Source of the DNA: Halobium salinum
GTDB lineage: Archaea > Halobacteriota > Halobacteria > Halobacteriales > Haloferacaceae
Direction of reading: 5' to 3'
DNA: 34,792 bases
Assembly: GCF_026586625.1 (NCBI RefSeq)
Contig: NZ_JAODIW010000006.1
Span: forward strand, 870,267 to 905,058
Shown here one piece after another: positions 1 through 34,792 of this stretch; position 1 is the first letter of the stretch, and each line of letters opens with the position of its first letter. The notes beneath the pieces were generated by a model. That model saw only the letters and a list, made by a program, of their open reading frames with translations. It was not told the origin of the DNA and did not search any database. The position numbers were made by a program, and so were the translations under genes.

Positions 1-1
1 C

Positions 2-361
2 ATGGCGCTGTTCCCGACGAAGTTCCTGACGACGATGCAGAACCTCGCCGTCGAGAACCCGGACGACTTCGTCGACCGGCGCTGGGTCGTGCCGTACGTT
101 CGCGCGGAGGGGCTGGTCGTGGCGGTCGTCTGCTTGCGAGGCGGGAGCGCGTACAGGGCGTTTATGGCGTTCATCGGCGCGGTGGGCGCCGTCTTGCTCC
201 TCTTCCCGAGGCAGTACGTCGAGTTCGGAAACAGGCTCGCGTACGAAGGCTCGGCCCCCTTCGAGTGGCGGAAGCGGTACCTCCCGGGTCTACGGGTGTG
301 CGGGGCGTTCTTCCTCCTCTTAGCCGCTCGGGCCCTGCGGACCGACGACCGCGACGAGTGA
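2..361 (+). CDS. Small haloarchaeal membrane protein (possibly cut by window edge)
   Basis: Encodes 119 residues from an ATG at the second base of the window, so the true start may lie outside. Hydrophobic stretches are visible around residues 36-45, 52-68 and 97-110, giving two or three membrane spans, with charged loops and a charged C-terminal tail (RTDDRDE). The segment PYVRAEG followed by LRGGSAYR resembles small membrane proteins I associate with haloarchaeal genomes, but I cannot name a function. It converges with the minus-strand hydrolase operon; the 150 bases between them hold a short tandem repeat. Codon use and G+C fit the host. Confidence 0.6.
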   Translation: MALFPTKFLTTMQNLAVENPDDFVDRRWVVPYVRAEGLVVAVVCLRGGSAYRAFMAFIGAVGAVLLLFPRQYVEFGNRLAYEGSAPFEWRKRYLPGLRVCGAFFLLLAARALRTDDRDE

Positions 362-421
362 CTCCGCAGGTCGACGACTGACACGGCCTGCGGTGGGTCG
401 GGTCACAGTGAAGACTGCGAA

Positions 422-459
422 GGACGCGGAAGACGGCGAGGGACGCGGAAGACGGCGAA
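422..459. repeat. Two-copy 19-bp tandem repeat
   Basis: Two 19-base copies (422-440 and 441-459), differing only at the last base, followed by a partial third copy. They lie in the gap between the convergent gene ends at 361 and 513. No function is apparent. Confidence 0.6.
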
Positions 460-512
460 GGCCGCGGAGAGAGCAGACCGTCGACCGGTCGAACGACCGC
501 CGTCGCGCCCGC

Positions 513-1415
513 TCACTCCCCGAGGAAGTCGACGATTCGCTCCGCCACCGCCACGGGCTGTTCGTGGTGGAGCCAGTGGGTGCAGTCGTCGTACAGGTGG
601 ACGCGCCCGTCGTCGCAGTAGTCCACCGAGCGCCAGGCCATCGACTTGTTGAGGAACGGCTCGCCGGCGCCCCACAGCACGAGCGTCGGCTGTCCGACGC
701 GTTCGTTCGGCGGCGTGGGCCGCTCGCGGGCGGCGGCGCGGTACCAGTTTATCATCGCGGTGAGCGCGCCGGGTTGGCTCCAGGCCTCCCGGTAGCGGTC
801 GAGGTCCGCGGGGGTGAACGTCCCCGGCACGCTCGATTTGCGCATCGAGCGGGCGAGCAGTCGGTAGTTCCCGGCGGAGAGCGTCGACTCCGGAAGTTTC
901 GGCAGTTGGAAGAACCCCATATACCAGCTTCGGAAGCGCTGCTCCCAGGACTGCTGGAGGGTCCGCCGGAACACCGAGGGGTGGGGAACGGCGGCGGCGA
1001 CGAGGTGGTCGACGGCGTCGGGATACGCGAGCGCCGTCCACCACGCGACGGCGGCGCCCCAGTCGTGGCCGACGACGTGGGCGGCGTCGTAGCCGAGTTC
1101 CGAGGCGAGGCCGACCACGTCGCCGGCGAGTTCGTCGATGGCGTAATCCCGAACCTCGGGGGGCTTGTCGCTCAGGTTGTAACCCCGCTGGTCGGGGACG
1201 ACGACGCGATACCCGGCGTTGGTCAGCGGCCGAATCGCCTCGTGCCAGGCGTACCAGAACTCGGGAAACCCGTGGAGGAGGACGACCAGCGGGCCGTCGT
1301 CGGGGCCGGCCTGGACGGTGTGGAGGCGAACCCCGTCGGTCTCGACGTAGACGGAATCGCCGGGGACGCCGGCGGGCAGGGCGCCGGCGTCGCGTTCGGC
1401 GGTCTCACCTGCCAT
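513..1415 (-). CDS. Alpha/beta hydrolase, epoxide-hydrolase-like
   Basis: A 300-residue alpha/beta-hydrolase-fold enzyme. The oxyanion-hole motif HGFP is at residues 48-51, the nucleophile-elbow Asp is D118 in GHDWGA, and the likely catalytic His is H280 in CTHWLH. E252 (GAGEPF) sits where the relay acid is expected. The two cap tyrosines that activate the epoxide oxygen in soluble epoxide hydrolases have plausible counterparts in Y165 (WYMGFFQ) and Y225 (NWYRA). An Asp nucleophile plus these tyrosines favours an epoxide hydrolase; haloacetate or haloalkane dehalogenases share the fold, so the substrate is uncertain. No signal peptide, so cytoplasmic. It lies two bases downstream of the 133-residue gene on the same strand and is probably cotranscribed with it. 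Confidence 0.85.
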   Translation of the reverse strand: MAGETAERDAGALPAGVPGDSVYVETDGVRLHTVQAGPDDGPLVVLLHGFPEFWYAWHEAIRPLTNAGYRVVVPDQRGYNLSDKPPEVRDYAIDELAGDVVGLASELGYDAAHVVGHDWGAAVAWWTALAYPDAVDHLVAAAVPHPSVFRRTLQQSWEQRFRSWYMGFFQLPKLPESTLSAGNYRLLARSMRKSSVPGTFTPADLDRYREAWSQPGALTAMINWYRAAARERPTPPNERVGQPTLVLWGAGEPFLNKSMAWRSVDYCDDGRVHLYDDCTHWLHHEQPVAVAERIVDFLGE

Positions 1416-1417
1416 CG

Positions 1418-1819
1418 TTACGCGATGCGGGAGACCCCGTCGACGAGCCAGCAGCCGTCGTCGGCGCCGCCGGACTGGCGGGCGAGGCGAAACTCGTACA
1501 CGGCCTCGTCGCCGTCGGGGGCGACGACGGTGACCTCCTGTGACGCGCGGTCACCGGACTGCTCGACCGGCGTCGTGCCGGCGCGGTCGATGTCGAGTAG
1601 CGGGCGGTAGTTGCGGTGGACGATTCCCGTGAATCGGGTGAACGGGCCGGTCGCCCGGCGGACGGCCGGCGTGGTGAACGCGTAGACGGTCTCGACCCCC
1701 CGGTCGGCGTAGGGAGCGTCGTTCTCGCGCAGCGCGTCGATACCTAGCTGGACGACGTCGGCCGGCGACAGCAGCGGGTCGGGGCGGGGGACCCCGGCGT
1801 TCACGGACCGTTCGGACAT
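1418..1819 (-). CDS. Conserved small protein, DUF4864-like
   Basis: Encodes 133 residues. The pattern (an N-terminal helix with SPADVVQLGIDALREND, then YAFTTPAVRRATGPFTRF, then alternating strands ending in CWLVDGVSRI) looks like an NTF2/SnoaL-type alpha+beta barrel and resembles DUF4864 proteins. That family link is from memory and unconfirmed. No catalytic residues can be named. The ATG at 1819 is supported by a TATA box about 27 bases upstream, which implies a leaderless transcript. It is the first gene of a two-gene unit; its stop is two bases from the start of the epoxide-hydrolase-like gene, so it may bind a related small molecule or simply be coexpressed. Confidence 0.7.
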   Translation of the reverse strand: MSERSVNAGVPRPDPLLSPADVVQLGIDALRENDAPYADRGVETVYAFTTPAVRRATGPFTRFTGIVHRNYRPLLDIDRAGTTPVEQSGDRASQEVTVVAPDGDEAVYEFRLARQSGGADDGCWLVDGVSRIA

Positions 1820-1842
1820 GGTCCCTGATACGCTCTGTCAAA

Positions 1843-1850
1843 GTATATAC
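1843..1850 (-). promoter_or_regulatory. TATA box for the 1819-513 operon
   Basis: The minus-strand sequence GTATATAC is centred about 27 bases upstream of the ATG at 1819. That is the expected archaeal TATA-to-start-site distance if transcription begins at the start codon. Confidence 0.65.
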
Positions 1851-1935
1851 CTATGCCTCAGCCCGCTGGACGAACCGGCAAAACGTGTGATTCGCGCCCG
1901 GATTCGGGGGTTCTCACCGTCGCCCTGCCTGTCTG

Positions 1936-2319
1936 TTACTCCCGCTTCGCGCCCGTCATCGTCCAGACCGCGACGAGACCGAGCAGGACCGCGGGCACCA
2001 TCGGTAGGGCGAGATACGTCGCCAGGAAGGGAAGCCCGAGGCTCGCGGGCGCGGCAGGAAAGAGGTATATCAGGCCGGGCACGACGAGCGTCGAGAGAAC
2101 GACGGCGACGACGAGGAGCCAGCCTGCCCGCCCGAACCCGCCTGGCTCGGCCCCCTCCGTCCCCCCCGCTTCCTCGCCGGTCGTCTCGGAACGCGCGCGT
2201 TCCGTCCCGTTCGGCCGGTGGACGTACGTCGGCCGCTCTTCGGTGGCGCCGCCGTCGGTCGACCGCCGCTCGACCGACCGGTCGTTCTCTCTCCCTGCCG
2301 GTCCCGACTCAGAGCTCAC
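1936..2319 (-). CDS. Two-span membrane protein with disordered N-terminus
   Basis: Encodes 127 residues. The first 65 or so are polar and rich in Glu, Arg, Ser, Thr and Gly (probably disordered). Two hydrophobic spans follow, roughly residues 67-87 and 96-120, joined by a short Pro/Ala loop, and the protein ends in TGAKRE. The second half faintly resembles DUF3311-type two-span proteins, but I do not claim that. The ATG overlaps the last 11 bases of the dehydrogenase gene upstream, so the two are probably translated from one mRNA. No function can be assigned. Confidence 0.6.
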   Translation of the reverse strand: MSSESGPAGRENDRSVERRSTDGGATEERPTYVHRPNGTERARSETTGEEAGGTEGAEPGGFGRAGWLLVVAVVLSTLVVPGLIYLFPAAPASLGLPFLATYLALPMVPAVLLGLVAVWTMTGAKRE

Positions 2320-3349
2320 TGTCGGGGATTACCACCACCTTCCCAAAGCCCTCACGGTTCTCGAGCAGTTCGTGGGCGCGGGCGGCCTCGCTCATCGGGA
2401 GCGTCTCGCGGATGCGCGGCTCGAAGGTGCCGTCCCAGACGAGCGAGAGCACGTCGTCGACCTCGCCGGGCGTCGCCATCGTCGAGCCGATGACCTCGAG
2501 TTGGTTCCAGAAGATGCGGTTGATGTCGGTCTCCGGTCGGCCGCCGGTGGTGGCACCGCACGTGACGACGCGCCCGCCCTTCGCGAGGCTCTTCAACGAG
2601 TCCGTCCACGTCGCCGCACCGATGTGGTCGACGACCACGTCGACGCCGCGCCGTCCGGTGAGGTCGCGAATCTCGCCGGCGAAGTCGTCGGCCTCGTAGT
2701 TGATGACGTGGTCGGCGCCGACCTCCTCGGCGTACGACAGTTTCTCCTCGGTACTCGCGGTGGCGTACACCTCGGCGCCAACGTAGTCGGCGATTTGGAC
2801 GGCGGCGTGGCCGACGCCGCCGGAGGCGCCGTGGACGAGCACCTTCTCGCCGGGCGCGAGTCGCCCCCGGGTGAGCAGCATCCGCCACGCGGTCTGGAAG
2901 ACCAGCGAGGCGGAGCCGGCCACCTCCCAGTCGACGTGGTCGGGGACGGGAACGAGGTTGTCCTCCGGCACCGCCGCCAGTTCGGAGTGGACGCCGCGGA
3001 CGTGCTCGCCGAGGATGTGAAAGGAGACGCACATCGGCTCCTCTCCGTGGCGGCAGAACTCACACTTGCCACAGGAGACGCCGGCGGAGACGGCCACGTG
3101 GTCGCCCGCCTCGAAGCGGGTCACGTCGTCGCCGACGGCCTCCACGACGCCGGCGGCGTCGCTTCCGGGGATGTGGGGGAAGTCGAGGTCGATGCCCGGG
3201 AGTCCCTTCCGGGTCCACACGTCGAGGTGGTTCAGCGCGCCGGCCTTCACGTCGACGAGTACCTCGTCGTCGTCGGGTTCGGGGTCGGGGAACTCGCCGT
3301 ACTCCAACACGTCGCGGTCGCCGTGCTCGTCGAACTGAACTGCCTGCAT
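2309..3349 (-). CDS. Zinc-binding MDR-family alcohol dehydrogenase/quinone reductase
   Basis: A 346-residue medium-chain dehydrogenase/reductase. The N-terminal catalytic domain has C93, C96, C99 and C107 (CGKCEFC then C), the structural zinc lobe. The Rossmann fold begins at GASGGVGHAAVQ. Where zinc alcohol dehydrogenases carry the catalytic Cys, the sequence reads ALNHLD, so the catalytic zinc ligand appears to be absent; a quinone or enone reductase is as likely as an alcohol dehydrogenase. The start at 3349 was preferred to an in-frame ATG at 3358 because a TATA-like box (3373-3380) lies about 27 bases upstream of it. The open frame extends much further upstream, but that stretch is antisense to the moaB-like gene and is not coding. 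Confidence 0.88.
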   Translation of the reverse strand: MQAVQFDEHGDRDVLEYGEFPDPEPDDDEVLVDVKAGALNHLDVWTRKGLPGIDLDFPHIPGSDAAGVVEAVGDDVTRFEAGDHVAVSAGVSCGKCEFCRHGEEPMCVSFHILGEHVRGVHSELAAVPEDNLVPVPDHVDWEVAGSASLVFQTAWRMLLTRGRLAPGEKVLVHGASGGVGHAAVQIADYVGAEVYATASTEEKLSYAEEVGADHVINYEADDFAGEIRDLTGRRGVDVVVDHIGAATWTDSLKSLAKGGRVVTCGATTGGRPETDINRIFWNQLEVIGSTMATPGEVDDVLSLVWDGTFEPRIRETLPMSEAARAHELLENREGFGKVVVIPDSEL

Positions 3350-3372
3350 GTGCCACATCTTCCCGGCTGGGG

Positions 3373-3380
3373 TCTTTACT
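3373..3380 (-). promoter_or_regulatory. TATA-like box for the MDR dehydrogenase
   Basis: The minus-strand sequence AGTAAAGA is centred about 27 bases upstream of the ATG at 3349. It decides between the two candidate starts. It is divergent from the promoter of the moaB-like gene. Confidence 0.5.
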
Positions 3381-3456
3381 GTATGGCCATCGCGGGGATT
3401 TACCGGGTTCCGAAACGGGGTTCCCTCCGGTCCCGTGCAGGGGTGTGAGGACCCGA

Positions 3457-3464
3457 AACTATAC
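3457..3464 (+). promoter_or_regulatory. TATA box for the moaB-like gene
   Basis: AACTATAC is centred about 27 bases before the ATG at 3488, predicting a leaderless mRNA. Confidence 0.6.
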
Positions 3465-3487
3465 CGTCGGCGGCCGAAGCTGAGGCC

Positions 3488-4201
3488 ATGAGCGAAGAGC
3501 CCCGAGAGCAGGAGCCGAACTACGAGGACCACCCGAGCCACCACGACGACCGCGGCGAGGGGGACGAGCGCGACGAGGAAAACGGCGAGGGCCGGGACGG
3601 GGAGCACGACCACGACGGGGAGCACGACCACAATGGGGAACACGACCACGGTCACGAACACGGCGAGTCGGGAACGCACGACCACCACCACCACGACGTC
3701 GAGGAACTCGGCGTCGCGGTCGTCACCGTCTCCTCGTCGCGCTCGCTCGAGGACGACGCCGCGGGCGACGCCATCGCCGCCGCCGTCGGGGACGCCGGCC
3801 ACGAGGTGGTCGTGCGGAACCTCGTCGCCGACGACTACGACGGGGTGCAGGGGGAGGTGAAGAACCTCGTCCGCCGGGACGACGTGGACGCCGTCGTCAC
3901 CACCGGCGGGACGGGCGTCACCCCCGACGACGTGACCGTCGAGGCGACGGAGTCGCTGTTCGACAAGGAACTCCCCGGGTTCGGCGAACTGTTCCGCCGG
4001 CTCTCCTACGACGAGGTCGGGACGCGCGTCGTCGGCACCCGGGCGGTCGCCGGCGTCGCCCGCGGCGTCCCCGTGTTCTGTCTCCCGGGGAGCGAGAACG
4101 CGGCGCGATTGGGGAGCGAGGAGATAATCGTCCCCGAGATGGGCCACCTCGCGGGGCTGGCGCGCCGGGACGAGGGCGAGGGAGGCGACGAGACGGAGTG
4201 A
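3488..4201 (+). CDS. MoaB/Mog-family molybdopterin-binding protein with His-rich N-terminal extension
   Basis: Encodes 237 residues. Residues 71 to about 225 form a MoaB/MogA domain: VAVVTVSSSR opens the fold, and TTGGTG at 138-143 followed by TPDD at 145-148 is the molybdopterin-binding signature. Members adenylate or bind molybdopterin during molybdenum cofactor synthesis. The first 70 residues are unusual: acidic, with 16 histidines, including three GEHDH units every six residues (38-54) and a run of four His at 66-69. This looks like a divalent-metal-binding tail, such as those on nickel or zinc chaperones. The usual haloarchaeal MoaB is, from memory, about 160-190 residues without it. 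A metal-storage or delivery role is inference. TATA at 3457-3464 supports the start. No other Moco genes are in the window. Confidence 0.88.
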   Translation: MSEEPREQEPNYEDHPSHHDDRGEGDERDEENGEGRDGEHDHDGEHDHNGEHDHGHEHGESGTHDHHHHDVEELGVAVVTVSSSRSLEDDAAGDAIAAAVGDAGHEVVVRNLVADDYDGVQGEVKNLVRRDDVDAVVTTGGTGVTPDDVTVEATESLFDKELPGFGELFRRLSYDEVGTRVVGTRAVAGVARGVPVFCLPGSENAARLGSEEIIVPEMGHLAGLARRDEGEGGDETE

Positions 4202-4244
4202 GCCGTGGAGGGGTACGGAGACGACGGCGGTGGGGCTGGGCGGT

Positions 4245-5093
4245 TCAGTCGTCGGCCGTGGCGGCGTCGCGACCCGTCGGGGCCGGCGCGCTGGCGACGG
4301 CTCCGGCGTTCGCCGCAACCCACCGGAGGAGGAGGAAGGCGAACACGTACTTCGCGACGATGTCGAACGCGGAGTATCCCCACGAGGTCAGGCCGACGGA
4401 GAGAACGGCGAACCCTTCGGGGCCGAGCGCCCACAGCACCGGATAGCCGAGCCAGAGCGTCACGGTCAACAGCTTGAGCGTCTCGAAAATCTCCGCCGTG
4501 CCCGCCGCCTCGGCGTCTCGCGGCCACTCGACGAGGAGCACGTAGAGAACGGCGACGAAGAAGCCACAGCTGATGACGTACAGCCCCCACCGAAGGAGGT
4601 ACGACGAGGAGATGGAGGCCGCCGCGAGACCCGTCACGCACATCCCGATATCCATCGTGATGGCGGTGAACAGCTGTGCCCGGTTGGTGCCGGCGAGCAG
4701 GCCCAGCGCGAGCAGTATCATCGGCGTCGAGAACGTCCACGTGAGATACCGACCCCACGGTGAGAGCACCTCCTGGCCGGCGAGCGGATGTCCCGGCGGC
4801 ATCTGGACGACGCCGACGGTCAGGCCGGAGACGAGAGCGGTGTAGCTCGCGAGCGACACGAGCGGGACGAGCAGCATCGCCACCCAGATGAGCTTCGCCC
4901 GCTCCGGCTCCACGTCGCGGCCCATGTAGACGAACAGGAGGACGGCGACGCCCGCGAGTGCGACGTTGACCCAGAGCGACGAGGAGAGCAGGACGTCGGT
5001 GCGAATCGCTTCGGCGACGGTCGACTGGGTCGTCTGTAACGGAACACCGGCGGTTACGACCGGACCGCCGGCTATGAGTGTCGATGGTGACAT
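4245..5093 (-). CDS. hop: Halorhodopsin, light-driven chloride pump
   Basis: A 282-residue seven-helix retinal protein. Helix C carries the chloride-pump triad T118-S122-A129 (in RYLTW, FSTP, LLALG) in place of the Asp-Thr-Asp of bacteriorhodopsin. R115 is the conserved anion-uptake Arg. D244 and K248 in FDIVAK of helix G are the counter-ion Asp and the Schiff-base Lys. Positions are offset by 6-7 from Halobacterium salinarum halorhodopsin (R108, T111, S115, A122, D238, K242). The B-C loop (residues about 92-112) matches the halorhodopsin type. The protein moves Cl- inward under light, helping osmotic balance. No other opsin, brp-type retinal synthesis gene or bat regulator is adjacent. No clear TATA box lies 26 bases upstream, so the start is by family length. 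Confidence 0.95.
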
Positions 5094-5318
5094 GACTGTA
5101 GCGGAAACTCGCGGCTGGACCGGCCGCGACGTGTCTGGTCGCTCTTAGGACGACGAGACGATGTAGCTGTCGGGAAACGAGACGGCTTCCCGACACGCCG
5201 ACAGCCGAGTCCCGGCCGGGGTGCGCCATTTGGGACGTCCGCCGCGGCGTGTCGCCCGACGCGCCCGCCACGGTGTGTCGGCCGAGGCATCCGACGTAAT
5301 ATCTGTCCGTGCGGGGTG

Positions 5319-5326
5319 TTTTATAC
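5319..5326 (+). promoter_or_regulatory. TATA box of ilvD
   Basis: TTTTATAC is centred 26-27 bases upstream of the ATG at 5349. It excludes the in-frame ATG at 5316, which lies upstream of the expected transcription start. Confidence 0.7.
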
Positions 5327-5348
5327 TCGCGCGGGACACGGGTCTGGT

Positions 5349-7106
5349 ATGAGCAAACAGGAACCGCGCGAGACGGAGGACGAGGACCGCTTCGCCGGCG
5401 ACAAGGACGACCGGCTCCCGAGCCACGAAGTGACGGAGGGTGCCGAGCGAGCACCCCACCGGGCGATGTTCCGAGCGATGGGGTTCGACGACGAGGACCT
5501 CTCCTCGCCGATGGTCGGCGTCGCCAACCCCGCCGCCGACATCACGCCGTGCAACGTCCACCTCGACGACGTGGCGCAGGGGGCCATCGACGGCGTCGAC
5601 GAATCGGGCGGGATGCCCATCGAGTTCGGCACCATCACCATCTCGGACGCCATCTCGATGGGGACCGAGGGGATGAAGGCCTCCCTCATCTCGCGGGAGG
5701 TCATCGCCGACTCCGTCGAACTCGTCGCCTTCGGCGAGCGCATGGACGCGCTGGTCACCGTCGCGGGCTGTGACAAGAACCTCCCCGGGATGATGATGGC
5801 GGCCATCCGCACCGACCTCCCGACCGTGTTCCTCTACGGCGGCTCCATCATGCCCGGCCAGCACGAGGGCCGCGAGGTGACGGTCCAGAACGTGTTCGAG
5901 GGCGTCGGCACCTACGCCGAGGGAGAGATGAGCGCCGAGGAGTTGGACGACCTCGAACGCCACGCCTGCCCCGGCGCCGGCTCCTGTGGCGGGATGTTCA
6001 CCGCGAACACGATGGCGTCCATCTCCGAGGCGCTGGGCCTCGCACCGCTGGGGAGCGCGAGCGCCCCCGCGGAGTCCGACGAGCGCTACGAGGAGGCCGC
6101 CCGCGCGGGCGAACTCGTCCTCGACGCCGTCGAGCACGAGCGGCGACCCTCGGACATCCTCTCGAAGGAGTCCTTCGAGAACGCCATCGCGCTCCAGGTC
6201 GCGGTCGGCGGCTCGACGAACGCCGTGCTCCACCTGCTCGCGCTCGCGGCGGAGGCCGGCATCGACCTCGGTATCGAGGAGTTCGACGAGATATCGCGCA
6301 AGACGCCGAAAATCGCCAGCCTCCAGCCCGGCGGCACGCGCGTGATGAACGACCTCCACGAGGTCGGCGGCGTCCCGGTCGTCCTCCGGCGTCTGCTCGA
6401 CGCGGGCCTGCTCCACGGCAACGCGAAGACGGTGACCGGCCGAACTATCGCGGAGGAACTCGACCACATCGCGGACTCGCTCCCGGCGGACGACGACATC
6501 GACGTGGACTTCCTCGCGCCCGTCGACGACCCCTTCCACGAGGAGGGAGCCATCAAGATTCTCACCGGGAACCTCGCGCCCGACGGTGCCGTCCTCAAGG
6601 TCACCGGCGACGACGCGTTCCACCACACCGGTCCCGCCCGCGTCTTCGAGAACGAGGAGGACGCGATGGCGTACGTCCAGGAGGGCCACATCGAGTCCGG
6701 CGACGTCATCTGCATCCGCAACGAGGGCCCCCGAGGCGGCCCGGGGATGCGCGAGATGCTCGGCGTCACCGCCGCCGTCGTCGGCCAGGGACACGAGGAC
6801 GACGTGGCACTCCTCACCGACGGGCGCTTCTCCGGCGCCACTCGCGGGCCGATGGTCGGCCACGTCGCCCCCGAAGCCCGCGACGGCGGGCCGATAGCCC
6901 TGTTGAAGGAGGGCGACGAGGTCACGGTCGACATTCCGAACCGCGACCTCTCCGTCGACCTCACGGACGACGAACTCGAGGCCCGCCGCGACGACTGGGA
7001 GCCGAAACCGCCGGCCTACGAGACCGGCGTGCTCGCGAAGTACGGCGAGAGCTTCGGCTCGGCGGCGAACGGCGCGGTGACGAACCCCGGCGCGAAGCGG
7101 GAGTAG
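5349..7106 (+). CDS. ilvD: Dihydroxy-acid dehydratase
   Basis: A 585-residue IlvD/Edd-family enzyme converting 2,3-dihydroxy-isovalerate and 2,3-dihydroxy-3-methylvalerate to the 2-keto acids of valine and isoleucine synthesis. Iron-sulfur ligand motifs are visible: [13 protein letters not shown] near residues 139-151, and the [17 protein letters not shown] block near 207-223. GGSTNAVLH near 286-294 and the C-terminal [16 protein letters not shown] block are family hallmarks. Length is typical. The ATG at 5349 is fixed by the TATA box at 5319-5326. It stands alone, without other ilv or leu genes beside it. It could in principle be an altronate or phosphogluconate dehydratase of the same family, but the motifs and length fit IlvD best. 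Confidence 0.95.
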
Positions 7107-7237
7107 CCCGCGATTCCGACCCGAAAGCCACACGATAGCCGGCGCAGCTCCCGGTAGCCGGACCTTACCCCCTGTTCGGTCGCGTTACCGAACCGAAACT
7201 TTTCAAGCCCCGAACGGGTGGTGATTCCCAAGGACCG

Positions 7238-8791
7238 ATGAGTATAATCAAAGAAATAGAGACCATCTCCGGATTCGATAGGAATCCGTCGGAGTCGGTC
7301 TCGGAGTACCTCTCCCGACTCGGTGCGGGTGCGGGAATCGACGAGGAGGAGGTGACGCGCGTCCGCGAGGCCGTCCACACCGAGATGTACTCGCCCGACC
7401 CCCTCCCCGAGGAGCGGCGCGCGACGGTCGAGTCGTTCGCCGAGGCGGTTTCGGAGCGGGCGTCGCCGGCGGACGTGGAACCCGACGCCGGGGTAGCGGG
7501 TGGGTCGGCCGCGTCGACCGGGTCGACCGGGTCGACCGGACCGGCCGCCGCCTCGGGGGACGATGGCGTCGGCGCCGGACCGACTGCCACCGAGCGGTCG
7601 GCGAACGATGACGGGTCGGTGGCCGGAACCCTGGAGTCGGCCGCCGCACGCTGGGACCGGGCGTCGAAGTCCTCCCGACGGAAGTTCCTCTCCGGCGCCG
7701 GCGTCGTCGGCGTCCTCGCAGTCGGCGGGGCGGCCGCCGGAATCGGGGCGCTCGGCGGGTCCGGCGACGGGAACGGGACGGCCGCACTCGGCAACGCGTC
7801 GTCGGCCACGGCGACCGGGTCGACGACGGCCGACGAGCCGACCGCCGACGCGACGGGGTCGGCGGACGACGACGGGAGTGAGGGCGAGGTCGCCACCGAG
7901 CCCGCGGAGCGAACGTCTCTCTCCGAGGCCGACCTGCGGTTCGAGGAGTTCGACCTCGCCGAACTCGAGCGGTCGTCGTGGCCACAGGAGGTGCCCGCGG
8001 AGTGTCAGTACGGCGCCGAGGAGCTCTCCTCGATGCCGGACCTCGTCTATCGGGACGGCGACACCGGGTTCGACCCCTTCGCCTCCGCGCGGACGGTGCT
8101 CGGCCTCCTCCGCTGCTACGAGCTAACCGAGGAGCCCGCCTACCTCGACAAGGCGATGTCGATGGGCACGGCGCTCCACGAGGCCGGCGAGGCATACGAC
8201 GGCGGGCTGTTCTTCCCGCACGAGTTCCCGGTCGAACCCCACGTCGACGCCGACTGGACGGTTCGGGAACCGTGGTACTCGGCGACGACACAGGGCCTCG
8301 CGCTCAGCGCGTTCGCGCGGCTGTACGTCGACGGCGGCGGGGAGTCGGCGGGGCGCTACGGCGTGGACGTGCTTCGGTCGCTCGACAGCATCGTGACCCG
8401 TGCGGACGGACCGGTCGCCGAGAACCCGTGGGGCGCCTGCCTCGACGACGAGGGGTACCTCTGGCTGGAGAAGTACGCTCAGCTCCCGGCGAGTCACGTG
8501 TTCAGCGGCCACAACGTCGCCGCGTGGGGGCTGTACGAGATGTGGCTCGCGTACGGGAGCGAACTCGCGCGGGACCTGTTCCGGGCGAGCGCGACGACGA
8601 CGAAGGCCCGGGCCGACGCGTTCCGTAACGAGGGCGGGGTGAGCGACTTCTGTCTGGCACACGGCGTCCAGCGCCCCGAGTACCACCGGCTCCACGTCGA
8701 CCAACTCGGGACGTACCACGAGCTCACCGGCGACGACGCGTTCGCGGCCGCCGCCGAGCGCTTCGCCGAGGACTACGACCCCTCGGCGTAG
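7238..8791 (+). CDS. D-glucuronyl C5-epimerase C-terminal domain protein with internal twin-arginine-like segment
   Basis: Encodes 517 residues in three parts. Residues 1-80 are an acidic helical N-terminus. Residues 80-140 are a Ser/Thr/Gly/Ala-rich linker. At 146-151 comes SRRKFL followed by a hydrophobic Gly/Ala/Val stretch to about 172, which looks exactly like a Tat signal but sits 145 residues in. After another Thr/Ser/Asp linker, residues about 240-517 resemble the (alpha/alpha) C-terminal domain of glucuronyl C5-epimerases (WYSATTQGLALSAFARLY, EGYLWLEKY, HVFSGHNVAAWGLYEMW, YHRLHVDQL, TGD). Those enzymes convert glucuronate to iduronate within polysaccharides; the substrate here is unknown. 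The topology suggests a cytoplasmic N-terminal domain and an outward epimerase. The start has an AT-rich box (near 7202) about 36 bases upstream. No glycosyltransferase is nearby. Confidence 0.75.
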   Translation: MSIIKEIETISGFDRNPSESVSEYLSRLGAGAGIDEEEVTRVREAVHTEMYSPDPLPEERRATVESFAEAVSERASPADVEPDAGVAGGSAASTGSTGSTGPAAASGDDGVGAGPTATERSANDDGSVAGTLESAAARWDRASKSSRRKFLSGAGVVGVLAVGGAAAGIGALGGSGDGNGTAALGNASSATATGSTTADEPTADATGSADDDGSEGEVATEPAERTSLSEADLRFEEFDLAELERSSWPQEVPAECQYGAEELSSMPDLVYRDGDTGFDPFASARTVLGLLRCYELTEEPAYLDKAMSMGTALHEAGEAYDGGLFFPHEFPVEPHVDADWTVREPWYSATTQGLALSAFARLYVDGGGESAGRYGVDVLRSLDSIVTRADGPVAENPWGACLDDEGYLWLEKYAQLPASHVFSGHNVAAWGLYEMWLAYGSELARDLFRASATTTKARADAFRNEGGVSDFCLAHGVQRPEYHRLHVDQLGTYHELTGDDAFAAAAERFAEDYDPSA

Positions 8792-8848
8792 CGGCGTAGT
8801 GGGGCCTCGTGGCCGTCGCGACCGCGCGTTCCCGTTCCCGGCGTCCGC

Positions 8849-8968
8849 TCAGAGGGGAACGAGACCCGTGAGCACGTACAGCGCGGCGAGCGTCAGCATG
8901 GCGACGAAGATGAACGCGAGGAGGTAGTCGAACGTCCCCTCGGGCGTCCCGGTTCTCGGGAGATGCAT
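8849..8968 (-). CDS. 39-residue single-span membrane microprotein (copy A)
   Basis: A short ORF of 39 residues starting MHLPRTGTPEG, with one hydrophobic span at about residues 15-33 and ending GLVPL. The TATA-like sequence GTTATG (minus strand, about 8992-8997) is centred 26 bases upstream of the ATG, as expected for a leaderless gene. It aligns without gaps to the other 39-residue ORF at 9088-9207: over residues 15-39, twelve positions are identical (Y15, L16, A18, F19, V22, A23, L27, A28, L30, V32, V37, P38). Matching length, strand and promoter geometry argue that both are real. Function is unknown; a small accessory subunit of a membrane complex is one possibility. Confidence 0.65.
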   Translation of the reverse strand: MHLPRTGTPEGTFDYLLAFIFVAMLTLAALYVLTGLVPL

Positions 8969-8991
8969 ACCGGAGATACGTCACGCGAGCG

Positions 8992-8997
8992 CATAAC
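8992..8997 (-). promoter_or_regulatory. TATA-like box for microprotein A
   Basis: The minus-strand GTTATG is centred 26 bases before the ATG at 8968. Confidence 0.45.
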
Positions 8998-9087
8998 GCG
9001 CTCGTCGACGGGCGATACGTGTTCGACTCCCTCTTCGAGCCGCCGAGGTCGGGTCGGCCGCGGTGCGACTCGGCACTGGCGGTCGGC

Positions 9088-9207
9088 TCAGATGGGGACG
9101 ACGGCGCCGACGACTGCGAGGGTGGCGAGGCTGACGAACGCGACGGCGGTGAAGGCGGCGAGGTACTCGGCCAACTCCCGCGTCTGTGTGCTGACTCGGA
9201 CGGTCAC
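9088..9207 (-). CDS. 39-residue single-span membrane microprotein (copy B)
   Basis: Encodes 39 residues from a GTG at 9207 (MTVRVSTQTRE), with one hydrophobic span at about residues 15-37 ending VVPI. An in-frame ATG at 9246 would add 13 residues. The GTG is preferred because a TATA-like box at 9231-9236 is centred 26 bases upstream of it, and because this start makes the protein the same length as the homologous microprotein at 8849-8968, with which it aligns gap-free. It lies 146 bases beyond the end of the MFS transporter gene on the same strand but seems to have its own promoter. Confidence 0.6.
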   Translation of the reverse strand: MTVRVSTQTRELAEYLAAFTAVAFVSLATLAVVGAVVPI

Positions 9208-9230
9208 AGGTCGAGCTACGACGCCGAGCC

Positions 9231-9236
9231 GTATCA
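9231..9236 (-). promoter_or_regulatory. TATA-like box for microprotein B
   Basis: The minus-strand TGATAC is centred 26 bases before the GTG at 9207 and supports that start over the ATG at 9246. Confidence 0.4.
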
Positions 9237-9353
9237 GTAGGCGCATCGTGCCGCGCGGCAACGCGACCGGAAAGCCGCGGTATCGAGAACGTACCGAACG
9301 GCGTCGGCCGCGTCGGCGTCGGTCGACGCGGACTTCTCGCGCTCTCGGGCCCG

Positions 9354-10730
9354 TCAGTCCTCGCTCCCGACCGCGGCCCCCTCGACCTGCCGCTCGCCGC
9401 TGGGACCCGGACCGGAGAGCGCGAGGGCGGCGCCCCCGGCGAGGAGCGCGAGCACGGCACCGAGGCGGAACGTCGTGGGCCAGCCGTACCCGCTCACGAG
9501 CAGGCCGGTGACGGCGCCGCCGAAGACGCCGCCCCACATCTTCCCCGAGTACAGCAGCGCGTAGTTCGCGGAGGAGTTCTCCTCGCCGTAGTAGTCGGCG
9601 ACGACGGCGGGAAAGAGGGTGTACTGCGGGCTCCAGAAGAACGTCGCCACCACGACGGCGGCGAGGAAGCCGAGCCGTGAGCCGAGGAGTCCGAACTGGA
9701 CGACCGCGAACAGTCCGAGGCCACAGAGTGTGAACGACGCCGCCATCGCCCGCCGGCGGTCGAGGCGGTCCGATAGTTCGCCGAGCAACAGCCGACCGAC
9801 GCCGCCGGCGATGGGGAGGAGAATCGCGGAGGCAGTGGCCGTCACGGCGTCGAGGCCGACCGCCTGCGCGAAGGAGACGATTTTCGCGGTGAGCATCAGT
9901 CCGGCGCCGCTGACGGCGACGAACATCCCGTACATCAGCCAGAACTGCCACGTGCCGAGCATCTCGCGCCAGTGGTAGTCGCGGGCGCCGCCGGCGCCGT
10001 CCCCGTCCCCGCTCCCGTCGTCCGCCGCGGCGTCGAGGTCGGCGCGTCGGCGCTCGAACCACGACTCCGGCGGGTCGCGAAGCACGAGGGCGGCGACGAG
10101 GATAGCGACGCCGATGACGATGCCCATGTTGCGCAGGACGGCGCCGTAGCCGCCGACCGTCGCGTTCGCCCGGACGTAGGGGACGAACAGGGCCGCGCCG
10201 GCCGCGAACGCCATCGTCCCGGCGCCGGCGGTGAGCCCCTTGCGGTCGGGGAACCACTTCAGCGCCGTGTTCACCGAGATGGTGTAGACGATGCCGACGC
10301 CGAGCGCCCCCAGCGAGTAGAGCAGGTACAGCTCCCAGACGGCGGTGGCGTACGAGAGCAGGTAGTACGCCCCGCCGGCGAGGACGGCCGCCGCGACGGT
10401 GAGCAGTCGGGGGCCGTGGCGGTCGCGCCACCAGCCGACGGGGAACTGCGACCCCGACTGGACGATGACGAACAGCGTGAACACCAGTCCGAGCTGTGAG
10501 AGCGGGACCCCGAGGTCGCGCCCGAGCGGCCCCTCGATGGACGACCAGACGTACTGGTACGGGCTGACGACCGCCATCGCGAGCGCGGCGGCGACGACGA
10601 GCCACCAGCGGGAGAACCCGAGGTGCTCGCGGGCGCGGGCGCCGTAGTCGACCTCCGATAAGGGGGTGTCGGACTCCGGCACGGATGCGTCGGACTCCGA
10701 CGTGGGGGCGTCGGCTGTGTCGTCGCCCAT
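9354..10730 (-). CDS. MFS transporter, OFA (oxalate/formate antiporter)-like
   Basis: A 458-residue major facilitator with twelve predicted spans. An acidic 40-residue N-terminal tail precedes the first span (SRWWLVVAAALAMAV). Family features include SPYQYVWSSIEGPL in the first loop, the loop 2-3 motif GWWRDRHGPR, and a central acidic Gly/Asp loop near residues 225-255. The N-terminal pattern resembles OFA-family members, which exchange carboxylates; the substrate is unknown. The gene starts one base after the stop codon of gamma-glutamyltransferase, so the two are translationally coupled. That suggests import or export of a gamma-glutamyl compound or its product, which is inference. Confidence 0.85.
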   Translation of the reverse strand: MGDDTADAPTSESDASVPESDTPLSEVDYGARAREHLGFSRWWLVVAAALAMAVVSPYQYVWSSIEGPLGRDLGVPLSQLGLVFTLFVIVQSGSQFPVGWWRDRHGPRLLTVAAAVLAGGAYYLLSYATAVWELYLLYSLGALGVGIVYTISVNTALKWFPDRKGLTAGAGTMAFAAGAALFVPYVRANATVGGYGAVLRNMGIVIGVAILVAALVLRDPPESWFERRRADLDAAADDGSGDGDGAGGARDYHWREMLGTWQFWLMYGMFVAVSGAGLMLTAKIVSFAQAVGLDAVTATASAILLPIAGGVGRLLLGELSDRLDRRRAMAASFTLCGLGLFAVVQFGLLGSRLGFLAAVVVATFFWSPQYTLFPAVVADYYGEENSSANYALLYSGKMWGGVFGGAVTGLLVSGYGWPTTFRLGAVLALLAGGAALALSGPGPSGERQVEGAAVGSED

Positions 10731-10731
10731 C

Positions 10732-12411
10732 TCAGTATCCGACCGTCTGGCCGTCCTTCCGGGGTTCGGTCGCGCCCGAGAGGGTGCCCGAGTCGTTGCG
10801 GACGACCTGTGCGCCGCCGAACAGCCCGCCGGGCAGGATTCGCACGTCGTGGCCCTTCCGGACGAGTTTCGTCGGGACGCCCTCGGCCATGCGCTCCTCG
10901 ACGGCGAGACTGCCGTCCTCGCGGTAGCGCCAGCGCGGCTCGTCGAGTGCGGTTTGGAGCGGGAGGTCGTAGTCGACGACGTTCGAAATCAGCTGGACGT
11001 GGCCCTGTGGCTGCATGTACCCGCCCATCACGCCGAAGCCGAGCCAGTCGTCCGGCCCGAGCTTCGCGAGTGCCGGGACGAGGGTGTGGAACGGCCGCTT
11101 GCCCGGTTCGAGACGGTTGGGGTGGTCGGGGTCGAGCGAGAACGACGCGCCCCGATTCTGGAGTGCGATGCCGGTGTCGCCGGCGACCAGCCCGGAGCCG
11201 AAGCCGGCGAAGCGGGAGTTGATGTAGGAGACGACGTTCCCCTCGTCGTCGGCGACACAGAGGAGGACGGTGTCCGCGTCCTCCGCGTTGGCGTCCGGGA
11301 CGCCGAAGGAGGCGTCGACCGGCGTGTCGCCGACCTTCTCGGCGCGCTTTCTCGCCCACGAGTCGGACGCGAGCGGCGGAACCTCCTCGTACTCGGGGTC
11401 GGTGATGTAGCGGTGGCCGTCGTGGAAGGCGAGCTTCGTCGCCTCCGCGAAGGCGTGAACGCGCTCGGCGGAGTGGAGGTCGTGGTCGGCGGCACCCACC
11501 TCCTCTGCGATGTTGAGTGCTTCGAGCGCGATGAGCCCCTGGTTGTTCGGCGGGAGTTCGTACACTTCGGCGCCGTTGTACGTCGTCGACACGGGGTCGA
11601 CGAACTCCGGCTCGAAGGCGGCGAGGTCGTCGGTCGTGAGGAAGCCGCCCTGGTCCTGCACCTCGCTCGCTATCTGCTCGCCGACCTCGCCCTCGTACAC
11701 CACGTCGGCACCCTCGTCGGCGATGCGCTCCATCGTCGCGCCGAGTTTCGGGAGGGTGACCGTCTCGCCGACCGTCGGCGCGCGGTCCTCGTGGAGGAAC
11801 GCCTCGCGGGCGTGGGTGTCGGTGAAGAGGTCCTCGCCGTGGCGCCACTGGCTGGCGATGACCTCGGTGACGGGGTACCCCTCCGTCGCGTAGCGGATGG
11901 CCGGCCCGAGGGCGTCGGCGAGCGTCAGCCGACCGAGTTCCTCGACCGTCGTCTCCCAGCCGCGGGCCGTCCCGGGGACGGTGACCGTGTGCGCGCCGAT
12001 ATCGGGCATCGTCACGTCGGCCGGGTCGAGCGGCCCGTCGCCGTCGGGACCCCCCTCGCCCTCCTCGCCACCTCGGCCCCGCCGGTAGTTCCCCTCCGGC
12101 CCGTCGGCCGCTACGGCCTCGCGGACGTTCTCGACGGTCGCGTCGGCGGGTGCGCCGCCGCAGGAGCGCATGGCGCCGACCTCGCCGTCGGCGGTGCGAT
12201 ACAGGGCGAACACGTCGCCGCCGAGCCCGGTGCTCGTGGGTTCGACGACGTTGAGCGCCGCGGCGGTCGCCACGGCCGCGTCGAAGGCGTTTCCGCCCTC
12301 TCGCAGGGTCTCGATGCCCGCCTGCGCCGCGAGCGGCTGGCTCGTCGAGACGACTCCGCGCTGTCCGTAGACGGTCGAGCGTCGCGACCCGAACCGGTCG
12401 ATATCTACCAT
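10732..12411 (-). CDS. ggt: Gamma-glutamyltransferase / gamma-glutamyl hydrolase
   Basis: A 559-residue Ntn-hydrolase-superfamily proenzyme. The N-terminal part has GGNAFDAAVATAAALNVVEP (39-58) and STGLGGD (60-66), typical of GGT. T381 in DADTVLLCVADDEGN is the expected self-cleavage site and new N-terminal nucleophile. FGSGLV (404-409) and MGGYMQPQGHVQ (462-473) complete the active site. An acidic Gly/Glu insertion lies near 108-129. No signal peptide or Tat motif is seen, so it is probably cytoplasmic, unlike most bacterial GGTs. It would release glutamate from gamma-glutamyl peptides; gamma-glutamylcysteine is the main thiol reported in halobacteria and is a candidate substrate. A TATA-like CTTAGA near 12437 supports the ATG at 12411. 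It is followed immediately by the MFS gene. Confidence 0.93.
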   Translation of the reverse strand: MVDIDRFGSRRSTVYGQRGVVSTSQPLAAQAGIETLREGGNAFDAAVATAAALNVVEPTSTGLGGDVFALYRTADGEVGAMRSCGGAPADATVENVREAVAADGPEGNYRRGRGGEEGEGGPDGDGPLDPADVTMPDIGAHTVTVPGTARGWETTVEELGRLTLADALGPAIRYATEGYPVTEVIASQWRHGEDLFTDTHAREAFLHEDRAPTVGETVTLPKLGATMERIADEGADVVYEGEVGEQIASEVQDQGGFLTTDDLAAFEPEFVDPVSTTYNGAEVYELPPNNQGLIALEALNIAEEVGAADHDLHSAERVHAFAEATKLAFHDGHRYITDPEYEEVPPLASDSWARKRAEKVGDTPVDASFGVPDANAEDADTVLLCVADDEGNVVSYINSRFAGFGSGLVAGDTGIALQNRGASFSLDPDHPNRLEPGKRPFHTLVPALAKLGPDDWLGFGVMGGYMQPQGHVQLISNVVDYDLPLQTALDEPRWRYREDGSLAVEERMAEGVPTKLVRKGHDVRILPGGLFGGAQVVRNDSGTLSGATEPRKDGQTVGY

Positions 12412-12484
12412 ACGTCGACCACGGCGTGCGCCCCTCTAAGTCGCGACCCCAACCTGTTTGGTGTCCTCGGTCCGAGTCGGGAGC

Positions 12485-13324
12485 ATGGACGAGGGCGCCG
12501 GGAACCGGGACGACCGAGACGTGCACGAGACCGACCGCCGCATGCGCGAGGTGGTGTTACTCGTCCGTCACCACGGAGAGCCGGAGAGCGACGTGAGCGC
12601 GGCGTACCCGAACGTCACGCTCCGCTCGCGTTCGTCGATGACGGGACGTGACGGACGTCGGAAACGGATCGTCGAGGTGACGGGGGACGAAGCGGAGATT
12701 CCGGCGTTCCTCGACGCGTTCGAGGCCGCAGAGTCCATCCTCGAGGTGGAGCCGCTGACGGAGCCGGGTCGGCCGCGCGTGTACGTCGCGGTGACGGTCG
12801 ACGCGACCCGGTGGGACAGCATCTCGGAGCGGCTCTCCGAGTTGGGGGTCCACTACCGGAACGGGACGACCATCTCCGCGGGGTGGGAGCGATGGACGCT
12901 GTACCTCCGACCCGACGAGTCCACGGCGACGGTGCGAGAGTCACTCGAGGCCGCGGGCAACGAGACGGAACTCGTCCGGGACGTGGGGCTGGGGTCCGTG
13001 GACGCCGGCGGACGACTCGACGCCCTCGACCTGCGCGAGCGCCTCACCGACCGCCAGCGCGAAGTCCTCCTGCTCGCCGTCGACCGCGGGTTCTACGGAC
13101 CGGACCGAACGGTCTCGTTGGACGAAATCGGCGCCGAACTGGGTGTGACGAAGACGACCGCGTGGGAGCACCTCCAGCGCGCCGAGGGGAAAGTGATGGA
13201 GGCGCTCGAAGGCGCTCTGCGGGAGACGCCGGAGTCCGAACAGAATCGGGAGTCGGAGTCGACGCTGTCCCCGGAGTCGGAGCGGGAGGCCGACGCGAGT
13301 TCGGAGTCGGAGACGGAGAACTGA
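12485..13324 (+). CDS. HTH-10 family (bacterio-opsin activator type) transcriptional regulator
   Basis: Encodes 279 residues. The C-terminal HTH-10 domain is at 187-236: LTDRQREVLLLAVDRGFY, then SLDEIGAELGVTKTTAWEHLQRAE. A variable N-terminal ligand-sensing-like region (20-180) precedes it. The last 35 residues are an unusual Ser/Glu-rich tail. The ATG at 12485 is preferred; upstream GTG (12461) and TTG (12458) codons are in frame, and a weak TATA-like CTGTTTG lies about 28 bases before the ATG. It is divergent from ggt-MFS, with only 73 bases between start codons, so it may regulate that operon; this is inference from position. The downstream AI-2E family gene is on the same strand. Confidence 0.85.
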   Translation: MDEGAGNRDDRDVHETDRRMREVVLLVRHHGEPESDVSAAYPNVTLRSRSSMTGRDGRRKRIVEVTGDEAEIPAFLDAFEAAESILEVEPLTEPGRPRVYVAVTVDATRWDSISERLSELGVHYRNGTTISAGWERWTLYLRPDESTATVRESLEAAGNETELVRDVGLGSVDAGGRLDALDLRERLTDRQREVLLLAVDRGFYGPDRTVSLDEIGAELGVTKTTAWEHLQRAEGKVMEALEGALRETPESEQNRESESTLSPESEREADASSESETEN

Positions 13325-13371
13325 CCCCGACGAGGGTCGGGTTTCTTGGCCGTCGTCGTCGTCATCTCAGT

Positions 13372-14439
13372 ATGGACCTCGGTCGCCAGCGGACGTTCCT
13401 CCTCGCCCTCCTCCTCGTCTTCGGGGTACTCTCCGCCCTGCTCGTTCTCCCCTACCTCCAGTACGTCCTCGCGGCGTTGCTGCTCGGGTACGCCCTCCAC
13501 CCCCTTCACCGACGACTCGAACCGCGGGTCGGGTCGCGAGTCGCCGCCGGGGTGCTCATCGCCGCGACGGTGTTCGCCGTGCTGTTTCCCATCGCCATTC
13601 TGGCCCAAGTGGCGCTCAGCGGCGCCCGGAGCGTGTTCGAGACGATTACCGCCTACCTGGAGCAGGGGGAGTTGGTCCGGTGGCTGGAGGAGATGGGAGT
13701 TCAAGTTCCCGACCTCGTGGAGATGATCGGCAACGGCGGGTCGCTTCCGGTCGGCGGACTCGTCGGGGTGCTGGGCGGGCTGACGAACGCCGCCGTCGGG
13801 CTCACGGTGCTCGTGTTCGTCCTCTACTACCTCCTCACCACCGGCGACGCGCTGATGGCGTGGCTCCGACGGGTCACCCCGCTCACGCCCGCGGTGCAGG
13901 ACGAACTGTACGCCCGGGTCGACCGTCTCACCTGGGCGGCACTGGTTGTCAACGTCGTCGTCGCCGGCGTACAGGGGGTCCTCACCGGCATCGGGTTATG
14001 GGCGGTCGGCTTCCCCAACCCCGCCTTCTGGACGGTGATGACGACGCTGCTCGCGCTGTTGCCGCTCATCGGCGCCTCGGTGGTCTGGGCGCCCGCCGCG
14101 GTGTATCTCCTCTTCGTCTCCGACCCCCTCCACGGGGTCGCACTCGCGGCCTACGGCGCGCTCGTCGTGAGCCTCTCGGACAACTACCTCCGGCCGGTGC
14201 TCGGCGGCCACGAAGCGCGGCTGAACCCTGGACTGTTCGTCCTCGGCATCTTCGGTGGGACGGCGGCGCTCGGGTTCGTGGGCATCTTCTATGGACCCAT
14301 CGTGCTCGGGGCGTTGAAGGCGCTGGTGGAGGTGTACACGCGAGAGGAGTTTCCGGAGGGTGCGGCCGAGGCCGAGACGGAGATCATCGGCCCCACCCTG
14401 CCGGAGCAGGTAGGCGAGGGGACGGAGACGCCGGAGTGA
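13372..14439 (+). CDS. AI-2E family transporter (UPF0118)
   Basis: A 355-residue polytopic membrane protein. Paired spans occupy residues about 8-45 and 56-80. A soluble segment (85-135) holds the helix FETITAYLEQGELVRWLEEMG. A cluster of spans follows from 140 to 320, with the conserved GGHEARLNPGLFVLGIFGG and GFVGIFYGPIVLGALKALVE motifs of the family. Characterised members include the AI-2 exporter TqsA and Na+/H+ antiporters, so the substrate is unknown. The ATG at 13372 is 47 bases after the regulator's stop, with a TATA-like GTTTCTTG about 28 bases upstream. The frame continues upstream into the regulator gene, but that part is not real. The C-terminal tail is acidic. Confidence 0.9.
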   Translation: MDLGRQRTFLLALLLVFGVLSALLVLPYLQYVLAALLLGYALHPLHRRLEPRVGSRVAAGVLIAATVFAVLFPIAILAQVALSGARSVFETITAYLEQGELVRWLEEMGVQVPDLVEMIGNGGSLPVGGLVGVLGGLTNAAVGLTVLVFVLYYLLTTGDALMAWLRRVTPLTPAVQDELYARVDRLTWAALVVNVVVAGVQGVLTGIGLWAVGFPNPAFWTVMTTLLALLPLIGASVVWAPAAVYLLFVSDPLHGVALAAYGALVVSLSDNYLRPVLGGHEARLNPGLFVLGIFGGTAALGFVGIFYGPIVLGALKALVEVYTREEFPEGAAEAETEIIGPTLPEQVGEGTETPE

Positions 14440-14775
14440 GTGGAGTCCGGCGGTGGTGGCTCTTGACTGGGACCCGTCTACTCTGACTCGCTCGAAGGCG
14501 CACGAAATCGCACACGTCCTCTCCGCACCGCACTTTGTCGATTATCCGGATTGGGAGTTCGCATATGAAATAGCGGCACGGAGCAGACGAACTCGACCTC
14601 TGCTGGGCCGGTTGTTGCTCGTTCCGGTCGTTTTGCACACGCTGAGTTAATTAGAGTGTGCAATTCGAGGTGTGTCCGTTTTGCGAAGTGAGTCCCCGTG
14701 GGGTTAGCTTGGGAGAAAACAAGTTGCGAGAAGGAGTGATTGCTATCGGTATAGAGTTACTCAGAGCGTAGCAGA
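14440..14775. other. Non-coding left edge of the accessory island
   Basis: A 336-base gap in which base composition shifts from G+C-rich to AT-richer, around 14480-14650. Short open frames exist on both strands, but none has a convincing composition or promoter. It contains the inverted repeat at 14633-14663 and two copies of CGTTTTGC about 50 bases apart (14629 and 14678). Confidence 0.6.
14633..14663. repeat. Perfect 8-bp inverted repeat with 15-base spacer
   Basis: TTGCACAC at 14633-14640 pairs with GTGTGCAA at 14656-14663. The spacer is AT-rich. It lies at the composition boundary of the island and could be a protein-binding or recombination site or a weak hairpin. Confidence 0.5.
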
Positions 14776-16485
14776 TTAGCCCGACACCGATTCAAAACTC
14801 TTGGAATAATTTCCATCATCATCCTGAGTAATTGCGTTGATGGTTTTGAGGGATTCGCATATGTTTTGAACTACATCAGCGGAAATTGTCGTATCTATCT
14901 CATCTAGTATATCGTTCGGGCTAAAGGGCCGTCTCATATGACGGCTGGCACGGATTACCGCTAAAACATGCTCTTCGTCTTTGTCTATCTTCGATGCGAT
15001 TCTTCGATCGCGTTCCTCCAGAGCCCCGTTGATACGGTCAATTTCCTCCAAGACTCTTTCTCTGATTTCTTCATTAGATGTGTAGTCATTACCGTACTCC
15101 TCAAGTTTGTCTTTGAATGTGACCAGTAAGGTAATAGTCCATTCTGCTTCATTCATGCTAGATGGCTCGTTGGCGATTTCGATAATTTGCTTGGAGACTG
15201 CATCAGACTCTGCAAATGCTTCTCCAATTAGCCCCATCGAAAGTAGTATTCTATCTGGATCTCCGCTGGGGATTTCTAATGTGGCATCTACAAGCGATCG
15301 AAGTGCACTATTAATGCTTCTCGCTGATCTGTAGTCCCCCTCCTCAATCGATTGAAGGGCGAAACTGAGGGAATAATTGACGAAATTCGTCAAAGGATCT
15401 GTGAACTCCCTTCCAGGCGAATTTATATCAGAGGCTATTGCACGGGCAATCTTGCTGTAACTGGTTACTACCGATTGAGACTGACTTCGACTGAAATGTG
15501 AAGCGTAATCTACTGTAATCCTTCCAAACAGCCGGATAAACACATTGGGAATCCCTCTGACCCGTTTTTCCTGCCAAGACAAAACGGATTCTCGGAGAAG
15601 ATAGACGACCTGCATCATAATCGCTTGATTGTCCTGCTTCAGACTTATCCGGAAAATCTGCTCATAAGGGCTATAAAGGTACCAGCATGCAAGTTGAGAG
15701 GTATCATGGGACGTTCTGAAGGTTCGATATTGGTTCTCAACTACTTCATCAACATGTTCACGGTACTTATCGAGCAGCTGTTTTGCGGACCGCGTATCCC
15801 CATCTCTAATTCTAGCTCTTTGGACATCTAAAAACGAGTCTACGGGATTTTCGTCGGCAACTTTGAGATATCTCACTTCCTGAAATATATTCTTTATTTT
15901 CTCTGCGTCATTGCTCTCGTATATAGTGGATTTTTGATCCTCGACTACTTTATCAATTCCATTGAGGAACTCAGGATCAATTTCTCCAATAATGGCACTC
16001 AGGACTTTTTCGGGTCTTAGAGCCTGAACTAGCCAGTACATATACGGGAATATGATTAAAATAGCCAATATGGACAATAACACGAACACAAAGTAAATAT
16101 ATAGTTGGATTCTCGGGGAAGAGAGTAAGATAACACCTATTGAAATGGCAAGTACGTGTGGGAAAAAGTGTGAAATTACTGGGGTGCTTCGGAGAATAGA
16201 CGTGTCTATCCGGTGGGAATAGCGGTTTGAAGCGAGTTGCACGCCTGTTATTGTCACTGTCAAACTTATGGTGAATAGAGTTATAACGCCGATGAGAAGA
16301 GGATTGACCACAGATCCTCGAGTTTCTGGGGTTGAAACGAATGTCGAAATGAGGGCAACAAATACTGCGATTAGGCAGACCGCTCCTGTAAGGCGATTTA
16401 TCGACAGGTGGTTGTTAATTAGATGGTGGAATCTGGACGCCGTTATTGAGTAGGAAGACCGCAGTTTCCTTCTCTCAGAGAACAT
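14776..16485 (-). CDS. Four-span membrane protein with long cytoplasmic region, DUF2254-like N-terminus
   Basis: A 569-residue protein of unknown function. Four hydrophobic spans lie at about residues 33-50, 60-83, 101-122 and 126-153. Between spans 2 and 3, VQLASNRYSHR recalls the QLAS-x-x-[FY]S-x-R pattern of DUF2254 membrane proteins (from memory). Residues 160-569 are soluble and mostly helical, with a charged coiled-coil-like stretch near 475-500. A C-terminal segment of about 65 residues, ending in an Asp-Asp-Asp-Gly turn, could be a winged helix. Base composition is much more AT-rich than the host (one sampled 60-base line, 14821-14880, has 24 G+C against 42 in a host line at 2401), indicating transfer. 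A TATA box at 16508-16516, centred 27 bases upstream, supports the ATG. The spans plus a large cytoplasmic region would fit a sensor or defence effector, but nothing proves that. Confidence 0.8.
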   Translation of the reverse strand: MFSERRKLRSSYSITASRFHHLINNHLSINRLTGAVCLIAVFVALISTFVSTPETRGSVVNPLLIGVITLFTISLTVTITGVQLASNRYSHRIDTSILRSTPVISHFFPHVLAISIGVILLSSPRIQLYIYFVFVLLSILAILIIFPYMYWLVQALRPEKVLSAIIGEIDPEFLNGIDKVVEDQKSTIYESNDAEKIKNIFQEVRYLKVADENPVDSFLDVQRARIRDGDTRSAKQLLDKYREHVDEVVENQYRTFRTSHDTSQLACWYLYSPYEQIFRISLKQDNQAIMMQVVYLLRESVLSWQEKRVRGIPNVFIRLFGRITVDYASHFSRSQSQSVVTSYSKIARAIASDINSPGREFTDPLTNFVNYSLSFALQSIEEGDYRSARSINSALRSLVDATLEIPSGDPDRILLSMGLIGEAFAESDAVSKQIIEIANEPSSMNEAEWTITLLVTFKDKLEEYGNDYTSNEEIRERVLEEIDRINGALEERDRRIASKIDKDEEHVLAVIRASRHMRRPFSPNDILDEIDTTISADVVQNICESLKTINAITQDDDGNYSKSFESVSG

Positions 16486-16507
16486 TTGTGAGAACTCCTG
16501 CTGGCGA

Positions 16508-16516
16508 ATCTATACT
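16508..16516 (-). promoter_or_regulatory. TATA box of the island membrane-protein gene
   Basis: The minus-strand AGTATAGAT is centred about 27 bases before the ATG at 16485. Confidence 0.55.
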
Positions 16517-16662
16517 CCTTTCGACTGAAAGATTGTCCGTCTCTGTATTCTATGCTAAATACACTAATGTAGGTGGCGGGATTTTATCATTTCTCAGGGA
16601 TAGACTAGTTGCTGTGGACGGGGGCGTATTTTGACTAGGTGGTCTTAACCACACCCTCTAAG

Positions 16663-16693
16663 CGAGAACCGGACAGCGGTCGTCCGGTTCTCG
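16663..16693. terminator. Perfect 12-bp hairpin, possible terminator
   Basis: CGAGAACCGGAC at 16663-16674 and GTCCGGTTCTCG at 16682-16693 are perfect inverted copies around a 7-base loop. The repeat lies just past the stop of the minus-strand gene ending at 16827, after a second hairpin. There is no strong T-run, so a recombination or protein-binding site is an alternative. Confidence 0.5.
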
Positions 16694-16701
16694 TTTGGGG
16701 T

Positions 16702-16745
16702 GGCTTCGGCTACCTCGAGTTGTGCAGAGAGAGGTAGCCAAAGCC
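16702..16745. repeat. 15-bp inverted repeat with one mismatch
   Basis: GGCTTCGGCTACCTC (16702-16716) pairs with GAGGTAGCCAAAGCC (16731-16745) at 14 of 15 positions around a 14-base loop. It stands directly beside the 12-bp hairpin at 16663-16693. Confidence 0.6.
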
Positions 16746-16826
16746 CTGCCCTCACAGGAGCAAAAACTGGTCAAAAACGCCGGAAAATAGAGGAAGAGGT
16801 AGCGATGCCTCTCACGAGTCGGCCCG

Positions 16827-18587
16827 TCAGTCGGCGGGTGAGTAGCCGTGTTCTGCCCAGTCGATTTGCTCGACTTTCTCGCGGTAGTCTCGAGTGCGAT
16901 CTCCACCACGCCGCATTGGTGTCACTTTCTGATCGAGGGAGCGGAACCGCCGGCTCTGGCCGCTGAGGTAGGTGACGCGGGCGTGAATTCCGTGAGTGGA
17001 ATTGAAGCCGAATGTCTCCTGATACCGAAGGCGAATCTCGTTCAGCACCTCACGAGCCTCCTCACTGTCTTTCGGCTGATAGCCAATCTCGAGGAGTTTC
17101 CGACAGTCGCCGGTATCCTCCTTCACCGTGATGTCGTACTCAGCGCGCACCTTGCTCCACGCGCTCCGCTGCTGGTCGCTAGCGGCGTCGGCTACTTCCA
17201 TTACTGTCTGCTCCATTGTTTGCTCGAAGCGGTTCTTCGCGGCGCGTAGGCGCTTCAGCATCAGCTGCTGTTGGTGCTTGCTAGCTATCTCTAAGTTCCC
17301 GTAGGTCTGTTCAACGAGTCCCTCCAAACGCTGCACAGAGCGGCGGATGGTCCGATACGAGCAGTCGATACTCTCGGCTGCACCCTGCATCGACTGTTGG
17401 CCGCCGTCTGTGAGAAGATGGTCGACCAGTTGTTCGTCGGAGTCGGTCATATCGCGCCAGAGACGCATCACACGCATCTCCTGCTCGTTCTCGACCTCCG
17501 GGAGCGGACAGTCGGTGATCCGGAGTGAGCGGCGGTGCTCGGCGCTCGCGTCGAAGTACTGGTCGCTCACGAGGTGGCTTCCGCCACGGATGGACAGGCC
17601 GGACCAGTCCATTATGTTGAATAGGGTCTCCTCGAGCTCACGAGTGAGATCCTCGAGATCGTCCCAGTATACGGTCTCATCGGTAACGCTCGTCTGGTAG
17701 GAGATCTCGAGCTTCGGGTGGTATAGAGGATCGTCCGGTTCGAATTTCTTGGGGTGTTCCGGGTAGTAATGCTTCACCTCCTTCCCGAACTTGTGGCCGC
17801 GCACCAGGTCAGCGGCGCGCTCGTCGGTGATAGTCGTGGTGACGTAGTAGCCGGGACGCTTTCGATGATCCTCGACGTGCTTCCGATATCCAGAACGGTC
17901 TGCTTCGAGCAGGTTGTGGGAGCGGGCTATCGGACCATCCGCGGCATAGAGAGAACCACTCTCCTCGCTATCAATACGAAGGTAAACGGCGGCGTCCCCA
18001 ATGTTACTCATCTCGTGAGGTTCCGAGAAGTACGAGGTGGAGCCACCGAACGCGGCCATAATGTGCCGGAGCAGTTCGTGATACTGGTCGTGGGGGATGT
18101 TCGATGCTTGAACCTGTGCGTCGATGTAGGGCTGACCGAGATCGGGGACGGACACCCGATTGCCGTTGCTAGTTAGGTTCGGCCAGCGGGGTCGGACAGT
18201 AATAGTTCCAGCTGCTCCCTTCCGTGCGCCCTTCGAGTCGGGCCGCCCCCCATTCCAGAGAGCGTCCTTTCGAGCGAAGTAGAAGCGGAACTCGGGTACG
18301 CTTTGCAGGTGATAGCTCTCGTGCTCCCACGGGTCTAACCCTCCTTTGTCGTAGTCGTAGCAGAGGATGTAATCATGGCCGTTGAAGGACATTTGAGCGG
18401 TTGGCTTCCCTTCGGTTTGCCACCCGTCGTACTCCTTTCTGATGGAGTCCATCCAGTAGTACGGCTTCAGCCCGTACTCGGTGAAGATGAAGTGTACGTC
18501 GAACTCGTGACACTGAGTGGTCGAGAATAACTCGACCGTCACCTCAACCACCTCCTTAGGACCGAAATGGCAGATGATTCCCCACAT
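16827..18587 (-). CDS. Haloarchaeal HTH-containing protein, DUF7845-like
   Basis: A 586-residue soluble protein. The opening (HEFDVHFIFTEYGLKPYYWMD, residues about 27-47), the RPRWPNL and ASNIPHDQYHELLRHIM blocks (132-178), and a central helix-turn-helix-like region (385-430, with AAESIDCSYRTIRRSVQRLEG) match a haloarchaeal family I recall as DUF7845. I know it from integrated elements; its biochemistry is unknown to me. The C-terminal part (430-586) is helical and basic, ending in a degenerate tail. The HTH suggests DNA binding. The usual family start seems to be close to CHEFD, so up to about 20 N-terminal residues may be untranslated; a TATA-like sequence only about 11 bases before the ATG at 18587 also hints at a later start. 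The gene lies 69 bases from the 3' end of tRNA-Pro. Confidence 0.75.
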   Translation of the reverse strand: MWGIICHFGPKEVVEVTVELFSTTQCHEFDVHFIFTEYGLKPYYWMDSIRKEYDGWQTEGKPTAQMSFNGHDYILCYDYDKGGLDPWEHESYHLQSVPEFRFYFARKDALWNGGRPDSKGARKGAAGTITVRPRWPNLTSNGNRVSVPDLGQPYIDAQVQASNIPHDQYHELLRHIMAAFGGSTSYFSEPHEMSNIGDAAVYLRIDSEESGSLYAADGPIARSHNLLEADRSGYRKHVEDHRKRPGYYVTTTITDERAADLVRGHKFGKEVKHYYPEHPKKFEPDDPLYHPKLEISYQTSVTDETVYWDDLEDLTRELEETLFNIMDWSGLSIRGGSHLVSDQYFDASAEHRRSLRITDCPLPEVENEQEMRVMRLWRDMTDSDEQLVDHLLTDGGQQSMQGAAESIDCSYRTIRRSVQRLEGLVEQTYGNLEIASKHQQQLMLKRLRAAKNRFEQTMEQTVMEVADAASDQQRSAWSKVRAEYDITVKEDTGDCRKLLEIGYQPKDSEEAREVLNEIRLRYQETFGFNSTHGIHARVTYLSGQSRRFRSLDQKVTPMRRGGDRTRDYREKVEQIDWAEHGYSPAD

Positions 18588-18655
18588 CTAATTGGAGAAA
18601 ATTGTAGAAGGAGACCGCTCAGGCCCCCGATAATGAAAGACGAAAGAAGCGGAAG

Positions 18656-18726
18656 TGGGACCGCTGAGATTCGAACTCAGGTCCTACCGACCCCATCGGC
18701 AGAGGATACCACTACCCTACGGTCCC
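18656..18726 (-). tRNA. tRNA-Pro (anticodon GGG)
   Basis: A 71-base cloverleaf read on the minus strand. The acceptor GGGACCG pairs with CGGTCCC. The anticodon stem TGCCG/CGGTA encloses loop ATGGGGT with anticodon GGG. The T arm is CTGAG-TTCGAAT-CTCAG, and the discriminator is A. CCA is not encoded. Its 3' end faces the accessory island, the usual arrangement for integration at a tRNA. Confidence 0.93.
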
Positions 18727-18823
18727 GCGTTTCGGAGAACGGCCGTACCCCGTTTAACGTCTTCGCTTCGTCGCGGGGCGGGGCCGTGCGAACAGGGCTC
18801 TCGCTTTCGACTTCGAGGCCCGC

Positions 18824-19756
18824 TCAGTGATCGCCGTTCAGCTCGCCGCGGAGCTGGGCCATCGTGACCTCGCGCTCGGCGTGGGCGTTGTGCTGGTGGA
18901 TGGACTCGTCGTTGGACTGCTTCATGTGAATCACGGCGTCCTCGGGGAGGTGGTCGAAGGAGTCGACCACGTCCTCGGCCATCGAGCGCACGCAGTCCTC
19001 GACGAACTTCGCGTTCAGGTGCGCGTGGTAGGTCATGTGGTCCTCGTCGGGGCGCTTCGCGAGGTTGTAGATGCGGGCGCTCATGCAGTCCCGCGCGATG
19101 TCGAGGACGTCCCGGAGGTCGACCTCGGGGCTCCCCTCGCTCGAGACTGTGAGGGTGGCGTGGCCGCGCTGGGAGTGCCCCGGCTGGGGGACGCGCTCTA
19201 AGAACGCCTCGGCGGTCTCGTCGTCGACGCCGAGGTCCGCGAGCTCCTCGCGGGCGCGGGTCTCGGACATCCCCTGCGAGCAGGGACAGACCGTCATCCC
19301 GGTGACGCGTGCGCCGATCTCCTCGCGGGTGCCCTCCTCGGTGGCGGTGGCGCCGGCGATGATGTCGGCGGTGCCCTGGGTGGGCAGGTCCGACTCCGGG
19401 GTCTCCTGTTTGGTGATCAGCTCCGCCTCCATGTGGACCTCGGCGCTCGTCGTGTAGTCGTGTTTGGCGAGCAGCCGCTCGGCGGCGTCGCCACAGAGGT
19501 CCTCGACGCGGTAGGTCGGCTCCTCGACCGCCGCCTCCAGCGCCTCGTCGATGACCTGCATGTTCCGGGACATGTCCGCCCCTTTCCGGGTCGCCGGCAG
19601 GTCGACGAACACCTCGAACTCCGCCATGAGGACGATGGGGCGCTTCCCGTCGCGGGCGACCTTCACGAGTTTCTCGACGCCGGTGACCCCCACCTGGCTC
19701 AGCCCGACCGTGACGTCAGGCTCGTTCGCCTGAACGTCGGGCAACTGCTTGCTCAT
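18824..19756 (-). CDS. mptA: GTP cyclohydrolase MptA (FolE2/GCYH-IB type)
   Basis: A 310-residue tunnelling-fold cyclohydrolase. The C157-P-C159 motif ([11 protein letters not shown]), the [15 protein letters not shown] segment and the C-terminal [20 protein letters not shown] block are characteristic. In archaea this family makes the pterin precursor for folate or methanopterin. In Haloferax volcanii the FolE2-type enzyme is reported to be needed for both folate and archaeosine synthesis. Length is typical. A TATA-like CCTAATC lies about 28 bases upstream of the ATG at 19756. It is a stand-alone gene between tRNA-Pro and the VIT/DUF211 pair. Confidence 0.93.
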
Positions 19757-19820
19757 TACCGGAGTCGTAGGACTCTCCGCGATTAGGGCTTTCGGAAGGA
19801 GCGAACCGGTATCGCCGGCG

Positions 19821-20402
19821 TCATCCCGGAAGGACGAGGTTCAGAAGCGCGACGACGACCCCAGCGAGCCCCATCCGGAGCCCGGAGACGACCCAGTTCT
19901 GCTCCGAGAGGTCGCCGAGGTAGGCCCCGAAGGTGAAGAGCAGTCCGACGCCGACGCCGACCGACGCCAGGGTGGCGGTCCGGAGGGTGACGACGCTCCC
20001 CTCGAACAACAGCGGTACGAGCGGCAGGAGGACCCCGAGTACGGGCCCCAGTCCGCTCATGACGGCGTTGATTCTGCGGGCGCCGTGCTGGCGGCGCTGT
20101 ATTTCCGTGTCGTCGAGGTCGGTCAACATCGCTCGCTCGAGCCGGAGGATTTCCAGTCGCTTCTCGGCGCGCTCGATCTCCCAGACGCTCCAGACACCCG
20201 ACGTACCGAGGCCGATGGCCGCGCCGACGCCGATCTTGAACACCGTCAGTCCGTCGGGGACCCCCGAGAGGTACGACCCGACGACGACGCCGACGCTCGT
20301 CAGCGTCCCGTCGAACCCGTTCGAGACGAAGTATCGGCGCGATATCGACCGGACGTCTTCGTCGGCCAGCAGTTCGCGGAGGTCGTCGAGCCGTCGGCTC
20401 AC
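19821..20402 (-). CDS. VIT1/CCC1-family (DUF125) membrane transporter-like protein
   Basis: A 193-residue integral membrane protein with about five spans (residues near 24-46, 54-75, 112-133, 139-163, 172-192). [21 protein letters not shown] is the conserved first-span motif of the VIT/CCC1 family, whose members move Fe2+ or Mn2+. The charged segment at 76-105 ([16 protein letters not shown]) matches the cytoplasmic metal-binding region but is short and lacks an obvious Glu cluster, so the metal is unclear. The GTG start at 20402 overlaps the stop of the DUF211 gene by 4 bases, meaning translational coupling. Confidence 0.82.
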
Positions 20403-20692
20403 CGGCGGTCCTGGGGCGTCGGCCGTTCCTGCACGGGCCGGTCGCCGACCGTCACCTCGTCGATGGAGTGGACGGTGCCCCCGAGGTCCTCGACTGCCGC
20501 CTCCACCTCGGCCGCGTCGACCGCGTCACCCTCGACGGTGAGTTTCACGTTCTGGACCTCCCGGTCGGTCTCGATGAGCGTCGTGTTCAGTCCCTCGACG
20601 CTCGGGGACTCGGCGACGCCGTTGCTGAACTCGACGAGGTCCGGGTCGTGGGGCTTCAACAGGTCGAGAACGAGTCGTGTCACGTCCGCCAT
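20399..20692 (-). CDS. DUF211 family protein
   Basis: Encodes 97 residues with the ferredoxin-like (beta-alpha-beta) layout of archaeal DUF211 proteins: VTRLVLDLLKPHDPDLVEF at the start, then GVAESPSVEGLNTTLIETD, then a second repeat NVKLTVEGDAVDAAEVEAAVEDLGGTVHSIDEV. The family's molecular role is not known to me. The ATG at 20692 is supported by family length and a TATA-like TCTATTG about 25 bases upstream; longer upstream starts are unlikely. It overlaps the VIT/CCC1-like gene by 4 bases, which suggests a regulatory or metal-sensing partner for that transporter (inference). Confidence 0.85.
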   Translation of the reverse strand: MADVTRLVLDLLKPHDPDLVEFSNGVAESPSVEGLNTTLIETDREVQNVKLTVEGDAVDAAEVEAAVEDLGGTVHSIDEVTVGDRPVQERPTPQDRR

Positions 20693-20774
20693 ACGTCGAG
20701 AGAACGCCCACGTAGCAATAGACGTAACGGGGTGTGGAGGGGAGCGCACGGTGCCGTCGACGCTCGCGTGCGTA

Positions 20775-21191
20775 TCAGGGCCAGTCGTCGCGGCCCTCCG
20801 ACTCGAAGTGGTCCTCCTCGGGGCCGTCGTCGGCGAGGGTCCACCCGGCGGCCTCGGCGGCCTGTTCGAGCGGGAGGTACTCCCAGTCGGTCGCCTCGGC
20901 CACCTCGCGGTCCTCGTCGCTCGTGCCGACGAACACGTGACGGTCGGTGTCGAACTGGCGTTTCACGTTCTCGAGGCTCTCCTTCACGCCGCGCGGGCCG
21001 GAGAAGAAGTCCTGACGGATGCGGTTCTTCCGGGTGAAGTTCGTCACCACGTAGGTGGGCTTCTCGCTGACGACGCCCACGTACTCGGTCCACTGCCGGG
21101 CGTCGCTGAACACCGCGTCCGGCTCGGCGAGCGCCTGCAACGCGGCCAGCTCGAACGCGAGGGTCATGTCGCTACTGCCGCCGCTGTCCAT
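20775..21191 (-). CDS. Conserved haloarchaeal protein, DUF7124-like
   Basis: A 138-residue acidic soluble protein. The segments MTLAFELAALQALAEPDAVF, YVGVVSEKPTYVVTNFTRK, RIRQDFFSGPRGVKESL and FDTDRHVFVGTSDEDREVA match a haloarchaeal family I recall as DUF7124. No catalytic motif can be named. The C-terminal 25 residues are Asp/Glu-rich. The ATG at 21191 has an AT-rich box (GTTTTCC, minus strand) centred 26 bases upstream; an internal ATG at 21167 (MTLAF) is the alternative and fits the conserved region. It is separated from DUF211 by 82 bases and probably transcribed alone. Confidence 0.75.
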   Translation of the reverse strand: MDSGGSSDMTLAFELAALQALAEPDAVFSDARQWTEYVGVVSEKPTYVVTNFTRKNRIRQDFFSGPRGVKESLENVKRQFDTDRHVFVGTSDEDREVAEATDWEYLPLEQAAEAAGWTLADDGPEEDHFESEGRDDWP

Positions 21192-21308
21192 ACCTCACCT
21201 TCCGGCAGGCCGTGGAAAACCGTGTCGCTTCCGGGCGTCGTGCGGGCTCGGCGTGTCGCACGACTCCCGACTGCCCCACCCCGCCTCGAGCCCTCCCCGG
21301 AACCCGCC

Positions 21309-21533
21309 TCAGTGGGCGACCACGCGGAAGTAGTCGGTGAACACGACCACGTCGCCCGCCTCCAGCCCGTCCGGGAGCGGGCCCACGTCGGTGCCACTCG
21401 CCGCTCGGGCGACGACCCGGTCCTGTGCCGCGTCGTCGAGTTCGTCGAAGTGGACGACGCGGGCGTCTACGGGCACGTCCGCCGGCTCGACGACCGTCAT
21501 GGAGCAGGCTGTCCGAGTGGTAGATTGTGACAT
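21309..21533 (-). CDS. Small conserved protein, possibly DUF7979-like
   Basis: Encodes 74 residues from the ATG at 21533, chosen because the TATA box at 21558-21565 lies about 28 bases upstream. An internal ATG at 21500 would give 63 residues. The core VVHFDELDDAAQDRVVARAAS, then GLEAGDVVVFTDYFRVV, resembles small haloarchaeal proteins I recall under DUF7979 (tentative). It is soluble, with no known function. It is divergent from the quinone-oxidoreductase-like gene at 21671. Confidence 0.65.
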   Translation of the reverse strand: MSQSTTRTACSMTVVEPADVPVDARVVHFDELDDAAQDRVVARAASGTDVGPLPDGLEAGDVVVFTDYFRVVAH

Positions 21534-21557
21534 ACGGTACCAAATAGCATCTCGACT

Positions 21558-21565
21558 CATAAATC
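21558..21565 (-). promoter_or_regulatory. TATA box of the small gene ending at 21309
   Basis: The minus-strand GATTTATG is centred about 28 bases before the ATG at 21533. It favours that start over the ATG at 21500. Confidence 0.55.
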
Positions 21566-21670
21566 TTTGCTCGTCGGCGAACGGGACGCCGGTCCGGGTC
21601 GGGTGGTTTCCCGGCGGCCCCAGCGTTGATTCCGCGACAGGCCTCACTGCTGGATATGAACGGACACAGT

Positions 21671-22675
21671 ATGGACGCCTGGGTCGTCGAGGAGTACGGT
21701 GGTCCGGACGCCTTCGAGCGGACCGAAGTCGACCGCCCGACGCCGGGACCCGAGGAGGTGCTCCTCAGGGTCCGGGCTTCCAGCGTCAACCCCGTCGACG
21801 CCAAGATTCGTCGCGGCGACCTCCCGGCGTTCGCCCCCGATTCACCGCGAATCCTCGGCTGTGACGTGGCCGGCGTTGTCGAGGCCGTCGGCGACGACGT
21901 GACGGCCTTCGAAGCCGGCGACGAGGTGTACGGGATGCCCGGCGGCGTGACGGGGTCCCAGGGTGCGCTCGCGGACTACCAGGTCGCGCACGCCGACACC
22001 CTCGCACCGGTACCGAACGGACTCTCGTTGCGCGAGGCAGCCACCCTGCCGGTCGTCGGGCTGACCGCGTGGGAACTGCTCGTCGACTCGGCGGACGTCG
22101 GGGAGGACGACTCGGTGCTCGTCTACGGCGGCACCGGCGGCGTCGGCCACGCCGCGGTGCAGGTCGCGCGCTGGTGTGGCGCCCGGAAGGTCGTCGCCAC
22201 CGGCTCCAGCGCCCGGAAGCGCGAACTCGCGGTCGAACTCGGCGCCGACGCCACCGTCGACTACGGGTCGGCGTCCGTCGAGGAGTACGTCGCCGAGCAC
22301 ACCGACGGCGAGGGATTCGACGTCGTGGTCGACACGGTCGGCAACGACCACCTCCCCACCGCCTTCGAGGCCGTCGCGCCCTACGGTACCGTCCTCACGA
22401 CGGAGACGAGTTCGTCCGGTGACGTGGACTTCGGCGCCCTGCAGGCGGACTGTCTGACCCTCGGCGTCACCCTCGCAATCCGGCCGGTCATCGAGGACGC
22501 CGACCGTTCGCACATCGGGACGCGACTGCGCCGGCTCTCGCGGCTCGTCGAGAACGGCCGGCTCGAACCCCTCGTGGACGAGCGAACGTTCGCGTTCGCC
22601 GAAGTGAGCGAGGCCCACGCACGGCTGGAGGCGGGCGAAGCGGTCGGGAAAATCTCGCTCGTCAGAGAGCGGTAG
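21671..22675 (+). CDS. MDR-family NADPH:quinone oxidoreductase-like protein
   Basis: A 334-residue zinc-independent medium-chain reductase. The N-terminus WVVEEYGGPDAFERTEV, the loop SSVNPVDAKIRRGD, the Rossmann motif YGGTGGVGHAAVQVA and the cofactor-proximal SSARKRELA are typical of the quinone oxidoreductase (QOR) branch. No structural-zinc Cys cluster is present, unlike the MDR gene at 2309-3349. It would reduce quinones or enones with NADPH. The ATG at 21671 was chosen on family pattern; an ATG at 21656 adds five residues and cannot be excluded. No clear TATA box helps. Confidence 0.85.
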   Translation: MDAWVVEEYGGPDAFERTEVDRPTPGPEEVLLRVRASSVNPVDAKIRRGDLPAFAPDSPRILGCDVAGVVEAVGDDVTAFEAGDEVYGMPGGVTGSQGALADYQVAHADTLAPVPNGLSLREAATLPVVGLTAWELLVDSADVGEDDSVLVYGGTGGVGHAAVQVARWCGARKVVATGSSARKRELAVELGADATVDYGSASVEEYVAEHTDGEGFDVVVDTVGNDHLPTAFEAVAPYGTVLTTETSSSGDVDFGALQADCLTLGVTLAIRPVIEDADRSHIGTRLRRLSRLVENGRLEPLVDERTFAFAEVSEAHARLEAGEAVGKISLVRER

Positions 22676-22725
22676 CGGCGGGACCGAACGAGGCCGTGTG
22701 AGCGGGTCCGAGCGACGTGGGCCGC

Positions 22726-23964
22726 CTACTGCTCGGTCGACGCCGCCAGTTCGTCGGGGTCGAACTTCTTCTGCATCAGGGTCTCCTTCTGGTCGCCGAC
22801 GACGCGCTCCTCCTTCATCAGGCGCTTGTAGGCGCTCTGGGGGGCGAGGTCGCCGATGAGGACGCCGCCGACGATTTTCCCGTCCTTCAGCGCGAGGCGG
22901 CGGTACTCGGTGTCGGAGTACTTCTTCTCGACCTCGTCGTCGCCGATTGTCGGGTGGCCGAAGGAGAGGAACGGGAAGTCGAAGTGGGTGATGGAGTACG
23001 AGGAGACCCAGCGGAACTCCGCGGACTCGGGGTCGACCATGTTCTTCGCGGCGATGGAGCCCTGCTCCTTCGCACTTCCCCACGAGCCGTTCTGGGCGTA
23101 CTCGCCGAGGATGGTGTCGTAGAAGCGGGTGAGGTCGCCGGCGGCGAACACGTCGTCGACGTTGGTCCGCATGTACTGGTCGACGACGACGCCGTCGTCC
23201 TCCTCGACGCCGGTGCCCTGGAGCACCTCGGTGTTGAAGTCGAGGCCGATGGCGACGCCGGCCCAGTCGCAGTCGTAGCGGTCGCCGTTGGGGTCGACCG
23301 CGGCCTCGACGCGGCCGTCGTCGTCCGTCTCGAAGTGGTCGACGCCGCTGTCGAAGACGGGTTCGACGCCCACGTCGCGCATCGCGTTGTGCATGACCTC
23401 GGCGCCCTCCTCGGACAGGGCGTAGCGCCACCAGGCCTGGCCGCGCATCAGGTACTTCGCCTCGACGCCCTGGGCGCCACAGATGGCCGCGAGGTCGATG
23501 CCGAGCAGGCCGGCGCCGACGATGACGGCGTCGTCGGCGTCTTCGGCGCTTTCCTTGATGTTCCGGGCGTCCTGGAACGTCCAGAAGTGGTGGATGCCCT
23601 CCGCGTCGGAGTTGTCGACCGGGAGCTGTGTCGGCGTCCCGCCGGTGGCGACGAGCAGCTTGTCGTACTCGATGACCGAGTCGTCGTGGGTGACGAGCTC
23701 GTGGCCGTCGGTGTCGATTTCCTTGACCAGCGTGTTGAGGCTGAGTTCGATGTCGCGCTCCTCGTACCACTCCTCGTCGTGGATGAAGATGGGCGCCTCG
23801 GGGAGTTTGCCCTTCGCGAACTCCTTGATGAGGATGCGGTTGTAGAGGGTCTCGCCCTCGTCCGTAATCACCGTGATATCGGCGTCGGGGGCCTCCTCGC
23901 GCAGCGTCTCCGCGGCGGAGCTCCCGGCGATCCCGTCACCGATGATCACAAACGAATCGGTCAT
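22726..23964 (-). CDS. NAD(P)/FAD-dependent pyridine nucleotide-disulfide-type oxidoreductase
   Basis: A 412-residue two-dinucleotide-fold flavoprotein. FVIIGDGIAGSSAAETLRE (residues 5-23) binds FAD. DKLLVATGGTP (about 102-112) is the ATG motif. DAVIVGAGLLGIDLAA (near 145-160) binds NAD(P). VFAAGDLTRF (near 276-285) is the C-terminal FAD motif. The layout resembles ferredoxin or nitrite reductase NirB-type subunits without the redox-active CxxxxC pair, so the electron partner is unknown. The ATG at 23964 is supported by a TATA box at 23987-23992; the longer frame beginning at 23982 is rejected. It is a single gene, convergent with the quinone-oxidoreductase gene. Confidence 0.85.
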   Translation of the reverse strand: MTDSFVIIGDGIAGSSAAETLREEAPDADITVITDEGETLYNRILIKEFAKGKLPEAPIFIHDEEWYEERDIELSLNTLVKEIDTDGHELVTHDDSVIEYDKLLVATGGTPTQLPVDNSDAEGIHHFWTFQDARNIKESAEDADDAVIVGAGLLGIDLAAICGAQGVEAKYLMRGQAWWRYALSEEGAEVMHNAMRDVGVEPVFDSGVDHFETDDDGRVEAAVDPNGDRYDCDWAGVAIGLDFNTEVLQGTGVEEDDGVVVDQYMRTNVDDVFAAGDLTRFYDTILGEYAQNGSWGSAKEQGSIAAKNMVDPESAEFRWVSSYSITHFDFPFLSFGHPTIGDDEVEKKYSDTEYRRLALKDGKIVGGVLIGDLAPQSAYKRLMKEERVVGDQKETLMQKKFDPDELAASTEQ

Positions 23965-23986
23965 GTGAACAGGATTCGGCACGGGG

Positions 23987-23992
23987 GTTAAT
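23987..23992 (-). promoter_or_regulatory. TATA-like box of the FAD oxidoreductase
   Basis: The minus-strand ATTAAC is centred 25-26 bases before the ATG at 23964. Confidence 0.5.
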
Positions 23993-24100
23993 GTGGATTG
24001 CTATCTCCGGAACCGGGCGTTCGACGCGGTCGCCTCCGGGCATCCCGGCGTCGTCCCCGACTTCGCTCTCAGCCGCCGGATGCTCCGACTGCACCCGCCA

Positions 24101-24180
24101 CCGACCCCCTCCCACCGCCGCCGACCCCCTCCCACCGCCGTCGGCTCCCTCCCACCGCCGTCGACCCCGTCCCCACCCGC
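24101..24180. repeat. 20-bp tandem repeat, four copies
   Basis: Units at 24101-24120 and 24121-24140 are identical; those at 24141-24160 and 24161-24180 are diverged. They are C-rich and lie 45 bases upstream of the DUF6149-like gene, in the divergent promoter region. Confidence 0.75.
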
Positions 24181-24224
24181 CGTATTCGTGTCCTTCAAGG
24201 CGACGCGACCCTAAGCACGCCCCG

Positions 24225-24815
24225 ATGAAGATTCGCCAGAACGCGCGTCACTGGGCGACGAGGAAGGCGCTCACGACCCCGGGCATCGGGGGCGTGGTCA
24301 ACGCCGGACTGGTCCGACTGCACACCAGTATCTTCCTGAAGAAGGCAGAGGAGGGTCGCGAGGAGGAGCGCAAGGACCACCTGGACGGCTTCTTCGACGC
24401 GACGATGGACACCTACGTCGCCGCCCTCGAAGCGGGGTTCGACGAGGCCGGCGCTCGCGAGATAACCCACATCCAGGCGAACTTCGACTTCTACAACCAC
24501 GGTTGGACGGAGATGATGGAGTTCCCGGCCGACGAGTTGGAGGCCCACTACGACCGCTACGCCGACTTCTTCGAACGCCACGGCATCACCATCGCCGACC
24601 CGCTCGGGGAGTTCGCGCCCGCCGACGGCGTGGCGTCAGCGCCGTCGACGCCCGAGAAACTGGAGAACCCGGAACACCCCCACGCCGAAGGCGGCTTCGC
24701 CGACGACGTGTACGTCGAGGGGCCGGACGGCGAACTCCGCGTCGGCGGCGGCGAGGAGCCGGCCGACGTGGATTCGAGCGACGCGGTCGGGATGCGCGGC
24801 GAGAGCGACGACTGA
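24225..24815 (+). CDS. Conserved haloarchaeal protein, DUF6149-like
   Basis: A 196-residue soluble protein. The block from DHLDGFFDATMDTYVAALEAG through ITHIQANFDFYNHGWTEMMEF and the His/Asp-rich tail (NPEHPHAEGGFADDVYVEG) match a haloarchaeal family I recall as DUF6149. It is mainly helical, acidic at the C-terminus, and has no catalytic motif I can name. The conserved His and Asn/Phe residues in the central block could form a ligand site (inference). The first 45 residues are basic with mild hydrophobicity and may touch the membrane. The ATG at 24225 is unambiguous in frame; no strong TATA box is seen, but a 20-bp tandem repeat lies just upstream. Confidence 0.8.
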   Translation: MKIRQNARHWATRKALTTPGIGGVVNAGLVRLHTSIFLKKAEEGREEERKDHLDGFFDATMDTYVAALEAGFDEAGAREITHIQANFDFYNHGWTEMMEFPADELEAHYDRYADFFERHGITIADPLGEFAPADGVASAPSTPEKLENPEHPHAEGGFADDVYVEGPDGELRVGGGEEPADVDSSDAVGMRGESDD

Positions 24816-24886
24816 CGGGGAACGACCGCCGACCCCCACCTCCGACGCTCTCGACCGACGACGCTCCCGGCTGACGCCGTCTCCGA

Positions 24887-25162
24887 CTACCGACTACCGC
24901 CGCCGACGCCGAGTTTGTCCTTGATGTCGTCGGCCATCGACTCGACGGTCTTCTTGAACTCCTCCGTGCTCCGTTCGACGTAGTGGACGCGCTCTCTGGG
25001 GATGCGTCGGATGACGTGGTTCCCCTCCGCGTCCTCGCCGGTCCGGACGACCCAGTGGTCGCGGACGTGGACGGCGTGTTCGTTCTGCACGACGCGCTCG
25101 ACGACGCCCTCCTCGGGGTCGTCGTAGACGATCTTCGCCTGACCGAGGTCTCGTTCGACCAT
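24887..25162 (-). CDS. Small conserved haloarchaeal protein
   Basis: A 91-residue acidic/basic protein without membrane spans. It has beta-strand-like segments (AKIVYDDPEEGVVERVVQNEHAVHV, then HWVVRTGEDAEGNHVIRRIPRERVHYVERS) followed by an amphipathic helix (EEFKKTVESMADDIKDKLG). I do not recognise a named domain. The strand pattern looks like a small barrel plus helix. The ATG at 25162 has a TATA-like GTTAGGG about 28 bases upstream. It converges with the DUF6149-like gene and follows the acetyltransferase gene on the same strand, with 25 bases between; the internal promoter lies at the end of that gene. Confidence 0.65.
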   Translation of the reverse strand: MVERDLGQAKIVYDDPEEGVVERVVQNEHAVHVRDHWVVRTGEDAEGNHVIRRIPRERVHYVERSTEEFKKTVESMADDIKDKLGVGGGSR

Positions 25163-25187
25163 ACCTCGCCTCTCTCCCCGCCGACCC

Positions 25188-25805
25188 CTAACTCGTGTGG
25201 CCGGTCGCGAGCAGCTCCTGAAAACGCTCCTCGCCCACCTTCACCCGCACCGTCTCGACTCCGACGGGCGGGGTCGGTTCCGCCGGTGGCTCCCTGAGTC
25301 GCTTCGCCCACCACCCCACGTCGCGCCACGCCCCTCGTTTGTAGCCGACGCTCTCGTAGACGCCGACCGGTTCGAACCCCAGCGACTCGTGGAGACCGAC
25401 GCTCGTCTCGTTCGGCTGTGCGATGCCCGCGTACGCCGTGACGAACCCCTGTTCGACCAGCAACGCGAACAACGACTCGTACAGTGTCCGCCCGACGCCC
25501 GCGCCGCGTTCGTCCTCGGCGACGTACACCGACACGTCGACCGACCACCGGTACGCGTCGCGCGAGCGGTGCGGGCCGGCGTAGGCGTAGCCGACGATTC
25601 CCTCGCCGCCCTCACCGTCTCCGCCGTCCCCGTCGCGTTCGCAGACGAGCCACGGGTGTGTCGGCAACGTGTTCACGATTCGCCGGCGTATCTCCTCGAC
25701 CGTCGGCGGATCGTCCTCGAAGGAAATCGCGGTGCCGGCGACGACGGGGGCGTAGATGTCGTGGACTGCGGCCGCGTCGGAGGCGGTGGCGGGTCGAACG
25801 TGCAC
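25188..25805 (-). CDS. GNAT N-acetyltransferase, PAT (phosphinothricin acetyltransferase)-like
   Basis: A 205-residue GNAT enzyme. VRPATASDAAAVHDIYAPVV at the N-terminus and the acetyl-CoA pyrophosphate loop ERGAGVGRTLYESL near residue 115 are typical. The C-terminal NETSVGLHESLGFEPVGVYESVGYKRGAWRDVGWWAKRL is diagnostic of the PAT/bar branch. Such enzymes acetylate small amines such as methionine sulfoximine or phosphinothricin. A Gly/Asp/Glu insertion lies near residues 57-68. Start is GTG at 25805. The gene begins beside a non-coding block of tandem repeats. Confidence 0.87.
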   Translation of the reverse strand: MHVRPATASDAAAVHDIYAPVVAGTAISFEDDPPTVEEIRRRIVNTLPTHPWLVCERDGDGGDGEGGEGIVGYAYAGPHRSRDAYRWSVDVSVYVAEDERGAGVGRTLYESLFALLVEQGFVTAYAGIAQPNETSVGLHESLGFEPVGVYESVGYKRGAWRDVGWWAKRLREPPAEPTPPVGVETVRVKVGEERFQELLATGHTS

Positions 25806-25880
25806 ACCGGCCAGTGCGACGGGCGGAGAGAAGGGATTTGGGGGTCGGAGTCGGCAGTCGGTGACTCGGTAGTCTATCCT

Positions 25881-26079
25881 ACCACCGCGTCGGCGAGTTG
25901 GGCGCAGATAACCCGGCGCCCGTCGCTGCGCTCAGTCGCTCACACCACCGCGTCGGCGAGTCGGTCGGAGACGGACACCGACCCTCGCTGCGCTCAGTCG
26001 CACCTCCGCGTCGGCGAGTCGGTTGGAGACGGGCTCCGACCGTCACTGCGCTCAGTCGCACCTCCGCGACGGCGTGTCG
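25881..26079. repeat. About 60-bp tandem repeat, three copies plus partial fourth
   Basis: Copies begin at 25881, 25944, 26002 and 26060 (periods 63, 58, 58). Each opens with ACC-A/T-CCGCGTCGGCGAG and closes with a CTGCGCTCAGTCGC element; the fourth copy is degenerate. They fill most of the 313-base gap between the acetyltransferase start (25805) and the MATE gene end (26119). No gene is seen there. Open frames reading through the repeat are not conserved between copies in reading frame. Confidence 0.75.
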
Positions 26080-26118
26080 TGGCGCGAGACCACGCGTCGC
26101 GGCCGCGGTCGCTCCGGG

Positions 26119-27624
26119 CTAATCATCTGCCGGCTTCACGCCTCGCGTCACGTCCACCACGCCTTCCGTCCACGTTCCGCGGAGGAACCACGCCCCGGCG
26201 ACGACGAGGGTGGCGACGTTCGAGAACGCGATGGCGTACCAGACGGCCTCCGGCCCCCAGCCGAAGAACTCGACGAGGAGGAAGGCGGGCGGGATGCGGA
26301 ACAGCCACAGCGAGAGGATGGAGAACGCCATCGCGGTCCGCGTCGACCCCGACCCGCGGAAGCCGCCGTTGACGACGTTGAACGCCCCCATGAACACGAA
26401 CGTCGGGGCGATGATGTGGAGGTACTCGACGCCGACGGCGACGACCGCCGCCGCGTCGCCGCCAGTGATGAACACCGAGACGATGGGCTCGGCGAAGACG
26501 TAGAAGACGACGGAGACGACCGAGAGGCCCAGCGCGAGCATCCCGACGCCGTAGAACACGCCGCGCTTCGAGCGCTCGGGCTTCTCGGCGCCGAGGTTCT
26601 GTCCGACGACCGTCTCCGTCGCCTGCGACAGTCCGATGGCGGGGAGGAAGACGAGCGACGTGAGCCGCGACCCGATGCCGAAAGCGGCGACGACGGCGTC
26701 CTTCGCGGGGGCGCCGGCACCCACGTCGGAGACGCTGACGGCCGCGTAGGCGACCAGCGCCGTCATCGCGGTGACGCCAAGCGCGCGCATGCTCATCTCG
26801 ACGCTCGACGGGGCGCCGATTTGGACGATGCGTTCGACGGTCTCGCGCTTCAGGAGCAGGTCGTCGAGCGTCAACTCGATGCCGACCCGCCCCGAGAAGA
26901 GCAGGAAGAAGCCGACGGCGGCGCCGATGCCCCGGGAGACGACTGTCGCCACTGCGGCGCCCTGCACCCCCATCCCGGTGAACCCCGTCGCGGCCAGGAG
27001 CGAGGACTGGAGCCCGCCGAGCCCGACGAGCGAGAAGAGGGGGTTCCCCTCGAAGCCGAGGATGAGGAAGGGGTCGAGCACGACGTTGATGACGACGCCG
27101 AGCGCCATCAGGTACATCGGCGTCTTCGTGTCCCCCCACCCGCGCAGCAGCGCCTGGAAGATGAAGAAGCCGAACATGAAGAACACGCCGAGGAAGATGG
27201 TCCGGGTGTACTCCACCGAGAGCTCGTGGACGACGGTCCCCGGCGTGGTGCCGATGAGCGGGAGGAGCGTCGGCGCGAGAAACCACCCGAGAATCGAGAA
27301 CGCGACGCCGACCACGGTGACGAACGCGATGGTCTGCCCGGCGACGTGGTCGACGCGCTCGTCGTTACCGGCACCCTTGTTCTGTGCCACCAGGACGGTG
27401 CCGGCGACGGTGAACCCGCCGCCGACCGATATCATCAGGAAGACGAGCGGCCAGGAGAAGGAGAGCGCGGCGACCGCCTCCCGCCCGACGCGGCCCACCC
27501 AGAAGGTGTCCGCGAGGTTGTAGGCCACCTGCATCATCTGCGAGAGGACGATGGGCACCGCGAGTACGAGCATCGGCTTCAGGAGCTTCCCCTCGGTGAG
27601 TTCGACGTCCCGCCCGCCGCTCAT
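26119..27624 (-). CDS. MATE family efflux transporter
   Basis: A 501-residue multidrug and toxic compound extrusion (MATE) protein with about twelve spans in two halves. LKPMLVLAVPIVLSQMMQVAYNLADTFWVGRVGREAVAALS at the start and the second-half counterpart GAPSSVEMSMRALGV are typical. The second-half span EYLHIIAPTFVFMGAFNVVNGGFRGSG fits the family. These transporters export cationic drugs or metabolites using Na+ or H+ gradients. The ATG at 27624 overlaps the TetR gene by 4 bases (ATGA), so the exporter follows its regulator in one operon and is probably under its control. Confidence 0.93.
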   Translation of the reverse strand: MSGGRDVELTEGKLLKPMLVLAVPIVLSQMMQVAYNLADTFWVGRVGREAVAALSFSWPLVFLMISVGGGFTVAGTVLVAQNKGAGNDERVDHVAGQTIAFVTVVGVAFSILGWFLAPTLLPLIGTTPGTVVHELSVEYTRTIFLGVFFMFGFFIFQALLRGWGDTKTPMYLMALGVVINVVLDPFLILGFEGNPLFSLVGLGGLQSSLLAATGFTGMGVQGAAVATVVSRGIGAAVGFFLLFSGRVGIELTLDDLLLKRETVERIVQIGAPSSVEMSMRALGVTAMTALVAYAAVSVSDVGAGAPAKDAVVAAFGIGSRLTSLVFLPAIGLSQATETVVGQNLGAEKPERSKRGVFYGVGMLALGLSVVSVVFYVFAEPIVSVFITGGDAAAVVAVGVEYLHIIAPTFVFMGAFNVVNGGFRGSGSTRTAMAFSILSLWLFRIPPAFLLVEFFGWGPEAVWYAIAFSNVATLVVAGAWFLRGTWTEGVVDVTRGVKPADD

Positions 27625-28301
27625 TCCTCGGCCTCCGAGTCGTCGACCGGCTCGCCGCCGAAATCGGACTCGCCGTCGAACCCGGAGTCGACGCCGAGGA
27701 ACTCGGCGATAGACGCCCGAACCGCCGGCGGGTCGTCGGCGTCGCCGAGCGCGACGTGTGCGTTTCGCGCACCGTCCAGGGCGGCGAGCACGAACCGAGC
27801 GGCCCGCTCGGGGTCGACCGCGCGGAACTCGCCCGTCTCGACTCCCTCGCGAATCACGTCGGCGAAGCGGTCCTGGATGGCCGCCTTGTTCCGGGCCAAC
27901 TGCTGGCGGTAGGCCTCGTGACAGGGGGCCTGCGTCCGCAGTTCGAGGAGCGCACGGTGGAAGCGTCGGCGTTCCTCGTCCGTCTCGTTCGCCTCGTCGG
28001 CCCCGACCGTGGTGTCGGAGGAGAGCTTCCCGACCAGCGCCGCGAGACGTTCGGTCGGCGACTCCCCGTCCATCGCCTCCACGTCGGCCTCGAAACGCGA
28101 CAACATGTGGTCGAGAAACGCCACGAGGAGTCCCTCCTTCGTGTCGTAGTGATAGTGCAGCAGCGACTTGCTCTTGCCCGCCTCCTCGGCGATGTCACGC
28201 ATCGTCAGGTCGGCGTACCCCTCCGTACACACCGCACGGTAGGTCGCCGCCATGATCTCCGCGTGGACCTCGTCGGGGACGGAGTCCGTCTCGACACTCA
28301 C
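27621..28301 (-). CDS. TetR/AcrR family repressor of the MATE exporter operon
   Basis: A 226-residue TetR-family protein. The N-terminal DNA-binding domain is at residues about 12-60: EIMAATYRAVCTEGYADLTMRDIAEEAGKSKSLLHYHYDTKEGLL. An all-helical ligand-binding domain follows, and the C-terminal 25 residues are acidic and Ser/Asp-rich. It starts at GTG 28301. Immediately upstream is a near-perfect 20-bp palindrome (28301-28320), and beyond it a TATA-like box (28326-28333), so binding would block transcription initiation of its own operon. The ligand is unknown; export of a toxic compound through the MATE protein is the expected output. Confidence 0.92.
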   Translation of the reverse strand: MSVETDSVPDEVHAEIMAATYRAVCTEGYADLTMRDIAEEAGKSKSLLHYHYDTKEGLLVAFLDHMLSRFEADVEAMDGESPTERLAALVGKLSSDTTVGADEANETDEERRRFHRALLELRTQAPCHEAYRQQLARNKAAIQDRFADVIREGVETGEFRAVDPERAARFVLAALDGARNAHVALGDADDPPAVRASIAEFLGVDSGFDGESDFGGEPVDDSEAEE

Positions 28302-28320
28302 TGACTAACTGGTCAGTCAG
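28301..28320. promoter_or_regulatory. Palindromic operator candidate for the TetR regulator
   Basis: CTGACTAACTGGTCAGTCAG is a 20-base palindrome in which 8 of 10 pairs match. It lies between the TATA-like box and the start codon of the TetR gene, the usual place for an autoregulatory operator; its first base is the first base of the start codon. Confidence 0.65.
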
Positions 28321-28325
28321 CGCCG

Positions 28326-28333
28326 GGTTAATG
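28326..28333 (-). promoter_or_regulatory. TATA-like box of the TetR-MATE operon
   Basis: The minus-strand CATTAACC is centred about 28 bases before the GTG at 28301. Confidence 0.45.
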
Positions 28334-28381
28334 ACTTTCGGTTCGAAGGAGATTACCCGGAAATCCGATACGTCGGTGGCG

Positions 28382-29695
28382 TTACCGCGTCGCGTCGATG
28401 CGGTCTGCGACCTCGTAGCCGGCGACGACCGCCCCGTTCAAACTGCGCTCGGGGTACTGGGCGCGACTCGCCATCCCCGCGTAGTAGACGCCCTCGCCGA
28501 CCTCGTCGCCGAGGTCGTAGGGGACGACCATGTCGAGGTAGCCGCGTTCGTACACCGGGGCCGCGCGGGGGTTGCGCGCGACCCGGAACGCCGAGACCCA
28601 CGAGCGGTCGAACCGGGGGAACATCTCGGCGACGTGGTCGAGCCACGCCTCCTCGACCTCGGCGTCGTCGGCCTGCCAGAGCCACTCCTCTTCGGACTGG
28701 ACGTAGCTGGCGACGTAGAGGAGGTGTTGGCCGCCGTAGCGCTCCGGCGGCACGAAGTTCGTGTGCTCGATGAGCGCGCCGAACGGGGCGTCGTGGGCGA
28801 CGTTGAGCCAGTAGGTGTCCGTCAACTGGCGGTCCATCGTCGCGACCGCGCAGACCGCGCCCTGGAAGTCGATGTCGCACTCGTAGCCGACGAGCGCCTC
28901 CAGTACGTTCGGCATCGCGGCGACGACGACCGCCTCGGTGTCGTGTGTCTCGGTTTCCGAGTCGGTGTCGACGGTCACCGACGAGACCGCGCCGTCGTCG
29001 GTGTCGACGCCGACGACGCGGGCGCCGGTCGTGACGTTCTCGCGACCGACGGCCGAGACGAGCGCGTCGACGAACGGGGCGAAGCCGCCGTCGAAGTAGC
29101 CGAGGTACTCGCCCTTCAGCGGGTGGCGCTCCCCGCGGAACTTCACGCGGCCGAGCAGCCACGCGGCGCTCACGTCGTCCTTTCGCGAGCCAAACTTCGC
29201 GTCGAGCAGCGGCTCGAAGAAGTTCTCGTACACGCCCCGTGTGGTGTGCTCGAGCAGGAACTGCTTGATTGGGACCTGTTCGTAGTCCTCCAGCGACTCG
29301 TAGGAGTCGAACTTCGGCACGCCGCCGCGGAAGTCCACTCCCTTCGTGAGCATCCCCAGCCGGAACTTGTCGTAGAGACTCATGTGGGGGTACGCGGCGA
29401 TCTGTGGGAGCGTGTCGAGCGGGTGGACGACGCCGTCGACGTAGTAGGCGTTCTTCCCGATGCGCCACTGGAGGCGCTCCGCGACGCCGAGCTCCTCGGC
29501 CAGCTCGACGATGGTCTCCTCGGACTTCGAGAGGTGGTGGTAGTACTTTTCCAGGGGGTCGCCCGCGGTCTCGTAGGACGCGGCCAGCCCGCCGAGGTCG
29601 CCCCCGGCTTCGAGCACCTGCACCTCGTGGCCCCGCTGCTGGAGCCGGTAGGCGGCGGCGAGTCCGGCGACGCCGCCGCCGACGACGTGAATCAT
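28382..29695 (-). CDS. FAD-dependent amine-oxidase/protoporphyrinogen-oxidase-like flavoprotein
   Basis: A 437-residue flavoprotein. IHVVGGGVAGLAAAYRLQQRG at residues 2-22 is the FAD-binding Rossmann motif. EAGGDLGGLAASYE at 29-42 is the second motif, as in HemY, phytoene desaturases and UDP-galactopyranose mutases. The C-terminal YYAGMASRAQYPERSLNGAVVAGYEVAD contacts the flavin. KYYHHLSKSEE and the LPQIAAYPHMSLYDKFRLG segment suggest the branch often found in polysaccharide or lipid gene sets, but no such genes adjoin here. The substrate is unknown. The ATG at 29695 begins two residues before the Rossmann strand; a nine-residue extension from an upstream start is unlikely. Confidence 0.82.
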   Translation of the reverse strand: MIHVVGGGVAGLAAAYRLQQRGHEVQVLEAGGDLGGLAASYETAGDPLEKYYHHLSKSEETIVELAEELGVAERLQWRIGKNAYYVDGVVHPLDTLPQIAAYPHMSLYDKFRLGMLTKGVDFRGGVPKFDSYESLEDYEQVPIKQFLLEHTTRGVYENFFEPLLDAKFGSRKDDVSAAWLLGRVKFRGERHPLKGEYLGYFDGGFAPFVDALVSAVGRENVTTGARVVGVDTDDGAVSSVTVDTDSETETHDTEAVVVAAMPNVLEALVGYECDIDFQGAVCAVATMDRQLTDTYWLNVAHDAPFGALIEHTNFVPPERYGGQHLLYVASYVQSEEEWLWQADDAEVEEAWLDHVAEMFPRFDRSWVSAFRVARNPRAAPVYERGYLDMVVPYDLGDEVGEGVYYAGMASRAQYPERSLNGAVVAGYEVADRIDATR

Positions 29696-29746
29696 GAGAA
29701 AGACTGCGCCACCGCCCGGCAAGACGCTTGTGGATGCGGGACGGGA

Positions 29747-30082
29747 CTACTCCCCGGCGGCCGCCCCGTCTCCGTCCGTCCCGGAACGCTCCTCGTCCGG
29801 CGCCTCGTCGGCGTCGTTCGACTCTTTCGACGTCCCCGACTTCTTCGACTTCTTCCACTTCACGTCGAGTCCGATGGCCTCCTTGCTCCCGCGGAGGATG
29901 GAGGAGCGCTCGACCACCTCGATGTCCCGCTTGACGCTGTCGGGCGGGTGCAGACGGACCGACTTGTTGCCGACCGGCACGTCGATGTCACCCTCCTTCT
30001 CGAACTCGTCGGCCAGCCGCCGCAGGTACCCTGCGAACTCTTCGCGATTCATCTTCGAGGAGTGTTCCGTCGAGTCTGCCAT
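29747..30082 (-). CDS. Amphi-Trp domain-containing protein
   Basis: A 111-residue protein. MNREEFAGYLRRLADEFEKEGDIDVPVGNKSVRLHPPDSVKRDIEVV (residues 11-57) fits the short amphi-Trp domain, an alpha/beta unit common in haloarchaea and some bacteria whose role is unknown. Then comes IGLDVKWKKSKKS with the hallmark Trp, and a low-complexity Lys/Ser/Asp/Glu tail (residues 79-111). The ATG at 30082 has a TATA-like CTTTTCAC about 25 bases upstream. It sits alone between the flavoprotein and the ABC operon. Confidence 0.8.
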   Translation of the reverse strand: MADSTEHSSKMNREEFAGYLRRLADEFEKEGDIDVPVGNKSVRLHPPDSVKRDIEVVERSSILRGSKEAIGLDVKWKKSKKSGTSKESNDADEAPDEERSGTDGDGAAAGE

Positions 30083-30153
30083 GTCCGGATATTGGGGAAA
30101 GCGAGTGAAAAGGGAGGTGGCCGCGGCGAGTCGGTCCGCCGCTCCCTCGCAGT

Positions 30154-31296
30154 TCAGCTCCGCAGCGCCTCGACCGGTTCCTCGTTGGCGGCCTTGTACG
30201 CCGGGTACAGCCCGCTGAGGACGCTGGTGACGATGGCGAACCCGAACGCGGCGACGACGTAGAGGGCGTTTCCGAGGGTCAGCGCCGCCAGCGCGTCCCC
30301 GAGGATGAGCTGACTGATGAGGAGCCCGCCACCGACGCTGAGCCCGGCGCCGACGACCCCGCCGACGACGCCCAGCAGCAGCGCCTCCGAGAGCATGATC
30401 TTCAGCACGTCGCGCTTCTGGTAGCCGACGGCGCGGAGGACGCCGATCTCCTCGCGGCGCTCGATGGCGCTCATCAGCATCACGTTGAGGATGCTCACCC
30501 CAGCGACGAGCAGGGAGATGGAGCCGATGCCGACGAGAAAGAGGTTCACCGCCTGGAACGCCGAGCCGATCTGCTCCACGATGTCGCCGAGTTCGAAGAT
30601 GCTCACGCGCTCCTCGCGGTCGTTCAGCGCCGCGCGGATGGCGACGGCCGTCGCGTTCGCCTCCTCGCCGCTGTCGGCGCCGACGACGACCTGCGAGTAC
30701 CCCTCCCCCGGGACGGCGCGGATGGGGAGCACCACGCCCGAGTCGGGGTTCACCGTCGAGAACCCCTGCTGGGCCGCCAGCACGGCCTGCACGCGGTAAG
30801 TACGGTTGCCGACGGTCAGCGAACTCCCCGGCCGGACGCCGAGTTCGTCCGCGAGCGACGCGCCGACGAGGACGCCGCTTCGGAACCCGTCGGGGATGCG
30901 TCCCTCGGCGGCGGCGTAACTGTCCCCGGGGTTGTCCATCCCGTAGGCCGCGACCCGGCTCGACTCCCCGCGGTAGCGCACCTGCACCGCGCCCTGTCTG
31001 ATCGGGACGACCGAGGCGTCGCCGGCGACGCGACGAATTTCGCGCACGTCGGCCTCAGTGAGCGACTCCACGCCCTCCTCGGTCGCCGGCGAGACGACGA
31101 GTTCGTTACCGATGCCGCCGAGCGACCCCGTCACGGACTGCTGGAGCGTCGCCCCGAACAGCCCAAGCGACGCGATGGCGAGCACGCCGATGACGATGCC
31201 CAGCATGGCCAGCGCGCTCCGGGCCTTCGTCCGCGTGAGGTTCCGCCGGGCGATGAGCAGCGTCGGGAACTGCCGGTAGAGGCGGTCCGGAATCAT
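30154..31296 (-). CDS. ABC transporter permease, MacB/FtsX type
   Basis: A 380-residue permease. The first span is at about 28-48, after the cytoplasmic [12 protein letters not shown] segment. An extracellular MacB-type domain spans residues about 50-245, and three spans lie near 250-280, 300-335 and 340-365. [49 protein letters not shown] is the conserved FtsX-domain motif. Such permeases work by mechanotransmission rather than classic transport, moving lipoproteins or peptides or activating surface enzymes. The ATG overlaps the ATPase stop by 4 bases. It is the last gene of the four-gene operon. Confidence 0.9.
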
Positions 31297-32189
31297 GGGT
31301 CGGAGCCGTCGGTGTCCCCCTTTCGTTGGCCCGGGCCCAGGTCGGCGGACGCCGACTCGGCCGCGGGCGACGCGCCGCCCGGCCGTTCGAGCGTCCCCTC
31401 GCGCATCTTTCGGTCCACCTCGCGAAACGGCCCCTCGAACAGCTCGCCGTCGACCAGCGTCACGTCGCGGTCGGTGTACTCGGTGACGACGTTGTCGTGG
31501 GTGACGGCGACGACGGCGACCCCCTCGCCGCAGACCTCTCGGAACTGCTCGAGCACCGTCCGACCCGTCGCGCGGTCGAGGTTCCCGGTCGGCTCGTCGG
31601 CGAGTACGACCCGCGGCTCGTTGACGAGCGCCCGGGCGATGGCGACACGCTGTTTCTGCCCGCCGGAGAGCTGGTCGGGTCGGTGGTCGAGGCGGTCGCC
31701 GAGACCCACCCGTTGCAGGAGGTCACGGGCGCGCGCCCTCGTCTCGGGGTCGCGGTCCAGCAGCCGCGGCACCTCGACGTTCTCGACGGCCGTGAGCGTC
31801 GAGATGAGGTAGAAGTTCTGGAAGACGAACCCGATGGTCCGCTTTCTCGCGTCCGTGCGCTCGCGGTCCGAGAACGTCGTCACGTCGGTGCCGTCGAGCG
31901 TGACGACACCCTCCGTCGGCGTGTCGAGCAGGCCGAGGAGGTTGAGCAGGGTGGACTTCCCGCTCCCGCTCGGCCCCATCACGGAGAGGAACTCTCCCGG
32001 CTCGATGGCGAGGTCTATCCCCTTCAGCGCCGTCAGCGTCTCCCCGCCGGTTTGATAGCGCTTGACGACGCCGTCGGCCTCCAACACGGTGCGGTCGGGG
32101 ACGGACCTCGCGGTCGACGGGTCCGATTCCGTCGCTGACGGGTCCGACCCCGCCGCGGAGCCGTCCCCGTCGCCCTCAGGCGTCGTCAC
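31293..32189 (-). CDS. ABC transporter ATP-binding protein, LolD/MacB type
   Basis: A 298-residue ATPase. Walker A is GPSGSGKST, the Q loop lies in [10 protein letters not shown], the signature is LSGGQKQR, and Walker B is [12 protein letters not shown] followed by the H-loop His in VTHDN. An acidic Ser/Asp N-terminal tail (about 35 residues) and a C-terminal extension of about 50 residues are haloarchaeal additions. The start is GTG at 32189, overlapping the upstream gene by 14 bases; a longer frame reaching 32348 is a read-through into that gene and rejected. It energises the adjacent MacB/FtsX-type permease. Confidence 0.9.
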
Positions 32190-33702
32190 GGCGGTTCCTC
32201 CAGGCGACGGCCACGAAGCCGGCGACGACGAGCAGGACGACGAGTCCGCCGACGACCGGCAGGACGAGGCCGCCGAGGCCGCCGCCGCTCTCGTCGTCCC
32301 CGGGTCCGCCGCCCGCCCCTGCGCCGTCGCTTCCACCGCTCCCCTCACTACTCCCGCCGACGCTGGGCTCGACGGGCACCTCGACGGTCTGTGTCCGCCG
32401 AATTCCGTCCGAGAGGTACGTCACTTCGAGCGGGACGCGACTCACGTTCCCGGCGACCTGCGCGCTCACGTCGAATGAGACGAAGTCGCTCGGGGGGACG
32501 GTGCCGACGAAGTACTCCCGGTTCGGCGGCGACGGCTCGACGCCGTCGGTCGGGAGGATGCGGACGATGACGCTGTCGACGGCGGCGAGCCCGACGTTGC
32601 TCGCGCTCCCGCTGATGCGGAGGTAGTCGCCCTCGTCGGCGCTGTCGAGCCCCGTCAGTTCGATTCGGCCGGGGTTCGCCCTGACGACGACCGACTCCCC
32701 GCTCGTCCGGTTCGTCCGGCCGTCCACCTCGTAGACGCCGCGCAGGTCGACCGTCGCCGTCCCGTCCAGGTCGCTCACCGGCAGCCTCACGGTCCGGCTC
32801 ACACCCGGCGGCAGGTCACCGACGACCGCCTGGCCGACGCTGGCGTTCGACGCCCGCCCGCGGACGAGGAGGCCGGAGACGGGGACGTTTCCGGTGTTGG
32901 CGGCGGTCACCCGGAGCTGTTGGCCGCCGACCGTCCGGTTCGTCGAGACGGTCGCGTTGAGCGTCACCTGCTCGCGTCGGGGCCGCACGTCGACCGTCGT
33001 CGTCCGGGTGACCGTCCGTCGCGGCCCGCCGGCGAGGCGGTAGCGGAGCCGGGCGCTCACTTCACCGGCGGCGGCCGCGGGCGGCGTGGCGTTGAACGTG
33101 AACTGGCGGGTCTCACCGGCCGGAAGCGTCGAGAGGACGCGCTTCCGCGGCTCCTCGGTGACGGGGCCGGAGAGCGTCAACGCGAGGTTGGTCAGGTCGC
33201 GGTCGAGCCCGTTCGCGACCGTCACCGTCGCGGTCGTCTCGGTGCCGGCGGTCGCCGGTCCCACGTCGACGCCGACCTGCGGCCGTTCGTCGGCGACCCT
33301 GACCGTCACCGGGTAGCGGACGAGCACGCCGTCGCCGTCGTCGTCGTCGCCGTAGACGACGACTTCGAGCCGTCTCGTGGCCTCCTCGTCGAACGAGACC
33401 GTGAGCGGGACGGGGATGCTCGCACCCGGCGAGAGCGTACCGAGGTTCCGGATGCGGTCGAACTCCTCGAAGTCGCCACCTCGCGTGCGGAGGGCGACGG
33501 CGTCGACTTCGACCGGCTCCGCGCTCCCGGCGAGACTCTGCACCGTCGCTTCGATACGAACGGTCTCCCCGGGGACGGCCGTCCCGGGCGTGACCGAGAC
33601 GTTCGAGACGGTGACGTTCGCGTCGGCGGCGCCCGCCGGGAGCGTCCCGACGACCCCCCCGACGAGGCAGGCGACCGCGACGAGGAGTGCGAGTCGCCGC
33701 AT
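32176..33702 (-). CDS. Exported CARDB-like protein with C-terminal membrane anchor
   Basis: A 508-residue protein. A signal peptide (residues 1-25, ending AGAADA) is followed by tandem beta-rich Ig/CARDB-like domains: VSVTPGTAVPGETVRIEATV, VGPATAGTETTATVTVANG, RVTAANTGNVPVSGLLV, and SGSASNVGLAAVDSVIVRI. A Ser/Gly/Asp linker (about 448-473) and a single span (about 478-500) ending WRNRRDDA anchor it outside the cell. Several N-x-S/T sites fit glycosylation. It resembles COG1361-type archaeal envelope proteins. It overlaps the ATPase gene by 14 bases and the Yip1-like gene by 3 (ATG and TGA share bases 33702-33704), so it probably forms one system with the transporter, perhaps as its extracellular substrate-binding or scaffold part (inference). 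Confidence 0.85.
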   Translation of the reverse strand: MRRLALLVAVACLVGGVVGTLPAGAADANVTVSNVSVTPGTAVPGETVRIEATVQSLAGSAEPVEVDAVALRTRGGDFEEFDRIRNLGTLSPGASIPVPLTVSFDEEATRRLEVVVYGDDDDGDGVLVRYPVTVRVADERPQVGVDVGPATAGTETTATVTVANGLDRDLTNLALTLSGPVTEEPRKRVLSTLPAGETRQFTFNATPPAAAAGEVSARLRYRLAGGPRRTVTRTTTVDVRPRREQVTLNATVSTNRTVGGQQLRVTAANTGNVPVSGLLVRGRASNASVGQAVVGDLPPGVSRTVRLPVSDLDGTATVDLRGVYEVDGRTNRTSGESVVVRANPGRIELTGLDSADEGDYLRISGSASNVGLAAVDSVIVRILPTDGVEPSPPNREYFVGTVPPSDFVSFDVSAQVAGNVSRVPLEVTYLSDGIRRTQTVEVPVEPSVGGSSEGSGGSDGAGAGGGPGDDESGGGLGGLVLPVVGGLVVLLVVAGFVAVAWRNRRDDA

Positions 33703-34331
33703 CAGAGACCTCCGACGATGCCCCAGACTCGGAGCAGGAGGCCGAACACCGTCGGGACGGCGACCGTGATGGCCGCCGCGCGGAGGTCGAGACGCTGGGC
33801 GTGGCGTACGGCGAACGTCCAGAGGAACGCGCTCCAGAGGAGGAAGACGATGCCGAGCAGGCCCGCCACGAGAAACGCGGGGTCGGACTGGAGTCGACGG
33901 GTGAACGCGGCTATCTGCTGTGGGTCCTGCGGGAACTCGACCCCGCCGAACACGGAGAAGTTCACCACGGCCGAGACGACGGCCTCGAAGAGCGCCGGGA
34001 CGAACCCCCAGCCGACCAGCGCGAGGGTCTCGCCGAAGCCGCCGTCACCGTCGAAGGCGACCTTGGCGACGCCGTAGAAGACCGCCGCGTAGACCACCCA
34101 CCTGAGGAACGTCGCGACGACGCCGGCCGCCGCCGACACCACCTGGATAATCGTCACGAAGGCGCCCGCCGACTCGGGTACGGCACTCAACGTCCCGCGG
34201 ATGACCGGAATCCCACCGACGACCGAGACGACCGCCACCGCGAGCACCACCAGCGCGGGTCGGAGGTAGCCCGGATTCGCCGCTCGCCGCTCGAAGAACT
34301 CGTCCGGATTCGTGAGGAGACCGAGGACCAT
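33702..34331 (-). CDS. Yip1 family membrane protein
   Basis: A 209-residue protein with about five spans (residues near 23-45, 60-90, 105-125, 145-167, 178-205). GLLTNPDEFFERRAANPGYLRPALVVL at the start and the central FYGVAKVAFDGDGGFGETLALVGWGFVPALFEAVVSAVV segment fit the Yip1 domain. Its function in archaea is unknown. An in-frame GTG at 34370 would add 13 residues, and an AT-rich TATA-like stretch (34393-34403) lies 26-31 bases upstream of it; the conserved family start favours the ATG at 34331. It is the first gene of the four-gene ABC operon. Confidence 0.8.
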   Translation of the reverse strand: MVLGLLTNPDEFFERRAANPGYLRPALVVLAVAVVSVVGGIPVIRGTLSAVPESAGAFVTIIQVVSAAAGVVATFLRWVVYAAVFYGVAKVAFDGDGGFGETLALVGWGFVPALFEAVVSAVVNFSVFGGVEFPQDPQQIAAFTRRLQSDPAFLVAGLLGIVFLLWSAFLWTFAVRHAQRLDLRAAAITVAVPTVFGLLLRVWGIVGGL

Positions 34332-34500
34332 GTGATACCGGGTGATGGACCGTACGCGGCTTGAAACCACGGGATGGAATCGTTCTATCGAAGTATTGAT
34401 AAAAGAAGCGCGGAGCGGCGGGCGGCGCTGTCAGAGGGGTTCGGGCGGAGCGTCGGCGGGGTTCGACGGGCGACGAGGCGGGTGGTGCTGTCGCGGTAGC

Positions 34501-34638
34501 GGTGGCGGTGCTGTCGGGGCGGCAGTGGCGGTGCTGTCGCGGTAGCGGTGGCGGTGCTGTCGGGGCGGCAGTGGCGGTGCTGTCGCGGTAGCGGTGGCGG
34601 TGCTGTCGGGGCGGCAGTGGCGGTGCTGTCGCGGTAGC
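34501..34638. repeat. 46-bp minisatellite, three copies plus partial flanks
   Basis: Copies begin at 34501, 34547 and 34593 with identical 46-base period, followed by a partial copy at 34639 and preceded by a partial one from about 34482. Each unit is itself two related 23-base halves sharing GTGGCGGTGCTGTCG. The period is not a multiple of three, so a coding repeat is unlikely. Confidence 0.85.
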
Positions 34639-34699
34639 GGTGGCGGTGCCCTGGGGTCGTTCTGTTCTCCCCGCGAGCGACCGCAGGGAGCGAGCGGCC

Positions 34700-34731
34700 T
34701 TTTTTGTCGCCAGAAACCTTCGGTTTCTGGC
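34700..34731 (+). terminator. T6 tract and perfect 10-bp hairpin
   Basis: T6 at 34700-34705 follows a G+C-rich stretch that could terminate transcription on the plus strand. A perfect hairpin follows, with arms 34709-34718 (GCCAGAAACC) and 34722-34731 and a 3-base loop. Confidence 0.5.
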
Positions 34732-34737
34732 TGGATA

Positions 34738-34777
34738 GCCAGAACGCGGCGCGTTCTGGCGATGGTCGAGCTTTTTT
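34738..34777 (+). terminator. Second perfect 10-bp hairpin followed by T6
   Basis: Arms GCCAGAACGC (34738-34747) and GCGTTCTGGC (34751-34760) enclose a 3-base loop. T6 follows at 34772-34777. The arms start with the same GCCAGAA as the hairpin at 34709-34731. Confidence 0.5.
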
Positions 34778-34792
34778 GCCCGAGCGGTGGGC

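Follow-up and report, generated by a model that had tools for sequence, protein, structure and literature searches.

The moaB gene at positions 3488–4201 of the forward strand lies in a 34,792-nucleotide stretch of the Halobium salinum genome (the window), and the question that it raises is what a long, histidine-rich N-terminal tail does on an enzyme of molybdenum cofactor synthesis.

The MoaB-Type Protein of the Window

The 237-residue product (ATG start) matched the molybdopterin-binding domain PF00994 over residues 77–219 (3716–4144, forward strand; E = 2.3e-31), with a profile score of 108.9 bits against a cut-off of 26.6. The top NCBIfam match was TIGR02667 (MoaB) with 162 bits, and because this is under the model's own cut-off of 222.4 bits, the protein was classed as an archaeal MoaB outside that proteobacterial equivalog. 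In the AlphaFold2 model obtained with a 46-row alignment (A1), 131 residues had a pLDDT of at least 90, nearly all of them in the core, and the tail was predicted to be disordered. Searching the PDB with this model in Foldseek returned MoaB structures first, including 1y5e (E = 5.7e-16), which we take to be the B. cereus protein, and P. furiosus MoaB (4lhb; E = 2.1e-13).

Asp115 (3830–3832, forward strand) aligned with Asp56 of 4lhb, and a Gly-Gly-Thr-Gly motif was present at residues 140–143 (3905–3916, forward strand); D115, G140, G141, T142 and G143 were all invariant in A1. The portions of PMC3896444 available to us describe Asp56 as a Mg2+ ligand, give Gly-Gly-Thr-Gly an active-site role in MoaB and identify P. 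furiosus MoaB as a hexameric MPT adenylyltransferase. In the H. salinum genome, the window gene was the sole MoaB/Mog, the next match being weak and partial (E = 7.3e-6), and the pathway context comprised one MoaE and three PF00384 genes. Judged from its sequence, the window protein is the organism's MoaB-type molybdopterin adenylyltransferase, which may form a hexamer as in P. furiosus. The preliminary description had called it an otherwise ordinary MoaB/Mog protein, and in this it was right. About 25 bases upstream of the ATG, a TATA-like ACTATA (3458–3463, forward strand) was found, which, going by haloarchaeal promoters in general, is presumably compatible with a leaderless transcript.

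Composition of the Histidine Tail

The tail comprises residues 1–70 (3488–3697, forward strand), contains 27 Asp/Glu besides its histidines and is predicted to be disordered (pLDDT 48–64 by blocks); with 16 His in 70 residues it shows the dense histidine in a flexible segment that is seen in metallochaperone tails. These residues (His15, 18, 19, 40, 42, 46, 48, 52, 54, 56, 58, 64, 66, 67, 68 and 69) are all encoded by CAC, and the protein beyond residue 70 has two His only (105 and 220). The count of 16 His, the three GEHDH units (beginning at residues 38, 44 and 50) and the run of four His (66–69) claimed for this segment were each recovered. The claimed spacing of the units by six is likewise present, but it comes from local duplication, since the units are an 18-bp tandem repeat of 3.1 copies (3596–3650, forward strand), and the periodicity itself is not conserved.

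Across 81 haloarchaeal moaB neighbourhoods, none of the 798 other ORFs exceeded 7 His per 45 residues, and 58 of the 62 moaB ORFs identified reached at least 8 (in the other loci, the picker took another frame or none). The single further tail match in the H. salinum genome, at C14:13360, was rejected as a second such tail; it was weak (E = 0.034), and the longest frame there held at most 5 His per 45 residues.

Spread and Variation of the Tail in Haloarchaea

Eighty moaB loci were obtained by scanning a named genome collection (haloarchaeal by title save one uncultured archaeon), and 193 of 196 genomes in a phylum sample gave a MoaB match. The N-termini examined came from the 80 loci, 29 more haloarchaeal loci and 60 cut-out regions, of which 22 were haloarchaeal. 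Since the two collections share some species (L075 is identical to L108), tail counts refer to loci and not to independent events. A quick tree placed the window gene in a tailed clade with 111 further loci, all of which entered the tail statistics except L012, where no start was found (run of unread bases).

The tails of this clade (n = 110) had a median length of 45 residues (range 8–125) and a median of 12 His (range 2–26), with at least 8 His in 98 of them. They consisted of 26.8% His and 34.7% Asp/Glu; aliphatic or aromatic residues accounted for 8.7% of the tail versus 40.8% of the core, and one Cys was found among the 110 tails. Some members were very poor in His (2 each in L107 and L133, 4 in L039). 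The check on homologues called for in the preliminary description thus revealed a widespread tail, and the refuting condition set there, random variation of length and His content among close relatives, had a mixed outcome: tails varied freely from 23 to 68 residues in Halorubrum (n = 17) and from 21 to 71 in Haloferax (n = 9), but their His content never fell below 8 (8–23 and 10–26, respectively). Lineage-specific repeat units were seen in other tails, e.g., those of L012, L041 and L080. Probably, tail length drifts by local duplication while the composition is kept.

A tail universal in haloarchaea was rejected, as the first sample included eight genomes of family f4, and the copies read in all eight were without a long tail; in the later sample, the histidine tail was present in five f4 genomes (L198–L201, L206). 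We presume f4 to be perhaps Natrialbaceae, by elimination, given that none of the genera of that family is among the 80 named loci. At the extreme N-terminus, ahead of the acidic His-rich stretch, MVDFQSRDTRR or a near variant was observed in 10 of the 80 named loci (L010, L011, L016, L020, L026, L028, L031, L032, L036 and L047) and in several loci of the G-genomes.

The neighbours of tailed moaB were a divergent quinone-reductase-like gene (40 loci) and ilvD downstream (20 loci). A molybdenum cofactor operon context was rejected, with no gene of that pathway recognised in the neighbour clusters looked at.

The Junction Motif and the Arms of Ordinary MoaB

Alignment of the clade revealed a near-fixed motif, D-H-H-x-H-D, at the junction of tail and core (residues 65–70, DHHHHD in the window protein; 3680–3697, forward strand). 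Across the 111 loci, His67 was present in all, His66 and Asp70 in 109 each and His69 in 104; His67 was also an invariant column of A1.

Outside the haloarchaeal order, 153 of 156 genomes of the phylum matched MoaB, and 38 of these genes were read. In the 36 genes whose start could be located, the arms spanned 7–22 residues; the median was one His per arm, and 37 of the 38 genes encode a His within the 12 residues that precede the domain. His66 aligned without gaps with the His of EHK or HK in the MoaB structures of B. cereus, S. tokodaii and P. furiosus; alignments of E. coli MoaB to the window protein began only at residue 76 and did not cover the junction. P. furiosus MoaB resembles the window protein in its domain, Gly-Gly-Thr-Gly motif, Mg2+-binding Asp and a His in a flexible N-terminal arm (EHK), and differs in that this arm has about 11 residues and one His, versus 70 residues and 16 His. 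Residues 1–9 to 1–11 of that protein are disordered in the crystal, according to the part of PMC3896444 at hand. Because ordinary arms have an aligned His and that of P. furiosus is disordered, the histidine tail is, as we read the alignments, an elaboration of an old flexible MoaB arm. The preliminary description overlooked that these six junction residues are the conserved part, that a His is already found at this place in ordinary MoaB and that there is a tail-less isozyme.

A Tail-Less Paralogue in a Metal-Gene Neighbourhood

Many haloarchaea have a second MoaB, which belongs to a tail-less clade and keeps the catalytic residues. D115 and Gly-Gly-Thr-Gly were kept in 30 of 30 tail-less rows, as in 111 of 111 rows of the main type. 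The tail-less type has the signature RRxTDxxGHDxIDPL and a short arm (24 residues with one His in L241), which retains a short D-H-G-H-D or D-G-H-D-C. Together with three genes of family f36, the tail-less genes formed one clade of 50 rows (support 0.999, FastTree), in a tree whose rooting is unsure because the outgroup was not one clade. Near-identical tail-less proteins (91–96%) were found in genomes of different families, which suggests transfer between families.

Neighbourhoods were surveyed for the best 30 loci of a search of 392 genomes and for 14 genomes chosen for a known tail-less gene. Within about 1.5 kb of the best 30, CobW was recognised at 22, ZnuA at 7 and NifU at 9; reading longer flanks for the eight remaining loci brought the CobW total to 23 of 30. 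In the 14 chosen genomes, CobW was near the tail-less gene in eight, and one more (G523) had ZnuABC without CobW. Taking all tail-less genes read, a CobW/COG0523 GTPase was nearby in 31 of 44 genomes, and neither CobW nor ZnuABC was near 12 of the 44 genes. A NikR_C-type gene (PF08753) was present in 12 of 12 CobW-linked regions of 7.9 kb or more, and in L316 the frame of this regulator directly adjoins that of tail-less MoaB on the same strand. At the 80 tailed loci, CobW, NikR, ZnuA, ABC-3 and NifU were absent throughout (up to 6 kb per side, several shorter).

In L226, two CobW genes are followed by tail-less moaB and then by NifU_N, ZnuA, ABC ATPase and ABC-3, with NikR_C divergent; the importer genes are a PF01297 ZnuA with ABC-3. 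The stretch L226:4795–13836, with NikR_C, two CobW, tail-less MoaB, NifU_N and ZnuABC, is likely a metal-limitation operon. Its ZnuA and second CobW contain histidine-rich segments of a make-up like that of the MoaB tail. A tetrapyrrole methylase (TP_methylase) was found in two of the tail-less operons.

In 25 of 25 genomes where a main copy was read besides a CobW-linked tail-less one, the main copy was richer in arm His (median 11, range 5–23, versus median 2, range 0–3). These pairs span five families (f1, f3, f7, f31 and f36); since the tail-less genes form one clade, they represent one or few events with partly inherited linkage, and the pairing of a tailed with a linked copy is a stable association, not 25 independent events. 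Only the linked copy is present in G460, and several f4 genomes have, among the copies read, intact active-site residues in the tail-less copy alone. Two paralogues in one genome, metal genes beside the tail-less one and catalytic residues in both types, as expected of a metal-sparing pair, were found here; the window genome has the tailed form only.

Degenerate and Fused MoaB Types

A further MoaB type, found mostly in f4, is degenerate: D115 was lost in 20 of 20 rows, and G141 and G143 were kept in 5 and 8 of the 20. Its tails are nearly His-free, those of L208, L209, L210 and L212 being acidic with few or no His. The two regions read (L223 and L228) kept the ancestral-locus neighbour of the quinone-reductase family. 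These proteins (L223, L228, L207–L210, L212 and others) are likely pseudoenzymes with a His-poor tail.

Six of the 392 genomes of the order encode a MoaB with a cupin domain fused to its N-terminus via a short His-bearing linker (L131/L178 in G116, L179 in G218, L180 in G204, L181 in G200, L182 in G213 and L183 in G209). In the tree of haloarchaeal MoaB, the fused proteins occupy branches close to the base.

Surroundings of the Window Gene

Elsewhere in the H. salinum genome there are two CobW_C genes and one NikR_C gene, the latter with no adjacent CobW within the 3.2 kb read. Convergent with moaB in the window lies a bacteriorhodopsin-like gene (PF01036; 4245–5093, reverse strand). A FolE2/MptA-type GTP cyclohydrolase gene (PF02649; 18824–19756, reverse strand) was found 15 kb from moaB; the FolE2 family is named as a zinc-regulon member in the accessible parts of PMC2770081 and PMC6103462. 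Positions 14700–18730 have a low G+C content (44–59% versus about 70%), encode a DUF7845 protein and an unknown protein, end at tRNA-Pro (18655–18726) and look like an integrated element.

Interpretation of the Tail and Its Alternatives

The reading that we prefer, giving it about an even chance of being right as a whole, is that of a cytosolic arm that binds metal, probably zinc, and can be dispensed with, together with a tail-less, metal-sparing isozyme. Residues 1–70 would form a disordered arm rich in His, Asp and Glu and would bind several transition-metal ions, zinc being the likeliest, with six arms per hexamer if the protein is hexameric like P. furiosus MoaB; D-H-H-x-H-D would anchor the arm, elaborating the His already there in ordinary MoaB. 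When metal is plentiful, the tailed enzyme would work and its tail would buffer or store metal; when metal is scarce, the tail-less isozyme would step in, so that MoaB would neither take up nor need metal. The tail-less copies keep the catalytic residues, which suggests that the reaction can proceed without a long tail.

The interpretation in the preliminary description is partly supported as a whole; its metal-binding tail on a molybdopterin enzyme is well supported by the tail composition, the junction motif, the His segments of ZnuA and CobW and, above all, the operon linkage of the tail-less paralogue. That CobW/NikR/ZnuABC setting matches the pattern of zinc-free paralogues, and read most simply it would mean a tail binding metal, most likely zinc, and a short form that saves this metal. 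Among the roles suggested earlier, storage, or else sparing, suits the paralogue swap best, protection of cofactor assembly (including copper handling) is possible, and nothing was found for sensing. Against the preferred reading, the tail-less arm may still bind metal, since it keeps its short D-H-G-H-D or D-G-H-D-C, a few members of the tailed clade are very poor in His, 12 of the 44 tail-less genes stand apart from CobW and ZnuABC, the 25 pairs go back to one or few events, and the window moaB is without an operon link to metal genes. Low-complexity His/Asp/Gly stretches like the MoaB tail occur in the metal uptake and chaperone proteins ZnuA and CobW/COG0523, and histidine-rich segments are found in the metal chaperones HypB and UreE; unlike all of these, the MoaB tail sits on a cofactor-biosynthesis enzyme, and we know of no use of such a metal by MoaB itself.

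Zinc-free paralogues that cluster with COG0523 genes and replace their counterparts under zinc limitation are described in the parts of PMC2770081 and PMC6103462 available to us. As in those zinc-regulon pairs (ribosomal proteins, FolE1/FolE2), a metal-free isozyme would stand beside COG0523 and importer genes in haloarchaea; the metal part of the known pairs is structural or catalytic, whereas that of MoaB would be a dispensable disordered tail, and the regulator is NikR-like where the known pairs use Zur. MoaB has no occurrence in the available text of PMC2770081 and is not named in that of PMC6103462. A search of open-licence literature in full text listed no paper on a histidine-rich MoaB tail or on a link between MoaB, zinc and COG0523.

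Several other explanations were weighed against this reading. The arm might bind copper (or zinc) near the dithiolene of MPT-AMP, taking the copper freed at molybdenum insertion or excluding competing metals. Copper is possible because of Cnx1G, whose structures 1uux and 1uuy are among the PDB fold matches of the window protein; we take these to contain copper-bound molybdopterin, so that Cnx1G would share the MoaB fold and step with a metal near the pterin product, although it has no histidine tail and its metal is on the pterin. The junction His lies in an arm that could reach an active site and whose P. furiosus counterpart is disordered in the crystal, and the degenerate paralogue loses catalytic residues together with the His tail; however, the tail-less isozyme has the active site without a long arm, beside CobW, NikR and ZnuA, no copper gene was recognised among the annotated neighbours, and the 110 tails hold a single Cys, so that copper handling as the main role is unlikely. 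We likewise regard it as improbable that the switch concerns nickel or cobalt instead of zinc. Either metal is possible because the operon regulator, carrying PF08753 (NikR_C), is NikR-like, with the four nickel ligands present, and because TP_methylase stands in two operons. CobW proper serves cobalt, going by the title of PMC7895991, but the operon importer is of the ZnuA type (PF01297) with ABC-3, and subsets of COG0523 are tied to zinc in the accessible text of PMC2770081. Somewhat more doubtful still is a junction motif and arm that serve mainly in docking or catalysis, with the long tail an elaboration having no role of its own: the pre-domain His in 37 of 38 non-haloarchaeal relatives and three solved MoaB proteins fits this, as does the D-H-G-H-D or similar motif of the tail-less paralogues, yet it accounts for the last six residues alone, not for the 98 of 110 tails with at least 8 His, and leaves the operon linkage of the short form unexplained.

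The two remaining explanations dispense with metal. With more than a third of tail residues being Asp/Glu and the other tail-bearing paralogues acidic too, the tail could be a generic halophilic, acidic, disordered extension in which His is incidental or tuned for solubility. Acidity does not entail His, however, since the tails of the degenerate paralogue have stayed acidic while holding few or no His, and neither the absence of comparable His content from all 798 neighbouring ORFs nor the fixed His67 fits an incidental residue; we therefore consider this very unlikely. Hardly credible, too, is a neutral expansion of GAC/CAC-type codon repeats at a permissive N-terminus. It would agree with the 18-bp repeat, the lineage-specific units and the variable length within genera, but the composition is held (few aliphatic or aromatic residues), the junction is fixed, and tail presence follows gene context in 25 of 25 genomes; slippage probably supplies length variation but not conservation.

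Returning to the metal-binding arm and its sparing isozyme, we tentatively extend it to a specific form, whose chances are rather below even: haloarchaeal MoaB would act as a cytosolic zinc reservoir, each hexamer of the tailed form carrying many ions, and a NikR-type regulator would turn on the tail-less isozyme together with CobW and ZnuABC as zinc falls. Such a switch would parallel, in archaea and without Zur, the zinc swap of ribosomal proteins, and an enzyme of molybdenum cofactor synthesis would be part of it. If true, the finding would tie molybdenum cofactor synthesis to the zinc (or nickel/cobalt) economy of archaea and would name a likely archaeal metal-limitation operon together with its regulator. 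It would also provide a natural pair with and without a tail in one cell, making the role of histidine-rich tails testable by deletion.

Follow-up and report, generated by a model that had tools for sequence, protein, structure and literature searches.

The stretch of Halobium salinum DNA analysed here (the window; 34,792 nucleotides of contig NZ_JAODIW010000006.1) encodes on its minus strand a 39-residue, single-span microprotein, copy A, which, judging from its homologues, is a genuine protein and a member of a conserved, unannotated haloarchaeal family, referred to as TPEG. On balance, copy A is proposed to be a leaderless-expressed, single-helix membrane protein that works together with a heme-copper oxygen reductase of haloarchaea; its likeliest role would be that of a small accessory subunit, the alternative being a factor for assembly or stability of the enzyme. 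An adjacent frame, copy B, is probably transcribed and is plausibly a tandem copy of A that has since diverged. The features of this region, in window coordinates, are the following.

8849–8968, minus strand: copy A, single-span microprotein of 39 residues, MHLPRTGTPEGTFDYLLAFIFVAMLTLAALYVLTGLVPL (homologues, dN/dS, AlphaFold2)
8976–8978, minus strand: TA(T) near −10 of copy A (A+T peaks common to 48 family members)
8993–8996, minus strand: TATA-like box of copy A, TTAT, −28 to −25 (A+T peaks common to 48 family members)
9088–9207, minus strand: copy B, single-span 39-residue ORF with a GTG start, probable gene, VTVRVSTQTRELAEYLAAFTAVAFVSLATLAVVGAVVPI (promoter and similarity tests)
9217–9218, minus strand: TA at −11/−10 of copy B (sequence)
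9232–9236 (about), minus strand: TATA-like box of copy B, TGATA, −29 to −25 (sequence and matrix)
9354–10730, minus strand: OFA-type (oxalate/formate antiporter-like) MFS transporter gene, upstream of A and B (TIGR00890, MFS_1)

The original prediction described two minus-strand ORFs of 39 residues each, identical at 12 of 25 positions over residues 15–39 and ending in V-P-[L/I]. Translation confirms both frames, the identity count (0 of 14 over the preceding residues) and the shared ending, which lies at the stop. Copy A is modelled by AlphaFold2 as one helix spanning residues 9–34, with a mean pLDDT of 90.9. Pairwise searches of related genomes, independent of any profile, returned matches at E 9.7e-11, 1.4e-8 and 5.1e-7, and identities to homologues over nearly the full length are 61% (genome G017), 54%, 53% and 42%. 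The relatives share the motif M-x-[LF]-P-S-x-x-T-P-[ED]-G-x-[FY]-x-Y-L and one span each; complete members have 33–46 residues, and a few carry longer C-terminal extensions. Their alignment displays a sharp ATG start, P4, T/S8-P9-[ED]10-G11, aromatics at F/Y13 and Y15, 20–25 hydrophobic residues and G35; in the aligned set, P4, P9, G11, Y15 and G35 are invariant or nearly so. Copy A has this five-residue pattern and scores 52 bits against the family profile, of which it is itself one row. Among the 391 genomes of the class, the family profile detects members in 65 at E ≤ 0.01, and a profile from a wider alignment detects them in 63 at E ≤ 1e-5.

The TPEG family evolves under purifying selection: within-genus dN/dS is mostly 0.15–0.4 (higher in the weakest two-sequence groups, up to 0.93 for the one pair of genus g58), and the pooled pN/pS is 0.38. 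Searches of Pfam, NCBIfam and the PDB found no family covering the microprotein, and a plasmid collection gave no match. PetL, Psb34 and LPXTG proteins were considered as relatives and rejected, their matches being at chance level only. Copy A does exceed, narrowly, the cut-off of the NCBIfam LPXTG-anchor model TIGR01167 (16.4 against 15.9), because it reads LPRTG at residues 3–7. A cell-wall anchor was nonetheless dismissed: the LPRTG is N-terminal and absent from the aligned relatives, and there is no basic tail. Automatic annotation could mislabel copy A as an LPXTG anchor.

Each start codon had been predicted to follow a TATA-like box, and such boxes do precede both, between −28 and −25 in A and between −29 and −25 in B. 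Upstream of 48 family members, A+T content peaks at −29 to −25 (88% A/T at −27) and at −11/−10, the layout expected for leaderless haloarchaeal transcripts. Copy A and its relatives are preceded by a putative TATA/−10 promoter spaced for leaderless mRNA. A promoter matrix was trained on these 48 members with the window excluded (one of the 48 being the same genome's secD–rnhB paralogue, described below). Scanned along the minus strand from 8700 to 9700, it placed its best site at 8967, 1 nt from the ATG of A, and its second-best at 9207, exactly the GTG of B. The score at 9207 lies in the top 0.11% of all positions and the top 0.3% of start codons; that at A's own ATG is moderate (−2.95) because A's box sits one base closer. 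The GTG start of B, originally chosen from the TATA position, is now backed by the promoter pattern of the relatives, and copy B is probably expressed. Its length of 39 residues follows from that choice of start, as the original prediction conceded.

Since this DNA is G+C-rich and holds many spurious long open frames, ORF length is uninformative and both copies had to be judged by independent tests. Copy B might be no gene at all, its likeness to A and the promoter-like sequence ahead of it being coincidences of GC-rich intergenic DNA. Consistent with that, no match to B outside this genome is better than E 0.03; B scores 1.2 bits against the family profile, where A scores 52, and so fails it, keeping Y15 and losing P4, P9 and G11; and A and B differ about equally at synonymous and nonsynonymous sites (pS 0.45, pN 0.48), a comparison without synonymous bias. 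Chance would, however, have to account for a similarity to A that B alone attained among 1,543 stop-anchored 25-mers sampled from the DNA of this genome (1 of the 17 hydrophobic ones), for a GTG lying exactly where a matrix derived from relatives puts its second-best promoter site in 1 kb of sequence, and for a very high GC3. Coincidence is therefore considered unlikely, though by no means negligible; that B is a gene is likely, and that it is a true paralogue of A is somewhat less so, if still fairly probable. The original idea of an overlooked microprotein family stands for copy A, with its homologues in many genera, its purifying selection and no Pfam or NCBIfam family; the duplication itself is plausible only.

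The MFS gene (TIGR00890, 259.7 bits, below the cut-off; MFS_1, 169.8 bits) had led to the suggestion that the microproteins serve the neighbouring transporter in an accessory role. Adjacency and a common strand in the window are consistent with this role. The gene is absent, however, from every other locus tested, being seen only in the window's own genome, so synteny is not conserved; the copies have promoters of their own, A lies 385 bp from the MFS stop, and cytochrome oxidase genes recur at the relatives' loci instead. The literature searched contained no paper naming an 'MFS transporter small subunit' or DUF6684. A role with the transporter is hardly credible.

The genomic neighbourhoods of the relatives point to the oxidase. 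Clustering of neighbouring genes at 40 relatives made COX1 and COX2 the most recurrent, with 9 loci each, and the Pfam families at linked loci are COX1, COX2 with COX2_TM, COX3, DUF6684 and DUF6789. The family gene lies inside a cox cluster at 10 loci, from 8 genera and 4 families, and beside DUF6684 at three more, in these arrangements:

L097, L099, L101, L109, L114: coxA–DUF6789–coxB divergent from DUF6684, then the microprotein (DUF6789 not called in all)
L102, L103: the same coxA–DUF6789–coxB arrangement, DUF6684 not called (DUF6789 not called in all)
L094, L098: coxB divergent from the microprotein, cox3 beyond
L167 (genome G062): cox3, then the microprotein at 71 bp, with coxA and coxB beyond
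L112, L113, L168: DUF6684 adjoining the microprotein, without cox genes

The spacing of the microprotein in the coxA–DUF6789–coxB/DUF6684 arrangement is 51–205 bp. By chance, such linkage would be expected at ~1% per locus (P ~ 1e-10). About three quarters of the examined loci are not beside cox genes, and copy A's own is among them, so the linkage belongs to its relatives; the neighbours of stand-alone copies revealed no common pathway and no shared respiratory family. DUF6684 (PF20389) also recurs beside coxA or coxB (L132:5276–5749, L097:5652–5885) and looks like another oxidase-associated membrane protein. DUF6789 (PF20587), or a relative of it, separates coxB from coxA or immediately precedes coxA (L133:5113–5652, L094:4222–4665), with the same oxidase subtype.

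The same gene neighbourhoods bear on a reading of A and B as the small hydrophobic toxins of a toxin–antitoxin system resembling type I. Such toxins are frequently found in tandem, each copy transcribed separately, and size, single span, tandem layout and individual promoters would all fit. Genomes with the family usually have a single copy, however; its locus is conserved within a genus and in some cases lies inside a cox cluster, and the family conserves a polar N-terminal P-x-G motif, which makes a toxin very improbable.

In the window's own genome the oxidase genes are dispersed: coxA is on contig C13, a cox2 gene is on C2 next to an apparent heme A synthase, and copy A is on C11. The distance of A from cox genes is therefore not decisive. 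DUF6684 abuts a coxA in this genome too, and that copy A does there what its cox-linked relatives do elsewhere is an extrapolation we infer from these comparisons. The genome carries a further family member:

C11:588151–588279 (L166:5980–6111), plus strand: paralogue MNGSWYSSPEGAMNLILGGVLAAALLFGLIFGAVYMGILPTIT, between secD and rnhB

The secD–rnhB position is also occupied in genera g10 and g18, so that g18 likewise carries two family copies. Quite apart from B, this extra member suggests that genes of the family have been duplicated. Retention by every relative was considered and rejected: the copy occurs only in g1, g10 and g18, and in none of the other genera with a placeable rnhB (about a dozen loci were unparsed). 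Separately, a 76-residue ORF (MTGYYDYVLGLIPVAMLGITAVLTLVGFSLSLAVPVG..., L135 around 5850–6090, minus strand; C9:216763–216843) has a weak likeness to the span of A (E 0.38) and no Pfam match. A quite tentative and, in our estimate, improbable extension would have haloarchaeal oxidases carry interchangeable single-helix microprotein subunits, the cox-linked, secD–rnhB-linked and tandem A/B paralogues tuning different oxidase isoforms.

Co-occurrence points the same way as linkage. The subtype of the linked coxA, which has an LVRGGLITD... insertion, was recognized by a 125-residue segment scoring 226–251 bits for the subtype against 102 and 71 for the two remaining coxA genes of the window's genome; it was called at E ≤ 1e-57 (42 of the 391 genomes), and counts were made by hand from the profile tables. 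The microprotein is present in 28 of 42 genomes with the subtype against 35 of 349 without it (Fisher P 1.8e-15, uncorrected for phylogeny), and, by genus, in 17 of 21 against 5 of 65 (likewise uncorrected). It is found in all 11 genomes whose coxA exceeds 230 bits, the window's included; 10 of these 11 coxA genes sit in clusters found through the microprotein, and the window's genome is the independent one. The microprotein went undetected in 14 of the 42 subtype genomes, and it occurs without the subtype in genera g24, g44 and others.

In the preferred reading of copy A as an oxidase partner, membrane insertion and physical association with the enzyme are both inferred. The helix would pack against cox1, cox2 or cox3 in the membrane and thereby stabilise the complex, a role as in other single-helix oxidase subunits; solved structures in the PDB include no homologue. 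A transient assembly or regulatory factor, concerned with heme or copper insertion or with stability and not a stoichiometric subunit, would draw on the same cox linkage, and a promoter that is usually its own and a patchy presence, common among helper proteins, would suit it. On the other hand, the aligned family conserves no metal-binding Cys/His/Met pattern, and small size and cox linkage fit a subunit equally. Sequence does not separate subunit from assembly factor; the transient factor is regarded as rather improbable.

CcoQ/FixQ, CydX and aa3 subunit IV are tiny single-span helices that stabilise terminal oxidases. The accessory helix proposed here resembles them in kind, but searches of Pfam, NCBIfam and the PDB gave no sequence match. 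DUF6684 is likewise a small haloarchaeal membrane protein found beside coxA or coxB, and it adjoins the microprotein at eight loci; it differs in its length of about 75–160 residues, its longer hydrophobic region and its unrelated sequence. The closest parallel is subunit IIa (CbaD) of ba3/B-type heme-copper oxidases, a one-helix protein of 34 to about 78 residues, often unannotated and cox-linked, with a proline conserved in a P-X1-3-G-[T/A] element that immediately precedes the helix (PMC3128077). The microprotein shares this element ahead of its single helix, with TPEGT in copy A and TPEGA in many relatives, the last position being L, S, M or V in many others. The gene of subunit IIa, however, immediately precedes that of a subunit II with one helix, and IIa makes up for the helix that this subunit II lacks (PMC3128077). 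In the present case cox2 carries the two-helix COX2_TM domain, the gene of the microprotein either diverges from cox2 or comes after cox3, and the microprotein matches no Pfam model. Gene order and the two-helix cox2 therefore argue against membership of the microprotein in subunit IIa.

Archaeal annotation misses leaderless genes of fewer than 50 codons, and the TPEG family is a concrete case. For haloarchaeal oxidases, on which structural data are few, the family comes with start sites, a motif that is defined and an enzyme partner that can be tested. Purification has lost subunit IIa of ba3 oxidases in the past (PMC3128077); if the proposal is correct, the TPEG microprotein would be an extra oxidase subunit that purification could easily lose.
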